A stretch of 64,000 nt of DNA. It comes from Hymenobacter nivis (GTDB lineage Bacteria > Bacteroidota > Bacteroidia > Cytophagales > Hymenobacteraceae). Below are positions 1 to 64,000 of the stretch, in pieces. The notes beneath the pieces are model-generated. The model was not told where the DNA came from. It did not search any database and worked only from the letters and a program-made list of their open reading frames with translations. The stretch covers positions 124,001 to 188,000 of the forward strand of contig NZ_RCYZ01000008.1 in the NCBI RefSeq assembly GCF_006439025.1, written 5' to 3'. Every line of letters starts with the position of its first letter. Within the stretch, counting starts at the first letter, position 1. The translations under genes and the position numbers were made by a program.

Positions 1-59
1 AACAGGAGGCGGCCGCAAAAGGAGTAGTGGCAAGGCATGGGCAGCAGGGAGAAGGGTGG

Positions 60-995
60 CTAAAGGGTGGCCGGCAGCGGCAGGGTTTGCAAAGTCAGGG
101 GGGCGTAGGAGGTGCTGGCGCGCACCAGCGGGCGGGCGTTGGCGTCCGTCGCCAGCGCGGCCCGGCTGGCCGTCCCTTTGCGGGCAGCGGCGTAGGCCGG
201 CGGCACGGTTAGGGCCCCTTCATGGGCGCTGAGCTGATAGGCGAACAGCTCGGGCTGCGGGGCGCTGATGACGACCTCCGTGCGGTCGGCCTCCACCGTG
301 AGGCGGCGCAGGGCGGCCGTGGGCTGGATGCGCACGCTGCCGTAGTAGTTGCGCACAAAGCACTTGCCGCCCAGCCCCAGCAGCTGCACCGCCGATTTGT
401 TGGCCTCGCAGGTGAAGTCGGCTTGCACGTTGGTGGCCGTCAGGTCGGCGTAGCGCACGGTGGCGGCGAGGGTGCCGCGCAGGTTGCGCAGGTTGATTTG
501 TCCGAAGCTCTGCTCCAGCGCCTGCCGGCCGCTCAGGTCGGCCAGCGTGGTTTGGCCGTAGGCGTTGGCCACTTGCAGGGGGTTGCCGGCGGGCATCCAC
601 ACGGTGTACTCGGCCCGCAGGTCGGCGCGCACGGCGGGGGCCCCGGCGGGCAAGGCGAAGAAGTTCACCAGGTCCAGGGCGTTGCCGTTTTGCTGGAGGC
701 GGTAGCCGGCCACCGGCAGGTCCTGCTCGGCCACGGCCCGCTCGGGGTGCCGGGCGCTGAGGCGCAACGTCACCTGCACGGTGGGCTGGTCCCAGCCGCG
801 CACCAGCACGGTGGCCTTTTCGGCCCGGATGCGCACGGCCATGCCCGGCGGGCAGGGCCAGCTTTGGGCCAGCGTGCGGGCCACCACTTGTACTTTCTGC
901 TGGGCCCGGGCAGCGGGCAGCAGCCCCAATAGGGCCCCCAGCAAAATCACCAGCCACCGCCAGTGCCGCCATAATTCATTCGTAGTGAGCCTCAT
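60..995 (-). CDS. secreted DUF4097-like protein, third gene of a sigma/anti-sigma operon
   Basis: A 311-residue protein with an N-terminal signal peptide (hydrophobic stretch about residues 12-30 ending in PAARAQ), so it is probably exported. The rest is a series of short beta-strand-like repeats (NAYGQTTLADLSG, SFGQINLRNLRG, RYADLTATNVQA). This resembles the DUF4097/DUF2807 putative-adhesin beta-helix proteins that often sit beside ECF sigma and anti-sigma genes in Bacteroidota; that assignment is by pattern only. The start is the ATG that overlaps the anti-sigma stop as ATGA (992-995), which suggests translational coupling. The reading frame continues upstream, but only as a shadow of the preceding gene. 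The 59 bases downstream to the window edge show nothing. Confidence 0.8.
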   Translation of the reverse strand: MRLTTNELWRHWRWLVILLGALLGLLPAARAQQKVQVVARTLAQSWPCPPGMAVRIRAEKATVLVRGWDQPTVQVTLRLSARHPERAVAEQDLPVAGYRLQQNGNALDLVNFFALPAGAPAVRADLRAEYTVWMPAGNPLQVANAYGQTTLADLSGRQALEQSFGQINLRNLRGTLAATVRYADLTATNVQADFTCEANKSAVQLLGLGGKCFVRNYYGSVRIQPTAALRRLTVEADRTEVVISAPQPELFAYQLSAHEGALTVPPAYAAARKGTASRAALATDANARPLVRASTSYAPLTLQTLPLPATL

Positions 996-1696
996 GATAT
1001 GAGCAATTGAACCAGTTCGCGGGTGATGCTGGCTTGCAGGCTGACGAGCCGGGCCTGTTCGCGCAGCAGCTCGGGCGAGGCGCCGAAGCGGCGGGTGTCG
1101 CGGCGCAGCTGCGCCTGCTGGGTTTCCAGCTCGGTGAGCTGCGTGCGCAGCGAGCGGAACTCGCCCGACTGGCACACCGCCGGCAGCGCCGAGCAGTGCG
1201 CGTCGATGAAGGCCCGGCCTTGCCGGTCCAGTGGGTCGGGGCCGGGGGCCGGGGCCGGTGCCGGGGGCCCCATTTCCTCGCTGAACGAAAGCGTTTCGTG
1301 CAGCGCCCCCGCCGGGGCCCCCGGGGCCGGCCGCTGCTGCCACCATACTCCCAGCACCAGCAGCACGCTGGCCGCCACGGCCAGCACGCGGCGCACGGTG
1401 CGGGCTGGCCACAGGGCCCGCACCACAGCCAGGGGCCCTAACGCAACCGGCACTATATTATTCTGACTTTCAATAGATTCAACAACATGGAGTCGGGCCG
1501 CGATGGCGTCCCAGAGCGCCGCGTCGGGCTCGTGCGTGGGCAGCGCGGGCACGGCGCGCGCCAGGGCCTCGTCGGCCGCCAGCTGCGCTGCGATGCGCGG
1601 CCAGGTGGCCGGGTCCGGCGCGCGGACCGGCAGGTCGTCGAGGGCCCGCCGGAGGTGCGGGCGGCCGTCTTCGGGCGTGTCGGGGGGCTGGGTCAT
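992..1696 (-). CDS. anti-sigma factor-like membrane protein
   Basis: A 234-residue protein directly downstream of an ECF sigma gene, with one base between the sigma stop and its ATG. It has a cytoplasmic N-terminal half (about 1-95) rich in Ala, Asp and Pro with a repeated DPATWPRIAAQL / DAALWDAIAARL pattern. One membrane helix follows (about residues 103-119, VLAVAASVLLVLGVWW), then a Pro/Ala linker and a helical, probably coiled-coil C-terminus (FRSLRTQLTELETQQAQLRRD) outside the inner membrane. Position, size and topology fit a transmembrane anti-sigma factor that binds the upstream sigma. No ZAS His/Cys motif is visible, so the assignment rests on context and topology. The last codon overlaps the next gene as ATGA. 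Confidence 0.75.
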   Translation of the reverse strand: MTQPPDTPEDGRPHLRRALDDLPVRAPDPATWPRIAAQLAADEALARAVPALPTHEPDAALWDAIAARLHVVESIESQNNIVPVALGPLAVVRALWPARTVRRVLAVAASVLLVLGVWWQQRPAPGAPAGALHETLSFSEEMGPPAPAPAPGPDPLDRQGRAFIDAHCSALPAVCQSGEFRSLRTQLTELETQQAQLRRDTRRFGASPELLREQARLVSLQASITRELVQLLIS

Positions 1697-1697
1697 G

Positions 1698-2240
1698 TCA
1701 GAGGTGCTTTAGTTTTTGTTGCAGCAGGCGCTTGGCGTGGTGGAGCTGCGACTTGCTGGTGCCCTCGCTGATGGCAAGCAGCGCGGCCACCTCGCGGTGG
1801 GCGTAGCCTTCCACCTCCACCAGGCAGAACACGGCCCGGTAGCCGGCCGGCAGCTCGCCAATGGCCCGGTCCAGGGCCTCGCCGGTGAGGTTGTCGCGCC
1901 AGGCCACCAGCGGCTCGGGGTGGCGGTCGTGGTCGTACGCTTCGGTGCGCTGCGCGTGCCGCAGCGTGCGCAGGGCCCGCCGCACCACAATGGTTTTCAC
2001 CCAGGCCCCCAGCGTGGACTGCTGCCGGAAGTCGGCCAGGTGCTGGAATACTTCCACGAAGGCGTCTTGCAAGGCATCCTGGGCCAGGTCGTGGTCGCCG
2101 CCCAGCAGGCGCAGGGCGGCCGAAAACATGGCCGTTTTGTAGCGCTGGTACAGCTGGTATTGCGCCTGGCGGTCGTGCGCCAAGCAGCCGGCCAGCAGGC
2201 GCTGTTCTTCGGGAAGCAAGAAGGGCGGCGAGTCGGGCAC
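1698..2240 (-). CDS. ECF-type RNA polymerase sigma factor
   Basis: Sigma-70 family protein of the extracytoplasmic-function class, about 180 residues. Region 2 is visible in the first half (DHDLAQDALQDAFVEVFQHL followed by the WVKTIVVRRALRTLR helix). Region 4 is at the end (ELPAGYRAVFCLVEVEGYAHREVA, then a helix-turn-helix ISEGTSKSQLHHAKR). It is the first gene of a three-gene operon with the anti-sigma factor and a secreted protein, so it probably answers an envelope signal. I chose the GTG at 2240, which follows an A-rich stretch (AATAAAAAACCGG) and gives the usual family length. An in-frame TTG at 2306 would add 22 residues without recognisable homology. The sigma call is firm; the start is uncertain. 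Confidence 0.9.
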   Translation of the reverse strand: MPDSPPFLLPEEQRLLAGCLAHDRQAQYQLYQRYKTAMFSAALRLLGGDHDLAQDALQDAFVEVFQHLADFRQQSTLGAWVKTIVVRRALRTLRHAQRTEAYDHDRHPEPLVAWRDNLTGEALDRAIGELPAGYRAVFCLVEVEGYAHREVAALLAISEGTSKSQLHHAKRLLQQKLKHL

Positions 2241-2344
2241 GGACCGGTTTTTTATTCGTTGGCCCAAAGTGCCGGGCGGCGCCCGAAAGGTTGGCCGGCC
2301 GAGCAATTATTTTTTCCGCCCGGGCCCTAATTAGTACGGCCAAA

Positions 2345-2387
2345 CGCCAAAAAGCCCACTGTGCGTGGCACAATGGGCTTTTTGGCG
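2345..2387 (-). terminator. terminator downstream of uvrA
   Basis: Two 19-base arms (2345-2363 and 2369-2387) pair with one mismatch around a 5-base loop. The outer stem is A/T-rich, so a T-run is present on either strand. It lies 25 bases after the uvrA stop and upstream of the sigma gene. Confidence 0.8.
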
Positions 2388-2411
2388 CTTTACTTAAAAA
2401 ATGAATACTCC

Positions 2412-5400
2412 CTATGCCGTGGCGTATTTACTGGTGCGCAGCTCCTCGGCCAGGAAGCGGCTGGTGTGGCCCTTGCCGCTCTTGGCCACCTGCTCGGGCG
2501 TGCCCTGGGCCACGATGGTGCCGCCGCCCCCGCCACCCTCAGGACCAATGTCGATGACGTGGTCGGCCACCTTGATCAGGTCCAGGTTGTGCTCGATGAT
2601 GAGGACGGTGTTGCCCTTGTCGGCCAGCTTTTGGAGCACGGCGGCCAGGTGGTTGATGTCCTCGAAGTGCAGGCCCGTGGTGGGCTCGTCGAGGATGTAA
2701 AACGTCTTGCCGGTGTCCTTTTTGCTGAGTTCGGTGGCCAGCTTCACGCGCTGGGCCTCGCCGCCGCTGAGGGTGGTGGCCTGCTGGCCCAAGGTGAGGT
2801 AGCCCAGACCCACGTCGTTGAGGGTCTTGATCTTGCGCAAAATCCGGGGCTGGAACTCGAAGAAGTCCACCGCCTTTTCCACCGTCATGTCGAGGATGTC
2901 GGTGATGGACTTGCCCTTGAAGCGCACCTCCAGCGTTTCGCGGTTGTAGCGGCGGCCCTTGCAGGTTTCGCAGGGCACGTGCACGTCGGGCAGGAAGTTC
3001 ATTTCGATGGTGCGGATGCCGGCACCCTCGCAGGTTTCGCAGCGCCCGCCCTTCACGTTGAACGAGAAACGCCCGGGCCCGTAACCGCGGATTTTCGCTT
3101 CCGGCATTTCGGAGAACAGGGCCCTGATTTCGGTCATCACCCCGGTATAAGTAGCTGGGTTCGAGCGCGGCGTGCGGCCGATGGGCGACTGGTCGACCTC
3201 AATCACCTTGTCCAGCAAGTCCAGCCCCTCGATGCCGCCGTGGGCCAGCGGCTCGCGCTTTGCGTTGAAGAAGTGCTGGTTGAGAATCGGGTACAGCGTG
3301 TCGTGGATGAGCGTGCTCTTGCCTGAGCCCGACACGCCGGTCACGGCCACCAGCTTGCCCAGCGGCACCTTCAAAGTCACGTTCTTGAGGTTGTTGCCTT
3401 TGGCGCCCTTTAGCACCAGCTCGGTGCCTTCGCCCTTGCGCTTTTTCTTCTGCAGCTCGATGTGCTTTTGGCCGCTGAGATACTGCGAGGTGAGCGAGCC
3501 GGAGTTGAAAATCTCTTGCGGGGTGCCGCTGGCCACGATGTGCCCGCCGTGGATGCCCGCGCCGGGCCCAATGTCCAGCACATGGTCGGCGTGCATGATC
3601 ATGTCCTTGTCGTGCTCCACCACAATCACCGAGTTACCGATGTCGCGCAGGTGCTGCAAGGCCTTAATTAGGCGCTCGTTGTCGCGCTGGTGCAGGCCAA
3701 TGCTCGGCTCGTCCATGATGTAAAGCACGCCCACGAGCTGGGTGCCGATCTGGGTGGCGAGGCGGATGCGCTGGCTCTCGCCGCCGCTGAGCGTGCGCAC
3801 CGGGCGGTGCAGGCTGAGGTAGTCCAGGCCCACCTCCAGCAGGAAGCCGATGCGCTTGCGGATTTCCTTCAGCAGCTCGCGGGCAATCACGTTTTGGCGC
3901 TCACTCAAGCGGTCTTCCAGGCCCTCAAACCAAGCGGCCAGCTCGGTCAAATCCAGGGTCGAAAGCTCGCCGATGTGCTTGTCGGCCAGCTTGAAGTGCA
4001 GGCTTTCCTTCTTGAGGCGGTAGCCGTGGCACTCGGGGCAAGGTTGGGCCTGGGCGTACTGGGCAATCCACTCGCGGATGTTGTCCGACTCCGAATCCAT
4101 CTGTCGGCGCAGGAACGGGATGAGGCCCTCGAACGGCTCCGAGTACACGGTTTTGCTGTCGTCGGCCTCGTCCTCCGAAATGCCGTGCAGCAGGCGCTGG
4201 AGCAACTCCTCGGGCAGCTTTTCGAGCGGCGTGTTCAGGGTGGCCTTGTGCTTTTTGAGGATGAGCTGGAGCTGCTGGAAAATCCAGATATCGCGGTACT
4301 CCCCCAGCGGCGCGATGCCGCCGCGGCTGATGCTGAGCTTGCGGTCGGGCAGCACGGCTTCCTCCGTGATTTCCTGCACCTCGCCCAGGCCGTTGCAGGT
4401 GGGGCAGGCGCCGTAGGGCGAGTTGAAACTGAACGTGTTAGGCGCCGGGTCGTCGTAGGCGATGCCGGTGGCGGGGTCCATCAGGAAGCGCGAGAAAAAT
4501 TGCGGCTTGCCCTTCTCGCCCTTGGTTTCGCCCTTCGCGTCGGGGTCGAGCACGAGCATGGTCCCCTTGCCGTGCGTCAGCGCGTTCTGCACCGAGCCGC
4601 TAAGGCGGAACCGGTCCTCCTCCTTCACCACGAGCCGGTCGATGACGATTTCGATGTCGTGGATTTTGTAGCGGTCCACCTGCATCTTGGCCGTGATGTC
4701 GAGCAGCTCGCCGTCCACGCGCACTTTGGTGAAGCCCAGCTTGGCAATCTTCTGGAAATCCTCGCGGTAGTGGCCCTTACGGCCCTTCACCACGGGCGCC
4801 AGCACCACCAGCTTTTTGCCGTCGTAGTGCCGCAGGATGTAGTTGATGATCTGGTCGTCGGACTGCCGGATCATCTTCGCGCCGGTGGCGTAGCTGAAGG
4901 CCTCGGCGGTGCGGGCGTAGAGCAGGCGCAGGAAATCGTAGATTTCGGTGATGGTGCCCACCGTGGAGCGCGGGTTGCGCGAGGTGGTCTTCTGCTCGAT
5001 GCTGATGACCGGCGAGAGGCCCTCAATCTTGTCCACGTCGGGCCGCTCCAGGCCCCCCATGAAGGAGCGGGCGTAGGCCGAGAACGTCTCCATGTAGCGC
5101 CGCTGCCCCTCGGCGTAAATCGTGTCGAAGGCCAAGCTGCTCTTGCCCGAGCCCGAAATGCCGGTGAACACCACCAGCCGGTTGCGCGGAATCTGCACGC
5201 TCACGTTTTTCAGGTTGTGTTCGCGCGCGCCGTACACCTCGATGAACGGGGCGTCGAAGGGGCGCGGGGCGGGCAGCCCACTGGGGGCCCCAACTGAGGC
5301 CTCGCTGGGGCCCCCAGCGGGCGGCAGGGTTTCGGGCGTTTGGTGCTGCAAGGCCACCGCCAAGCCGGCCTCGGTGGGCTGGCTGCCAGGGGCCCCGGCA

Positions 5401-5495
5401 GTGTTGGTGGCAGCACCTGCTATTTTCTTTTTCAACGAGGCAGCCGCCACTTTGGGAGCTGGGGCAACGGAAGTAGCCGGGTTTTTCTTGGCCAT
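2412..5495 (-). CDS. uvrA: excinuclease ABC subunit A
   Basis: UvrA, the damage-sensing ATPase of nucleotide excision repair, which loads UvrB on lesions. Two ABC modules are visible. The first has Walker [10 protein letters not shown] near residue 112 and a CPTCNGLG zinc motif. The second has GVSGSGKST, a CETCEGAG...CETCKGRR zinc finger, the signature [12 protein letters not shown] and the Walker [11 protein letters not shown]. Length is 1027 residues, against about 940 usually. The excess is an 80-residue low-complexity Ala/Pro/Gly N-terminal tail before the conserved [15 protein letters not shown] chose ATG at 5495; an alternative start 21 bases upstream adds seven residues. The gene is monocistronic, with a hairpin downstream. 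Confidence 0.98.
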
Positions 5496-5710
5496 GCGGG
5501 CAAATCGGAGGAACAAGCGAAGGTACGCGAACGGCCGGCCAGCGGTGGCAAAAACCTTGATTTTTCTGCACTATTGCGCGGCCGGGCGTAGCGAGCTACA
5601 ACAGGGCCCCGGCGTGATTAGTGCGCAGCATTTCGATTTCTCTTTATTTGCCCGGCCGGCGCGCCGCTGCTACTTCAGCCGCGCCTTTTTCCACCCAACT
5701 TGCGCTGCCC

Positions 5711-6094
5711 ATGTCCCTGCTTCCCCCTGCGCAACAGCGCACCGCCGCATTGAGTGTTTTGCTAGCAGTGGGGCCCCTCCTCGCGCCAGCTCAAAGCACG
5801 CCCGCGAAAGGATATGATTTTCTGACCGTTACCGCCATAGAATCGAGCACAAAGTCTTTGGCAAGGCTAATAATTACCCCAGCCTTCCAAGGCAAGACCG
5901 AAGTGCAATTGGAAGCTCCCGGGGGCCTTTCCTTCGACAAAAACTTAGCTAAGATTGCGCGCAATACCGAATTAGTTAACCGGCAGCTAACCGATCTGAC
6001 CGCCGCCGGCTGGGAGTTGGTGCAGGCTTATCCGTTTACTTATTCGCCTGACTTTCCTACCACGCGCTACCTATTTCGCAAAGCCAGAAGCTAA
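5711..6094 (+). CDS. small secreted protein, DUF4177-like pattern
   Basis: A 127-residue protein with a likely signal peptide ([17 protein letters not shown]), followed by about 100 mature residues. The C-terminal half ([22 protein letters not shown] then RYLFRK) has the 'LN.L...GWELV ... YLFRK' layout of DUF4177-type small domains; this is only a pattern match. The start is the ATG at 5711; the frame is open 90 bases upstream but without export features. Codon use is less GC-biased than in the neighbours. It stands alone, divergent from uvrA, with 220 bases before the next gene. Function unknown. Confidence 0.75.
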
Positions 6095-6315
6095 GCGGCC
6101 GCGCGCAGCCAATTGGTGCGATTGGCCCGCTTCTCCTTGCCAGAAAAATTACTATTCCGGCTCCCGCTGGGGTCCTGATACGCCGAAGTTTTGGGCCCGT
6201 TGGTCGATGGTTTGGGCCCCGGCCGAACGCGGCTGCATAACCTGGCATTTGCCTTGCATCTATTGGGATAGCGCCACCGTTAGCGCTCTGGCTCCTTGCC
6301 TTTTTCCTTCTCGTT

Positions 6316-7194
6316 ATGAAACTCCCCAAGTTCATCGGTGCCGCCCTGGTCAGTGCATTTGCCTTGCTGGCCGCCCCGACCGCCCACGCCCAGGTGGGGG
6401 TTAGCATCAACATCGGCAACCCGGGTTGGGGGCCCCAGGTGCCCTACGGCACGCAGTACTACTACATCCCCGAAATTGACGGGTACTACGATCTCTACAC
6501 GCAGCAATACATTGTGTTTCAGGACGGCTACTGGGTGCCACTGCCCGAGCTTTATGGGTACGACCCCTACCAGTTTCACCCCGTCGTGATTGGCTACCGC
6601 GGCAACCAGCCCTGGCTGCAAGGCGAGTACTACCACGCCCACTACGCCTACCGGCCCTACGCCCCCTACGGCGGTGGCAGCGGTGGCTACTACGCCGGCC
6701 GGCCCGGCTATGGCCGCCCCGGCCTCGTGGTGCGCCCCGGCTACGGCGGTGGCTACGGCAACCGCGGCGGCTACGATAACCACCGCGGGGGCTTTGATAA
6801 CCGCGGCGGTTTCGACAACCGCGGGGGCTACAGCGGCAACCGCGGCGGCTTCGACAACCGCGGCGGCCAGTACCCCGGCGGCGGCCGCCCCGGCTACAGC
6901 AACGGCCCCGGCCCGCAGGGCGGGGCCCCCGGCCGTGGCAACGGCGGCTTTGACCCGGGCCGTGGCAACGGTGGCTTCGACCCAGGCCGCGGCGGCGTGG
7001 GCCCGGGGCCCCAGGGCGGGCGCGGCCCTCAGGGCCAGGGCCCGCAGATTGGTGGCGGAAATCCCGGCCGCGGCGACGGTGGCGGCCGGGGGCCCCAGGG
7101 CCAGGGCCCACAGGGCGGCGACCGGGGCCCGCGCGGCGGCGGGCCCGGCCTGGATGGTGGCGGAGGCCGGGGCCCCGGCCGCGGGGGCCGCTAA
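6316..7194 (+). CDS. secreted tandem-family protein 1, Gly/Arg-rich tail
   Basis: First of three adjacent paralogues. It has a signal peptide (residues 1-25, ending AHAQ), then a conserved core of about 85 residues containing WGPQVPYGT, QYYYIPEIDGYYDLY, GYWVPLPELYGYDPY and FHPVVIGYRGNQPW. From about residue 115 to the end (292) it is low-complexity: (G)FDNRGG repeats, PGRGNGGFD repeats and GPQGQGPQ repeats. The core is Tyr/Trp/Pro-rich and probably a small beta domain; the tail is probably disordered. I know no named function for this family. It is followed after 103 bases by paralogue 2 and could be co-transcribed with it. Confidence 0.85.
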   Translation: MKLPKFIGAALVSAFALLAAPTAHAQVGVSINIGNPGWGPQVPYGTQYYYIPEIDGYYDLYTQQYIVFQDGYWVPLPELYGYDPYQFHPVVIGYRGNQPWLQGEYYHAHYAYRPYAPYGGGSGGYYAGRPGYGRPGLVVRPGYGGGYGNRGGYDNHRGGFDNRGGFDNRGGYSGNRGGFDNRGGQYPGGGRPGYSNGPGPQGGAPGRGNGGFDPGRGNGGFDPGRGGVGPGPQGGRGPQGQGPQIGGGNPGRGDGGGRGPQGQGPQGGDRGPRGGGPGLDGGGGRGPGRGGR

Positions 7195-7297
7195 GCTGCG
7201 GGGGTTCCACAAACTTTTGGGTTAGGGGCCCCAGGCGACTGGCACCGGATTGTATAAAGGAATATGCTTATTTTGCAATTCCTCTAAATCCCCGGCC

Positions 7298-7837
7298 ATG
7301 AATCCTCTGTCACGTTTTCTTCTGACCCTGGCCTTGGGCGGCTGCTTGCTGTTGGGCGCGCGCCCCGCCCGGGGGCAGGTCAACATCACCATCAACCGGC
7401 CCACTTGGGGCCCCCAGGTGCCCGCCGGCACGCAGTACTACTACATTCCCGAAATTGACGGCTTCTATGATCTGTATTCCCAGCGGTACATCGTGCGCCG
7501 CAACGGGCGCTGGCTGACGCTCGTGGCCTTGTCGGGGTACGACCCGTACTATTTTCACCCGGTGCCGGTAACTTACCGGGGCCGCCGGCCCTGGCGCTAC
7601 GTGAGCACCTACCGGGCCCGCTACCCCCGACCCGTGCAACCGCCCCGGCCGCCGCGCCCGGTCTACCCCGTTCGGCCGCCGCGGCCCGTAATTCAGCCCC
7701 CACGGCCCACACCCCCACGGCCAGCCATTCAACCTCCTCGACCCACCTACTCTCCTCGACCCACCTACCCTACACGGCCCACGCAGCCGCCCCGACCCGT
7801 TCAACCTTCACGGCCTACCCAGCCGCCGCGGCCTTAG
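7298..7837 (+). CDS. secreted tandem-family protein 2, Pro/Arg-rich tail
   Basis: Second paralogue, 179 residues. It has a signal peptide (LLTLALGGCLLLGARPARGQ) and the same core (WGPQVPAGT, QYYYIPEIDGFYDLY, LSGYDPYYFHPV, YRGRRPW). The tail is entirely different from that of paralogue 1: about 75 residues of RPxQPPRPTPPRP-type repeats, a polyproline-like basic tail. The ATG at 7298 places the signal peptide correctly; an in-frame start 48 bases upstream does not. The sharing of a core with unrelated low-complexity tails suggests that the core is the functional unit and the tails are interchangeable. Confidence 0.85.
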   Translation: MNPLSRFLLTLALGGCLLLGARPARGQVNITINRPTWGPQVPAGTQYYYIPEIDGFYDLYSQRYIVRRNGRWLTLVALSGYDPYYFHPVPVTYRGRRPWRYVSTYRARYPRPVQPPRPPRPVYPVRPPRPVIQPPRPTPPRPAIQPPRPTYSPRPTYPTRPTQPPRPVQPSRPTQPPRP

Positions 7838-7882
7838 CATTAGGGGGCGGCAATGGGCTCACTTCTTTCCCTACCCACCGCC

Positions 7883-8410
7883 ATGAGTTCCCGCACCTAT
7901 TTGCTCGCTTCCGCCTTGTTGGGTGGCTTGTTGCTGGCCGCCGCGCCGGCCGCCCAGGCCCAAGTCAATGTCAACGTCAATGTTGGGCGGCCCGCCTGGG
8001 GCCCCGCCGTGCCGCAGGGCGCCCAGTATTATTACATTCCCGAAATCGACGGCTACTACGACCTGTACGCCCAGCAGTACATCGTGCTGCGCAATGGGCA
8101 GTGGCTGCCGGTGGCCGCGCTCAGCGGCTACGACCCCTACCAGTTCCACCCGGTGGTGCTCGATTACCGGGGCCGCCAGCCGTGGGCGTACGTGGGGGCC
8201 CACCGCGACCGGTACCGCCCGGTGGTGTACCGCCCGGGCCCGCCGCGGGGCCTGCCCCCCGGGCAAGCCAAAAAGCTTTACCGCCAGGGATATTACGACG
8301 GCCGCGGCCTGCCGCCCGGGCAAGCCAAAAAGCTTTACCGCGCCGGCTACAACGACGGCCGCAACGATGACCACGGGCACGGGCACGGCCGGGGCCGGGG
8401 CCGCGACTAA
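7883..8410 (+). CDS. secreted tandem-family protein 3, LPPGQAKK-repeat tail
   Basis: Third paralogue, 175 residues. It has a signal peptide (LLLAAAPAAQAQ) and the shared core (WGPAVPQGA, QYYYIPEIDGYYDLY, LSGYDPYQFHPVVLDYRG). The tail carries two copies of GLPPGQAKKLYR followed by GYYDGR or GYNDGR, then a His/Gly/Arg end (DDHGHGHGRGRGRD). The two tail units are also near-identical at the DNA level (8255-8282 and 8312-8339). LPPGQAKK-type motifs recur in other small secreted bacterial proteins. The gene lies 45 bases after paralogue 2 and is followed by a perfect bidirectional hairpin, so the three genes probably end in one terminator. Confidence 0.85.
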   Translation: MSSRTYLLASALLGGLLLAAAPAAQAQVNVNVNVGRPAWGPAVPQGAQYYYIPEIDGYYDLYAQQYIVLRNGQWLPVAALSGYDPYQFHPVVLDYRGRQPWAYVGAHRDRYRPVVYRPGPPRGLPPGQAKKLYRQGYYDGRGLPPGQAKKLYRAGYNDGRNDDHGHGHGRGRGRD

Positions 8411-8420
8411 CGCTAACCGT

Positions 8421-8472
8421 TTGAGTGAAACAAAAAAACCGCCAGAATAGGCGGTTTTTTTGTTTCACTCAA
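8421..8472. terminator. bidirectional terminator between convergent genes
   Basis: A perfect 23-base inverted repeat (8421-8443 and 8450-8472) with a 6-base loop; an A7/T7 run inside the stem serves both strands. It separates the three-paralogue cluster from the convergent Rieske oxidoreductase gene. Confidence 0.92.
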
Positions 8473-8488
8473 TGCCGTGGGACTCTGG

Positions 8489-10171
8489 CTAGTTGCTGGT
8501 TAGGGCCCAGTCCATGCCCTCGTGCACATCGGCCGGGGCGGGCAGCTGGCCTTGCTCCAAGCGCTCGGCGAAGTGGATCATGGCGGCGTCGCGGTTCATG
8601 CTGGCGCCGGCGACGATGCGGCCGTCTAGCACGTACAGGGCCAAGAAATCCTGCTTGGCCACGTCGCCGTGGTAGATGATTTCGTCCCACTTTTCGGCGT
8701 GGCCGGCATAGCGCAGGCTCTTGCCGTACTGCTGCGTCCAGAAGTACGGGGCGGCGGTGAAGGCCTCCTGCCGGCCCAGCATGTTGCGAGCGGCCGTGCG
8801 GCCGTGCTGCTGGGCCACGCGCCAATGCTCAATGCGCGTGGGCACGGCGGGGGCCCCCAACGGAAACCGGGCAATGTCACCGGCGGCGTACACGTTGTCA
8901 GCGGCTTGCAGGTAAGTATCCACGGCCAAGCCGCCGTCTTTTTCTAGCGAGAAAGCCTCTTTCAGAAACTCGGTGGCCGGGCGCACGCCCACGCCCAGCA
9001 CCACGGCGTCGGCGGGCAGCACGCGGCCGGTTTTCAGCTGCACCCCGGTCACGCGGCCGGCTTCGCCCAGCAGGGCCGTTACCTCGGCTTCGGCCTCGAA
9101 GTGCACGCCTTTCTCCTCGTGCAGGGCCCGGAACATGGCCCCGATCTCGGGCCCCAGCACCCGGGCGAAAGGCACCTTGTCCTGGGCCACCACCGTTACG
9201 ACCCGGCCTTCGCCCACGAGGCTGCTGGCCGCTTCCATCCCGATGAAGCTGGAACCGATAACAACCACCTGCTGCGCATCTTTGGTGGCAGCCAGGATGG
9301 CGTCGGCATCGGCCTGGGTGCGCAGGGGCAGCACGCCGGCCAGGTCGTGGCCAGGCAACTTGGGCAAGCGGTTGGGGGCCCCACCGGGGGCCAGCAGCAA
9401 CTGGTCGTAGCGCAGCGGCGGGCGGCCTTCTAGTTGCACTTCCTGCCGCGCCAGGTCGAAGCCGGTGGCGCGGGTATTCAGCTGAAAATCAATACGGTGC
9501 TTCTCGTAAAAGTTCGGCTCGCGCAAGGGCAGCGCCGCTGCCTTGGCCTTGCCCGCCAGGTAGGGCTTGCTGAGTTTGGTACGGTCGTAGGGCGCTTTCT
9601 CGTCGGCCGACACCAGCACGATTTTCCCCGCAAAGCCCTCGTGGCGCAGCGTTTGGGCCGCGTACTGGCCGGCCGCGCCGCCACCCACCAGCACGAACGT
9701 GCGGGCGTCGGCCGGGGCCCCGGGGGCGTCGGCGGGCGGCGTGCCGCCCACTTCGGCCGTGGGCGTGGCGTTGGGGTCGTCGGTGCTGGCGGCGGGCTTT
9801 TCGGGCACCAGCACCAGCACCCGCCCGTCAGCCTCGCGCACGGCAAAGGCGGGCAGGTCGTCCAGGGCCGGCGGCTCGCACAAGCTGCCGTCCTTCACCC
9901 GGAAGCAGGCGTGGTGCCAGGGGCACACGATTTTGCCGTTTACCAGCTGGCCCTTGGCCAACGGGGCCCCGTAGTGCGGGCAGTGCGCAGCAAAGGCGTG
10001 GATTTCACCCTCGTGGCGCACCAGCAGCACTTCGGGGCCCTCGTCGGGCGTGGGGAAGGCCTTCAGCGCGCCTTCGGGCAGGCTGGCGGCATCGGTCAGG
10101 TCAATTTCGGGCATGGCGCGGGCGGGGATTGGTTTATCCGTCAACGGGCCAGCCGCGGGCGTGGTTGGCAT
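8489..10171 (-). CDS. Rieske/FAD-dependent pyridine nucleotide oxidoreductase (AIFL-like)
   Basis: A 560-residue fusion of a Rieske [2Fe-2S] domain and a flavoprotein reductase. The Rieske ligands are C64/H66 (CPHYGAPL) and C83/H86 (CPWHHACF). After a 50-residue Ala/Pro/Thr linker come the FAD-binding VLVGGGAAGQYAA (about residue 157), an NAD-binding VVVIGSSFIGMEAAS and the FAD motif NVYAAGDIARF. A C-terminal dimerisation domain (YFWTQQYGKSLRYAGHA) ends the protein. The domain order matches AIF-like/rubredoxin-reductase-type enzymes in which the Rieske centre passes electrons to or from FAD. The physiological partner is unknown. The ATG at 10171 is used; an internal ATG (residue 20) would also keep all domains. 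Likely cytoplasmic and monocistronic. Confidence 0.9.
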   Translation of the reverse strand: MPTTPAAGPLTDKPIPARAMPEIDLTDAASLPEGALKAFPTPDEGPEVLLVRHEGEIHAFAAHCPHYGAPLAKGQLVNGKIVCPWHHACFRVKDGSLCEPPALDDLPAFAVREADGRVLVLVPEKPAASTDDPNATPTAEVGGTPPADAPGAPADARTFVLVGGGAAGQYAAQTLRHEGFAGKIVLVSADEKAPYDRTKLSKPYLAGKAKAAALPLREPNFYEKHRIDFQLNTRATGFDLARQEVQLEGRPPLRYDQLLLAPGGAPNRLPKLPGHDLAGVLPLRTQADADAILAATKDAQQVVVIGSSFIGMEAASSLVGEGRVVTVVAQDKVPFARVLGPEIGAMFRALHEEKGVHFEAEAEVTALLGEAGRVTGVQLKTGRVLPADAVVLGVGVRPATEFLKEAFSLEKDGGLAVDTYLQAADNVYAAGDIARFPLGAPAVPTRIEHWRVAQQHGRTAARNMLGRQEAFTAAPYFWTQQYGKSLRYAGHAEKWDEIIYHGDVAKQDFLALYVLDGRIVAGASMNRDAAMIHFAERLEQGQLPAPADVHEGMDWALTSN

Positions 10172-10235
10172 ATAATTTCAGGCTCAATGGCACCCAAGCA
10201 CCCCGGAGTCCCGCGAGGCCACGGGGCGGGCACAA

Positions 10236-10264
10236 AAAAAGCGGCCCATCAGGAGCCGCTTTTT
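10236..10264 (-). terminator. asnS terminator
   Basis: A GC stem GCGGC/GCCGC flanked by A5/T5 arms (10236-10245 and 10255-10264) with a 9-base loop, 26 bases after the asnS stop. Confidence 0.8.
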
Positions 10265-10290
10265 CAGGATAAGGCTTGTTTGCCGGGGCC

Positions 10291-11685
10291 CTAAAACGCC
10301 GCGTTTTTGGGGTAGCGGGGGAAGGGAATCACGTCGCGGATGTTGCCCATGCCGGTCACGAACAGCACGAGGCGCTCGAAGCCCAGGCCGAAGCCAGCGT
10401 GCGGCACCGTGCCAAAGCGGCGCGTGTCGAGGTACCAGTCCAGCTCGTCGGCGGGCACGTGCATCTCGGCCATGCGGGCCGTCAACTTATCGTAGTCCTC
10501 CTCGCGCTGCGAGCCGCCGATGATTTCGCCGATGCCGGGAAATAGCACGTCCATGGCCCGCACCGTGCGCCCGTCGTCGTCCAGCTTCATGTAGAAAGCC
10601 TTGATTTCCTTGGGGTAGTTGGTGAGGATGACGGGCTTCTCGAAGTGCTTCTCCACCAGGTAGCGCTCGTGCTCGCTCTGCAAATCGGTGCCCCAATCGA
10701 CGGGAAACTCGAACTTCTTCTTCGCCGATTTCAGGATTTCCACCGCCTCGGTGTAGGTCAGGCGCTGGAAGGCGTTGTCGGTCACAAAGCGCAGGCGTCC
10801 CAGCAACTCTTTGTCGTACTGGTCGTTGAGGAACTGCAGGTCGTCGGCGCACCGCTCCAGGGCGTAGCGCACCAAGTACTGCAAGAAGTCCTCGGCCAGG
10901 TCCATGTTTTCCTCCAGCTCGTTGAAGGCAACCTCGGGCTCAATCATCCAAAACTCGGCCAGGTGGCGGGCGGTGTTGGAGTTTTCGGCCCGGAACGTGG
11001 GGCCGAACGTGTAGACGCTGCCCAGGGCCGTGGCCGCCAGCTCGCCCTCAAGCTGCCCGCTTACGGTGAGGTTGGTTTGCTTGCCGAAGAAGTCCTGGCT
11101 GAAGTCCACCGAGCCGTCGGCGGTGCGGGGCGGGTGCTCGGGCGGCAGCGTGGTCACCCGGAACATCTGGCCCGCGCCCTCGGCGTCGGAGCCGGTGATG
11201 ATGGGCGTGTGGACGTAGTAAAAGCCGTGGTCGTTGAAGTACTGGTGGATGCCAAACGCCAGCGCGTGCCGGATGCGCAGCACCGCCCCGAACGTGTTGG
11301 TACGGGGCCGCAGGTGGGCAATTTCACGCAGGTGCTCCAGCGACGTGGCCTTCTTCTGCAGCGGGTAGGTTTCGGGGTCGGCCTTGCCGAGCACAGTGAT
11401 TTCCAGGGCCTGAATCTCAACCGCCTGGCCCTTGCCTTGCGAGGCCACCAGCGTGCCCCGGATGGCCACGCTGGCGCCGTTGGCCACGTCCTTCAGGCTC
11501 TCCTCGGGGAACAGCTCGGCGTTGGCCACCGCCTGGATGGTGTGGATGGTGGAGCCGTCGTTGACGATGATGAACTGCACGTACTTGTTGCCGCGGCGCG
11601 AGCGCACCCAGCCTTTGACGAGCACTTCGCGGTCGAGCTCCTGGCTGGCCAGCAGGCTCTGAACAGTGGACCGTTTGAGGGACAT
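10291..11685 (-). CDS. asnS: asparaginyl-tRNA synthetase
   Basis: Class IIb synthetase that charges tRNA-Asn in the cytoplasm, 464 residues as expected. It has an N-terminal OB-fold anticodon-binding domain ([25 protein letters not shown]), motif 2 ([21 protein letters not shown]) and motif 3 ([21 protein letters not shown]) near the C-terminus, and the typical ending VIPFPRYP. The start is the ATG at 11685, which precedes [12 protein letters not shown]; an upstream TTG extension lacks homology and would span the promoter. A TAnnTTTG -7 element lies 27 bases upstream and a terminator follows. Confidence 0.97.
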
Positions 11686-11712
11686 AGTGGTAAAAGAAAG
11701 CGGAATACCGGG

Positions 11713-11720
11713 CAAAGGTA
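11713..11720 (-). promoter_or_regulatory. TAnnTTTG -7 element of asnS
   Basis: On the minus strand the sequence reads TACCTTTG, an exact match to the Bacteroidota -7 consensus TAnnTTTG, 27 bases upstream of the asnS ATG. No clear -33 TTTG was found. Confidence 0.6.
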
Positions 11721-11804
11721 GGGCCCCCGCGGCGGGGCCCTGCTTCATCCGTTGCCGGGGCCCGTGCGTACTTTACCCAGCACCTTCCGCTTATCTCTAC
11801 CGCT

Positions 11805-13391
11805 ATGCAACGCCTCGATCTAAAACAACTCCTCTCGCAAAAGCTCAGCCCGCAGCAAATCCAGTTCATCAAGCTGCTGCAAATTCCTACCGCTGAGCTG
11901 GAAACGCGCATCAAAGAAGAGATGGAGGTGAACCCCGCCCTGGAAGAAGGCGACGCCGACGAGCCCGAGGACCAGGACAGCGGCGACGACGACGACGACC
12001 GCGACGACGCGGACGCCGACGACCCGGACGCCGAGTTCGATAGCGACAACAGCACGCTTGACGAAGATTTTGAGGAGCCCGCCGACGTGGACGACTACGA
12101 CGGGCCCACGGAGGCCCCGCCCGAGCCCGAGCCCACCAAGGAAGAGGGCCCCGACAACGCCGACCTCGACCTGAGCGACTACCTCAACGACGACGAGATT
12201 GCGGGCTACAAGATGCAGGGCGACGGCCCCGGCGAGGAGGAGGAGCGCGAAATGCCCCTGGCCGACACCAGTGGCTCGCTTCTGGACGCGCTGCTCGACC
12301 AGCTGCACTTCACCCAGCTCGGGGAGCGGGAGGAGGCCATTGGCCAGCAGCTCATTGGCTCGATTGACGGCGACGGCTACATCCGGCGCGACCTGGCGGC
12401 CATTGCCAACGACCTGGCGTTTTCGCAGAACCTGGAGGTGGCCGTGCCCGAAATTGAGGCCGTGCTGCGCGTGGTGCAGGGCTTCGACCCCGCCGGCATT
12501 GCCGCCCGCGACCTGCCCGAGTGCTTGCTGTTGCAGCTGGAGCGCCGCCCCCAGGACGCGACGACGGAGCACGCCGAGCAAATTATCGGCACGCTGTTCG
12601 ACGAATTCAGCAAGAAGCACTACGCCCGCATCCAGCAGAAGCTGGACCTGGAGGACGACGAGCTGAAGGAGGCCGTGGGCCTGATTCTCAAGCTAAACCC
12701 CAAGCCCGGCGGCGCGGGCCCCACGGGCCCCGGCAAAACGCAGTACCTGATGCCGGACTTCATCCTCACCAACGACAACGGCGAGCTGAGCCTGACCCTG
12801 AACGCCCGCAACGCCCCCGAGCTGCGCGTGAGCCCGGCCTACACCGAGATGTTCCGGACCTACGACAAGGCCGCGAAGAAGGACCAGAAGATGAAAGAAG
12901 CGGTGTCTTTTGTTAAGCAAAAATTGGATTCTGCCAAGTGGTTCATCGATGCCATCCGGCAGCGGCAGAACACCTTGTTGCGCACCATGAACGCCATTGT
13001 GGGCCTGCAGCGCGACTTCTTCATCGAGGGCGACGAAACCAAGCTGCACCCGATGATTTTGAAAGACATTGCCCTGCAAATTGGCATGGACATTAGTACC
13101 GTCAGCCGGGTAGCCAACTCTAAGTCAGTGCAAACCGAGTTTGGTATCTATCCGTTAAAATATTTCTTTTCGGAAGGAATCGCCACCGACTCGGGCGAAG
13201 ACGTGTCGAGCCGCGAGGTGAAAAGCATTCTCAAAGATTTGATCGACAAGGAGAACAAATCGCGCCCGCTGGCCGACGACAAACTAGAGAAGATGCTGAA
13301 CGCCAGGGGCTACAATATTGCCCGGCGCACGGTGGCCAAGTACCGCGAGCAGCTGAACATCCCGGTGGCACGGCTGCGCAAGGAATTGTAG
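11805..13391 (+). CDS. rpoN: RNA polymerase sigma-54 factor
   Basis: Sigma-54, which directs RNA polymerase to -24/-12 promoters and needs AAA+ activators. Region I is at the N-terminus (MQRLDLKQLLSQKLSPQQIQFIKLLQ, Gln/Leu-rich). A strongly acidic region II covers about residues 45-150. The core-binding domain follows, and the DNA-binding part ends with an exact RpoN box (ARRTVAKYRE, about residues 506-515). It has 528 residues, slightly long because of the acidic region. Start ATG at 11805. It is transcribed alone, divergent from asnS. No sigma-54 activator gene is seen in the window. Confidence 0.97.
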   Translation: MQRLDLKQLLSQKLSPQQIQFIKLLQIPTAELETRIKEEMEVNPALEEGDADEPEDQDSGDDDDDRDDADADDPDAEFDSDNSTLDEDFEEPADVDDYDGPTEAPPEPEPTKEEGPDNADLDLSDYLNDDEIAGYKMQGDGPGEEEEREMPLADTSGSLLDALLDQLHFTQLGEREEAIGQQLIGSIDGDGYIRRDLAAIANDLAFSQNLEVAVPEIEAVLRVVQGFDPAGIAARDLPECLLLQLERRPQDATTEHAEQIIGTLFDEFSKKHYARIQQKLDLEDDELKEAVGLILKLNPKPGGAGPTGPGKTQYLMPDFILTNDNGELSLTLNARNAPELRVSPAYTEMFRTYDKAAKKDQKMKEAVSFVKQKLDSAKWFIDAIRQRQNTLLRTMNAIVGLQRDFFIEGDETKLHPMILKDIALQIGMDISTVSRVANSKSVQTEFGIYPLKYFFSEGIATDSGEDVSSREVKSILKDLIDKENKSRPLADDKLEKMLNARGYNIARRTVAKYREQLNIPVARLRKEL

Positions 13392-13460
13392 CCCAGCGAG
13401 TGGCCCGGGGGCCCTACATTTACGGTAGCTATTAGTACTTTCCCGCTATGCCCTATCGTT

Positions 13461-16244
13461 ATGGTTGCTGCCTCTTCTCCCCCACCCGCCACGGCTGACA
13501 CCCTGGCCGAGCTGCGCGCCCAGCTGGCCGCCGAGCGCGCCCACCGCTGCCGGGCCGAGGCCGAGGCCATTCACCTGCGCCTGACGGCCCACTTGGCCGA
13601 GCGCAGCTCCAACGCCCTGGTGCGCCTGGGCCCCGAGGGCCAGCTGCAATACGCCAACGACGCCTCGTTTCGGGTGCCCGAACTGGTGGGGGGCCCCGGC
13701 ACGCCCGTGCGGGAGTGGATGAACGCCACGGCCGCCGAAGTGTGGGGCACCGGCGAATCGAGCGAGCACGAGCTAGCCGTGGCCGGGCACAGCTTCCTGG
13801 TCTGCGTGGTGCCGGTGCAGGAGGACGGCGAGACGTACACGCTGTTTTACCTGACGGACGTGACGAAGCTGCGGGCGGCCGAAACCGAGTTGCGCGAGCA
13901 GCACACGTTCTACGAAGCCTTGCTCCAGCACATGCCGGCTGCCGTGTCGGTGCTCGACGCCGACCAGCGCCTGACCTACCGCAACCCGGCCGGCAATTCG
14001 CTGATTCGCAAGGCCGATCTGGGCGAAACCTTCGCCGAATACTGCCGGGCCAACGGCCTGCCCGGGGCCCTGGCCGAGCGCCGCAAGCGCATGTTTCAGC
14101 GGGCCGTGGCCCAGCGCGTGGGCGTGGACTGGGAGGAGGAGTGGCCGGGCGATGGCACTCGCCCCCCCATGCACTGGCTGCGCTCGTACCAGCCGGTTTT
14201 TCACGCCGACGGGGCCCTGCGCGTGGTCATCAGCTACGGGCTGGACGTGAGCGGCCGGCGCCAGGCCGAGGCCCAGGCCCGGGCCAGCGAAGCGGCCGTG
14301 GAGGCGCAGCAAGCCTTCGTGGCCCAGGTGCTCGACCTCAACCCCAACCTAATTTACGTGCGCAAGCCCCAGGCCGGGGTGGTGTTTCAAAACCGGGCCA
14401 TGCTGGAACTGCGCCAACTGGTGAAGCAGCTGGCGGGCACGGCCACGGCCACGGCGGCCATCCAGCCCGACGAGCGCACCTCGTTCGACGGGTCGGATAA
14501 CGAAGTGGTGGCCCTGGGCCGCCCGCTGATGGTGTCGGACCGCCTGACGCTGCCCAACGGCGAGGTGCGCTGGTACCAGTCGATGAAGTGCCCGCTGGTG
14601 CAGCCCGACGGCACGGCCCACGTGCTGTGCGTGAGCACCGACATCACGACCCTGAAAGCGGCCCAGCTGGCGGCCGAAGCCGCGGCCACGGCCCGCGAAA
14701 ACTTCTTGGCCAACATGAGCCACGAGATTCGCACGCCCCTGCACGGGGTGCTGGGCATGGCCGCGCTGCTGGCCAAAACCCCGCTCGCCCCCGATCAGCA
14801 GCGCTTCGTGGGCACCATCCAGCACACGGGCCAGCACCTGCTCTCGGTGGTGAACGACGTGCTCGACATGGCCAAGATCACCTCGGGGCAGCTGGAACTC
14901 GAGCAAACCGCCTTCAACCTGTGCGAGAGCATGGGCGACGCCGTGCAGCCCTTGGGCATCCTGGCCCAGCAGAAGGGCATCACGGTGGTGGGCACGCGCC
15001 TGAGCGCGTCGTGCGAGCACCCCTGGGTGGTGGGCGACCCCTACCGGCTCAACCAGATTTTGCTCAACCTGATGAGCAACGCCATCAAGTTCACCCCCCC
15101 CGGGGGCACCATCACGGTGGGCGGCTACTTCCTCTCCGAAACCGACACCACCACCACCACCGAGTTCCGCGTCACCGACACGGGCATCGGCATTGCGCCC
15201 GACAAGCTAGAGGCCATCTTCGAGGAATTTACCCAGGCCTACGCCGACACGGCCCGGCACTTTGGGGGCACCGGCCTGGGCCTGAGCATCTGCCGGGCCC
15301 TGGTGAAGCAGATGGGCGGGGCCCTGCGCGTGCAGAGCGAAGTGGGCCAGGGCAGCGCCTTTGCCTTCACCATCACGCTGCCCAAGGCCGCCGCCGCCGA
15401 GCAGGCCGCCGCCCTGGCCCCGCCGCCCGCCCCCGCCCACGGGGCCATGCGCGGCCGCCGCGTGCTGCTGGCCGAAGACAACCCCGTGAGCGCCGAAGTG
15501 GCCCAACTGCTGCTGGCCAGCCACGGCGTGGCCGTGGACGTGGCCGCCAGCGGGGCCGCCGCCCTGGCCCTGTTTGCCGCCCACGCCTACGACGCCGTGC
15601 TGATGGACATCCAAATGCCCGGCATGAACGGCCTCGAAGCCACCGCCCGCCTGCGCGCCCACCCCGACCCGGCGCGGGCCGCCACGCCCATCCTAGCCCT
15701 CACGGCCAACGCCTTCCGCGCCGATGCCGACAAGTACCGCGCCGCCGGCCTCAACGACACGCTGGCCAAGCCCTATGTAGAAGCCGAGCTGCTGGCCAAG
15801 CTGGCCGCCCTGCTCGGCGAGGCCCTGCCCGGCCTGGCCGAAATCGAAACCGGAGCCGAGGCCGAACCCCCGCTGCCCGCCCCCAACGCCGGCCCCGATG
15901 GGGAGGGCCCCGGGCCCCTCTTCGACCTGGCCCAGCTGCGCGAAACGGCCCATGGCAGCCTAGTGTTCATCAACCGCATCCTGGCCGCTTTCCACGCCAA
16001 CATGCCCGGGGCCCTGGCCGAGCTGCGCGCCGCCCAGGCCGCCACCGACCTCACCGTGCTGGCGGCGCTGGCCCACCGCCTGCGGCCCTCGCTCCAGCTG
16101 CTGGGGGCCCGGCTGCTGGCCCCGCACCTAGCTGTGCTCGAAGCCCCCGGCGTGGCCTCCGTGGAAGCGCACCGGGCGGCCCGGGCCCTTGCACAGGGCC
16201 TGGCCGCCCTGATCCGCCACGTGCCCCAGAGCGTGCCCGCGTAG
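13461..16244 (+). CDS. hybrid sensor histidine kinase with PAS, REC and HPt domains
   Basis: A 927-residue phosphorelay protein. An N-terminal coiled coil (LRAQLAAERAHRCRAEAEAIHLRL) is followed by three PAS-like segments (about 45-135, 145-270 and 285-400). The kinase core has phospho-His421 in NMSHEIRTPLHG, the N box (NLMSNAIKF), and G boxes DTGIGI and GGTGLGLSI. A receiver domain carries phospho-Asp716 in VLMDIQMPG, and a C-terminal HPt-like domain has His872 in ALAHRLRPS. No transmembrane helix is seen, so it is probably a cytoplasmic sensor. There is no adjacent response regulator with an output domain, so it is an orphan. Only 69 bases separate it from rpoN on the same strand. Confidence 0.95.
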   Translation: MVAASSPPPATADTLAELRAQLAAERAHRCRAEAEAIHLRLTAHLAERSSNALVRLGPEGQLQYANDASFRVPELVGGPGTPVREWMNATAAEVWGTGESSEHELAVAGHSFLVCVVPVQEDGETYTLFYLTDVTKLRAAETELREQHTFYEALLQHMPAAVSVLDADQRLTYRNPAGNSLIRKADLGETFAEYCRANGLPGALAERRKRMFQRAVAQRVGVDWEEEWPGDGTRPPMHWLRSYQPVFHADGALRVVISYGLDVSGRRQAEAQARASEAAVEAQQAFVAQVLDLNPNLIYVRKPQAGVVFQNRAMLELRQLVKQLAGTATATAAIQPDERTSFDGSDNEVVALGRPLMVSDRLTLPNGEVRWYQSMKCPLVQPDGTAHVLCVSTDITTLKAAQLAAEAAATARENFLANMSHEIRTPLHGVLGMAALLAKTPLAPDQQRFVGTIQHTGQHLLSVVNDVLDMAKITSGQLELEQTAFNLCESMGDAVQPLGILAQQKGITVVGTRLSASCEHPWVVGDPYRLNQILLNLMSNAIKFTPPGGTITVGGYFLSETDTTTTTEFRVTDTGIGIAPDKLEAIFEEFTQAYADTARHFGGTGLGLSICRALVKQMGGALRVQSEVGQGSAFAFTITLPKAAAAEQAAALAPPPAPAHGAMRGRRVLLAEDNPVSAEVAQLLLASHGVAVDVAASGAAALALFAAHAYDAVLMDIQMPGMNGLEATARLRAHPDPARAATPILALTANAFRADADKYRAAGLNDTLAKPYVEAELLAKLAALLGEALPGLAEIETGAEAEPPLPAPNAGPDGEGPGPLFDLAQLRETAHGSLVFINRILAAFHANMPGALAELRAAQAATDLTVLAALAHRLRPSLQLLGARLLAPHLAVLEAPGVASVEAHRAARALAQGLAALIRHVPQSVPA

Positions 16245-16270
16245 GGCCCCGGGGCCCGTTCTTTGCCGCT

Positions 16271-16624
16271 GTGCTACACCTTGTTTCGCGCTACGCGCTG
16301 GCGGCCGTTTTCGTGGGGGCGGGCCTGCTGCATTTTTTCAAGCCCGCGCCCTACCTGCGCATCATGCCGCCGGCGCTGCCCGCGCCGCTGGCCCTGGTGT
16401 ACATCAGCGGCTTTTTTGAAGTAGCGGGCGGGCTGGGGCTGCTGCTGGGGGCCACGCGCTGGGTGGCTGCGCTGGGCCTGGTGCTGCTGCTGGTGGCCGT
16501 GTTTCCGGCCAACGTGTACATGGCCCAGCAAGCCGGCCCGATGGGCCTGCCGGCCTGGGCCGCCTGGGGCCGCCTGCCCCTGCAAGCCCTGCTGGTGTGG
16601 TGGGCATGGTCGGCCCGGCGCTGA
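16271..16624 (+). CDS. DoxX-like small membrane protein
   Basis: A 117-residue integral membrane protein with four hydrophobic segments: YALAAVFVGAGLLHFF, LALVYISGFFEVAGGLGLLLG, VAALGLVLLLVAVFPANVYM and LPLQALLVWWAWS. The GAGLLHFFKPAPYLRIMPP and FPANVYMA motifs are typical of DoxX/DoxD-family proteins, whose reactions are mostly undefined. The start is the GTG at 16271, 26 bases after the histidine-kinase stop. The frame is open far upstream, but only as a shadow of the kinase gene. It is probably in the same transcript as the kinase. Confidence 0.85.
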   Translation: MLHLVSRYALAAVFVGAGLLHFFKPAPYLRIMPPALPAPLALVYISGFFEVAGGLGLLLGATRWVAALGLVLLLVAVFPANVYMAQQAGPMGLPAWAAWGRLPLQALLVWWAWSARR

Positions 16625-17056
16625 GTTCTACCCCTGCGCAGTGAAATGCAAAATTAAAATCGTTATATTTTTTGATCAATCTTTTCAACTGCAACTCGCC
16701 ATTTAAAATGGCGTTCAGCTAGGCGGGGCCCTTTGCGCAGGCTTTGGGGCCCCGGAGTTGTCATGCTCTTAAATGCTCTTTCGCAGCACTTGTGGACAAT
16801 TTTAGTTTTTCCTAGGATTGTTCCTTGGCTGAAATTACAGCACCGGGCGGGGTATCGGGAGGGCTTGGGGCCCTATCTCCCATATTTCGCCGAATAGCAG
16901 AATATTCACAAAACATAGTGGGGTGCAGAGGGCTTTAGAAAAAGTCCCGGCCGGGCTGCACGGGGCTTACCTTTCAGAGCGGCCACGTTTTTGAGGGCCC
17001 CGGCCGGTTACGTTTTGCCCCCGGCCTGGTCCTTGTTCTCCTTGCTTCCTTCGCCT
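16625..17056. other. 432-bp gene-poor, AT-richer intergenic stretch
   Basis: Between the DoxX-like and BLUF genes the base composition drops clearly (16650-16920 is AT-rich). A near-palindrome with arms CGCCATTT/AAATGGCG sits at 16697-16713 and may be a terminator for the DoxX gene. An ATG frame of 44 codons (16763-16897) gives no recognisable protein. One isolated DnaA-like 9-mer (TGTGGACAA) is at 16791. The segment probably holds the BLUF promoter, but I cannot place it. Confidence 0.5.
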
Positions 17057-17500
17057 ATGCCTACTTCCCCGCCCTTGCACCGCCTGGTTTACCAAAGTTC
17101 GGCCACCGTTTTTCTTAACGAGCACGAGTTGGAAGCGGTGCTCACCAAATCGCGCGCCTGGAACACGGCGCACGGCCTCACGGGCCTGCTGCTGCACTGC
17201 GACGGCGGGCTGCTGCAAGTGCTGGAGGGCCCCGCCGACGAGGTGCACGGCATCTTTGCCCGCATCCGCCGCGACGCCCGCCACACGCACGTAACCAAGC
17301 TGGCCGACGGCCCCGTGGACCAGCGCTGCTTCGCCCAGTGGTCCATGGGCTTCCAAACCGTCAACTCGGCCTACCTGGCCTCCGTAGCCGGTTATTTCGA
17401 CCTGACCCAGGCCGCCGCCCTGGCCGACGAAGGCAGCTGCTGCTGCGACCTGCGCCCGCTGGTATTTGATTTTCTGAGCGCGGACTACATCCGGGCGTAA
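17057..17500 (+). CDS. BLUF-domain blue-light sensor
   Basis: A 147-residue single-domain BLUF (sensor of blue light using FAD) protein. The residues known to surround the flavin in AppA are all present at the same spacing: Tyr12 (LVYQSSA), Asn36 (WNTAHGLTG), Gln54 (LLQVLEGP), and Trp95/Met97 (QWSMGF). The AppA distances of 24, 18 and 41 residues between Tyr, Asn, Gln and Trp are reproduced exactly. A 45-residue C-terminal extension has a Cys cluster (GSCCCDL). No output domain is fused, so it must act through a partner protein. The ATG at 17057 starts just before the first strand; an upstream extension is not conserved. It is convergent with recJ, with 13 bases between stops. Confidence 0.95.
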   Translation: MPTSPPLHRLVYQSSATVFLNEHELEAVLTKSRAWNTAHGLTGLLLHCDGGLLQVLEGPADEVHGIFARIRRDARHTHVTKLADGPVDQRCFAQWSMGFQTVNSAYLASVAGYFDLTQAAALADEGSCCCDLRPLVFDFLSADYIRA

Positions 17501-17513
17501 GGCCCCGGGGGCC

Positions 17514-19253
17514 CTACGCCCAGCGCAAATCCAGCAGGCGCAGCTGCACGTGGCGGCTGCCGCGGTACTCGTTCATTTCCAGGGTGTAGCACACATCAAA
17601 GGGGTGGCCTTCGTTGATCTGGGGCAGGTAGCCGGCCAGGCCGAAGCCGATGACCTCCACGGCGGGGCCGGGGGAATCGGCGGCCACGAGGCGGATTTTG
17701 AGGTGGCCGTTGCCCACTTCGCGGGCGCTGCCGGGCACGGCCAGCACGCGGGCCGTGGCAAATACCGGGTTGGGGTTGCCGGGCCCGAAGGGCTCCAGGG
17801 GCCGCAAATCCTGCAAGAAGCCTTCGGTGATGCGGTCCACGGGCAGCAGGGCGTCAATCTCGACGGGCCGCACCAGGTGGGCCGTGGCCTGGGTGCGGGC
17901 CACCACCTCCTCAAACTGCGCCTGGAACGCGGGCACGTTTTCGACCTTCAGGGTGAGGCCGGCGGCGGCGCGGTGGCCGCCGTACTGCTCCAGCAGCGGG
18001 GCGCAGGCCTCCAGGGCCGCGTGGATGTCGAAGCCCGCCACCGAGCGCGCCGAGCCCGTGGCCTTGCCGTCGCGCTGCGTGAGGATGACCGTGGGGCGGT
18101 AGTACTGGTCGAGGCAGCGCGAGGCCACGATGCCGAGCACGCCCTGGTGCCAATCGGCCTTGTAGAGCACCGTGGCGTGGGCGGCTTGCAGGGCAGGGCT
18201 GGCAGCAATCAGGGCCAGGGCCTCCTGGGTGGTGGCCTGGTCGGAGCCGCGGCGCTCCTGGTTCATGCGGTCCACCACTTCGGCGGTGTGGCGGGCCTCC
18301 TGCTGGTCGGCGGCCAGCAGCATGGCCACGGCGCGGCGGGCGTCGCCCATGCGGCCGGCGGCGTTGATGCGCGGCGCGAAGCCAAATACCAAGCTACTGA
18401 GCGTCAGGGGCCCCTCGCGCAGGGTGGCCAGCTCGCGCAGGGCGGCCAGGCCCGGGCGCAGCAACTGGGCTTCCTCGTTGAAGCGGCGCAGGCCGTGGGC
18501 GGCCAGCACGCGGTTCTCGCCCGTCACGGGCACCACGTCGGCGGCAATGCTCACGGTCACCAAATCCAGCAGGTCGTAGAGAAAGGCCGTGTCGCGGCCC
18601 AGGCGCTGGCCCAGGCCCTGCATCAGCTTGAAGCCCACGCCGCAGCCCGACAAATCCTTGTAGGGGTAGCAGCAGTCTTCGCGCTTGGGGTCGAGCACGG
18701 CCACGGCTTCGGGCAGCTCGTCGCCGGGCAGGTGGTGGTCGCAAATGATGAAATCGACGCCTTTGGCCGCGGCGTAGGCCACCGGCTCCAGGGCCTTGAT
18801 GCCGCAGTCGAGGGCCACGATCAGGCCGAAGCCTTCGGCGGCGGCCAGGTCCACGGCGGTGTGGCTGATGCCGTAGCCCTCGGTGTAGCGGTCGGGGATG
18901 TAGTCGCGCAGGCGCTCGGCCCCGAACAAGGGCGTGAGGTAGCTGATGACCAGCGCCACCGACGTAATGCCGTCCACGTCGTAGTCGCCGAGTACGAGCA
19001 CCTTTTCGCCGGTTTCCAGGGCCCGCACGAGGCGATCCACGGCCCGGTCCATGTCACGCAGCAAAAACGGATCGGGCAGCTGGCGCAGGTCAGAGTAAAT
19101 GAATGCGGCGGCAGCTTCGGGGGTGTCGAGGCCGCGCTGCACGAGCAGGGCCCCTACTTCGGGCCCCACGGGCAGGGCCTCGGTGATGGCTGACACCAGC
19201 GCCGGGGCGGGGGCCGGCGCAAAGTTCCAGCTTTTGGCGGCGGGGGGCGGCAT
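17514..19253 (-). CDS. recJ: single-stranded-DNA-specific exonuclease RecJ
   Basis: RecJ, a 5'-3' exonuclease on single-stranded DNA used in recombination and repair; 579 residues, the normal length. The DHH-family metal motifs are visible: VLVLGDYDVDGITS, IVALDCG and FIICDHHLPG. The DHHA1 domain follows (SARSVAGFDIHAALEAC...YGGHRAAAGL) and then an OB-like C-terminal domain. Start ATG at 19253; an alternative start 51 bases upstream is not supported by homology. A -7-like TACTTTCG (19290-19297, minus strand) lies 37 bases upstream. Divergent from the 37-residue membrane peptide. Confidence 0.97.
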   Translation of the reverse strand: MPPPAAKSWNFAPAPAPALVSAITEALPVGPEVGALLVQRGLDTPEAAAAFIYSDLRQLPDPFLLRDMDRAVDRLVRALETGEKVLVLGDYDVDGITSVALVISYLTPLFGAERLRDYIPDRYTEGYGISHTAVDLAAAEGFGLIVALDCGIKALEPVAYAAAKGVDFIICDHHLPGDELPEAVAVLDPKREDCCYPYKDLSGCGVGFKLMQGLGQRLGRDTAFLYDLLDLVTVSIAADVVPVTGENRVLAAHGLRRFNEEAQLLRPGLAALRELATLREGPLTLSSLVFGFAPRINAAGRMGDARRAVAMLLAADQQEARHTAEVVDRMNQERRGSDQATTQEALALIAASPALQAAHATVLYKADWHQGVLGIVASRCLDQYYRPTVILTQRDGKATGSARSVAGFDIHAALEACAPLLEQYGGHRAAAGLTLKVENVPAFQAQFEEVVARTQATAHLVRPVEIDALLPVDRITEGFLQDLRPLEPFGPGNPNPVFATARVLAVPGSAREVGNGHLKIRLVAADSPGPAVEVIGFGLAGYLPQINEGHPFDVCYTLEMNEYRGSRHVQLRLLDLRWA

Positions 19254-19326
19254 CAAAGGAAAGGATAGATTAGCGGAAGGAGTATCGGGCGAAAGTACGC
19301 CCAAACCCTTGCCCGGGCGGCGGCCG

Positions 19327-19334
19327 TACCTTTG
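19327..19334 (+). promoter_or_regulatory. TAnnTTTG -7 element of the 37-residue peptide gene
   Basis: TACCTTTG, an exact -7 match, 30 bases before the ATG at 19365. A CTTG 15 bases upstream could be a poorly spaced -33 element. Confidence 0.55.
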
Positions 19335-19364
19335 CCCGGGGCCCCGCCGGCCCCCACCCCCGCC

Positions 19365-19478
19365 ATGTCCAAGCTCCGCGACTTCTACCGCCGTTACCGC
19401 CAGTACATCCTCACCGATGGGCTGATGTACGTGGTTTTCATTGTGTTCCTGGGGCTGCTGTTCGTGTTTTTCGGCTGA
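19365..19478 (+). CDS. 37-residue single-pass membrane peptide
   Basis: A very short gene: a basic, amphipathic N-terminus (MSKLRDFYRRYRQYILTDG) followed by one strongly hydrophobic helix (about residues 21-37, beginning LMYVVFIVFLGLL) that runs to the stop. Support comes from a -7 element 30 bases upstream, a compact hairpin with a T-run just after the stop, a start preceded by a short leader, and the charge and hydrophobicity of a bona fide membrane peptide. It lies alone between divergent recJ and the convergent TPR gene. From memory, similar short peptides sit near recJ in other Cytophagales; this is not verified. The function is unknown. Confidence 0.75.
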   Translation: MSKLRDFYRRYRQYILTDGLMYVVFIVFLGLLFVFFG

Positions 19479-19492
19479 TGGCCGCGCCCCGA

Positions 19493-19520
19493 GGCCACAG
19501 CCAGGGGCTGGCTTTTGGCC
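19493..19520 (+). terminator. terminator after the 37-residue peptide gene
   Basis: The stem AGCCAG/CTGGCT with a GGG loop is followed by T4 and flanked by outer GGCCA/TGGCC arms. It starts 15 bases after the stop codon at 19478. Confidence 0.55.
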
Positions 19521-19536
19521 GGGCCCGCCCGGGGCC

Positions 19537-21363
19537 CTACTGCACGCCGTCGCCGCGCAGCTTGCGGAAGCGCTTGCGGGCTTCGGCCACGTAGATGCTG
19601 CCGGGGTACTTGGTAAGCACCTGCTCGTAGAGGGCCTGGGCCTTGGGCCGGTCGTGGAGGTCTTCTTCCTGGATGCGGGCCAGCAAAAACAGGGCGTCGT
19701 CGCTGAGCACGCCGTTGGCCGGGCCGGCCAGCAGGCGGTCGAGGGTGGCGGTGGCGGCCGGGAAGTCGCCCATGCGCCGCTGCAGCTGGGCCTTGAGGTA
19801 GTAGGCGTTGTCGCTCAGCGAGTGGCCGGGGTACTTGGCCAGCAGCGCGTCGAGGCCCGCCACGGCGGCGGGCAGCTTGTTCTGGAACACGAGCTGCTCG
19901 GCGGCGGCGTAGTCCTTCAGGGCCAGGCCCAGGGTGTCCTCCACGGTGTTGGTGGCGATGAGCAGCGAGAGCTGCATGGCGTCGTTGGCAATTTCGCGGG
20001 TCGTGGCTTCCTTGAGGATGTCCAGGTGGCTCTGGGCCAGCTTAAAGTCGCCGGCGAAGTAGCTCAGGCGGGCGTTGCGCAGCTTGGCCTCGTAGCCCAA
20101 CGGGGCTTCCTTCTCGGTTTTTTCGACCTGCGAATACAGCAGCGTGGCCTCCCAGGGCTCGGCGCGCAGCAGGTACAGGTCGCCGAGGGTCAGCTTGGCC
20201 TCGTCCACCAAGTTGGCAGGGGCCTGGGGCTGGTCCACCACGGCCTGAAGCAGCGTCATGGCCTTGGCCTGGTCACCGAGCTGGAAGGCGTAGAGGTCGG
20301 CCAGGCGGCGGCGCACCTGGGCCGCCTCGGGGGCCCTGCCCAGCTCGGCCAGCAGCTGCTCGTACTCGGTGGCCAGGGCCCGCACCTGGGCCTGGTCCAC
20401 GGGGTAGGTGCTGCGCACCTGGTCTTCGCGGGCGGCCAGCCGGCCCTGCCGGGCCACGTTGTAGAGGGGCCCCGTGCGGTACTCCTTCAGCACGTAGTCG
20501 TAGCCGGCCAGGGCGCTTTCGAAGTCCTTGTTTTGCTGGGCGATGGACGCTACTTCCAGCACGCGGCTGCCCTGGGTGCGCCCGCGCCGGTCGAGGGCCC
20601 GGGCCTGCATTAGGGCCCCCACGAAGTCGTGGCGCTGCACTTGCAGCCACAGCAGCAGCTCGGCGTAGGCGGCCTGCTCGGGGTGCTGCTGCACGGCGCT
20701 GAGCAGCTGCTTTTCGAGGGCGTCAAAGTCCTTTTCCTCCTTCAGCGCGTTCTGGAGCATGTTGCGCACGTAGGGCAGCTGCTGCTCGTCCTGCTGCACC
20801 AGGCGCAGGGTTTCGGCCAGCAGCTTGTCCTGCTGCTGGCTTTGGGTGTAGAGCTGGATGAGCTGGGGCCCGTACTCGGTTTCGCTGCGGGCCAGGGCGC
20901 GGCCGCGCAGGTAGGTTTTTTCGGCCCAGGCCGGCAGCTCACGCCGGCTAAACTCGGCCGCCACGGGGCCCACCTGGTCGGGCGTCAGCTGGTTCACCAC
21001 GCGCTGCCACTGCTTGTCGGCCCCGGCAGTTTCGCCGCCGGCTTGCAGGGCCCCCCCCAGGGCCACGCCGTAGGTGGCGTCGGCGGGGTGCAGCTTCACG
21101 GCTTTCTTGGCCAGCTTTTCGGCGTCTTTGTAGCGCTTGAGGTCGGTGAGGGCTTGCAGGTAGAGCGGAAACAGCTCGGTGCTGGTTTGCTGCTCCGCGG
21201 GCAACCGGTCCAGCAGGAACACGGCTTTCTCCGGCTCGCCGCGGCGGGCGTAGTCCTTTGCTAGGGCGGTGCCGTCGGCGGGGCCCCAGGTTTTGGGGCC
21301 CTGGGCGCGGGCCGGGGCGGCGAGCAGCAGGGCCGCGCTCAGCAGCAGGTGGGACGGACGCAT
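19537..21363 (-). CDS. secreted tetratricopeptide-repeat protein
   Basis: A 608-residue protein with a signal peptide (LLLSAALLLAAPARAQ), so it is periplasmic or outer-membrane facing. The rest is built of helical hairpins with the TPR spacing, for example ALTDLKRYKDAEKLAKKAVKLHP, NKDFESALAGYDYVLKEYR, LGDLYLLRAEPWEATLLYSQ, and LLARIQEEDLHDRPKAQALYEQVLTKYPGS near the end. TPR proteins of this size act as scaffolds for envelope complexes; the partner is unknown. The ATG at 21363 gives the signal peptide; a TTG 12 bases upstream is less likely. It is the last gene of a minus-strand run that begins at coaX. Confidence 0.88.
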   Translation of the reverse strand: MRPSHLLLSAALLLAAPARAQGPKTWGPADGTALAKDYARRGEPEKAVFLLDRLPAEQQTSTELFPLYLQALTDLKRYKDAEKLAKKAVKLHPADATYGVALGGALQAGGETAGADKQWQRVVNQLTPDQVGPVAAEFSRRELPAWAEKTYLRGRALARSETEYGPQLIQLYTQSQQQDKLLAETLRLVQQDEQQLPYVRNMLQNALKEEKDFDALEKQLLSAVQQHPEQAAYAELLLWLQVQRHDFVGALMQARALDRRGRTQGSRVLEVASIAQQNKDFESALAGYDYVLKEYRTGPLYNVARQGRLAAREDQVRSTYPVDQAQVRALATEYEQLLAELGRAPEAAQVRRRLADLYAFQLGDQAKAMTLLQAVVDQPQAPANLVDEAKLTLGDLYLLRAEPWEATLLYSQVEKTEKEAPLGYEAKLRNARLSYFAGDFKLAQSHLDILKEATTREIANDAMQLSLLIATNTVEDTLGLALKDYAAAEQLVFQNKLPAAVAGLDALLAKYPGHSLSDNAYYLKAQLQRRMGDFPAATATLDRLLAGPANGVLSDDALFLLARIQEEDLHDRPKAQALYEQVLTKYPGSIYVAEARKRFRKLRGDGVQ

Positions 21364-21417
21364 GGCAGACGGCAAGAGTGGGTGCAGGGCCCTAACGCCC
21401 GGGTTTGGCGGGTTCGT

Positions 21418-21702
21418 TCAACGGACTAAAGCCAAGCGGCCCAGCACCAGCACGAGTACGATCAGGGCGGCCCCCAGCAGCTCGGTTTTCATGGCGCGCA
21501 AGGGCTGCTGCCGCACGTAGCTGCTCAGCAGCACGGCCCCGCCCATGCCCAGCACCAGGGCCAGCGGGTACGTCAGCTGCTTTGCCTCGGCGGGCCACGG
21601 GCTGCGCTGCTTGAAAACCAAGGCCAGGGCCAGCCCGGTGGCCACTAGCAGCAAGCCGATGAGGCCGCGCTTGGCAAAAGAAATGGTGGCCTTGGGCTGC
21701 AT
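21418..21702 (-). CDS. small three-helix membrane protein
   Basis: A 94-residue protein that is almost all membrane: RGLIGLLLVATGLALALVF, LTYPLALVLGMGGAVLLSSYV and TELLGAALIVLVLVLGRLAL. The N-terminus (MQPKATISFAK) is basic and short. The ATG at 21702 avoids a 14-residue extension without homology. It lies 54 bases upstream of the TPR gene on the same strand and may share its transcript. Its stop is immediately followed by that gene's leader. I recognise no family. Confidence 0.7.
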   Translation of the reverse strand: MQPKATISFAKRGLIGLLLVATGLALALVFKQRSPWPAEAKQLTYPLALVLGMGGAVLLSSYVRQQPLRAMKTELLGAALIVLVLVLGRLALVR

Positions 21703-21768
21703 GGCGGCGGAGGGGGTTGATAAGGTTGGCCAGCCAAGGTACAAACTGCCGGCCAGGGCCCCACAAAA

Positions 21769-21798
21769 AAAGGGCCGCCCCCGGAGGAACGGCCCTTT
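21769..21798 (-). terminator. terminator downstream of the PpiD-like gene
   Basis: Arms AAAGGGCCG/CGGCCCTTT (21769-21777 and 21790-21798) form a 9-base stem with an A-run continuing on one side; 22 bases after the ppiD stop. Confidence 0.75.
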
Positions 21799-21819
21799 CG
21801 CAACCTTAGCCGAAGCGGC

Positions 21820-23934
21820 TTAGAAGAACTTCGAGCGATTGTCTTTCACGTTGGCGTGGGCCTTGATGGCCTCGTAGATCAGGCCGTCCTGGCGGCTGCC
21901 GCGCTGCTGGGCCAGCTGCTGGCGCACGGCTTTCAGGTCGGCGGCCGCGGCGGCGGGGGCCACGCTCACGGGCTCCACCACCAGCACGCCCTGCTCGCCT
22001 TGCAGCGGGGCCGAGTGCTGGCCGGGCTTCAGGCCGAAGGCGGCGCCCACGGCCAGGGGCTCGAAGCCCACGTTGGGCAGTGTGCCCGTGCCCAGGGCCA
22101 CGCCCTCGGCAGTGCCCACCTGGGCGGTGGGGCCGTAGGCGGCGGCGAGCTGCTCCACGGTGCCAGTTTTGCCGAGCTTGCCCATGATTTGCTGGGCCTT
22201 AAGGTCGTTGCGGACCAGGGCCGAGAGCTGGGGCTTGAGGCCGGCCACGGTGGCTTCGCCCTTGGCCTGGGTGCCGGTGAGGGCCGCGATGACGTACTGG
22301 TCGCCAATCTCGTACACCTCGCTAACGTCACCGATTTTGGTGTCGCCGCTGGGGCCCGCGCCGTAGGCCCAGCGCACCAGGTCGCGGGCGTTTTGCAGGT
22401 TGTTCACGCTGCGGGCGTTGCGGTCGAGGTTGGGGGCCTCCTGCTTTTGCAGGGTCTTGTCCTTGGTGGTCAGCTGGCGGAAGCTGGCCAGGTCGGTGGC
22501 CTGGCCCTTGAGCTGCTGGGCGTGGGCGTAGGCGGCCTCGCGGGTGGCGTCGCTGGGCACGATGGCCTTCTTCACCTCGGCCACCTGGTAGGTCTTCGTA
22601 GTGGTGGGGGCGGTCACCTTCACCACGTGGTAGCCGAACGAGGTTTCGACCGGTGCGGCCAGCAGGCCCACGGGGGCCCCCAGCACGGCTTTCTCAAACT
22701 CGGGCACCATGCGGCCCTTCGTGAACCAGCCCAGGTCACCGCCCTGGTCCTTGGTGCCGTCGGTGCCAAACTGCCGGGCCAGCGCCGCGAAATCGGCCCC
22801 GCCCTTGATTTTGTTGATCAGGTCCTGGGCCTTGGCTTTGGCCGCGGCCTTGGCCTGGGGCGTTTGGGCTTCGGGCTTGATGAGGATGTGGCTGGCGCGG
22901 GCCGACTGGGGGCCCTCTTTCTCGCCGGTCACTTTGTAGAGCGAGTACGTGCCGTTCTCGGCGTAGGGGCCGTACACCTTGCCTACCGCCAAGGGCATCT
23001 GCTTGCGCAGCTCCTCGGGCAGGTCGGCGGGGCTGCGGAAGGCCTTGTTGTAGGGCTGCTCCGAGTTCATTTTCACAAACAGCGAGTCGGCCGGGGCCGA
23101 GGCAAACTGCGTGGCCAGGGTGCCGATGGTGCTGCGCACGGCGGCGCTGTCCTCCTTCGAGGCCACCACGGGCACGCTCACGTACTCCACCGAGCGGCCG
23201 TCTTCCACCTTGTACTGGCCCTTGTGCTTGTCGAGGTAAGCTTGCAGCTGCTCGTTGGTCACCTTCACGGCCGAGTCGGAAATGCTGGCGTAGGGCACGA
23301 ACAGGTACTTCACCGTGGCCTTGGCGTTCTGATCGTCGTTGAAGCGCTTGGCTTCGGCGGTGGTCACGTACACCGAATTCTTCAGCAGGCTGTTGTACTT
23401 GTTGGCCATGCGGTCGGCGGGCAGATTGGCCTCGAAGTTGCGCCAGGCGGCCTGGCTTTCGGGGGGCAGCTTGTCGAGGTTTTTGAGGTACTCAATGAGC
23501 CGCGCCTTGTCGAACTGCCCGGTTTTGGGATCCGTAAAGGCTTGCTTGATGCCGGGGTTAATGTTGTCGCCCTGCACCATGTCCACTAGCTCGTCGTCGC
23601 TCACGGCCAGGCCCAGCTTGTCCCACTCAGGCTGGAAAGCCAGGCGGTAGATGGTCTGGTTCCAGGCCTGGTCGCGCAGGTAGGCCAGGGCCTGGTCGTC
23701 GGGCGGGCGCTGCTGCTGGGCGGTAAACTGCTGCTTAGCCTGCTCCAGGGCGTTGTTGTAGTCGGCCAGCTCTACTTTCTGGCCGGCCACTTCGCCCACC
23801 ACCGTGTCGCTGCCGCCGAAGAGCTTGTTCTTGCCGCCCACCAGGTCGCCGCCCACAATGAAGAGCAGCATCCCGATGGCCACCGTGCCCACGGCCCAGC
23901 CCGATTTTTCCCGTATCGTGTTGATTAACGCCAT
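21820..23934 (-). CDS. membrane-anchored peptidyl-prolyl isomerase/chaperone (PpiD/SurA type)
   Basis: A 704-residue periplasmic folding factor. One N-terminal membrane anchor (about residues 12-32, WAVGTVAIGMLLFIVGGDLVG) is followed by a SurA_N-like helical domain (VVGEVAGQKVELADYNNALEQ). A parvulin domain starts at ASHILIKPEA and contains FAALARQFGTDGTKDQGGDLGWF and FGYHVVKV. Further chaperone-like domains complete the protein. The architecture is that of PpiD, which works at the Sec exit on emerging outer-membrane proteins. The gene lies downstream of lptC and a porin-like gene, which fits a role in outer-membrane assembly. A terminator follows. Confidence 0.92.
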   Translation of the reverse strand: MALINTIREKSGWAVGTVAIGMLLFIVGGDLVGGKNKLFGGSDTVVGEVAGQKVELADYNNALEQAKQQFTAQQQRPPDDQALAYLRDQAWNQTIYRLAFQPEWDKLGLAVSDDELVDMVQGDNINPGIKQAFTDPKTGQFDKARLIEYLKNLDKLPPESQAAWRNFEANLPADRMANKYNSLLKNSVYVTTAEAKRFNDDQNAKATVKYLFVPYASISDSAVKVTNEQLQAYLDKHKGQYKVEDGRSVEYVSVPVVASKEDSAAVRSTIGTLATQFASAPADSLFVKMNSEQPYNKAFRSPADLPEELRKQMPLAVGKVYGPYAENGTYSLYKVTGEKEGPQSARASHILIKPEAQTPQAKAAAKAKAQDLINKIKGGADFAALARQFGTDGTKDQGGDLGWFTKGRMVPEFEKAVLGAPVGLLAAPVETSFGYHVVKVTAPTTTKTYQVAEVKKAIVPSDATREAAYAHAQQLKGQATDLASFRQLTTKDKTLQKQEAPNLDRNARSVNNLQNARDLVRWAYGAGPSGDTKIGDVSEVYEIGDQYVIAALTGTQAKGEATVAGLKPQLSALVRNDLKAQQIMGKLGKTGTVEQLAAAYGPTAQVGTAEGVALGTGTLPNVGFEPLAVGAAFGLKPGQHSAPLQGEQGVLVVEPVSVAPAAAAADLKAVRQQLAQQRGSRQDGLIYEAIKAHANVKDNRSKFF

Positions 23935-24021
23935 GTACTTGTCAAAAGAAAACTAATCGGTTAGAGTCAAAAAGAGGCGCAAAATAACCAGAAATCCCCG
24001 GTTTATCCTAGCCGGGGCCCC

Positions 24022-24315
24022 CTAGCGGCGGCGCGGGGCGGGCTTGCCGCCCTTGGGGGCCCCGCCAGGCTTGCTGCCTTTGGGCGCTTTGGGCGCGGTT
24101 TTGGCCGCTTTGGCGGCCTGCTCGGCCAGCTTGGCAGCCACCGTGTCCTTCTGCCGCCAATAAATCAGGGGCATCCAGCAGGCCGAGGCAATCATAAAAA
24201 TCCAATAGTTGCGGCCCAGGTCGTCGTAGAGCAGCGTTTGGTAGATGCCGATGACCATGGCCACCACGCCCACGGCGAAGAGCACGGTGCGGAGCAGGTC
24301 TTTGTCGAATTTCAT
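24022..24315 (-). CDS. small membrane protein between lptC and ppiD
   Basis: A 97-residue protein with two membrane helices (LLRTVLFAVGVVAMVIGIYQTLL and YWIFMIASACWMPLIYW). These are followed by a basic Lys/Ala/Pro/Gly tail (AEQAAKAAKTAPKAPKGSKP to PAPRRR) that is probably cytoplasmic. It starts 15 bases after the lptC stop and ends about 90 bases before the ppiD-like gene, so it belongs to the same envelope operon. No known domain recognised. Confidence 0.75.
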   Translation of the reverse strand: MKFDKDLLRTVLFAVGVVAMVIGIYQTLLYDDLGRNYWIFMIASACWMPLIYWRQKDTVAAKLAEQAAKAAKTAPKAPKGSKPGGAPKGGKPAPRRR

Positions 24316-24330
24316 GGGCAGTGGGGCCCC

Positions 24331-24927
24331 CTACGGGGCCACGGACTGGTCGATGGCGAACACGCCCTCGGGCTTGGTGATGCGGTAGGAAGAGAAGTTC
24401 TGGTTAGCCTTCAGGCCGTAGCCGGTGAGGCGCTCGGTGAGCGTTTCGACCCGCACGAACATGGCCGAATCGGTGTAAATCTGCCCCTTGTTGCGGTCGT
24501 AAAACAGCTCTTCGGTGAAGAGCTTTTGTTGCTGGGGCACGTTGGCCACCCGCACGTCGCCGCGCATGGTGAACAGGTTTTTGGCCTGCTCCAGCTTGCC
24601 GTAGCGCGCCGTCAGGGTGTTCTCCACCGACTTATCCTTGGCGTAAAAAGTAACGGATACGCCCTTGGTATAGATCACGTCGCCGTTTTCGTAGCGCTGC
24701 TCGAGCGGGGCCGTGAGGCGAACTTGGAGCCGGGCCGAGTCGCTGAATAGCTCCAGCACGTTGGTGCTTTCCATGTTGGGGCCCTTGTAAACGAGCGTGG
24801 GGCCCACGGCCTTTTGCTCGTCGCAGCCCACCAGCGCCAGCGCCAGCGCCAGCAGGCCACCGGCCAGCCAGCCGGCTGTGGGGCCCCGGCGGCACCCGGG
24901 CCGTGCGCGCAGTGCCAGGGCCCCCAC
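24331..24927 (-). CDS. lptC: LPS export system component LptC-like lipoprotein
   Basis: A 198-residue protein with a lipoprotein signal (LLALALALVGC, lipobox LVGC). The LptC-type beta-jellyroll pattern follows: LVYKGPNMESTNVLELFSDSARLQVRL, VSVTFYAKD, ENTLTARYGKLEQ, LFTMRGDVRVANV, KLFTEELFYDRNKGQIYTDSA. In Gram-negative bacteria LptC receives LPS from LptB2FG and passes it to LptA across the periplasm. The start is the GTG at 24927, two bases after the stop of the porin-like gene; the frame is open much further upstream only as a shadow of that gene. Tight spacing with both neighbours marks an operon. Confidence 0.88.
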   Translation of the reverse strand: MGALALRARPGCRRGPTAGWLAGGLLALALALVGCDEQKAVGPTLVYKGPNMESTNVLELFSDSARLQVRLTAPLEQRYENGDVIYTKGVSVTFYAKDKSVENTLTARYGKLEQAKNLFTMRGDVRVANVPQQQKLFTEELFYDRNKGQIYTDSAMFVRVETLTERLTGYGLKANQNFSSYRITKPEGVFAIDQSVAP

Positions 24928-24929
24928 GG

Positions 24930-26255
24930 CTATTGCAGGCGGCGCTTGATGAACCACCGGTTGTTCAGCGTCACGCCAAACGTCATCTTCACGTAGTTTT
25001 CCTGCACGTTGCTGGCGCCGGTGCCGGCCGCCAGCAGGTCGGTGTTGCCGCGCATGCCGTAGGTGAAGGCCAGGCTGAACGTGGTGGCTTCGAGGGGCGA
25101 GGAGGTGGGCAGCGGGAAGCCGAAGCCCCAGCTTATCGAGCGGTCGTAGAGCGTTTTGCCGGCGGGCTGGTAGGGCAGCTGGGCCACGTTCAGGCCCACG
25201 CGGTAGTTCACGCGCTGGAAGTAGTGCTCCACCGAGCCTGGGTCGGGCGTAAACTCGCCGCCCACGCCGATGCGCACGGTGTTGCGCAGCGGCGTAGTAA
25301 CGACGCCAAAGTTCGAGAACTTCGACCACTGCTGCTGGGCCGCGTCCACGCTGACGCTCCAGTTCTTGTCGTTGTCGAGGCTGATGCCCAGCTGGGCCAG
25401 GGCGGGCACCTTCACGGTGCCGTTCACGTCCTCGGTCTGCACGGAGGTGCCGGCGATGGTGGCCCCGTTCACGTCCTGCCGCTCCTGGGTGGTGGTGCGC
25501 CGGGCCCCCAGGTTGGCGGGGAAGCTGTACACGCCGGCCAGGTTCATGCGCAGGTCCTTGCCCAGGTTGTGGCGGTAGTGCACCCCGGCCCGGAAGTCGA
25601 AGTCGGAGTAGTGCACGTGGCGGCGGTCTTCCGTGGTTTGGCTGGCCGAGCCGTCGGCCAGAACAATGCGGGTGCCAGTGGTTTCGTCTACGGTGCCAAA
25701 CACGTAGGCCGCTGTGAAGCCCACGTTCAGGTCGCGGGTGACGTGCACGCCCTGGGCCAGGTAGGCCCGCGAGATGCCGCCCGAGCCCGAGTAGCGCGTC
25801 AGGGCCGAGTCGCGGGGGGCCCCCACGATGGTGCTGCGCACGTTGGTTTCGTAGTCCACGGTGCTCAGCGGCCGCAGGCCCACGGAGGCAGCCCAGCGGC
25901 GCTTCAGGGGCACGGCCAGCGAGAGGTAGCCCAGGGTGGCATTGCCCGCCTTAGTGGAAGCGGCCGCGTTTTTCACCGTTTTGTACTGCCCGCTATACGC
26001 CGCTTCGAAGGTGGTGCGGGCCGTGTAGTAAAGCAGGGCCGGGTTCAAGTCGTTCACGTTGATGGCGTTGGGCGCGGCCAGGCCCACGCCGCCCATGCCC
26101 TCCTGACGCACGCCGCCGGTGTTGGGGTAGTACTCGCCAATGCCGAGGCGCGAATAGGGCGAGTTGCCCAGGCCCTGCGCCTGCGCCCCGCCGGCCAGCG
26201 CCGCCATCCCCCCTGCCAACAGCAACCGCCGGCCCACGTTCTTATTGTTCAACAT
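24930..26255 (-). CDS. porin-like outer-membrane beta-barrel protein
   Basis: A 441-residue protein with a signal peptide (GRRLLLAGGMAALAGGAQAQ). It has an N-terminal plug-like region with NSPYSRLGIGEY and MGGVGLAAPNAINVNDLNPALLYY, a pattern seen in FadL/OMPP1-type transporters. The rest is alternating amphipathic strands ending in MTFGVTLNNRWFIKRRLQ. It overlaps the coaX stop by 14 bases and is followed two bases later by lptC. This coaX / outer-membrane protein / lptC order is common in Bacteroidota. The substrate is unknown. Confidence 0.85.
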   Translation of the reverse strand: MLNNKNVGRRLLLAGGMAALAGGAQAQGLGNSPYSRLGIGEYYPNTGGVRQEGMGGVGLAAPNAINVNDLNPALLYYTARTTFEAAYSGQYKTVKNAAASTKAGNATLGYLSLAVPLKRRWAASVGLRPLSTVDYETNVRSTIVGAPRDSALTRYSGSGGISRAYLAQGVHVTRDLNVGFTAAYVFGTVDETTGTRIVLADGSASQTTEDRRHVHYSDFDFRAGVHYRHNLGKDLRMNLAGVYSFPANLGARRTTTQERQDVNGATIAGTSVQTEDVNGTVKVPALAQLGISLDNDKNWSVSVDAAQQQWSKFSNFGVVTTPLRNTVRIGVGGEFTPDPGSVEHYFQRVNYRVGLNVAQLPYQPAGKTLYDRSISWGFGFPLPTSSPLEATTFSLAFTYGMRGNTDLLAAGTGASNVQENYVKMTFGVTLNNRWFIKRRLQ

Positions 26256-26982
26256 TATAGGCTAAAATCCGGTAAAGCCCGAGCAGCACCAGTTCGGGCA
26301 CAACAAAGATAGGGCCTGCCAGCCGGCTGGCTAGCAGGGGGGCATCGCCGCCGGTGAGCAGCACGCCCAGGGAGGGATACTGCTGGCGATAGGCGGCAAT
26401 CAGGCCGTTGGCTTCGGCAGCGGCCCCGTTTACCACGCCACTCAGCAGGGCCCCCGGGGTAGAGTCGCCCACCAGCGGAACCGTTGCATCGGGGGCGGGC
26501 AGCGCCAGCAGCGGCAGGCGGCCGGTGAACTCGTGCAGGGCCCGCAGCCGCATGGCCAGCCCCGGCCCGATGCTGCCGCCGCGGTAGGTGCCGTCGGCCG
26601 TCACAAGGTCGCACTTCAGGGCCGTGCCGGCGTCGAGCACCAGTGTATCGCGCCCCGGGCGCAGGGCGGCGGCCCCCACGGCCCCGGCCAGGCGGTCGGC
26701 CCCCAGGGTGAGGGGCGTGGCGTAGGCGTTGCGCAGCGGCACGGGCGTGGCGCCCGGCGCAAACAGCAAAATGCGGCCCGGTACCAGGCCCTGCAAGCGC
26801 AGGGCCCATCGGGCCGCTTCCTCTGCTACTGACGCAATGAGCAGGTGCTGGGGGCCCCAGCGCCGCACCAGCGCCTCCACCTCGTCAGCCGTGAGGCCGG
26901 CGACCATTTCCCGCAGCGCCGCGCCCGCAAAGCAGCCCGCCTTGATGGCGGTGTTGCCGATGTCGAGGACCAGGGTGTGCAT
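26242..26982 (-). CDS. coaX: type III pantothenate kinase
   Basis: CoaX catalyses ATP-dependent phosphorylation of pantothenate, the first step of coenzyme A synthesis, in the cytoplasm. Its 246 residues show the ASKHA-fold motifs of this family: DIGNTAIKAGCF at the N-terminus, the TLGADRLAG substrate loop, VLDAGTALKCDLV and GGSIGPGLAMRL. The ATG at 26982 gives the canonical DIGNT spacing. It is the first gene of a minus-strand envelope operon, an odd but common pairing in this phylum. Confidence 0.95.
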   Translation of the reverse strand: MHTLVLDIGNTAIKAGCFAGAALREMVAGLTADEVEALVRRWGPQHLLIASVAEEAARWALRLQGLVPGRILLFAPGATPVPLRNAYATPLTLGADRLAGAVGAAALRPGRDTLVLDAGTALKCDLVTADGTYRGGSIGPGLAMRLRALHEFTGRLPLLALPAPDATVPLVGDSTPGALLSGVVNGAAAEANGLIAAYRQQYPSLGVLLTGGDAPLLASRLAGPIFVVPELVLLGLYRILAYNVEQ

Positions 26983-26996
26983 GAGTTAAATGAATA

Positions 26997-27055
26997 AATG
27001 GCTGGGGGTTAAATCATTGGCAGTGCAATTGACAATGATTTAACCCCCAGCCATT
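26997..27055 (-). terminator. terminator downstream of the RluB-type gene
   Basis: A perfect 23-base inverted repeat (26997-27019 and 27033-27055) around a 13-base loop, 8 bases after the pseudouridine-synthase stop and just upstream of coaX. There is no long T-run, but the flanks are AT-rich. Confidence 0.75.
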
Positions 27056-27062
27056 CAACAAT

Positions 27063-29147
27063 TTACATGAAGTACTTCAGGCGGATAACCTCCTGCTCGC
27101 TCAGGAAGCGCCACTTGCCGCGGGGCAGCTCCTTTTTGGTGAGGCCGGCGTACTGCACGCGGTCCAGGGCCACCACGTCGTAGCCCAGGTGTTCGAAAAT
27201 GCGGCGCACGATGCGGTTGCGCCCGATGTGGATTTCGATGCCCACGAAGTGTGCGTTGCCCGCCACCACGGCCACGTCGTCTACTTCGGCCTTGCCATCT
27301 TCCAGTTCGATGCCTTCGCCGATCTTGCGCAGGTCGTCTTCGGTGAGCGGGGTGCTCAGCTCGACCTGGTAGATTTTTTTGTTCTTGTGCGAGGGGTGCG
27401 AGAGGCGCTGGGCCACTTCGCCGTCATTCGTGAAGAGCAGCAGGCCGGTGGTGTTGCGGTCGAGGCGGCCCACCGGGAAGATGCGCTCCTTCGAGGCGTT
27501 GGCCACCAGCTCCATCACCGTGCGGCGGCCCTCCGGGTCGTCGGTGGTGGTGAGGAAATCCTTGGGCTTGTTCAGCAGCACGTACACCGATTTCTCGCGG
27601 TTGAGGTTGGTCTTGCCGTACTGCACCGTGTCGGTGGGCTGCACTTTGTAGCCCATTTCCGTCACCACCTCGCCGTTTACCCGAATTTCGCCGGAAGCAA
27701 TCAGCGCGTCGGCCTCGCGGCGCGAGCAAATGCCGGCGTTGGCGATGTAGCGGTTCAGGCGCAGCTCGTCGGTGGCAAAGTCCTGGTTTTCCTGGTCGCG
27801 GCGGCGCTTGTTGCCGCGGTTCGGGTCGGCCTCGTAGTGCTTGAGGTTTTTGTAGTCGGGGGCCTCGCCGGGCCGCTCGCCGAAGCGGGGCTTATCGGCG
27901 CGGTTGGTTTGGATGGTCGTGCCGTAGCCAGTGCCTGAGCGGCGTACACTGCGCTCCTGGGCCTTCAGCTCCTCGCGGCGCTGCGCAAACTTGCCCAGGG
28001 CCGGGCGCTCGTCGCCGTCGGGGCGGGCATTGCCCACGCGCACCGCGTCGCGCTCGCCGCCGAAGGCCCGCTTTTCAGCGAAGCCACCCGGCCGCTCGCC
28101 GTTGCTGCGCGGGGCAGCTGGGGCCCCGTCGCGCCGGCCAAAAGCACCCGGGGTAAACTTGCGCTCGAAGCCGCCTTCGCCGCCGCGTCCGCCACCGAAG
28201 CCCCGGTCGCGGCTGCCGTCCCGGTCGCCGCCCGCGTTGCGGTCATTGCGGTCGGGGCGGCTGCTGCGGTCGTCGCCGCGCTCCTCGCGGGGCTGCGGCG
28301 GGTTGGCCTCGAAGGGCCGGGCGGCCCGGATGGGCCGGTTGGGGCCCCGCTCGTCGGCCGAGCGCGGGGCGCTTTCCTCGCGGGGGGTGCTGCGGCCGAA
28401 GCCCGTGCCCGTGGTGCTGCGGCTCGCGCCGGCCTCGCCCTCGGGGGCCCCGTAGGGGTTTTGCTTTTGGAATTTTCGGTTGCGCTCGCCTGGCGTGCCA
28501 CGGGGCACGGCCGGCCGGCCTTCCTGGCGGTAGGGCTGGCCGCTCCAGTTCTCGCGGGGCTGGTAGGGGCGGGCGGGGCGCTCATTGGCCTCGCCGCCGT
28601 TGCGGCCGAAGCCTTCGCGGGCGGGCCGCTCGGGGCTGCGCTCGGTGCGGCCGTAGCTGGTGCCGGTGCGCTGCTCTTTGCTGCTGGCGGGGCGCTCGTC
28701 GCGCCGGGGGCCCCCGAAGCTGCTGCCACCGCCCTGTCCGTAGGGCCGCCGCTCGGCATCGCCGCCAAACCGCTTGCCACCGCCCCCAAACGAAGGCCGG
28801 CTGCCCGCCCCACCCGATTGCTCGCGGCCACCTCCGCCAAACGAGGGCCGCCCGCCGCCGTAGCTGGAGCCACCCGACTGCTCGCGGCTGCCACCGAACG
28901 AAGGCCGGCCGCCGCCGTAGCTGCTCCCGCCCGATTGCTCGCGGCCGCTGCCACCGCGCTCACCGCCGCGGCTGCCGCCACCAAAGCCCCCGGGGCCCGT
29001 GTTGGGGCGGCGGTCACCGCTGGGCCGGTCGCCCGAAAAAGAGCGCCGCTCGCCGCTGGGCCGGTCGCTGGAAGAAGGGCGGCCGGAGCCGTTGGAACCA
29101 CCGCCGCGACGGTCGTTCTTGTCTTTCGAAAAATGTTGCTTGCCCAT
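27063..29147 (-). CDS. RluB/RsuA-type pseudouridine synthase with long RG-rich N-terminal region
   Basis: A 694-residue protein in two parts. Residues 1 to about 455 are low-complexity and rich in Arg, Gly, Ser and Pro, with three units of about 18 residues (REQSGGSSYGGGRPSFGG, encoded at 28788-28943). From residue 460 comes an S4 RNA-binding domain (LRLNRYIANAGICSRREADAL), then a pseudouridine synthase domain with catalytic Asp563 in GRLDRNTTGLLLFT and the final RIVRRIFEHLGYDVVALDR. The catalytic part is about 235 residues, the size of a whole RluB/RluE enzyme. It probably modifies 23S rRNA. The extension is far longer than in proteobacterial homologues and likely disordered. Confidence 0.95.
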   Translation of the reverse strand: MGKQHFSKDKNDRRGGGSNGSGRPSSSDRPSGERRSFSGDRPSGDRRPNTGPGGFGGGSRGGERGGSGREQSGGSSYGGGRPSFGGSREQSGGSSYGGGRPSFGGGGREQSGGAGSRPSFGGGGKRFGGDAERRPYGQGGGSSFGGPRRDERPASSKEQRTGTSYGRTERSPERPAREGFGRNGGEANERPARPYQPRENWSGQPYRQEGRPAVPRGTPGERNRKFQKQNPYGAPEGEAGASRSTTGTGFGRSTPREESAPRSADERGPNRPIRAARPFEANPPQPREERGDDRSSRPDRNDRNAGGDRDGSRDRGFGGGRGGEGGFERKFTPGAFGRRDGAPAAPRSNGERPGGFAEKRAFGGERDAVRVGNARPDGDERPALGKFAQRREELKAQERSVRRSGTGYGTTIQTNRADKPRFGERPGEAPDYKNLKHYEADPNRGNKRRRDQENQDFATDELRLNRYIANAGICSRREADALIASGEIRVNGEVVTEMGYKVQPTDTVQYGKTNLNREKSVYVLLNKPKDFLTTTDDPEGRRTVMELVANASKERIFPVGRLDRNTTGLLLFTNDGEVAQRLSHPSHKNKKIYQVELSTPLTEDDLRKIGEGIELEDGKAEVDDVAVVAGNAHFVGIEIHIGRNRIVRRIFEHLGYDVVALDRVQYAGLTKKELPRGKWRFLSEQEVIRLKYFM

Positions 29148-29205
29148 GGGGAACAGTGGCTAAGTGCCGTATCGCTACGGTACGGTTGGTAAGGAATAAA
29201 TTAAT

Positions 29206-29299
29206 AAAAAAAACAGTCGGTACCGAATAACTGGTGGGTCAGATGCGGGGCCCGGCCGGGCCGGCCGCTCTGATCACCGAATGTATTCAGTACCGACTG
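29206..29299 (-). terminator. large structured terminator after the TraR/DksA-like gene
   Basis: Arms of 16 bases (29214-29229 and 29284-29299) pair with one mismatch and enclose a second imperfect stem around a GGGGCCCGGCCGGGCCGG core. On the minus strand the structure ends in a run of eight Ts (29213-29206). It starts 30 bases after the stop at 29329. Confidence 0.8.
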
Positions 29300-29328
29300 C
29301 GGGTGCGCTAAGCGCCAGGCGTGGGGGC

Positions 29329-29712
29329 CTAGTCGCGGCGCGCCATTTTAGCTTCGATGGAGTGCTGGGTGTGGGGCACGGCGCGGAGGCGGTCTTTGGG
29401 GATGAGCTTACCCGTGCCGATGCACACGCCGTACGTACCGTTTTTAATGCGGACCTGGGCGTTTTCCAGCTGCTGGATAAACTTCATCTGGCGCGAGGCC
29501 AGCTGGTTCATGCTTTCTTTTTCGGCGGTATCGGCACCATCTTCCAGCACCTTGGCCGACGAGGCGGTGTTATCGGTACCCGAGTCGTTGCGGCGGGTCA
29601 GCGTTTCTTTAATGAAGGAAAGCTCGCGGCGGGCGGCCACCAGTTTTTCCTGAATGATCTGGTCGAATTCGCTTAAGTCTTCCCGCGAATAGCGGACGTT
29701 TGCTTCGGTCAT
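29329..29712 (-). CDS. TraR/DksA-family transcriptional regulator
   Basis: A 127-residue DksA-like protein. It is helical at the N-terminus (LSEFDQIIQEKLVAARRELSF), has a coiled-coil arm (ESMNQLASRQMKFIQQLENA), then the C-terminal motif GTYGVCIGTGKLIPKDRLRAVPHTQHSIEAK. DksA binds RNA polymerase through its secondary channel and tunes rRNA and amino-acid promoters. Only one of the four zinc-ligand cysteines of classical DksA is present, so the zinc finger is degenerate, as is usual in Bacteroidota homologues. A -7 element is 142 bases upstream and a strong terminator follows, so it is monocistronic. In many Bacteroidota this gene sits between ileS and lspA; here it does not. Confidence 0.9.
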   Translation of the reverse strand: MTEANVRYSREDLSEFDQIIQEKLVAARRELSFIKETLTRRNDSGTDNTASSAKVLEDGADTAEKESMNQLASRQMKFIQQLENAQVRIKNGTYGVCIGTGKLIPKDRLRAVPHTQHSIEAKMARRD

Positions 29713-29853
29713 GGTAAAGGAAAGGAATATTCAGAACAAGCGGGCGTACAAACTGTGAGTGGGCAAAGCAACGGCAACGGCTGCTAAATAGTTTACCAGG
29801 GGCCCCATCCACTTTGCCGCCGGCAGGTTTCACAGGTCCTTCACCCCGCCCCA

Positions 29854-29861
29854 CAAAGGTA
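29854..29861 (-). promoter_or_regulatory. TAnnTTTG -7 element for the TraR/DksA-like gene
   Basis: TACCTTTG on the minus strand in the 179-base gap between ribH and the TraR/DksA-like gene; it implies a leader of roughly 135 bases. Confidence 0.55.
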
Positions 29862-29891
29862 ATAAGCGCGTTCCCGTTTCGCCTAACCTTC

Positions 29892-30368
29892 TCAGAAGCT
29901 CAACATTTGGATGGCGGCCACGGCGGCCTCCACGCCCTTGTTACCGAGCTTGCCGCCGGCGCGGTCCTGGGCCTGCTCCAGGGTGTTGGTGGTCACAAGC
30001 CCAAAAATTACCGGCTTGTTGTACTTCAGCCCCACCGTGGTGAGGCCCTGGGCCACGGCGTGGTTGATGTAGTCGTCATGCTTGGTTTCTCCCTGGATCA
30101 CCACGCCCAGGCAGATCACGGCGTCAATTTCTTCGTGCTGGGCCAAAAACTGGGCCCCCAGCGTCAGCTCAAAGCTGCCGGGCACGCTGTTTCGGAAGAT
30201 GTTCTCGGCCAGGGCCCCGTGCTTCACCAGCGTGTCGTAGGCGCCGGCGCTCAGCGCGTCGGTGATTTCGCGGTTCCAGTCGGCCACCACCAAGCCAAAA
30301 CGCTTGTCGGTGATATCGATAAAATTAGAAGCGTCGTAGGTACTCAGGTGTTGCAGGGAGGTGGCCAT
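29892..30368 (-). CDS. ribH: 6,7-dimethyl-8-ribityllumazine synthase
   Basis: Lumazine synthase condenses 5-amino-6-ribitylaminouracil with dihydroxybutanone phosphate in riboflavin synthesis. Its 158 residues are the normal length. Typical motifs are visible: VVADWNREITDALSAGA, the VPGSFELTLGAQFLA loop, DAVICLGVVIQGETKHDDYI and PVIFGLVTTNTLEQAQDRAG. No other rib gene is nearby. The riboflavin product is the precursor of the FAD used by the BLUF and Rieske/FAD proteins in this window, but no linkage is implied. Confidence 0.96.
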   Translation of the reverse strand: MATSLQHLSTYDASNFIDITDKRFGLVVADWNREITDALSAGAYDTLVKHGALAENIFRNSVPGSFELTLGAQFLAQHEEIDAVICLGVVIQGETKHDDYINHAVAQGLTTVGLKYNKPVIFGLVTTNTLEQAQDRAGGKLGNKGVEAAVAAIQMLSF

Positions 30369-30464
30369 AAAAGCGCTGGTTGAATTTTATATCCGTGGCA
30401 GCACGGATTTTTAAGAAGGGTAAAGGTGGGGCCCGGGGGCCCCAGCTGCGGGGCTAAAGACAAA

Positions 30465-30495
30465 AAATGCGCTTCCCGGTTGGGGAAGCGCATTT
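30465..30495 (-). terminator. terminator after the TPR membrane protein
   Basis: A perfect 13-base stem AAATGCGCTTCCC/GGGAAGCGCATTT with a 5-base loop; 21 bases after the stop at 30517, with an A6/T-type flank. Confidence 0.85.
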
Positions 30496-30516
30496 GGATT
30501 GCAACGTCAGCAGCGG

Positions 30517-31284
30517 CTATTTCTGCAGCCGGGCCTTGAACTGCCGGGCCTCGGCAACTTCCTGGGCCGCGGGGTAATCGTTGAGAATACGGTCATATGC
30601 TTTCATGGCCCCGTCGTTGTCCTTGGCGATTTCCCGGGCCGTGGCTTCCTTCATCAGGTAGCTGGGCGAGAAGTACTCGTTGGCGTTGTGGTCGGCAGCC
30701 TTGGCGTAGAGGTCGGCGGCCTCTTTGGGCTTGTTCAACTCCAGCTGCGCGTCGCCCATCAGGGCATACGCGCGGCTCTGCACCAAGTAGTCGTCCGAGC
30801 TAAAATCCTCTAGGTAGTCGAGGGCATCCTTGTACTTGCCTTCTTTCAGCGCCGCCACACCTGCGTAGAAGTTGGCCAAGTTGCCAGCCTTCGTGCTACC
30901 GTACTCGTTGGCCACCGTGACCAGGCCGGGGGACCGGCCGTCGCCCTTCATAGCTTTCTTCAGCGAGTCTGCCTCCCAGGCATCCACGGCCCGGAACATG
31001 GCCGTCTGTGCTTTCTGGGTTTGCTGGCCACGCCAGGTGTAGTAGCCAAACCCGCCGACCACAGCCAGCACCACGGCCGCCAGGATGCCTAGCAGCAAGG
31101 TGCGGTTGTTGCGCACGAAATCCTCCGACTCCACAATGCGAGCGGCCAGGGCATCGGGGTCTTCGAGCAACGGGTTCTCCGTGGCGTAGGTTTCGGCCGG
31201 GGCCAGCGGGTCGGCGGGCACGGCCGGTTGCACTTGCCCCTGGCGGGCCTGCTGGCTTTTGCCAGTGAACGGGATTTTAGACAT
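30517..31284 (-). CDS. single-pass TPR membrane protein (YfgM-like)
   Basis: A 255-residue protein. A cytoplasmic Gln/Pro/Ala-rich N-terminus of about 60 residues leads to one membrane helix (TLLLGILAAVVLAVVGGFGYYTW). A periplasmic TPR domain follows: NLANFYAGVAALKEGKYKDALDYLEDF, AYALMGDAQLELNKPKEAADLYAKA, AIAKDNDGAMKAYDRILNDYPA-type repeats. This layout matches YfgM-type proteins that assist the Sec translocon, but here it is inference. ATG at 31284; the longer frame upstream overlaps pdhA and is a shadow. It lies 58 bases downstream of pdhA on the same strand and may be co-transcribed. Confidence 0.85.
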   Translation of the reverse strand: MSKIPFTGKSQQARQGQVQPAVPADPLAPAETYATENPLLEDPDALAARIVESEDFVRNNRTLLLGILAAVVLAVVGGFGYYTWRGQQTQKAQTAMFRAVDAWEADSLKKAMKGDGRSPGLVTVANEYGSTKAGNLANFYAGVAALKEGKYKDALDYLEDFSSDDYLVQSRAYALMGDAQLELNKPKEAADLYAKAADHNANEYFSPSYLMKEATAREIAKDNDGAMKAYDRILNDYPAAQEVAEARQFKARLQK

Positions 31285-31342
31285 GGTAGCCTGAAAGGGA
31301 CGAATCGGACCCTGCCGGATGAGCAGTTCCTCGGCAGCGCAA

Positions 31343-32509
31343 TTAGTCGTGGATGTAAGGGTAGTCTTCTTGCACGTACACGTCCTTGAACAACTCGTCG
31401 GGCGTGGGGTACGGCGAAGCTTCGGCGAAATCGACCGCGGCCTGCACCTCGCCCTTGATGCGCTCATCGATGGCGTTCAGGTCGTCTTCCGTTGCCATCT
31501 GGTTTTCCAGGATGGTGTGGCGCACGGCCTCAATGCTGTCTTGGCTGCGCTTTTCCTCCAACTCTTCCTTGGTGCGGTACTTGGCCGGGTCGCTCATCGA
31601 GTGGCCCTTGTAGCGGTAGGTGCGAAACTCCAGGAACGTGGGGCCCTCGCCGGCGCGGGCGCGCTCGGCGGCCTGCGCCACGGCGTGGTGCACGTCTTCC
31701 ACTTGCATGGCGTTCACCGACTGCGAGGGCATGTCGTAGCTCAGGCCCAGCTTGTACAGCTCCGTCACGTTGGACGAGCGCTGCACCGACGTGCCCATGG
31801 CGTAGCCGTTGTTCTCTACTACAAAGATGACGGGTAGCTTCCACAGCATGGCCATGTTGAAGGCCTCGTGCAGGGCCCCCTGGCGTACCGCGCCGTCGCC
31901 CATGTAGCAGATGCAGAGCTTACCGGTTTTGTTGTACTGCTCGGCAAAGGCAATGCCCGCGGCCATCGGGATCTGGCCGCCCACGATGCCGTGGCCACCC
32001 ATGAAGCCCGCTTCCTTATCAAACATGTGCATCGAGCCGCCTTTGCCTTTCGAGCAGCCGGTGGCTTTGGCGTACAGCTCGGCCATCACGGCGTTGGGCG
32101 AGGTGCCCAAGGCCAGCGGGTGGGCGTGGTCGCGGTAAGCAGTAATGTACTTATCGCCCTTCTCCAGCGCCGACACGGCCCCGGCGACGCACGCCTCCTG
32201 GCCAATGTAGAGGTGGCAGAAACCTTTGATTTTTTGCTGGCCATAAAGCTGGCCAGCCTTGTCCTCAAACTTACGCATGAGCTGCATTTGCTCGTACCAG
32301 CGCAGGTAGGTTTCCTTGGGGAAGGTGGGGTTGGCCACGGCTTGCGCCTGGGGCTCGGTCCCGCCTTCGGCTTCCACCGGGCGGTCGGGCCCCGGCTTGG
32401 CAGCGTCGGGCTGCGGCGCGGTGGCTACTTGCTGGGCTTTGCCATTGCCGTTGGCAGTGGGCGCGCCGGGCGCATTTTTAGGGGCCTCTTTTACTTTCGT
32501 ATCCGCCAT
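31343..32509 (-). CDS. pdhA: pyruvate dehydrogenase E1 component, alpha subunit
   Basis: E1-alpha of the pyruvate dehydrogenase complex, using thiamine diphosphate to decarboxylate pyruvate. Motifs: AYRDHAHPLALG, the thiamine diphosphate signature GDGAVRQGALHEAFNMA to VENNGYAMGTS, and the phosphorylation-loop region TYRYKGHSMSDPAKYRT. Of 388 residues, the first 60 or so are an Ala/Pro/Gln/Gly-rich extension (APKNAPGAP, KAQQVATAPQP, EAEGGTEPQAQAV) not found in most E1-alpha chains of about 330 residues. The pdhB and E2 genes are not in this window. Divergent from recF with 68 bases between; a -7-like TAATTTCG is present in that gap. Confidence 0.95.
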   Translation of the reverse strand: MADTKVKEAPKNAPGAPTANGNGKAQQVATAPQPDAAKPGPDRPVEAEGGTEPQAQAVANPTFPKETYLRWYEQMQLMRKFEDKAGQLYGQQKIKGFCHLYIGQEACVAGAVSALEKGDKYITAYRDHAHPLALGTSPNAVMAELYAKATGCSKGKGGSMHMFDKEAGFMGGHGIVGGQIPMAAGIAFAEQYNKTGKLCICYMGDGAVRQGALHEAFNMAMLWKLPVIFVVENNGYAMGTSVQRSSNVTELYKLGLSYDMPSQSVNAMQVEDVHHAVAQAAERARAGEGPTFLEFRTYRYKGHSMSDPAKYRTKEELEEKRSQDSIEAVRHTILENQMATEDDLNAIDERIKGEVQAAVDFAEASPYPTPDELFKDVYVQEDYPYIHD

Positions 32510-32577
32510 AGCACGTATAGGTTATTCGCGTTGGGAGGGCGAAATTACGTAAAACTGCCCGTACTACCGACAACCCG

Positions 32578-33711
32578 ATGACCTTAGACTCGTTGCAACT
32601 GCTTTTTTTCAAGAATTACGAGGCGGCAACGCTGCAATTCTCCCCTGGCCTGAACTGCTTTATCGGCGATAACGGCAGCGGCAAAACCAATTTACTCGAC
32701 GCCATTCACTATTTATCGCTGACAAAGAGTGCCCTTACGGCTGTCGATGCCAACAGCATTAAGCAAGGCGCTGACTTTTTTGTAGTTAAGGGAAAATTCA
32801 GCACTAATGAAGGCTCCGAAGGCGAAACTATCCAGGTCAGCCTGCGCCAAGGGCAGAAAAAGACCCTGACCCACGACAAGCAGCCCTACGAACGCATGGC
32901 CGACCACATTGGCCGGTACCCCGCCGTGTTGGTCTCTCCTTACGATACTGACCTCATCCGCGAGGGCAGCGAGGAGCGCCGCAAGTACTTCGACAGCTTG
33001 CTCTCGCAATTCGACCATCGGTTCTTAGATGTGCTCATTGCCTATAACGGTTTACTACGCCAGCGCAACGCCCTGTTGAAGCAAGCCGCCGAGCGCCCAT
33101 CAGCCGGGTTCGACCGCGACTACTTGCTGGCCATCGATGACCAACTCGTCCCGCTGGGCACTGACCTCAGCCAACAGCGGGCCGCGTTCTTGGAGCGCTT
33201 CACCCCCATCTTCCAGCAGCACTACCAGCAACTGGCCGACGCACGGGAAGAGATTTCCCTTACGTATAAAAGTCAACTGCTGGAAACCGGGTTTGGTGAA
33301 CTGCTGCGCCAAAACGAGCGCCGCGACCTGGTGATGCAGCGCACTACCACCGGGGCCCACCGCGACGACTTTGTTTTTTTGATGGACGGCCTGCCGGTCA
33401 AAAGCTATGCCTCGCAGGGCCAGCAGAAATCCTACGCTATTGCCCTTAAGCTGGCCCAATTTGAAATACTGACTACCCGGCTGGCCGCGGCGGGCACAGC
33501 GGCTGCCAAGCCCCTGCTGCTGCTCGATGACATCTTCGACCGGCTCGACGACAAGCGCATTGCCCGGCTTCTCGAGCTGGTAGCCGATGACACCTTCGGC
33601 CAAGTATTTCTGACAGACACCAACCTGGCGCGGACCGATCAGGCGTTATCCAACGTGCGCGGCGACATCCGCCGGTTTCAGGTGCAAGGCGGCACTGCCG
33701 CGCAGCTTTAA
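32578..33711 (+). CDS. recF: DNA replication and repair protein RecF
   Basis: RecF, an SMC-like ATPase that helps load RecA at gaps through RecOR; 377 residues, normal length. Walker A is GDNGSGKTN (residues 30-38) after LLFFKNYEAATLQF. The signature helix is SYASQGQQKSYAIALKLAQ and Walker B is LLLLDDIFDRLDDKR. ATG at 32578. Its GC bias is lower than in the flanking genes. It is followed after 116 bases by the DUF721 gene; recF and DUF721 neighbours are common near replication genes. dnaA, dnaN and gyrB are not in this window. Confidence 0.97.
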   Translation: MTLDSLQLLFFKNYEAATLQFSPGLNCFIGDNGSGKTNLLDAIHYLSLTKSALTAVDANSIKQGADFFVVKGKFSTNEGSEGETIQVSLRQGQKKTLTHDKQPYERMADHIGRYPAVLVSPYDTDLIREGSEERRKYFDSLLSQFDHRFLDVLIAYNGLLRQRNALLKQAAERPSAGFDRDYLLAIDDQLVPLGTDLSQQRAAFLERFTPIFQQHYQQLADAREEISLTYKSQLLETGFGELLRQNERRDLVMQRTTTGAHRDDFVFLMDGLPVKSYASQGQQKSYAIALKLAQFEILTTRLAAAGTAAAKPLLLLDDIFDRLDDKRIARLLELVADDTFGQVFLTDTNLARTDQALSNVRGDIRRFQVQGGTAAQL

Positions 33712-33736
33712 GCGCAAGCCGCCCCGGGGCCCGTAG

Positions 33737-33744
33737 TACCTTTG
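33737..33744 (+). promoter_or_regulatory. TAnnTTTG -7 element of the DUF721 gene
   Basis: TACCTTTG between recF and the DUF721 gene, 83 bases before the GTG start. An exact -7 match without a convincing -33 element. Confidence 0.5.
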
Positions 33745-33827
33745 CAGTCTACCCCAGCCACAGGCCGAGCGGAGGCGCCCGTTGTTTTTACGGGGGCCCT
33801 CTCCCCTACCGGCTCTGCCGCCCCTCC

Positions 33828-34145
33828 GTGAAAAAACCAGGCCCCTCCGCATCCTCCCGCCGCAACGACGTCATCGATTTAAAAGATGGCTTGGCAGCCC
33901 TCGTAAAAACTTACCGCCTACAAGGCAAGCTGAACGAGGTGACAGTGGTAGCCAGCTGGGAGCGCGTGATGGGGAAACCGGTAGCCCTTAAAACCAAGGA
34001 GGTGTACGTGCACCAAGGCAAGCTTTTCGTCCGGCTCACATCGGCACCCTTGAAGCACGAGCTAATGATGGCCAAGACAAAAGTTCTAGAGCTCATCAAC
34101 ACAGAGGTAGGCGAAGCGGTAGTTAAGGAAGTAGTTTTCCTGTAA
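33828..34145 (+). CDS. DUF721 / DciA-like protein
   Basis: A 105-residue protein of the DUF721 family. The pattern VIDLKDGLAALVKTYRLQGKLNEVTVVASWERVMG followed by LKTKEVYVHQGKLFVRLTSAPLKHELMMAK is typical. DciA, the best-known member, loads the replicative helicase DnaB in bacteria without DnaC. That role here is inferred from family and from the position next to recF. The start is the GTG at 33828, followed by an A-rich MKKPG start. The stop is 39 bases from a parS-like site. Confidence 0.85.
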   Translation: MKKPGPSASSRRNDVIDLKDGLAALVKTYRLQGKLNEVTVVASWERVMGKPVALKTKEVYVHQGKLFVRLTSAPLKHELMMAKTKVLELINTEVGEAVVKEVVFL

Positions 34146-34184
34146 CTGCCGGCTTAATTTATTTTATTGAATTAGCAACAAAAT

Positions 34185-34200
34185 TGTTTCACGTGGAACA
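34185..34200. other. candidate parS site (ParB/Spo0J binding)
   Basis: The 16-mer TGTTTCACGTGGAACA differs at one position from the widely conserved parS consensus TGTTTCACGTGAAACA, and each half-site fits TGTTNCAC. It lies in the 61-base gap between the convergent DUF721 and HTH genes, where parS-like sites can be kept free of coding constraint. parS marks origin-proximal DNA for segregation by ParAB; no parA or parB is in the window. Confidence 0.7.
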
Positions 34201-34206
34201 TTTTTG

Positions 34207-34593
34207 TTAACGAGGACCGTACACTTTTAGGAGCAGCTCATTGTATGCTTCCAACAAGGCGATGTACTTAGTCTGGAGGGCTAATAACTGCCCAGGAAGG
34301 CTATTATCGGCATTAACGGGTGGTGTTACACGTGGTGTAACACTGGTACGATTTGTAACGCTAACCGGCGGTGTTACAAAAGGCAAGGATGATTGTTGCG
34401 GAACTGTAAAATCGTTCGCAAAATTGTGTCCGATAACATCGCCGACTCGCTTTACAAAATTGTAGTCTATTGTATCTTCTTTGAATTTACGGTAAATGGT
34501 AGGGCGTGTAATGCCCATTTCCTCCACAATGCGTGTGATGGAAATACCGCTGCTTTTGATGGCTTCTTGAAGGATTTCGCCTTGATGTGGCAT
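34207..34593 (-). CDS. small HTH DNA-binding protein in an AT-rich island
   Basis: A 128-residue protein with an N-terminal helix-turn-helix (about residues 5-50: LQEAIKSSGISITRIVEEMG, then ITRPTIYRKFKEDTIDYNFV). A Thr/Pro/Val-rich linker (VTPPVSV, SVTPRVTPPV) leads to a C-terminal helix (LLALQTKYIALLEAYNELLLKV) that could form a coiled coil. It looks like a small Cro/XRE-type repressor. Codon and base use is clearly AT-richer than in all neighbours, which suggests transfer. Its own coding DNA and its upstream region carry several TGTWACA heptamers, so autoregulation is plausible. Start ATG at 34593. Confidence 0.8.
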   Translation of the reverse strand: MPHQGEILQEAIKSSGISITRIVEEMGITRPTIYRKFKEDTIDYNFVKRVGDVIGHNFANDFTVPQQSSLPFVTPPVSVTNRTSVTPRVTPPVNADNSLPGQLLALQTKYIALLEAYNELLLKVYGPR

Positions 34594-34639
34594 CTAGATA
34601 ATGAGTCAGAACGAGTAATACAAAGATGTATCAAATACC

Positions 34640-34782
34640 GTAACAAAGCAAAAATGTAAGTAGAAATAACTTATGTTACAATTCGTAATAAACAGATTGT
34701 GTAATGAACACGGATTGTAATTTAATTACAAAGATGTGTTTTGTATCATAAATTGTAACAAACGGTTTTATTTGTTACAATT
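34640..34782. promoter_or_regulatory. AT-rich control region with TGTWACA repeats
   Basis: The gap upstream of the HTH gene carries TGTTACA-type heptamers at about 34673 and 34773 and TGTAACA at about 34754. The last two form a perfect 12-base inverted repeat (34751-34762 and 34771-34782, 8-base loop) whose end touches the stop of the glycerophosphodiesterase gene. It may be an operator for the HTH protein, or a terminator for the upstream gene, or both. Confidence 0.5.
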
Positions 34783-35660
34783 CACTTACTGGGCCCCAGA
34801 ACGGCAAGCAGGCGGTCTGGATAGTCAGTGGTCAAGCCTTCGACGCCCATCGCCAGTAGGCGCTGCATGTCCGCGGGGTCGTTTACAGTCCACGGCACAA
34901 GGCCCGTGCCCGGGTACAAACGACGCAGCTCTGCTACCGCGGCCGCAGTGACCGACTCGTAATTTGGGCCGAATACGTCCGGCTGAAAGCCTAGCTCCGC
35001 GATGGTGGTGGGCCAGGGTTGGCCGTTCTCGCTGAGCAGGCACAAGGCTAGTCCGGAGCCGAATTGGGCACGGGCTAAGCGCAACACCCGCGGGTCGAAG
35101 CACAGCAGGGTGGTGCGGGCCAGCACGCCGGCGGCTACCAGCTCGGCTGCTACCAAGGCCAGAAATTGCGCCGGCTCGGGGTGGTAATGGTTGTCGCCGG
35201 CGGGGGTGCACTTTATCTCCACGGAGTAGCGCAGGGGCGGGCAATTGGGCGGGCGGGGCAAGGCTTTGGTAGCGGCCAGCACCTCGCGCAGCAGCGGCTT
35301 TGGTGCGGCCGAGGGCTGCTGCGCCGGGAAGCCCTGGTGGGGCTCACTCCCGCAGTCGCACTGCCGGATGGCGGCGTATGGCATCTGGTAGAGGTTGTAC
35401 TGTCGCTCCTGGGCGGGGGTGATGCAGTGGCCCGCCGCGTCGCGGCACAGGTGAGCGGCCAGCCACGGATCGTGCGACACCACCACTTGGTGGTCGGCCG
35501 AAATGACTACATCCATCTCCAACACATCCACGCCCAGGGCGGCAGCGTGGAGGAAACCGGGCAGAGTATTTTCGGGCAGTAGGCCCCGGCAACCCCGGTG
35601 CCCGTGCACCTCAGGGGCCCTGGGGGCGGCAGTATTAATGGGGCGGTGGGTTGGTGGCAT
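34782..35660 (-). CDS. glycerophosphodiester phosphodiesterase
   Basis: A 292-residue GDPD-family enzyme that hydrolyses glycerophosphodiesters to glycerol-3-phosphate and an alcohol. The catalytic and metal motifs are clear: HGHRGCRGLLPENTLPGF near the N-terminus, VLEMDVVISADHQVVVSHDP, and the C-terminal LVPWTVNDPADMQRLLAMGVEGLTTDYPDRL. No signal peptide is evident, so the enzyme may be cytoplasmic. ATG at 35660; a TTG two codons upstream is less likely. It is followed immediately by an inverted repeat at 34751-34782. Confidence 0.94.
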   Translation of the reverse strand: MPPTHRPINTAAPRAPEVHGHRGCRGLLPENTLPGFLHAAALGVDVLEMDVVISADHQVVVSHDPWLAAHLCRDAAGHCITPAQERQYNLYQMPYAAIRQCDCGSEPHQGFPAQQPSAAPKPLLREVLAATKALPRPPNCPPLRYSVEIKCTPAGDNHYHPEPAQFLALVAAELVAAGVLARTTLLCFDPRVLRLARAQFGSGLALCLLSENGQPWPTTIAELGFQPDVFGPNYESVTAAAVAELRRLYPGTGLVPWTVNDPADMQRLLAMGVEGLTTDYPDRLLAVLGPSK

Positions 35661-35808
35661 TGGCAAGGGCTAGCGCGGGATGCGCACTGATAATTGCCGA
35701 GCAAAATATTTCGCGCCGGCGGTGGGCACAGGTACTTTTGGGTATCTACTACTAGCGTTGTGGCTCTCCACCATTTCTCATCGATTCCGCGCTTTTATTC
35801 GCTTACCC

Positions 35809-36429
35809 ATGAAAAAGCTGTTGTTCTTTATCGTGTTGCTGGCGCTGGCAGCCGGGGCCTATTACTACGTGAAAAGCAAAAAGGATGGCCCAACTGGGGC
35901 CCTGGTGCAGGCAGCGGCGGCCGTGCAGGCACACGACGTGGCCAGCTTCGAGAAGTTCGTGGATGTGGGCAGCGTCACTTCCCACTTGGTCGACAACGTG
36001 GCCAACCAGGGCTCGCTGCTGACGGCCCTGGTGCCGGGCGGCGGCCTGATGATGGGCGGGGCCCTGCGCCTGCTCAAACCTACCCTGGCCGGCGCGGCCC
36101 GCAAGGAAGTGCTACGCTACGTTGAGACGGGCTCGCTGGAAGCGGCGGCAGCAGCCGCACCGAAGCGCGGCGTGAACGTATCCATTCTAGGACTAGCAGG
36201 CAAAGTGGTGGGCCCCGACAGCAAGTTTAAGGGCATTAAGTACGCCAACGAGCAGGGCGAGCAGGCGCTGGTAGGCCTTGAGTTTTCGCAGCCGCGCTAC
36301 GACACCACGATGGTGGTGGAAGTGAAAATGCTGCACCGCGGCGACCACTGGCAGCTGACTGAAATTACGAATACGGGGGAGCTGCTGCGCCGTGCGGCTA
36401 GCCTCGAAAAGCGCAAGCAGTTGCAGTAG
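35809..36429 (+). CDS. membrane-anchored DUF2939-like protein
   Basis: A 206-residue protein with an N-terminal membrane anchor (LLFFIVLLALAAGAYYYV) and a periplasmic remainder. The segment ALVQAAAAVQAHDVASFEKFVDVGSVTSHLVDNV fits the DUF2939 pattern (repeated alternation around 'D...F..FVD...V...L'). The C-terminal part has a SilverDB-like KGIKYANEQGEQALVGLEF strand pattern that I cannot name. ATG at 35809 is preceded by a short leader. Divergent from the phosphodiesterase gene and followed by a perfect bidirectional terminator. Function unknown. Confidence 0.75.
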   Translation: MKKLLFFIVLLALAAGAYYYVKSKKDGPTGALVQAAAAVQAHDVASFEKFVDVGSVTSHLVDNVANQGSLLTALVPGGGLMMGGALRLLKPTLAGAARKEVLRYVETGSLEAAAAAAPKRGVNVSILGLAGKVVGPDSKFKGIKYANEQGEQALVGLEFSQPRYDTTMVVEVKMLHRGDHWQLTEITNTGELLRRAASLEKRKQLQ

Positions 36430-36446
36430 CCGCGCCACCCCGCGCC

Positions 36447-36495
36447 AAACGCAAAGGGCCGGCCCGTCGTGATGACGGGCCGGCCCTTTGCGTTT
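36447..36495. terminator. bidirectional terminator
   Basis: A perfect 22-base inverted repeat (36447-36468 and 36474-36495) with a 5-base loop, between the convergent DUF2939-like and PLDc_N genes. Confidence 0.9.
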
Positions 36496-36512
36496 ATCCT
36501 AACCGGAACGGG

Positions 36513-36788
36513 CTATTTGCCGCGGCCAGCGAAGAGGTAGTAGATGATCAGGCCGCCCAGGGGGAAAAAGAAGATGATGGCGGCCCAGAGGATTTTCTTG
36601 CCAATGTCCCAGGGCTGGCGGAAGACGTCAAGCAGAGCCAATACGTCGAGGGCCAGCAGCACGTAGCCCCAGATGGCCAGGCTACCGCTGTCGTTGTAGC
36701 GGCTGCACGAAGTGGCCAGAAGCAGGAAGGGCAACAGCAGCGTGGCGAGGGGCACGCGCGAGGCGACGGAAGAGTTGAAAGTGCGCAT
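36513..36788 (-). CDS. PLDc_N-domain small lipoprotein
   Basis: A 91-residue protein with a lipoprotein-like signal (LLLPFLLLATSC, Cys at about 28) and two further hydrophobic helices. The second part (VLALLDVFRQPWDIGKKILWAAIIFFFPLGGLIIYYLFAGRGK) matches the phospholipase D nuclease N-terminal (PLDc_N) membrane domain, found alone in many small bacterial proteins. No catalytic PLD domain follows. ATG at 36788. Function unknown; likely envelope. Confidence 0.8.
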   Translation of the reverse strand: MRTFNSSVASRVPLATLLLPFLLLATSCSRYNDSGSLAIWGYVLLALDVLALLDVFRQPWDIGKKILWAAIIFFFPLGGLIIYYLFAGRGK

Positions 36789-36884
36789 CAGAATCAGGTG
36801 AAAGTGGTGAATGTGCCCCCTTCTACGCGCTTTAATGAAAATGGGTGTGCAACAATAAGATTCTAATACCTAAACAATTGATTA

Positions 36885-37532
36885 TTAGAATTTTGAATAG
36901 ATAAATTGCTTCACTTGGATATAAAACTGCGGGGCGGCCGCCGGCAGCAGCGCTGCCATGAGCAATACGCCAAACAGGGCCCCGTAGAAGTGGGCATCGT
37001 GGTTGATGTTGTCGCCCTGACGGCGGCCCTGGTACCAGGAGTAGAGCAGGTAGAGCCCCCCGAACAGGAAGGGCTGGATGGGGAACGGGATGGGGAAGAT
37101 GATGATGCCCCCGCCGCCCGGCGCCACCGGAAACAGCAGGATGCTGGCAAACACCACCGCCGACACGCCGCCCGAGGCCCCCAGGCTGCGGTAGTTGGCG
37201 TCGCGGCGGTGGCGGTAGTAGGTGGGCACGTCGGAGAGAATGATGCCGCCCAGGTAGAGCAGCAGGAACCAGCCCAGGCCGGGCAGCTGCCCGAAGTTGC
37301 CCGCCAGGGCCCCCAGCACCACCGGGCTGAAGGAGTAAAAGGCGAACATGTTGAAGAGCAAATGGCCCCAGTCGGCGTGCAGAAAGCCAGAGGTGAGGAA
37401 GCGGTACCACTGCCCGCGCCGGGCCATGAGCGCCGGCTCCAGAATCCAGGCGTTCATGAATTCGGGCTTCGAAAAAGCGTAGGCCGACACGAGGACCGTG
37501 AGGGCAATGAGGACGATGATGGGGTTGAACAC
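36885..37532 (-). CDS. rhomboid-family intramembrane serine protease
   Basis: A 215-residue, six-helix membrane protease. Diagnostic features are FLHADWGHLLFNMFAFY in the L1/TM2 region, the nucleophile Ser120 in GASGGVSA, and His181 in INHDAHFYGALFG near the end. Rhomboids cleave membrane proteins within the bilayer; the substrate here is unknown. The start is a GTG at 37532, six bases after the polyprenyl-synthase stop, so the two genes form one transcript. The C-terminal 20 residues are AT-rich in DNA. Confidence 0.93.
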   Translation of the reverse strand: MFNPIIVLIALTVLVSAYAFSKPEFMNAWILEPALMARRGQWYRFLTSGFLHADWGHLLFNMFAFYSFSPVVLGALAGNFGQLPGLGWFLLLYLGGIILSDVPTYYRHRRDANYRSLGASGGVSAVVFASILLFPVAPGGGGIIIFPIPFPIQPFLFGGLYLLYSWYQGRRQGDNINHDAHFYGALFGVLLMAALLPAAAPQFYIQVKQFIYSKF

Positions 37533-37538
37533 GGCGGG

Positions 37539-38549
37539 TTATTTTTCGCGTTCCATGAGCTGGAGGGCGAGGTGGTGCAGGGGTTGTTTGCGGGCATCGG
37601 GGGCCCCCACGCGGGCCAGGTGGTGCAGGGCTTGCTGGAAGTACTCATTGATGAGGGCCTCGGTCTGGGGCCGGATATCCAGCTCGTCGTACACGGCGCG
37701 GACAGCGGCTACCTTGGCGTCGGCGTCGGCCACGGGCTGGCCGATGTGCCGGGCCAGCACGGCGCGCTGGGCCGCGCTGGCCTGGGCCTGGGCCGTGAGG
37801 AGGAGGTAGGTTTTCTTATCCGACACGATGTCGCCCCCTACGCGCTTCCCAAACGTGGCGGCGTCGCCGTACACGTCGAGCAGGTCGTCGCGCAGCTGGA
37901 AAGCCAGGCCAATGTCGGTACCGAACTGGCGTAGGTGCTCGGCATCCTCGGCGGGGGCCCCACCGAGTAGGGCCCCCAGCTCGAGGCAGAAGCCCAGGAG
38001 CACGGCCGTCTTCAGGCGAATCATGTCCAGGTACTGTGGGATGCTGACCGTGGCTTCGGTCTCAAAGTTCATGTCCCACTGCTGGCCCTCGCACACCTCG
38101 GCGGCCGTCTGGCTAAAGCGGCGCAGCACCACCGGCAGCAGCGCTGGGGCCACGTCGAAGAACAGCTCGTAGGCCCGCACCAGCATCACGTCGCCGCTGA
38201 GGATGGCCACGTTGGGGTTCCACTTTTCGTGCACCGTGGGCTGTCCGCGGCGCAGCGGGGCCTGGTCCATCAGGTCGTCGTGCAGCAGGGTGAAGTTGTG
38301 GAAGACTTCGGTGGCCAAGGCGGGCTTGGTGACGGGCCCCAGGTCGTCGGTGAAGAGGTGGGCCCCCAGCAGCGTGAGCAACGGCCGGATGCGTTTCCCG
38401 CCCAGGCCCATGATGTAGCGGATGGGGTCGTAGAGCGTGTCGGGGGCTTCGCCGTAATGAAGCTCGGCGAGGGCGGCGGTGATGTGAGCGGGGAGGTCCA
38501 AGGGTTCTTGCGCGCGAGGTTTCGCAGGGGTTAAAGTGTAGGTTCGCAA
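37539..38549 (-). CDS. polyprenyl (trans-isoprenyl) diphosphate synthase
   Basis: A class I isoprenyl diphosphate synthase of about 336 residues that extends allylic diphosphates with isopentenyl diphosphate. The first Asp-rich motif DDLMD (residues 91-95) lies in LLHDDLMDQAPLRRGQPTVH; the second is LAFQLRDDLLDVYGD. GLGGKRIRPLLTLL is the substrate-binding segment near the N-terminus. The chain length of the product cannot be read; octaprenyl-type quinone side-chain synthesis is possible. The start is a TTG at 38549 and therefore uncertain by up to 16 residues. It lies upstream of the rhomboid gene. Confidence 0.92.
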   Translation of the reverse strand: MRTYTLTPAKPRAQEPLDLPAHITAALAELHYGEAPDTLYDPIRYIMGLGGKRIRPLLTLLGAHLFTDDLGPVTKPALATEVFHNFTLLHDDLMDQAPLRRGQPTVHEKWNPNVAILSGDVMLVRAYELFFDVAPALLPVVLRRFSQTAAEVCEGQQWDMNFETEATVSIPQYLDMIRLKTAVLLGFCLELGALLGGAPAEDAEHLRQFGTDIGLAFQLRDDLLDVYGDAATFGKRVGGDIVSDKKTYLLLTAQAQASAAQRAVLARHIGQPVADADAKVAAVRAVYDELDIRPQTEALINEYFQQALHHLARVGAPDARKQPLHHLALQLMEREK

Positions 38550-38564
38550 AGTTCGTTCTAAAAG

Positions 38565-38601
38565 AAAGGCCCCGCCGCCAGGAGTGGGCAGCGGGGCTTT
38601 T
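38565..38601 (-). terminator. terminator downstream of rnr
   Basis: Arms 38565-38579 and 38587-38601 (GGCAGCGGGGCTTTT and partner) pair with two mismatches and end in an A/T run; 22 bases after the rnr stop. Confidence 0.7.
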
Positions 38602-38622
38602 CACGGGCAGTTAGGGCCCCGG

Positions 38623-41103
38623 CTAGCGGCGGCGGTTGCCGCCCTTAGGGCCCCCTTTCGAACCACCCTTATAGCCGCCGCCCGACTGCTCGCGGTAGCC
38701 GCGGGGGGCGTTGCGCTGGGCCTTGCGCTCCTCGGCCTCGCGGCGCTTCACGTCGTCGGGCCGGTTGTCCACAAGGTCGAAGTCGATGGTGCGGTCGAGC
38801 AGGTTGGCCGACTTTACCACCACTTCCAGCTCGTCGCCGAACTGGATGATGCGCTTACTGCCGCGGCCCACGATGCGGTAATTGTCCTTGTCCAGCTCGA
38901 AGGTGTCGCCTGGAATGTCGCTCAGGCGCACCATGCCTTCGCACTTGTTCGACTCAATCTCAATGTACATGCCGCGCTCCGTGAGGCCCGATACCACGCC
39001 CTTGAAGACGTTACCAATCTCGTCGGCCATGAACTCAACTTGCTTGAACTTGATGCTGGCGCGCTCGGCGTTAGCCGCCAGTTTCTCGCGGGCCGACGAA
39101 TGCTTGCACTCGTCTTCCACGGGCTCCACGGGCACGTTCTTGCCGCCCAGCAGGTAGTGCTCCAGCAGGCGGTGGGCCATCATGTCGGGGTAGCGGCGGA
39201 TGGGCGAGGTGAAGTGCGAGTAGTGCGCGAACGCCAGGCCGAAGTGGCCCAGCGGCTCGGTCGAGTAAATGGCCTTCGACATGGTGCGGATGGCCAGGCC
39301 CTGGAGCACGTTCTGCTCGGGCTTGCCCATCACTTCCTCGCTCAGGGTGTTCAGCTCGGTGCTCACCTTTTTGGGGTTATCCAGCTTGAGGGTGTAGCCA
39401 AACTTCTGGGCGAAGAGGGCGAAGTTCTGGAGTCGCTCGGGCTCGGGGGCGTCGTGGGTGCGGTACACCATGGTGTAGCGCGGCTTGGTCTTTTTGAGGT
39501 TGAACACGAACTCGGCCACCTTGCGGTTGGCCAGCAGCATGAACTCCTCGATCATCTTGTGCGCGTCCTTGCGCTCCTTCACGTACACGCCGAGCGGCTT
39601 GCCATCGGGGGAAAGGCGGAACTTCACCTCCTGGGTTTCGAAGCTGATGGCTCCCTGCTTGAAGCGCTGGGCGTGCAGCTTTTTGGCGATGCCGTTGAGC
39701 GTGTTCACCTCTTCGGTGTAGTCGCCTTCGCCGGTTTCGATACGCTCTTGAGCGTCTTCGTACGAGAAGCGACGGTCGGAGTGGATGATGGTTTTGCCGA
39801 ACCACGACTCATAGAGCTTGCCGTTCTCGTCGAGTTCAAACACGGCCGAAAAGGTCAGCTTATCCTCGTTGGGCCGTAGCGAGCAGAGGCCGTTGGAGAG
39901 CCGCTCGGGCAGCATTGGAATCACGCGGTCCACGAGGTACACCGACGTCGCGCGGTGCTTGCCCTCGCGCTCCAGCTCGGTGTTGGGGCGCACATAGTGG
40001 GTCACGTCGGCGATGTGGACACCGATTTCCCAGTTGCCGTTTTCCAGCTTTTCGATGGATAACGCATCGTCAAAATCTTTGGCGTCGGCCGGGTCGATGG
40101 TGAAGGTGGTGACGTGGCGGAAGTCGCGACGCAAGGCTACTTCCGATTCAGGGATAACGTCGGAAATGGCTTCCGACTCTTCTTCCACCTCCGATGGGAA
40201 CTCGAACGGCAGCCCGAACTCGGCCATGATGGCGTTAATCTCGGCCTCGTTGCCGCCAGCCTGCCCAAAGTTGCGCACCACCTCGCCCACCGGCTGGCGG
40301 TGGCTATCCTCCGGAAACTCGACGATGCGCACGAGCACCTTGTCGCCGTTGCGGGCGTCACCCAAGGAGTGCGGCGGCACGAACACATCAAAGTACATCT
40401 TGCGATTGTCGGGCTTCACGAAGCCCAGCGTACCCTGCACTTGCAGGCGGCCCACTACCTCGGGGCGCTGCCGCTTGAGCACCTCCACCACGTCGCCCAC
40501 CGGCCGGCCGTCACGCGAGCCGCGCATCCGCACCCGCACCACGTCGCCCTGCAAAGCAAACTTGAGCTGATCAGTGAACACCCGAATGTCGTCGGCGTCC
40601 TCCGCCTCAGGTATCACAAAAGCGAAGTTGGCCGTGGCCAGATCCACAGTGCCGATGACGGTGTTGGCGTCGCGGCTGGGCCGCGAGTCGCCGCCTACGT
40701 AGTCGAAGCCAGCCTCGCGGCGGCGGTGCACGATGGGGTCCTGGCCAAACTCAGCTACTGGCTCGCGGCTCGCAGCACGGCTCGTGGGGGCCCCGGCCTT
40801 GGCGGGTTTCTTGCCCTTAGCGGGCTGCTCTGGCACGGGGGCCACCGTGACGTCAGCTAGGCGGTACTCGTCGTTCTGGAGCAGCGTAATGGCCCCGAGC
40901 TGGCGCAGCTTCTTGAGGTAGCCGAATATCTCTTCGCGTTGCTGCTTGGTGGTCACGCCCAAGCGGCGCGAGAGCTGGCGGTAGGCCAGCACCTTGTCGG
41001 GGTTGTCGATAAAAGCGCGCAGCACCAGCTCTTGGGTGATGGGCGCGGGGGCGGGCTGTTCGCGCTTGGCGCGGGCCGGCCGGGGGGGATTCGTTGGTTC
41101 CAT
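38623..41103 (-). CDS. rnr: ribonuclease R
   Basis: RNase R, a processive 3'-5' exoribonuclease that degrades structured RNA; 826 residues. Order: an N-terminal winged-helix segment (LVLRAFIDNPDKVLAYRQLSRRLGV), cold-shock domains (VIGTVDLATANFAFVIPE, VVGRLQVQGTLGFVKPD), and the RNB catalytic domain with FTIDPADAKDFDDALSIEKL. YSHFTSPIRRYPDMMAHRLL follows, then the S1 domain (GVVSGLTERGMYIEIESNKCEGMV). It ends in a basic tail rich in Gly and Lys (GGGYKGGSKGGPKGGNRRR), as in many RNase R proteins. ATG at 41103. The 204-base upstream gap contains only short imperfect repeats. Confidence 0.97.
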   Translation of the reverse strand: MEPTNPPRPARAKREQPAPAPITQELVLRAFIDNPDKVLAYRQLSRRLGVTTKQQREEIFGYLKKLRQLGAITLLQNDEYRLADVTVAPVPEQPAKGKKPAKAGAPTSRAASREPVAEFGQDPIVHRRREAGFDYVGGDSRPSRDANTVIGTVDLATANFAFVIPEAEDADDIRVFTDQLKFALQGDVVRVRMRGSRDGRPVGDVVEVLKRQRPEVVGRLQVQGTLGFVKPDNRKMYFDVFVPPHSLGDARNGDKVLVRIVEFPEDSHRQPVGEVVRNFGQAGGNEAEINAIMAEFGLPFEFPSEVEEESEAISDVIPESEVALRRDFRHVTTFTIDPADAKDFDDALSIEKLENGNWEIGVHIADVTHYVRPNTELEREGKHRATSVYLVDRVIPMLPERLSNGLCSLRPNEDKLTFSAVFELDENGKLYESWFGKTIIHSDRRFSYEDAQERIETGEGDYTEEVNTLNGIAKKLHAQRFKQGAISFETQEVKFRLSPDGKPLGVYVKERKDAHKMIEEFMLLANRKVAEFVFNLKKTKPRYTMVYRTHDAPEPERLQNFALFAQKFGYTLKLDNPKKVSTELNTLSEEVMGKPEQNVLQGLAIRTMSKAIYSTEPLGHFGLAFAHYSHFTSPIRRYPDMMAHRLLEHYLLGGKNVPVEPVEDECKHSSAREKLAANAERASIKFKQVEFMADEIGNVFKGVVSGLTERGMYIEIESNKCEGMVRLSDIPGDTFELDKDNYRIVGRGSKRIIQFGDELEVVVKSANLLDRTIDFDLVDNRPDDVKRREAEERKAQRNAPRGYREQSGGGYKGGSKGGPKGGNRRR

Positions 41104-41307
41104 TTAAAACGTAGGCCGCCAATAAGTGAATTGAGCCGAGGCGGCGGGCGGAGAAGCCGGACGGGGCCCAGCAGTAGGTGTGTAAAACGCGGCCGTGGCC
41201 GCGAGGTTATAAGCGTAGATTTTTAGTTGCTGGTTACCGATTGTCAGTTGCCAGTCGTTGGGGCTGTTCGCTCAAATAAAAGCTAACAACCGACAACTGA
41301 TAACTAC

Positions 41308-43236
41308 CTAAGCCGCCCGCCCCGCCACAGCCGCCCGGATGTCGGCCAAGCTGTCTTTGGGGATGGCGGCCAGCAGGCCCTGGGTGTAGGCGTGCTGCGG
41401 GTGGGCGTAGATGGCGGCGGCCGGGCCGCTCTCCACAATGCGGCCCTGGTGCATCACCAGCAGCCGGTCGCTCATGAAGCGGGCCACCGACAGGTCGTGG
41501 GTAATGAAAAGGTAAGTGATGCCGAACTCGCGCTTGAGGTCGTTGAGCAGGTTCAGCACCTGGGCCTGCACCGATACGTCGAGCGCCGACACCGACTCGT
41601 CGCACACAATCAGCTTAGGCTGCAGAGCCAGGGCCCTAGCAATGCAGATGCGCTGCCGCTGCCCGCCGCTGAACTCGTGCGGATAGCGCTGGAAGTGCTC
41701 CTCGCGCAGTCCCACAATTTGCAGCAGCTCCAGCACCCGCGCCTTTTGCGCGGCCCGGGTGCCTCCCACATCGTGCACCCGCATGGGCTCCCAGATGGCC
41801 TCTCCCACCGTCAGCATCGGGTTGAGGGCCGCGTAGGGGTCCTGGAATACCAGCTGGAACTCGCGCCGACGGCGGCGCAATTCCTCAGCCGGTAGCCGGG
41901 CCAGGTCGGTGCCTTCAAACAAGATGCGGCCCGCGGTAGGTTCCGTAAGGCGGAGCAGGGCCCGGCCGAGGGTGGTTTTGCCGCAGCCCGACTCCCCCAC
42001 GAGGCCCACCGTTTCGCCCGGGTGCAGGGTAAAGCTCACGTCGTCTACGGCCCGCACCACAGCTTTTGGCTGAAACCAGCCGCTGCGCACCGGGAAGTGC
42101 ACCTGCAAGTTCTCGACCTGGAGCAGTGGCTGGGGACCCAAAATGCCCGGCTGAGCGGCCCCGGCGGAGGCCCTAGACAGCGGCGCGGGGCCGGTGGGGG
42201 CCCCAGCCGGCGCGGGTTGTTCCACGGTCGTTCGCAGATGTTCCACGGGGAACGTTTTGGTGGTACCGGAATTATCCCGTAACTGCTGGGCCTCGATTTC
42301 GGGCGATGAATCCGTAAGTACCTCATCCTCCAAGGACACCACAGGCGCGGGTTGGGCTGTGAGGAGCCCGCTAGCGTCTTCTGCCATGAAATCGGCCACC
42401 ACGGGGAGCCGTTTTAGGCCCACGGAAAGGCGCGGACGGCACGCTAAAAGGCCTTTTGTGTACGGATGTTGGGGATTTTCAAAAATTTCCAGCACGGGGC
42501 CCTGTTCCACGACTTTTCCACGGTACATGACCAATATCCGGTCGGCGATTTCGGCCACCACGCCCAGATCGTGGGTGATGAACAGTACCGCCGTGTCGTG
42601 CTGCCGCCGCAGGTCGTCGATCAGGCGCAGCATCTGGGCCTGCACCGTCACGTCGAGGGCCGTGGTGGGCTCGTCGGCAATGAGCAGCGCGGGGCGGCAG
42701 GCCATGGCCATGGCAATCATCACGCGCTGCTTTTGGCCACCCGATACCTCGTGCGGGTAGCTGGCGAAGATGCCGGCCGGGCGCGGCAATTGTGCCTCGG
42801 TGAACAGCTCGATGGTGCGCGCCTTGGCCTCGGCTTTGTTGAGGGCGGTGTGCAGCAGCAGGGCCTCGGCCACCTGGGCCCCGCAGGTGAGCACCGGATT
42901 CAGGGAGGTCATCGGCTCCTGGAAGATCATGCCGATGTCGTTGCCCCGCACTTTTTGCAGCTGCTTTTCGGGCAGGGCCAACAGGTCTACTTCGCCCAGG
43001 GCCCCCGACTGAAACACGGCCGAACCCGCTACCAGCCGGCCGGGCGGCATCGGGATCAGCCCCAGCAAGGCCAGCGACGTCACCGATTTGCCCGAGCCCG
43101 ACTCCCCCACTATCGCCACCGTCTCGCCCCGGCTCAGCTCAAACGACACGCCATCTACGGCCCGGGTGTGGCCGCGGTGGCTGAGGAAATCGAGCGTGAG
43201 GTTGGAAACGGTGAGTAGCGGTTGGGGCATGGGCAT
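41308..43236 (-). CDS. ABC transporter with two fused ATP-binding domains (oligopeptide/dipeptide type)
   Basis: A 642-residue protein with two complete ABC modules. NBD1 has [25 protein letters not shown] and [17 protein letters not shown]2 has [25 protein letters not shown] and [14 protein letters not shown]. Each ends with the [13 protein letters not shown] element typical of the Opp/Dpp family. The layout resembles GsiA/YejF, the fused energy subunit of peptide or glutathione importers. No permease or binding-protein gene is adjacent, so the membrane partner must be encoded elsewhere. The two halves are separated by an unusually long Pro/Ala/Thr-rich linker of about 90 residues. ATG at 43236 (an ATG two codons later is equally possible). 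Confidence 0.95.
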
Positions 43237-43316
43237 TGAAAGTGGAGGGCAGCGCAACGAAGGACAGCCGCAAGCAAGAAAAATCCCCGAAGCCTAGGGG
43301 CCCCGGGGACGTGAAG

Positions 43317-43973
43317 TTAGTGGGTGGCCGGTGCTTCGGCCGCACCGGGCGCGGGTTGCGGGCTAGCTTCCTCCTGCTGGAAAAACCGGCTTTGATTGAG
43401 CAAAATCAAGGCAACGCCAATGAAGATGGACGAGTCGGCGATGTTGAAAATGGGCCACAGCGACACGTATTTTCCGCCCAGCAGCGGCCACGACTGCGGC
43501 AAAAAGCCTTCGTAGATGTCGACGTAGATCATGTCAATCACCTGGCCGTGGAACCAGGGCGTGGGGGCCCCAAAGGGCGCGTTCTTGTAGAGCAAGCCAT
43601 AGAAAATGGAATCGACCAGGTTGCCCACGGCCCCGCCCAGGATGAGCGCCATGCAGGCAATGAAGCCCGCCGCGGCCCGCTCGCGGCACAGCTTCACAAT
43701 GTACCAGCTCAGGGCCCCCACGGCCAGCAGACGGAAGCCGCTGAGCAGCACCTTGCCGTAGGGCGGCGGCAGCTCCACCCCGAAGGCCATGCCGGGGTTG
43801 AGGGTGTAGTGCAGCTTAAGCCAGTGGCCGATGAGCGGGATTTCGCCCGGCATACCGGGCAGCATGTAGGTGTGCACGGCCCACTTCGAGAACTGGTCGA
43901 GGCCGATGACCAGCAGGGCCAGCAGGAAGAATTTGAGCGCCGTTTGGGGGCGGGTGGTGCGGGTTGGTTGCAT
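43317..43973 (-). CDS. lspA: lipoprotein signal peptidase (signal peptidase II)
   Basis: LspA cleaves prolipoproteins before the lipid-modified Cys. A 218-residue four-helix membrane protein with catalytic aspartates Asp121 (GGAVGNLVDSIFYG) and Asp180 (FNIADSSIFIG). The conserved NPGMAFG lies in the first loop. It has a 30-residue Pro/Ala/Glu-rich C-terminal tail and an insertion of about 40 residues between the catalytic motifs, both common in this phylum. It lies downstream of ileS on the same strand with a 167-base gap. Its substrates would include the many lipoproteins of this window. Confidence 0.96.
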   Translation of the reverse strand: MQPTRTTRPQTALKFFLLALLVIGLDQFSKWAVHTYMLPGMPGEIPLIGHWLKLHYTLNPGMAFGVELPPPYGKVLLSGFRLLAVGALSWYIVKLCRERAAAGFIACMALILGGAVGNLVDSIFYGLLYKNAPFGAPTPWFHGQVIDMIYVDIYEGFLPQSWPLLGGKYVSLWPIFNIADSSIFIGVALILLNQSRFFQQEEASPQPAPGAAEAPATH

Positions 43974-44140
43974 GGCGGCGGGCCGGGAAGTTGCCGGAGC
44001 AACGGGGAACCGGCTGATCGGCTTTTTGTACCTTTTATAACTGATTTACTGGCCTTTTGTACAATTAAAGACGAGCTTATTTGGCATTTGTGCGGCGGAA
44101 AACCCGCCGGGGTTTTGGGGCCCCGGCGAGTCGTTCAGCC

Positions 44141-47509
<3,369 letters not shown>

Positions 47510-47571
47510 GTTTTGAGCGGTTAGCTAATGGCTGGTAGCTGTTAGCTTTTTTGTTCTTTTTACTTAGTCGT

Positions 47572-47671
47572 AGGCCGTCGTGCAGCACGCAGCGGAGCAC
47601 CTTTGCCGCGGCAGCAAACCGTGGTTAGGGCCCCCAGCAAAGCGACTTCGCTGTACCCTGCGTGACGGCCT
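47572..47671. repeat. structured intergenic repeat-like element
   Basis: The gap between the MMPL exporter and ileS holds arms AGGCCGTC (47572-47579) and GACGGCCT (47664-47671). Inner complementary CACGCAG/CTGCGTG words and a small AGCGACTTCGCT hairpin lie between them. It resembles, from memory, palindromic dispersed repeats of Hymenobacter genomes; only one copy is in this window. Confidence 0.4.
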
Positions 47672-47702
47672 CTGAGCACAACGTTCTTTTTGAATATTCT
47701 AT

Positions 47703-50141
47703 TCAAACCGTTTTCGCCGGCTTGGCGCGCTCCACGCTCAGGCGTTGCAGGTTCTGGTCTATGTCGTCGTCTTCCTCGTGGTAGCTGTCGTCGTAGTGGC
47801 GAATGGGGGCCCCGCTGGGGATCGTTTCGTTTTTGGCGTGCTCGAAGGTGACGAGCAGCGCCGGCAGCAGCACCAGGTTTGAGAAGTTGGTGATGAGCAG
47901 CGAGGCCCCCATCAGCACGCCCAGGGCCTTGGTGCCCCCAAACTCGCTGAAGGCGAAGATGCTGAAGCCGATAAACAGCACGATGCTGGTGTAGATCATG
48001 CTCGTGCCGGCCTCGCTCAGCGTGTTGGTGATGGCCTCGCGCACGGTGCGCCCCGCGATGGCCATCTCCTGCCGGAACTTGGCCAGCAGGTGGATGGAGT
48101 TGTCGCCGTCGATGCCCAGCGCAATCACGTAGATCAGGGCTGTGCTGGGCTTGAGGGCAATGCCGATGTAGCCCATGATGCCGGCCGTGAGCGAGAGCGT
48201 GACGATGTTGGGCACCAAAGCGTAGAAGATGGTGCGGAACGAGCGGAACAGCAGCAGCACCACCAGCGCCACCAGCCCAAAGGCCCACAGCAGGCTTTCC
48301 TGCAGCGTACCGATGACGTACTCGTTGCCCTTGGTGAAAATTACCGTCGTGCCCGTGCGCGTCACCTTCATGCCCGTGCCCTTGAAAATGCGGTCGATAG
48401 CGGGCTGGATGCGGCGGTTCACCAGCGTATCGAGCTTGTGCGACCCCACATCGGCTATTTTCAGGCTAATGCGGGCAGTCTGCGATTTACCATCAATGAA
48501 CGAGCGGATGAGTTTGCTATCGGTGCCCGCGCCAGTGCCCTTGGAGTTGCCCAAGTAGCTCAGGATAAAATTCTTGTCCGAATTGTCGGGCAAGTGGTAG
48601 AAGTCCGGGCTACCGTTGTAGAACGCCTGGGTGGCGGCCTTGATGAACGTAACGATGCTGATGGGCGGCGACAGCTCGGGCTGGGCCCGCAGGAAGTTCT
48701 CGAACTGGTCGATTTTCTGCAGGTTGGGCAGCTTGAGCAGGCCGTTGGGCTTGCCCGTGTCCACCGCAAACTCCAACGGCATCACCCCGCTGAAGTGGGC
48801 CTGGAAGAAGTCCAGGTCGGTATTCACCGAGCTAGACTTGGGCAGGTCGTCCACCATGAACGACACGGCCTCGATCTTGCGGATACCAAAGCCAGCGATG
48901 ACGATCAGGCCCAGCGCCGCCAGGTACACGGTGCCGCGGCGGTTGAGCACGATGTAATCGAGGAAGTGAATGATGCCCATCAGCGGCTTCGAGTCGAGGT
49001 GTTCGAGCTGCTTTTCGGTGGGCGGCGGCAGTAAGGTGAACACCGCCGGAATCATGATAAAGCTGATAACGAAGGCCACGAAAATGTTGATCGTGGCCAC
49101 CATCCCAAACTGGTAGAGAATGGCGATGTCGGTGAAGGTGAACACCACGAAGCCGATGGCCGTGGTGGTGTTGTTCATGAGGGTGATGAGGCCGATTTTG
49201 CGGATTACCCGCGTCATGGCCAGAACCTGGTTGCCCGATTTGCGGTAGTCGTAGTGGTAGCGCGAGAGCAGGTAGGTGCAGTTGGGCACCCCAATCACCA
49301 CCAAAATGCTCGGAATCAGGCCCGTGAGCAGGTTGATTTTAAAGCCCAGCAGCACGATGCTGGCAATGCACCACACCATAACGATGGCCACCACCAGCAG
49401 CGGAAACACCACCGCTGACCACGTGCGGAAGAACAGAAACAGCGTGACGCCCATCACCACTAGCACCAGCAGGGCGAAGAATTTCATCTCGCCGGCCACC
49501 TTCGTGGTCATCGTCGAGCGCACGTAGGGCAGGCCCGCGTAGTGCAGCTTAATGCCAGTGGTTTTCTCAAACCGCCCGGCGTGGCCCAGGATGTTGTTCA
49601 TCACCGCCTGCCGGCGGCTGGAGTTTAGGTAGGCCGGGTCGAGCGTGACGGCCAGCAGCGTAGCTCCGGAGCGAGGCGCAACAATCTGGCCCTTGTAGAA
49701 CTCGATGCTGTTCACTACCCGCAGCAGCGAATCCAACTCGCGTTGCGAGCGCGGCGGGGCCCTAAACACGGGGGCCGTCACGAACCGCCCCTGGGCCGTA
49801 TCCTTCTCAATCTGAATGAGGCGCGTGATGCCCAGCACCCCCGACACGCCCTGCACCTTGGCCAGCGTATCGGTGAGGCTTTGGAACTGCGTGAAGTTCT
49901 TGAGCTTATATACCGAGCTGTCCTGCATGCCCAGCACGAGGATGTTGCCGTCCTCGCCGAAGGTTTTCTTGAACTGCTGGAAGTACACCATGTCGGGGTC
50001 CTTCGGGCTCACCACCTGGGCAAAGTCGTAGGTCATCTCCACGTCCTTGGCCACCCAGGCCATGTACACGGTCGAAACCCCAATCAGGCTCAGCAGCCAG
50101 ATGCGGTACTTGATGATAAAGAGGGCGATATGTCCCCACAT
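47703..50141 (-). CDS. MMPL/RND-superfamily exporter
   Basis: An 812-residue inner-membrane protein with two halves, each with one helix, a large periplasmic loop and a five-helix bundle. Motifs include the first helix IIKYRIWLLSLIGVSTVYMAW, then GVTLFLFFRTWSAVVFPLLVV, PSILVVIGVPNCTYLLSRYH (TM4), the second-half ALGIDGDNSIHLLAKFRQE, and MIYTSIVLFIGFSIFAFSEF. The pattern fits MMPL-type lipid or hydrophobe transporters driven by the proton gradient. The C-terminal cytoplasmic tail is acidic (DDSYHEEDDDIDQN). No fusion-protein or outer-membrane partner is adjacent. It lies between ileS and glyS on the same strand. The substrate cannot be inferred. Confidence 0.9.
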   Translation of the reverse strand: MWGHIALFIIKYRIWLLSLIGVSTVYMAWVAKDVEMTYDFAQVVSPKDPDMVYFQQFKKTFGEDGNILVLGMQDSSVYKLKNFTQFQSLTDTLAKVQGVSGVLGITRLIQIEKDTAQGRFVTAPVFRAPPRSQRELDSLLRVVNSIEFYKGQIVAPRSGATLLAVTLDPAYLNSSRRQAVMNNILGHAGRFEKTTGIKLHYAGLPYVRSTMTTKVAGEMKFFALLVLVVMGVTLFLFFRTWSAVVFPLLVVAIVMVWCIASIVLLGFKINLLTGLIPSILVVIGVPNCTYLLSRYHYDYRKSGNQVLAMTRVIRKIGLITLMNNTTTAIGFVVFTFTDIAILYQFGMVATINIFVAFVISFIMIPAVFTLLPPPTEKQLEHLDSKPLMGIIHFLDYIVLNRRGTVYLAALGLIVIAGFGIRKIEAVSFMVDDLPKSSSVNTDLDFFQAHFSGVMPLEFAVDTGKPNGLLKLPNLQKIDQFENFLRAQPELSPPISIVTFIKAATQAFYNGSPDFYHLPDNSDKNFILSYLGNSKGTGAGTDSKLIRSFIDGKSQTARISLKIADVGSHKLDTLVNRRIQPAIDRIFKGTGMKVTRTGTTVIFTKGNEYVIGTLQESLLWAFGLVALVVLLLFRSFRTIFYALVPNIVTLSLTAGIMGYIGIALKPSTALIYVIALGIDGDNSIHLLAKFRQEMAIAGRTVREAITNTLSEAGTSMIYTSIVLFIGFSIFAFSEFGGTKALGVLMGASLLITNFSNLVLLPALLVTFEHAKNETIPSGAPIRHYDDSYHEEDDDIDQNLQRLSVERAKPAKTV

Positions 50142-50193
50142 AAGCTTCAGGTTTTAAGACAGGGCCCTCACCGGTTTCTTCCAACGCGGGAAA

Positions 50194-51705
50194 TTACAGC
50201 TTCTCAAACACGCGGCGAAAGCTTACAGCCTCCCCAATGTACCCCCGCAACGCGCTGATGGGCATGCGGGTTTGCTCGCGGGTGTCGCGGTGGCGCACGG
50301 TCACGGTATCGTCCGCCAGCGTTTGGCCGTCCACCACAATGCAGAAGGGCGTGCCGATCAGGTCCTGGCGGGTGTAGCGCTTGCCGATGGCGTCCTTCTC
50401 CTCCACCGTCACGCGGAAGTCAAAGCGCAGGTCGTCAAAGATTTGCTGCGCCTTTTCGGGCATGCCGTCCTTGCGCACCAGCGGGAAAATGGCCGCCTTG
50501 ATCGGGGCCACCGCCGGGTGCAGCTTCAGGAAGGTGCGGGTCTTGGTTTGCTGGGCTTCCCCCTCGCCTTCGGTGATGGTTTCCTCGGCAAAGGCTTCGC
50601 AAAGCGTGGCCAGGAACAGGCGGTCGGCGCCCACCGAGGTTTCCACCACGAAGGGCACGTAGTTGCCGTAGGCCTTGCCGGTGGCGGGGTCGATGTCGGC
50701 GTCGAAGTACTGCTGCTTCTTGCGGCTCAGGTTTTGGTGCTGGGTCAGGTCGAAGTCGCCCCGCGAGTGAATGCCCTCCATCTCCTTGAAGCCGAAGGGG
50801 AACTCGTACTCAATATCCACGGCCGCCTTGGCGTAGTGGGCCAGCTTGTCGTGGTCGTGGAAGCGCAGCTTGGCGGCGGGCAGGCCCAGGGCCTCGTGGA
50901 AGCGGCGGCGGGCGGCCTTCCAGGTGGTGTACCAGTGCTCCTCGGTGCCGGGGCGCACGAAGAACTGCATCTCCATCTGCTCAAACTCGCGCATCCGGAA
51001 GATGAACTGCCGGGCCACAATCTCGTTGCGGAACGCCTTGCCAATCTGGGCAATGCCGAACGGCACCTTCTGGCGGGCCGACTTCTGCACGTTCAGAAAA
51101 TTGACGAAAATGCCCTGGGCCGTTTCGGGCCGCAGGTACACGGGCGGCGCGTCCGAGTCCACGGCCGAGCCCTGGGTCGAAAACATCAGGTTGAACTGGC
51201 GCACTTCCGTCCAGTTACCGGTGCCCGACACGGGGCAGGTAATTTGCTCGTCGATAATGAGCTGGCGCACGCCGGCCAAGTCGTTGGCCGTCAGCCGGCG
51301 GCCCATCTCGGCGGTGAGGGCGGCGCCGCGGGCGGGGTCGCCGGCTTTTTCGTATTCGGCGGCTTTTTCCTCCAGCAGCACGTCGGCGCGGTAGCGCTTC
51401 TTGCTGTCGAGGTTGTCGATGAGCGGGTCGTTGAAGCCCGCCACGTGGCCGCTGGCCTCCCAGGTGCGGGGGTCCATGAAAATGGCGGCGTCGAGGCCCA
51501 CCACGTTGTCGTGCAGCTGCGTCATGGCCTCCCACCACAGGCGCTTGAGGTTGTTTTTCAGCTCCACGCCGTTGGGGCCGTAGTCGTACACGGCGGCCAG
51601 GCCGTCGTAAATCTCGGAGGACTGGAACACGAAGCCGTATTCCTTGGCGTGGGCCACGATGTCTTTCAGCTGGGCCGCGTCGGCGGGGGCAGTGGGGTTG
51701 CTCAT
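50194..51705 (-). CDS. glyS: glycyl-tRNA synthetase (single-chain type)
   Basis: Class II GlyRS of the alpha2 type, 503 residues. Motifs: AKEYGFVFQSSEIYDGLAAVYDYGPNG at the N-terminus, IFMDPRTWEASGHVAGFNDP, motif 2 (FRNEIVARQFIFRMREFEQMEMQFF), the YANYVPFVVETSVGADRL-type motif 3, and a C-terminal anticodon-binding domain (KDAIGKRYTRQDLIGTPFCIVVDG). The ATG at 51705 starts at MSNPTAPADAAQ. A -7 element and a perfect palindrome lie immediately upstream. Gene order to the MMPL exporter leaves only 52 bases. Confidence 0.97.
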   Translation of the reverse strand: MSNPTAPADAAQLKDIVAHAKEYGFVFQSSEIYDGLAAVYDYGPNGVELKNNLKRLWWEAMTQLHDNVVGLDAAIFMDPRTWEASGHVAGFNDPLIDNLDSKKRYRADVLLEEKAAEYEKAGDPARGAALTAEMGRRLTANDLAGVRQLIIDEQITCPVSGTGNWTEVRQFNLMFSTQGSAVDSDAPPVYLRPETAQGIFVNFLNVQKSARQKVPFGIAQIGKAFRNEIVARQFIFRMREFEQMEMQFFVRPGTEEHWYTTWKAARRRFHEALGLPAAKLRFHDHDKLAHYAKAAVDIEYEFPFGFKEMEGIHSRGDFDLTQHQNLSRKKQQYFDADIDPATGKAYGNYVPFVVETSVGADRLFLATLCEAFAEETITEGEGEAQQTKTRTFLKLHPAVAPIKAAIFPLVRKDGMPEKAQQIFDDLRFDFRVTVEEKDAIGKRYTRQDLIGTPFCIVVDGQTLADDTVTVRHRDTREQTRMPISALRGYIGEAVSFRRVFEKL

Positions 51706-51711
51706 AAGGGG

Positions 51712-51719
51712 CAAAGTTA
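51712..51719 (-). promoter_or_regulatory. TAnnTTTG -7 element of glyS
   Basis: TAACTTTG on the minus strand, only 7 bases upstream of the glyS ATG. If used, the transcript would be leaderless or nearly so. Confidence 0.5.
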
Positions 51720-51722
51720 GCG

Positions 51723-51752
51723 CCTGCTTGTACCTGAATAGGTACAAGCAGG
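51723..51752. promoter_or_regulatory. 13-bp perfect palindrome upstream of glyS
   Basis: CCTGCTTGTACCT (51723-51735) and AGGTACAAGCAGG (51740-51752) are exact inverted repeats around GAAT. They sit directly upstream of the glyS -7 element, covering the region where a -33 element would be. An operator is more likely than a terminator, because no T-run follows on either strand. Confidence 0.55.
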
Positions 51753-51949
51753 TAGCTGGCCGGCACGCCGAATATTTTCTGGGCCGAAAGCAACCGAACG
51801 GCCCCGCGTCGGCTCACTAAAAACTCAGGGCCCCCAGCGCCCTGCCTCTAGGGCCCCTGCCGCCGGCCCAGGTCCCCAAAGCCGCGCAACCCAGCCAGTA
51901 CTTTTACCAATTATCCATCCCTTCCACGCCTACCTTCTACCATTTTCAC

Positions 51950-52567
51950 ATGAAAAAAACCCTGCTCGCCACCGCGCTGCTGGCCATTGCGGCCACCGCG
52001 GCCCAGGCCCAAAGTCCCTCGTTCGGCATCAAGGCCGGCGCTTCGCTGACCAATGCGGTTGGGGATGGCGCCGAGGGCTTCGACTTTAAGAACAAGGTTG
52101 GTTTCCACGGCGGATTCGTGGCCAACCTGCCGCTCAGCGACGTTTTCTCCATCCAGCCCGAGCTTTTATATTCCATGAAGGGCTATAAAGCCAGTGGAAT
52201 CGACCCATCTGGTAACCCCTTCAATAACCGGAGGACGCTGCACTACATTGATGTACCCGTGCTGGCGCGCATTAACGCCGGCGGTTTATTCTTCGAAGCA
52301 GGGCCCCAGTTTGGTTATTTAGTAGCGGCCAAGTTTGCGCGGGACGGCAACGCTAGTGGCCCAGCCGTTTCTTACAACACCCGCGACGGCTACCGCAAGG
52401 TGGACTTTGGCTACGCCGCGGGCCTGGGCTACCAACTGCCCACCGGACCGGGCATCGGCTTGCGCTACAACGGTGGGTTTAAGAATGTCCAAGAATACTA
52501 CAACGGCCGGGGTATCCGCAACAGCGCCTTCCAGCTGTACCTGACCTACATGTTTGGTGGGAAGTAA
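51950..52567 (+). CDS. outer-membrane beta-barrel protein, PorT-like, copy 1
   Basis: A 205-residue protein with a signal peptide (LLATALLAIAATAAQAQ) and a beta-barrel domain. Its pattern (SFGIKAGASLTN, VGFHGGFVANLPLSDVFSIQPELLYSMKGYK, LHYIDVPVLARIN, LFFEAGPQFGYLVAAKF, ending QLYLTYMFGGK) is typical of Bacteroidota outer-membrane barrel proteins (OMP_b-brl_2/PorT family). Eight strands are likely. ATG at 51950. A -7-like TACTTTTA is at about 51899. The function is unknown; the barrel is too small for a general porin. Confidence 0.9.
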   Translation: MKKTLLATALLAIAATAAQAQSPSFGIKAGASLTNAVGDGAEGFDFKNKVGFHGGFVANLPLSDVFSIQPELLYSMKGYKASGIDPSGNPFNNRRTLHYIDVPVLARINAGGLFFEAGPQFGYLVAAKFARDGNASGPAVSYNTRDGYRKVDFGYAAGLGYQLPTGPGIGLRYNGGFKNVQEYYNGRGIRNSAFQLYLTYMFGGK

Positions 52568-52612
52568 ACTATACCCAGCATTTTCTCCACGCCTATCCTC
52601 TACCCGTTTCGC

Positions 52613-53233
52613 GTGAAAAAAACCCTGCTCGCCACCGCGCTGCTGGCCGTTACGGCCGCCGCGGCCCAGGCCCAAAGCCCCTCATTTGGCATTAAAGCCG
52701 GCGCTTCGCTTACCAATGTGGTTGGCAGTGAAGCACCGGCTTTCGACTTTAAGAATAAGGTTGGTTTCCACGGCGGATTCGTGGCCAACCTGCCACTCAG
52801 CGACGGCTTCTCGATTCAGCCCGAGCTACTGTACTCCATGAAGGGATACAAAGTCAGTGGAATCGATCCATTTTCTGGTAACCCCGTTAATAGCCGGGCG
52901 ACGCTACATTACATTGATGTACCTGTGCTGGCGCGCATTAACGCCGGTGGCTTATTCTTCGAAGCAGGGCCCCAGTTTGGTTACCTGGTAGCGGCCAAGT
53001 TTGAACGGGATGGCAACGCCACCACACCCAGCAACTCCCGTAGCAACCGTAAAGACTACAAAACGGTGGACTTTGGCTATGCCGCGGGCCTGGGCTACCA
53101 GCTGCCTGCCGGACCGGGCATTGGCTTGCGCTACAACGGCAGCTTCAAAAACGCCACTGATTTCTACATCGGCGAAGGCGTCCGCAACAGCGTCTTTCAG
53201 CTGTACCTGACATACATGTTCGGCGGGAAGTAA
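52613..53233 (+). CDS. outer-membrane beta-barrel protein, PorT-like, copy 2
   Basis: A 206-residue paralogue of the preceding gene, nearly identical in the signal peptide and in most strands. The differences concentrate in predicted loops: the VGSEAPAF loop, the DPFSGNPVNS loop and the TTPSNSRSNRKDYK loop. The start codon is GTG where copy 1 has ATG, in the same sequence context. It lies 45 bases after the copy-1 stop, so the two may be co-transcribed. A terminator follows. Clustering of differences in loops would fit surface exposure. Confidence 0.9.
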   Translation: MKKTLLATALLAVTAAAAQAQSPSFGIKAGASLTNVVGSEAPAFDFKNKVGFHGGFVANLPLSDGFSIQPELLYSMKGYKVSGIDPFSGNPVNSRATLHYIDVPVLARINAGGLFFEAGPQFGYLVAAKFERDGNATTPSNSRSNRKDYKTVDFGYAAGLGYQLPAGPGIGLRYNGSFKNATDFYIGEGVRNSVFQLYLTYMFGGK

Positions 53234-53251
53234 GCCGCAGCCCTGAACAAT

Positions 53252-53292
53252 AGCAAAAAGCCCGTTTTTTCAGAAAAGACGGGCTTTTTGCT
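53252..53292 (+). terminator. terminator after the duplicated barrel genes
   Basis: A perfect 14-base stem (53252-53265 and 53279-53292) containing AAAAAGCCCGT/ACGGGCTTTTT, with a T5 run in the descending arm. Confidence 0.88.
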
Positions 53293-53520
53293 GCCGTTTG
53301 GTTTTGGTTCTGCCCGTTGGTCGGGGCTTTTCGACCACAGCAAGGGCGCTGGGGGCCCTATAGCTTCCTCTTCGGGCTCGGCGGGGGCCACAGTCTTTTC
53401 CGGTCGAAAGCAACTGAATGGGTAACTATCGGCTCATCGAATACTCATACTTGGGGCCCCGACCTGCTACTTTAGGGCCCCTACTCCCCCTGGACGCTAC
53501 CCTGTCCTCCTTTCCTTTCT

Positions 53521-55926
53521 ATGAAGCTACCTTACTGCTGGTTGTTACCGGGCTTATGGTTCGGCGCGGGGCCCGTATGTGCCCAAGGGCCGGCCCACGT
53601 CACCATCAGCGGCTACGTGCGCGACCGGGCCACGGGCGAAAACCTCATTGGGGTGGCCGTGGTGCAGGCCGGCACCGGCCTGGGCACTGCTACCAACACC
53701 TACGGCTTCTACTCCCTCACGCTGCCCACCGCGGGCCTCGACTCGGTGCGGCTGACAACGAGCTACGTGGGCTACGCCCGCGGCCGCTGGGCCGCCCCGG
53801 CCACCGGCAGCGCGGGCCACGACTTCCTACTGGCGCCCGCGCCCAACGAGCTGGCCGGCGTGGAAGTGGTGGCCGACCGCCAGGGCGAGGACCGGGGGCC
53901 CCATAGTACGCGCATGGGCACCATCAACGTACCCATCGCCCAGATTAAGAGCCTCCCCAAGTTCATGGGCGAAACCGACGTGCTGAAGGTGCTCCAGCTG
54001 CTGCCCGGCGTGCAGAGCGGCGGCGAGGGCACCAGCGGCCTGTACGTGCGCGGCGGCTCGCCCGACCAGAACCTGATTTTGCTCGACGGCACGCCGGTGT
54101 ACAACGCCTCCCACCTGTTCGGCTTCTTCTCGGTCTTCAACGCCGACGCCCTCAACAACGTGGAGCTGATCAAGGGCGGGTTTCCGGCGCGCTACGGCGG
54201 GCGGCTCTCGTCGGTGCTCGATATTTCGATGAAGGAGGGCAACGACCAGGCCTTTCACGGCGAGGGGGCCATCGGGCTGGTGGCCTCGCGCATCACGCTG
54301 GAGGGCCCCATTAAGAAGGACGTGGCCTCGTTCATCGTCTCGGCCCGGCGCACCTACATCGACGTGGTGGCCCGGCCGTTTGTGAAGCGGCAGCTGGCCA
54401 GTGAAAAGCTGGCCGGCACGCTGGGCTACTACTTCTACGACCTCAACGGCAAGCTCAACTGGAAGCTCAGCCGCCGCGACCGCCTGTACCTGAGCGCCTA
54501 CCGGGGCTCCGACAACTTCTACGCCCACACCCGCGACGCCGACGCTACCCAGGCCACCTACACCCGCTCCGACGTTGACCTCGGCTGGGGCAACCTCACG
54601 GGGGCCCTGCGCTGGAACCACGTCGTGAACGACCGGCTGTTTCTGAACACCCACCTCACCTACAGCCAGTACCAGTTCGACGTGGGCCAGGACCGGGAGG
54701 ACCGTATTGGGGCCCCAGGCCAGGCCGACACCCGAACCACCACCGGTAGCCTGCGCTACTTCTCGAACATCCGCGACTTTAGCTTGAAAACGGACTTCGA
54801 CTACGCGCCCTCACCCGACCACTACGTGCGGTTTGGGGCCCAGCTCACGCGGCACGCCTTCCGCCCCGGGGCCTTTGCCCAAACCGAGCGCGTGGACACG
54901 GCCCGGAGCGGCGCCACCTTGGGCAGCCGCGTGCTGGCCACCGAAAGCGCCCTGTACGTTGAGGACGACTACCGCCTCAGCAACCGGCTGAAGGTGAACG
55001 CCGGCTTGCGCCTGAACGGCTACTTCGTGGACGGCAAGGCCTACCCGTCGCTGGAGCCGCGCCTGGCCGCCCGCTTTATGCTCACCGACGAGTGGGCCCT
55101 GAAGGCGGCCTACGCCCGCACCACGCAGTTCATCCACCTGCTTACCAACAGCGGCATCGGCCTGCCCACCGACCTATGGGTGCCGGCCACGGCGGCGGTG
55201 CGGCCCCAGCTGGCGCACCAAATCAGCCTAGGTGCGGCCCGCACGCTGCGCTACAAAGGCGAGGCGTTTGAGTTCAGCTTTGAGACCTACTACAAGCCCA
55301 TGCGCAACCTGGTGGAGTACCGCGAGGGGGCCAGCTTCCTGAACACCACCGACAGCGACTGGCAGAGCAAGGTGACCAGCGGCCAGGGCTGGGCCTACGG
55401 CGGCGAGCTGTTTTTGCAGAAGAAAACCGGCCGCACCACCGGCTGGCTGGGCTACACCCTGGCCTGGAGCACCCGCCGCTTCCCCGAGCTGAACGGGGGC
55501 CGCGCGTTTCCCTACAAGTACGACCGGCGGCACGACATTTCCTTGGTCGTCATCCACCACTTCAGCCCCACCCTCACGCTCTCGGGCACGTGGGTGTACG
55601 GCACGGGCAACGCCACCACGCTCGCCTCGGGCCGCTTCCAGACCGACCCCCAGCAGGTTTATAATGACTACGGCGACCGCAACTCGTACCGCATGGCCGC
55701 CTACCACCGCTTCGACCTGGACCTGAGCAAAACCAAGAAAAAGCGCTGGGGCGAAATCGTCAACAGCCTCTCCATCTACAACGTGTACAGCCGCAACAAC
55801 CCCTACTACCTGTACTTCCAGGGGGCTTACTTTAACAACGACGGCACGGTGGCCCGGCCGGCCAGCTACCGCCAGGTGTCGCTGTTTCCCATCATCCCCT
55901 CGGTCAGCAAGGCCTTTAAATTTTGA
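53521..55926 (+). CDS. TonB-dependent outer-membrane receptor
   Basis: An 801-residue receptor with a signal peptide ending at about residue 22 (GPVCAQ). A carboxypeptidase-regulatory-like domain follows (VTISGYVRDRATGENLIGVAVVQAGTGLGT, about 25-110). A plug domain carries TDVLKVLQLLPGVQSGGEGTSGLYVRGGSPDQNLILLDGTPVYN. The barrel fills the rest and ends in VSLFPIIPSVSKAFKF with the expected C-terminal Phe. Such receptors import large ligands using the proton motive force. The overlapping DUF4249 lipoprotein gene downstream (8 bases) forms a conserved pair. The ligand cannot be inferred, and no Sus-type glycan lipoprotein is present. Confidence 0.95.
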   Translation: MKLPYCWLLPGLWFGAGPVCAQGPAHVTISGYVRDRATGENLIGVAVVQAGTGLGTATNTYGFYSLTLPTAGLDSVRLTTSYVGYARGRWAAPATGSAGHDFLLAPAPNELAGVEVVADRQGEDRGPHSTRMGTINVPIAQIKSLPKFMGETDVLKVLQLLPGVQSGGEGTSGLYVRGGSPDQNLILLDGTPVYNASHLFGFFSVFNADALNNVELIKGGFPARYGGRLSSVLDISMKEGNDQAFHGEGAIGLVASRITLEGPIKKDVASFIVSARRTYIDVVARPFVKRQLASEKLAGTLGYYFYDLNGKLNWKLSRRDRLYLSAYRGSDNFYAHTRDADATQATYTRSDVDLGWGNLTGALRWNHVVNDRLFLNTHLTYSQYQFDVGQDREDRIGAPGQADTRTTTGSLRYFSNIRDFSLKTDFDYAPSPDHYVRFGAQLTRHAFRPGAFAQTERVDTARSGATLGSRVLATESALYVEDDYRLSNRLKVNAGLRLNGYFVDGKAYPSLEPRLAARFMLTDEWALKAAYARTTQFIHLLTNSGIGLPTDLWVPATAAVRPQLAHQISLGAARTLRYKGEAFEFSFETYYKPMRNLVEYREGASFLNTTDSDWQSKVTSGQGWAYGGELFLQKKTGRTTGWLGYTLAWSTRRFPELNGGRAFPYKYDRRHDISLVVIHHFSPTLTLSGTWVYGTGNATTLASGRFQTDPQQVYNDYGDRNSYRMAAYHRFDLDLSKTKKKRWGEIVNSLSIYNVYSRNNPYYLYFQGAYFNNDGTVARPASYRQVSLFPIIPSVSKAFKF

Positions 55927-55931
55927 GCGCT

Positions 55932-56930
55932 GTGAAAAAATCCTTTCTCTGGCTGCCGCTGGCCGCCGCGGGGGCCCTGGCCGGCTGCGAATCGGTGGTG
56001 AACGTGGAGCCGCCGGCCCACACGCCCCGGCTGGCCCTCACCTATACCCTGACCAACGGCGTGACCCAGGCCGGCAATTGGAATTTTTACGATGCCCGCG
56101 ACCTGTACGTGAGCACCAGCCAGGGCGTGCTGGTCACCAAGAATCTGGCGGGCCGCGCCGACGCCACGGTGGAGCTGCGCGACGACGCCGGGCAGGTAGT
56201 GGAGCAGTTCCGGGCCAAAAACCGGGCCCCCTACGGCTCCGATAGCCTGCGCGGCTACTACGCGCCCACCCGCGGCTACGTGGGCCAGCCCGGCCAGCGC
56301 TACACCCTGCGGGCCAGCGCCCCGGGCGTGGAAACCGTGGAAGCCGCGCTGGCCCTACCGGCCGTGCCCGTACTGGGGGCCGGCAGCTTCGTACCTAACC
56401 CGCCCGCGTCGTTTTCACCGTCCGGCAACCGCTTCGGCCGGCTCTCCTTCGCAATAGCCGACGATGCGGCCACCGCCAACTATTACCTGGCCTACGCCCG
56501 GGTGCTGGACGCCAACGGCCAGCCCTGGGGCCGCGTATTCCAAGACAACAGCGACCGCGACGACCAAGTGGGCCCCGACGTCAACCTAAACCGCTTCGAC
56601 CTCTCCGACCCCGGCACCTTTTACCAAACGCTGCCTGTGAGCGACGCCGGCCGCAACGGCCAGCGCCTAGTGTACAGCGGCAAGGTGCGGTACTATTACA
56701 GCCCGCCGAGCGGCTTTGGCAATTATCCCAACCCGCCGGCGCCGGCCTTCGTCGAGGTACTGGTGAGCGCCATCCCCGTTGATACGTACAATTACTACCT
56801 GTCCGTGCTGCGCTACTACGACACCGAGCAAAGCATCTTTGCCGAGCCCGCGCCGCTGCGTTCCAACGTGCCGGGCGGCTACGGGCTGTTTGCCGGGGCC
56901 AGCGACACAGTGCTGCGCATTCCGCTTTAA
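55932..56930 (+). CDS. DUF4249 lipoprotein paired with the TonB receptor
   Basis: A 332-residue lipoprotein with signal LWLPLAAAGALAGC (lipobox LAGC, Cys at about 19). The layout is that of DUF4249: VVNVEPPAHTPRLALTYTL, RADATVELRDDAGQVVEQF, GQRYTLRASAPGVETVEAAL, and the end FVEVLVSAIPVDTYNYYLSVLRYYD with a final SNVPGGYGLFAGASDTVLRI. These are outer-membrane partners of TonB-dependent receptors. The GTG at 55932 gives the correct signal peptide; a TTG overlapping the receptor stop at 55923 is the alternative. Confidence 0.88.
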   Translation: MKKSFLWLPLAAAGALAGCESVVNVEPPAHTPRLALTYTLTNGVTQAGNWNFYDARDLYVSTSQGVLVTKNLAGRADATVELRDDAGQVVEQFRAKNRAPYGSDSLRGYYAPTRGYVGQPGQRYTLRASAPGVETVEAALALPAVPVLGAGSFVPNPPASFSPSGNRFGRLSFAIADDAATANYYLAYARVLDANGQPWGRVFQDNSDRDDQVGPDVNLNRFDLSDPGTFYQTLPVSDAGRNGQRLVYSGKVRYYYSPPSGFGNYPNPPAPAFVEVLVSAIPVDTYNYYLSVLRYYDTEQSIFAEPAPLRSNVPGGYGLFAGASDTVLRIPL

Positions 56931-56963
56931 GTACCATTTGCATTGCGCCTCATGCGCCCCCAC

Positions 56964-56987
56964 AAGCCCGGCTCAGCCGGGCTTTTT
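56964..56987 (+). terminator. terminator after the DUF4249 gene
   Basis: A compact stem AAGCCCGGC/GCCGGGCTT (56964-56972 and 56976-56984) followed by T3; 34 bases after the stop. Confidence 0.85.
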
Positions 56988-57091
56988 GCGTTTGGCCACG
57001 GGGCCCCTACCGACACGCATTGCCCCATTCGCTAGGCAATGGGGCATTTGTGGTCACAATTCGGTAACATAGCCGCTGCTTAATACCCCGC

Positions 57092-57099
57092 TACCTTTG
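57092..57099 (+). promoter_or_regulatory. TAnnTTTG -7 element of the phosphate transporter gene
   Basis: TACCTTTG 41 bases upstream of the ATG at 57140. An exact -7 match; no clear -33 element. Confidence 0.55.
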
Positions 57100-57139
57100 C
57101 CCCGAACTGCACTCCGCTTACCCACCAATTTCTTTTTAT

Positions 57140-58543
57140 ATGTTTGGATTAGAACCACATGTGTTGCTGCTGCTGGGCGTGTGCCTGCTGGCCGCCTGCG
57201 CGTTCGAGTTCGTCAATGGCTTCCACGACACGGCCAATGCCGTGGCGACGGTCATTTATACCAACACGCTGCGGCCCTGGGTGGCCGTGGTCTGGTCGGC
57301 ATTCTGGAACTTCATCGGCGTGTTTGCCGGCGGCATTGGCGTGGCCATGGGCATCGTGTACCTGCTGCCCGTCGAGAGCCTCGTGGACCAGAACGTGTAC
57401 CACGGCATTGCCATGGTGGGGGCCCTGATTGTGGCCGCCATCATCTGGAACGTGGGCACCTGGTACTACGGCCTGCCCTCCAGCTCGTCGCACGCCCTCA
57501 TCGGCTCCATCCTCGGGGTGGGCATCGCCTTTTCGCTGCTGCCGGGCTCCAAGGGCGCGGCCGTGAACTGGAGCAAGGCCGGCGAAACGGGCCTGGCGCT
57601 CATTACCAGCCCGGTGCTGGGCTTCACCTTCACCATCGGCATGATGTTCTTGCTCAAGCGCTTCGTAAAGAGCAAGGCCATCTTCAAGGAGCCGCACAAG
57701 CGCAAGCCCCCGCCCCTCTGGATCCGGCTGCTGCTGGTGGTTACGTGCACGCTGGTGAGCTTTTTCCACGGCTCCAACGACGGCCAGAAGGGCGTGGGCC
57801 TGATCATGCTCATCCTCATCGGCATCGTGCCCACCTTCTACGCCCTCGACCAGAGCAAGAACCCGCTCGATTTGCGCGAGTCGCTGACCAAGATTGAGTT
57901 CGTAATGGGCCGCGTGAACCAGGCCGAGCTGAGCCCCGCCGACCAGAAGCTGCTGGCCGAAGTGAACGCCCAGACCGCGAGCCTCGACCGCGTATTTGCC
58001 GGCAAAACCGACGTGGCCCAGCTGCCCCAAAACGCCCGCTTCGAAATCCGCCGCGCCATCCTGCTGGCCGCCAACCGCGCCAAATCGCTGCTCGGCTCCG
58101 ATAAGGTGAGCCTCAGCACCCAGGACCGCGCCACCTACGACGGGGCCATTAAGGAGATGAAAACCTTCACCGACTACGCCCCCTGGTGGGTGCTGCTGGT
58201 GGTCTCGCTCTCGCTGGCCTGCGGCACCATGATCGGCTGGCAGCGCATCGTGACCACCATCGGCGAGCGCATCGGCAAGGAGCACCTCAACTACGCCCAG
58301 GGCGCCAGCTCCGAGCTGGTGGCCGCCGCCATGATCGGGGCCAGCACGGCCTTCGGCCTGGCTTCGTCCACCACGCACGTGCTCTCCTCGGCCATTGCCG
58401 GCAGCATGGTGGCCAACCGCGGCATCAAAAACCTGAACCCCCAGATGGTGCGCAACATCGCCCTGGCCTGGGTGCTCACCGTGCCCGTCACGATGGTGCT
58501 CTCCGGGGCCCTGTTCCTGCTCTTCCGCGCCGTGCTGGGGTAA
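57140..58543 (+). CDS. PiT-family inorganic phosphate transporter
   Basis: A 467-residue integral membrane protein. Both PiT signatures are present: EFVNGFHDTANAVATVIYT near residue 30, and FFHGSNDGQKGVGLIM near residue 210. It has five N-terminal helices and a central cytoplasmic domain of about 110 residues (SLTKIEFVMGRVNQAEL to MKTFTDYAPWW). C-terminal helices with GTMIGWQRIVTTIGERIGK and the second-half STTHVLSSAIAGSM complete the protein. It probably moves phosphate as metal-phosphate with protons. No phoU-like gene is adjacent. Start ATG at 57140. Confidence 0.95.
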   Translation: MFGLEPHVLLLLGVCLLAACAFEFVNGFHDTANAVATVIYTNTLRPWVAVVWSAFWNFIGVFAGGIGVAMGIVYLLPVESLVDQNVYHGIAMVGALIVAAIIWNVGTWYYGLPSSSSHALIGSILGVGIAFSLLPGSKGAAVNWSKAGETGLALITSPVLGFTFTIGMMFLLKRFVKSKAIFKEPHKRKPPPLWIRLLLVVTCTLVSFFHGSNDGQKGVGLIMLILIGIVPTFYALDQSKNPLDLRESLTKIEFVMGRVNQAELSPADQKLLAEVNAQTASLDRVFAGKTDVAQLPQNARFEIRRAILLAANRAKSLLGSDKVSLSTQDRATYDGAIKEMKTFTDYAPWWVLLVVSLSLACGTMIGWQRIVTTIGERIGKEHLNYAQGASSELVAAAMIGASTAFGLASSTTHVLSSAIAGSMVANRGIKNLNPQMVRNIALAWVLTVPVTMVLSGALFLLFRAVLG

Positions 58544-58580
58544 ACGTATTCCCACTTGCTGCCCCTTGGGGCCCCTACAA

Positions 58581-58615
58581 CAACGCCCGGCCACTACCAA
58601 GTGCGCCGGGCGTTG
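58581..58615. terminator. terminator between convergent genes
   Basis: An 11-base stem CAACGCCCGGC/GCCGGGCGTTG (58581-58591 and 58605-58615) with a 13-base loop, between the phosphate transporter and the convergent small secreted-protein gene. Confidence 0.7.
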
Positions 58616-58647
58616 CTGCGTTCGGGGGGTAGCGGGGGCCCCAGGGG

Positions 58648-59049
58648 CTACGGGGTGGGCCAGGTTGTTTTCTTGAAGGGCGTGCCCAGCGTGGCCTGCG
58701 TGCGCCCCGGGCACGGGTCGTTTACGGGGGTGAACATGACCTCGTCCTTCTTGATTTTGTAGGACCAGGTGCCGGGCGTTTGGGTGTCGCAGGGGCTGCC
58801 GCCGCTTATTTTCTGCCACACAAATTGATTGTTGCCCTTCTGCGTGTAGTGCATGGTCTCGGCCACCTGCTTGCTGTCCTTGATGAACATGACCACCGTG
58901 TCCTGCTTGAACTGCAACACGATTTCCGTAGGCTCGGGGACGAGGGCGGTGCCGGCCCAGGCGGTGCCGGCCAGCGGCTGCTGGGCCCGGGCGGGCAGGG
59001 CCCCGGCGCACGCAAACAGAACGGGCAAACAACAAAGAACTTTTTTCAT
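58648..59049 (-). CDS. small secreted protein of unknown function
   Basis: A 133-residue protein with a signal peptide (VLCCLPVLFACAGALPARAQ). The mature part of about 110 residues looks like a small beta-barrel (TEIVLQFKQDTVVMFIKDS, NNQFVWQKISGGSPCDTQTPGTWSYKIKKDEVMFTPVNDPCPG), with two cysteines that could form a disulfide in the periplasm. A lipocalin-like fold is possible but not shown. The ATG at 59049 gives the signal peptide; the frame is open 183 bases upstream without homology. Confidence 0.75.
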   Translation of the reverse strand: MKKVLCCLPVLFACAGALPARAQQPLAGTAWAGTALVPEPTEIVLQFKQDTVVMFIKDSKQVAETMHYTQKGNNQFVWQKISGGSPCDTQTPGTWSYKIKKDEVMFTPVNDPCPGRTQATLGTPFKKTTWPTP

Positions 59050-59127
59050 GGCGAAAGCTGGTTGAATGGTGGCGGTTTGACGAATATATAAAAAAATATA
59101 TTTGTTTGCACTATCTCCCACCCGCAG

Positions 59128-59180
59128 CCCCAAGCAAAAGCGGCTGCCCCCGGTCGGGGAGCAGCCGCTTTTGCTTGGGG
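59128..59180 (-). terminator. long hairpin between the small secreted-protein gene and the acidic-protein gene
   Basis: A perfect 20-base inverted repeat (59128-59147 and 59161-59180) with further G/C pairing in the loop. It lies 110 bases after the acidic-protein stop; no T-run follows on the minus strand. Confidence 0.65.
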
Positions 59181-59236
59181 GGCAAGTACCGGGCCCGACC
59201 CGTAATTGCCGCGATAAACGGGCCGTTTTCACCTAG

Positions 59237-59279
59237 TTATCCACTTATCCACAGCGAAAAAGGGGTATTTTGTGGATAA
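59237..59279. other. DnaA-box cluster with two perfect consensus boxes
   Basis: Within 43 bases are TTATCCACT (59237-59245), TTATCCACA (59245-59253, exact E. coli-type consensus) and TGTGGATAA (59271-59279, exact, opposite strand). An A/G-rich spacer separates the last two. The cluster lies immediately downstream of the acidic-protein stop. It may be part of, or an outlier of, the origin region at 60344-61105. Confidence 0.7.
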
Positions 59280-59289
59280 CCCAGGGAAC

Positions 59290-59775
59290 CTATTTGGGCC
59301 ACTGCACTTCCAGGTCGTCGTTGATGAAGACGCCGAAGTTGACGAATTGAAGCGTTCCCTCGTCGAAGTACAAATCAATCATTGATTGCTCATAGCTCAG
59401 ACGTACCTCGCCGCCGTCCATGTTCTCCACTTCGGCGTCGGCCACGCCGTTGCGCTGCATCAGGGCCTGGATGGCTTCGAGCGACTTGCCCTGGATGGGC
59501 TCGCCGAACAGGCGCATGTTAGGGTTGTCGGTTTCGATGCAGCTCAGGCGGAAGTCGTCCTCGCGGTCGAAGTACAGCGACACGAGGTATTCCTCCTCGT
59601 GGTACACCCACTCTTGGTGCTCAAACTCGTCTTCGTCTTCCGATTCCTCGATTTCCTCGGGCTCGCCCACCAGGGTCCGCACCTCATCCATGGTGGCGCC
59701 GAAGCGCAGCAGGCCCATGCCGGTGCCCAGGGTAATTTCGTTTTCCTCGATGCTGGAGGGCTGAATGGTTGCCAT
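59290..59775 (-). CDS. acidic protein of unknown function beside the origin region
   Basis: A 161-residue, strongly acidic cytoplasmic protein. It starts MATIQPSSIEENEIT; the segment GTGMGLLRFGATMDEVRTLVG is followed by an Asp/Glu run (EESEDEDEFEHQEW). Then come LVSLYFDREDDFRLSCIET, MRLFGEPIQGKSLEAIQALM, and strands ending VNFGVFINDDLEVQWPK. I recognise no named family. It lies between two DnaA-box clusters. A TAnnTTTG element 26 bases upstream supports the ATG at 59775; a longer frame from 59868 would start ahead of that promoter. Confidence 0.8.
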   Translation of the reverse strand: MATIQPSSIEENEITLGTGMGLLRFGATMDEVRTLVGEPEEIEESEDEDEFEHQEWVYHEEEYLVSLYFDREDDFRLSCIETDNPNMRLFGEPIQGKSLEAIQALMQRNGVADAEVENMDGGEVRLSYEQSMIDLYFDEGTLQFVNFGVFINDDLEVQWPK

Positions 59776-59800
59776 TGGGCTGATAAGTAAAAGTGATACG

Positions 59801-59808
59801 CAAAGGTA
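59801..59808 (-). promoter_or_regulatory. TAnnTTTG -7 element of the acidic-protein gene
   Basis: TACCTTTG on the minus strand, 26 bases upstream of the ATG at 59775. Confidence 0.6.
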
Positions 59809-59848
59809 AGAACGCAGCCGGGGGCCCCGGCGTTGGCCGGGGGCCCGG

Positions 59849-60343
59849 CTATTTGCCGTAGCGGGCAATGAAGGCCTCTTTCTGGCGCACGTATTCGGGG
59901 TGGACTTTGGCCGCGTCCCACTGCCGGCCGAAGATTTCGGCGGCCGCTACCTTGTCGGGGTCGGGGGCGGCGGTGCGGGGCAGCTCGGCGCGGCCGTGGG
60001 CCCCGGACTGGCCTTTTTTGTCGGCCGGCACGGGGCCGTCGTACTTCTTGCCGCCGCGGTGGTTGGCGTAGCGCCGGGCCCGGGTGAAGCCCATTTGCAG
60101 GAACTTGCGGGCCATGTCGGCCCCCACAAAATCTTCGGCCTTCAAATACGCCTCAAACAGGCCCCAAATAGCTTCTGAGGAAGCCGTGGCCGCCGCCGCG
60201 TCTTTGAAGCGCCAGTGGGGCAGAATCTCGCCCTTGTAGGGCTGCACCAGCAGCACGCCCTGCTCGCCGCGCCCCACGCGGTAGAGCTCGGGGTGCTGGC
60301 GAAAATCGACGGTGTGGAAATCGAGGGTGTAATCGAACGGCAT
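59849..60343 (-). CDS. DUF4385-family protein
   Basis: A 164-residue cytoplasmic protein of the DUF4385 family. The N-terminal FDYTLDFHTVDFRQHPELYRVGRGEQGVLLVQPYKGEILPHWRFK and FVGADMARKFLQMGFTRARRYANHRGGKKYDG are the conserved segments. It ends DKVAAAEIFGRQWDAAKVHPEYVRQKEAFIARYGK. From memory DUF4385 members also occur in phages; its function is unknown. I chose the ATG at 60343, which starts at the conserved domain. The reading frame stays open to 60625 but encodes only Pro/Tyr/His/Gly repeats that are read from the DnaA-box array and are probably not translated. Confidence 0.82.
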   Translation of the reverse strand: MPFDYTLDFHTVDFRQHPELYRVGRGEQGVLLVQPYKGEILPHWRFKDAAAATASSEAIWGLFEAYLKAEDFVGADMARKFLQMGFTRARRYANHRGGKKYDGPVPADKKGQSGAHGRAELPRTAAPDPDKVAAAEIFGRQWDAAKVHPEYVRQKEAFIARYGK

Positions 60344-61105
60344 AACGGGGCCCGGGTGGGGATAAAGTGGATAAGTACGTGGATAACCGCCCGGCGTGGT
60401 GCCCCAAGGGGGATAAGGTGAATAACTGTGGGGCCAACCGCCCGGCGGGGGCCCTCGGTGGGGATAAGGTGGATAACCGTGGGGATAACGGGTCGGCTGG
60501 GGCCCCGGTGGGAATGCGCGGGGCCCCCGGCTGGCCAGCCCCGGGGCCCCAGCCGGCAAGAGTGGCCCGGGGGCAAGGGCCGGGAGTTTTCCACCTGGAT
60601 AAACTTTGATTAAATTTTTTTTCAAAAAAACCCTTTCTATTTCCAGTTATTAGGGACGTTAATAAGTGGACAACTCGGTGGGGTTATCCACCGTGCGGAT
60701 AACTTGTGGGTAAAGCAGGGGTTGTCCACCGGATATCCACCGGCAATGTGGATATCATTCGGCTGTGCATCAGCACGTTGATTGCCTTTTCCACCTATCC
60801 CCACGTTCTCCACATACGCACAATCCACCGGGCGGGGCCGCTGGGGATTGGGCATATCTGGTGGGGGAGTTATCCCCGGTTGTCCACCGGCCGCGCGCCC
60901 TGTGTGAGGTCCCTCTCCCACCAAATAAAGTTGTGCGCATGTTATCCCCACGCGGCCGGTGGGTTTCCCCCAGGTTATCCACCAAAACAGGGCCCCGGGC
61001 AAAGGCATGTGGAAAACCCGGTGGAAAACCGGTGGATTACCGCCCAAAAAGGCCCTCAGTAACTGGAAATAGCCTAAAGTTATCCCCCAATGTGGATTAC
61101 TCGGG
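60344..61105. other. candidate replication origin (oriC): dense DnaA-box array
   Basis: A gene-free stretch of 762 bases holding many DnaA-box-like 9-mers within one base of TTATCCACA. On the reverse strand these are at 60357, 60366, 60378, 60459, 60468, 60480, 60694, 60705, 60747 and 61091. On the forward strand they are at 60684, 60806, 60942 and 60975. A TTWTNCACA match lies at 61008 (TGTGGAAAA). An AT-rich segment (about 60601-60660, runs of A and T) sits between the left and right groups and could be the unwinding element. A 13-base inverted repeat (CTATTTCCAGTTA, 60637-60649, and its complement, 61060-61072) bounds the right-hand core. No gene is supported here. mnmG, a classic origin neighbour, is about 3 kb away. 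Confidence 0.75.
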
Positions 61106-62746
61106 CTAAAATGCGACGGGTTCTTCGATTTCGAAGTTTGAGCGCAGCTGCACCACTTTGGGCAGCAAAACCACCGGCTCGGGGGCCGTAATCAGGTCGG
61201 GGTTGCCGCCCTGCCAGCGGCCGTCGCCGTTGGCGTCCACGAGCACGCGCAGGCGGTACTTGCCGGGGGGCACGTGCTCGAAGCGGTACTTGCCCACGGG
61301 CGAGGCCAGGGCCTGCACCACCTCGTACTTGTCGTTCAGGAGCTGCAAAACGAAGCTTTTGCGCTCGGTTTTGATGGTGCCGAACAGGGTGCCGTCGGGG
61401 TCTACTTCGCCCAGCTCGAAGCGCAGCGGGCGGCGGGGCCAGCGCAGGGCCTGCCCGGTCACGGGCAGCAGGGCGGTGCTGTCAATAACCAGCTCGACGC
61501 GGTTTTTGGCTTGGGTGTTCAGCATCACCGTTAGCTCGGTGCGGGCGGCGTTGAAGGTGGCGTCGGCGGGTAGGCGCAGGGGGCGGCGGCGCACCGAGTC
61601 CTCCACCAGCGTGCCCACCGGACGGCCGGCCACGGCCAGCATGGGCACCGGGAATTGGAGCCGCACGCGGCCCTGGCGGTACACGCTGCGCGGGTTGCCC
61701 TCCACGGTGTAGGCCACGGCCTCGGGGGCCTTGCGGGCGTTGGCCCCGGGCACCGGGAAGCGCACGGCCAGCGTGTCGCGGGCTACGTTGCCGCTGCTGT
61801 CGGTGGCCGTGAGCAGGTAGCGGCCATCGGCCAGGCCCGCTGACTTGAAGAGTAGCAAGTTGCGCCCCCCGTCGGTGAGCTGCACGGCCTCGGGGGCGGG
61901 GGTGCGGGCGGGGTCCGGGGCGGGCAGCGGGGCCAGGGCGGCGGTGGCCAGCCCCTCGTTGAAGGCGATGCGCAGCGCGGTGGGCCCCGGCGTTTGGGTG
62001 GTGAGCAGCGGCGGCCGGCGGTCGGGCCGGGTGAGCTGCAAATCGGCCACGAGGGGCGTGGGGCCCACCGCCACGGGCGCGGGCAGGTAGCCGATGTGCT
62101 CGCCCTCGTCGAAGCGGTTGTTGGTGTTCTTGTCCACGAAGGCGTAGAGGCGGTAGGTGCCGGACCGCAGAAAGCCCAGGTTGTAGGCGCCCTTCTTATC
62201 GGTGCGGGTGAGGTAGTAGGGCCGGCCGCGGCGCACGCCGGCCGTGTCGGCCAGCCGGAACAGGGCCACGCTGGCCTCGCCGATGGGCTGGGCCGTGAGC
62301 AGGTCCGTGACGGTGCCGCGCACCACCCCAGAGTCGAGCACGGCGCCGGTGCTAAAGCTAAGCTGGGCGTTTTTGGCCGGCAGGCTCTCCGTGATGTCCA
62401 CCACCGCGTTGCGGAAGTTGAAGCTGTAGGTGGTGCTGTCGGCCAGCGGCTTGTCGAACAGCAGCGTGACCGAGTTGCGGTCCTCGCGCAGCTTGTAGTT
62501 GTTGTCGGGCGCGAGCTGGGGCGTGATGAGCAGGTTCTTGCTCAGGTCCTTCACCTGTACGTACTCCGAAAATACGAGCCGCACCGACTGCAATTTCACG
62601 TTGCGGGCCGCGCTGTCGGGCACGCTGCTGATGAGGCGCGGCGGCGTCACGTCGCGGGGGCCCCCCTGGGGCGGTGCCACGGCCGCGCAGCTCGCCAGGG
62701 CCCCCAGGGCCGCCACGGCCAGCCATCGTTCGGCACAAAAAGCCAT
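61106..62746 (-). CDS. Ig-like-domain lipoprotein (SbsA-like N-terminal domain)
   Basis: A 546-residue lipoprotein with signal WLAVAALGALASC. A Big_5/SbsA-type Ig-like domain follows (PPRLISSVPDSAARNVKLQSVRLVFSEYVQVKDLSKNLLITPQL, about 30-130). A carboxypeptidase-like segment comes next (GSGTYRLYAFVDKNTNNRFDEGEHIGYL-type, about 180-215), then further beta-rich repeats. A similar VPPGKYRLRVLVDANGDGRWQGGNPDL segment is near the end. Such proteins are conserved in Bacteroidota and outer-membrane linked, but their role is unknown. The ATG at 62746 gives the lipobox; the longer frame overlaps the methyltransferase gene. The stop lies at the edge of the DnaA-box array. Confidence 0.88.
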   Translation of the reverse strand: MAFCAERWLAVAALGALASCAAVAPPQGGPRDVTPPRLISSVPDSAARNVKLQSVRLVFSEYVQVKDLSKNLLITPQLAPDNNYKLREDRNSVTLLFDKPLADSTTYSFNFRNAVVDITESLPAKNAQLSFSTGAVLDSGVVRGTVTDLLTAQPIGEASVALFRLADTAGVRRGRPYYLTRTDKKGAYNLGFLRSGTYRLYAFVDKNTNNRFDEGEHIGYLPAPVAVGPTPLVADLQLTRPDRRPPLLTTQTPGPTALRIAFNEGLATAALAPLPAPDPARTPAPEAVQLTDGGRNLLLFKSAGLADGRYLLTATDSSGNVARDTLAVRFPVPGANARKAPEAVAYTVEGNPRSVYRQGRVRLQFPVPMLAVAGRPVGTLVEDSVRRRPLRLPADATFNAARTELTVMLNTQAKNRVELVIDSTALLPVTGQALRWPRRPLRFELGEVDPDGTLFGTIKTERKSFVLQLLNDKYEVVQALASPVGKYRFEHVPPGKYRLRVLVDANGDGRWQGGNPDLITAPEPVVLLPKVVQLRSNFEIEEPVAF

Positions 62747-62796
62747 GTTCTTCGGGTAGTTCAAAGGTGTAAGTTCGGGGCCCTGGCCGGTGCGGC

Positions 62797-63690
62797 TCAG
62801 GCCCGCCCCGCTACGTAGAGCAGGCTCGAATATTGCCCTTCGTGCCGGGCCGCGGCGCGGTTGGAGGCGTAGCCCAGGCGCAGGGCCCGCAGCAGGCGGC
62901 CGGCCCCGCCCTCGGCGGGCTCGCTCAGCAGGCTCACGTAGTAGGCGTCGAGGGGCATGGGCAGGGTGGCGCGCAGGGCCAGCTGGTGCTTTTTGAGCAG
63001 CCGGGCCATGGTGGCGGGCACGAAGTGGTAGAGGTGGCGGGGCACGTCGTAGGCCGCCCACCGGGCCCCGTAGTGCTGGGCGTCGAAGCTGGCCGCGTTG
63101 GGCACGGCGATGAGCAGCACGCCGCCCGGGCGCAGCAGCCGCACGAGCTGGGCCAGGGTCTCGTTCAGGGCGTGCACGTGCTCGAGCACGTGCCAGAGGG
63201 TGATGGCGTCGAACGAACCTGCTTCCAAATCGGCCAGGCTACCGGGGCCCCCAATGGGCTGGCCCACGCGCTGGGCGGCGTCGGCGCGGGCAGCATCGTT
63301 GGGCTCGAGGCCAGCCACTTGCCAGCCGGCGCCGCGGGCCGCGGCCAGGAAGTGGCCCGTGCCGCAGCCGTAGTCCAGCACGCGGCCGCGCTGCGGGGCG
63401 TAGCGGTTCAGCAGGCGCACTTTGCTGCGCATGGTGAACACCCGGGCCAGGCGGTACACCTGGTTCACGAGGCCGGCGGCCCCGCTGTTGTGCGACACGT
63501 AGGCCGCCGATTCGTAGTAGCGCCCGATGTCGTCGGGCCCCGGGCGCGGGTTCGTGAACTGAAACCCGCAGGCTGCGCACGCCACCACCGCGAAGCTCTC
63601 GTGGCTCACCGTGCGGTCTTCCACCACCAGTTTGTTGCGAAATTCGGTTTTGCCACAAACCGGGCACTTGGCTATTTTCTCGTAATTCAC
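62797..63690 (-). CDS. class I SAM-dependent methyltransferase with N-terminal zinc motif
   Basis: A 297-residue protein. The N-terminus has a CPVCGKTEF...CAACGFQF four-Cys pair that probably binds zinc. A Rossmann-type SAM-binding domain follows: VLDYGCGTGHFLAAARGAGW (motif I), FDAITLWHVLEHVHALNETLAQL and LRPGGVLLIAVPNAASF. This is the pattern of methyltransferases with a C2C2 N-terminal motif; the substrate is unknown. The GTG at 63690 starts just before the Cys motif, and a -7 element lies 85 bases upstream, which argues against a start at 63813. It is just downstream of mnmG on the same strand. Confidence 0.88.
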   Translation of the reverse strand: MNYEKIAKCPVCGKTEFRNKLVVEDRTVSHESFAVVACAACGFQFTNPRPGPDDIGRYYESAAYVSHNSGAAGLVNQVYRLARVFTMRSKVRLLNRYAPQRGRVLDYGCGTGHFLAAARGAGWQVAGLEPNDAARADAAQRVGQPIGGPGSLADLEAGSFDAITLWHVLEHVHALNETLAQLVRLLRPGGVLLIAVPNAASFDAQHYGARWAAYDVPRHLYHFVPATMARLLKKHQLALRATLPMPLDAYYVSLLSEPAEGGAGRLLRALRLGYASNRAAARHEGQYSSLLYVAGRA

Positions 63691-63775
63691 AGGCTGTGCG
63701 GATTGGGGCCCTGGTTGCGCAGCACCGGCCGGATTGCTCCGGACCAATGCCGCCGCAACGCAGCGCCTAACGCGG

Positions 63776-63783
63776 CAAAGGTA
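63776..63783 (-). promoter_or_regulatory. TAnnTTTG -7 element of the methyltransferase gene
   Basis: TACCTTTG on the minus strand between mnmG and the methyltransferase gene, about 85 bases upstream of the chosen GTG start. Confidence 0.55.
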
Positions 63784-63859
63784 AATGGCCGGGCCGGGCG
63801 GCCGGGGCCCCACCGTTCGCGGGGGCCCCGGCCGCCCGGCCCGGAAAAGTAAACGCGGC

Positions 63860-64000
63860 TTAGCGGTTCAGGTACACCATCAGCACCGACACGTCGGCTG
63901 GCGAGATGCCGCTGATGCGGCTGGCCTGGCCCAGCGTTTCGGGCTGAATCTTGAGCAGCTTTTCGCGGGCCTCGTGGCTGAGGGCGGGCATGGCGCGGTA
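63860..64000 (-). CDS. mnmG: tRNA U34 carboxymethylaminomethyl synthesis enzyme MnmG, C-terminal end (partial)
   Basis: The last 46 codons of a gene running off the window edge on the minus strand. The peptide begins [19 protein letters not shown], continues [19 protein letters not shown] and ends VLMVYLNR with a TAA stop. The '[17 protein letters not shown]' pattern is the conserved C-terminal helical domain of MnmG (GidA). With MnmE and FAD it adds the cmnm5 group to U34 of several tRNAs. mnmG is often next to the replication origin. The catalytic and FAD-binding parts are outside the window. Confidence 0.93.

Follow-up and report, generated by a model that had tools for sequence, protein, structure and literature searches.

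The 762-bp array of DnaA boxes at 60344..61105 is very probably the chromosomal replication origin (oriC) of a Hymenobacter species, one that would be bound by DnaA at a site distant from dnaA. The array lies in a 64-kb stretch of DNA (hereafter the window; positions 124001-188000 of the 310-kb contig C22 of genome G000, a draft assembly of 5.44 Mb in 23 contigs). A first-pass annotation had proposed a chromosomal origin separate from dnaA, and this proposal is upheld by a change point in T/A skew on the array's own contig, by four relatives, by the direction of rRNA genes, and by a core kept across the genus. Origins in Bacteroidetes commonly lie far from dnaA (PMC4755523), and the arrangement is therefore not exotic: the dnaA-distant Hymenobacter origin is a well-supported further case of one already known in the phylum. 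No description of a Hymenobacter origin was found in the literature searched, the DoriC database itself lying outside that search.

Density and setting of the DnaA-box array

The array contains 15 nonamers within one mismatch of TTATCCACA, none of them an exact TTATCCACA, compared with 21 in the whole window; at least 14, on both strands of one stretch, had been claimed. This intergenic cluster, of the kind expected of an oriC, is well above chance, as first-order Markov resamples gave a mean count per 762 bp of 0.15 with the composition of the array (maximum of 3 in 500) and 0.05 with that of the window (maximum of 1). The runner-up among separate 762-bp windows in 601 kb of the same genome held three boxes. 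Similarly, the 5.44-Mb assembly has 89 exact copies of the 8-mer TTATCCAC, with their densest cluster at the array and no second comparable cluster found across the whole assembly. Equally dense arrays elsewhere, which had been named as grounds for rejecting an origin, were thus absent from both the 762-bp windows and the 8-mer list, and the array is a single site in the chromosome that is also conserved among relatives.

As the annotation had it, no recognizable gene lies between the left neighbor of the array, a DUF4385 gene on the minus strand (59849..60343, starting at 60343; PF14328), and its conserved right neighbor, a gene for a Big_5 (Ig-like) protein also on the minus strand (61106..62746, ending at 61106; PF13205). 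The Big_5 gene was present in all 59 genomes searched and served as the anchor for comparisons; its nearest named relative is from Hymenobacter coccineus (90% identity), and the best 70-odd matches were all from Hymenobacter. The mnmG/gidA gene, placed by the annotation 2.8 kb to the right, has its 3′ end 2.75 kb from the array (63860..64000, minus strand; PF01134) and runs out of the window to window-equivalent position 65728. The gene for DnaA was correctly said to be outside the window, being single-copy and located on contig C12, and it is separated from the array by ~1.0-1.2 Mb in the relatives G012, G002, G006, and G032. The array is therefore not an oriC of the dnaA-adjacent type, and the 18 kb around dnaA contains one box only. 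The DnaA of this genome retains the box-recognition signature GGRDHTTV.

In Escherichia coli, oriC also lies away from dnaA and near mnmG/gidA, and both origins have an AT-rich segment flanked by boxes, which in E. coli is unwound. However, the Hymenobacter array lacks GATC and AGATCT, differs in what lies between it and mnmG, and has tandem boxes set at an 8-bp step.

A satellite of three DnaA boxes lies between two genes 1.1 kb to the left of the array (59237..59279; orientations +, +, and −), with steps of 8 and 26 bp and the form TTATCCACTTATCCACA-17-TGTGGATAA. The same box steps recur in many relatives at ~1.1-1.7 kb from the array. Facing pairs of TTATCCAC boxes 17 bp apart were also observed at three more sites in the genome, namely L224 (C12 near 140641), L225 (C20 near 286758), and L003 (C22 near 35971), and the pair on C12 closely resembles the satellite.

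Strand composition and rRNA gene direction

The array coincides with a switch in strand composition. We compared T with A at the four-fold sites of genes called by a simple codon-model script and entered gene strand as a covariate. Along contig C22, a scan in 5-kb steps placed the best change point at 185 kb (b = 0.159, se 0.033; reached by 0 of 500 gene permutations), and the array occupies 184.34-185.11 kb. Four relatives with single-contig chromosomes were each represented by 17-20 stretches of 20 kb and scanned under an antipodal model, in which origin and terminus lie opposite each other. Correlation between neighboring stretches is not taken into account by the permutations, and the following figures are accordingly guides: the best position was 3.46 Mb in G012 (array at 3.459; 0 of 1000 permutations), 3.54 in G002 (array at 3.534; 0 of 1000), 2.10 in G032 (array at 2.008; 9 of 1000), and 4.56 in G006, where the array at 4.81 was within 0.3 log units (17 of 1000). 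In G032 and G006, the skew is weak and its maximum is off the exact array position. As an origin, dnaA fitted worse than the array in all four relatives. A distant relative with a 9-Mb genome (G040) was left out, its skew pattern being unclear and no 16S match having been obtained. The T/A skew of the contig itself and of the four relatives thus places the array at a strand-composition switch, as expected of an oriC.

Co-direction of rRNA operons with replication forks is likewise expected of an origin, and 15 of 17 16S genes in six genomes point the same way as forks departing from the array (antipodal terminus); the operons running the wrong way are at 0.02 Mb in G032 and 1.43 Mb in G020. 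Two other points made by the annotation carried no weight. The GC-skew check that it had recommended met with a noisy raw signal on the contig, and the strand-corrected signal was uninformative in G012 and G032, of opposite sign in G002, and supportive only in G006. The argument from gene orientation fails because coding in the relatives is without leading-strand bias, the leading strand holding only 43-59% of coding bases in the four genomes.

A dense box array could also serve as a datA- or DARS-type locus, titrating or reactivating DnaA and so timing initiation without opening, with the true origin elsewhere, and the conserved three-box satellite, 1.1 kb off, is similar to a site of this type. 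We consider this very unlikely, given that the array coincides with both the strand-composition switch and the rRNA directions, that it has a conserved AT-rich core, and that the exact 8-mer revealed no second array of its kind in the genome. Less probable still is that the array marks the replication terminus with polarity reversed. Skew switches mark termini too, and leading-strand T/A polarity is not universal; however, in most Bacteroidetes the leading strand follows the general enrichment in G and T (PMC5291525), origins are where DnaA boxes are expected, and the same 15 of 17 rRNA operons are directed away from the array.

A conserved core with variable flanks

Alignment of 35 loci delimited an origin core of ~130 bp that is kept across Hymenobacter (60587..60721, plus strand). 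Its order is a left box, a TTAATAACTTTT-like AT-rich segment, a T-rich/C-rich block, TTAGGG, tandem boxes at an 8-bp step, and more boxes, the first of the right group. The left core box is TTTTCCACC in the window (60587..60595, plus strand) and TTATCCACA or TTTTCCACA in many relatives. The AT-rich segment (60600..60643), a predicted duplex unwinding element, aligns and is AT-rich genus-wide; GC content is 20% at 60601-60650 in a window of 65% GC, in agreement with the claim of an AT-rich segment between box groups. A conserved candidate unwinding element thus adjoins the boxes, as in known origins, and its opening is a prediction. The TTAGGG element (60650..60655, plus strand), between the AT-rich segment and the tandem boxes, reads TTAGG or TCAGG in nearly every row of the alignment. 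The tandem boxes themselves (60657..60673, minus strand; CGTTAATAA/AGTGGACAA) are degenerate in the window species, with two to three mismatches, and several relatives have GTGGATAAGTGGATAA. The right group comprises nine boxes in both orientations (60684..61099). A repeat search also detected a 24-nt inverted repeat beginning CTATTTCCAGTTATTAGGG, with one arm at 60637..60660 (plus strand) and the other at 61049-61072; inverted copies of a CTATTTCCAGTTA block stand at either end of the right group, and G012 has CTATTTCC/GGAAATAG at matching positions.

The left box group has a different history. It consists of three head-to-tail 51-bp units (60347..60506, minus strand), whose six boxes (60357-60488) share a single orientation, as the annotation had stated, but not the single sequence that it had given them, three being GTGGATAA and three GGGGATAA. 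The number of units is three in the window, two in H. coccineus (L144), one in G012 (L035), and zero in L145, and by this comparison the group is a recent, lineage-specific tandem expansion. Accordingly, its casting as one half of the origin has to be given up, the unit count falling from three to none among close species.

A degenerate pattern representing the tandem-box part of the core was used to scan 150 genomes (66 from the genus and 84 from other family members). It matched in 60 of the 66, once only in 58, and in 28 of the 84, while a reversed control pattern gave two matches in all 150. In nearly all of ~73 Hymenobacter loci, the array adjoins Big_5 on its 3′ side; it is displaced from Big_5 in L084-L086, where the core is still kept. 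The array at first seemed to be lost from G009, G023, and G026, but this reflected the short first flank; in these genomes it is there, farther from Big_5. Among other families of the order, dense boxes lie beside Big_5 in several, two of which also have the arrangement of TTAG plus tandem boxes, and are absent there in others. No dense array was found beside Big_5 in five genomes of the order, namely G037, G056, G039, G058, and G045 (loci L102, L100, L097, L096, and L103), and their origins must therefore be elsewhere or look different.

These comparisons bear on two further readings, both of which we regard as barely credible. A DnaA-regulated promoter region of the DUF4385 gene would account for a left box group directly upstream of that gene's start, yet this group is the recent expansion, and the conserved core is farther off and persists where the array lies away from Big_5. 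The head-to-tail 51-bp units with DnaA-like boxes would also be in keeping with iterons from the origin of an integrated plasmid or phage, but no rep gene was recognized among the neighbors tested, and the core holds its place genus-wide and also occurs in other genera of the family; for the core, this genus-wide position already refutes the iteron reading.

Predicted opening and significance for the genus

Judging from the architecture of the predicted oriC, DnaA encoded on another contig would bind the array, filling the right and tandem boxes. The tandem boxes and the left core box flank the AT-rich segment, and DnaA would open the duplex there, at ~60600-60650. Helicase would presumably then be loaded, with two forks departing in opposite directions, and the satellite and left repeats may have a supporting role. 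The layout resembles the basal unwinding system of Bacillus subtilis and others (PMC8287927) in its tandem boxes beside an AT-rich segment, its short GC-rich spacer, and an adjoining TAG trinucleotide, with the tandem boxes degenerate in the window species. By the definition of a DnaA-trio array used there (at least three consecutive NAN trios within 16 bp of a box), no such array was found at the locus itself, where the longest run was two; runs of at least three were found to the right in 1 of 33 loci and to the left in 6 of 33, fewer than in shuffles. A TAG nevertheless adjoins the GC-rich spacer, and the options are degenerate trios or a different element doing their work. We put forward tentatively, and as the less likely outcome, that origins of the family open via a variant element, the conserved T-rich/C-rich block ending in TTAGGG replacing the DnaA-trio array, and that the three-box satellite of fixed geometry ~1.1-1.7 kb away is the second subregion of a bipartite origin.

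The Hymenobacter array shares multiple DnaA boxes, a skew transition, and a position far from dnaA with the Bacteroidetes oriCs of Ori-Finder/DoriC, such as that of Prevotella intermedia OMA14 (PMC4755523). In contrast to these, three parts can be told apart in it, namely a conserved core, a satellite, and a left repeat that varies, with Big_5 and mnmG as neighbors; its signal is carried by T/A skew, GC skew being weak. In Cytophaga hutchinsonii, a member of the same order, oriC-bearing plasmids are in use (PMC5288383).

These results give a predicted position for the origin in a large genus that has been little studied; assemblies whose numbering begins at dnaA would have the wrong starting point for replication studies. 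They also serve as a warning that neither GC skew nor gene direction need be reliable where silent-site T/A skew works. The compact conserved core may be usable for building replicating plasmids in Hymenobacter, and would offer a case in which to test how origins lacking recognizable DnaA-trios are opened.
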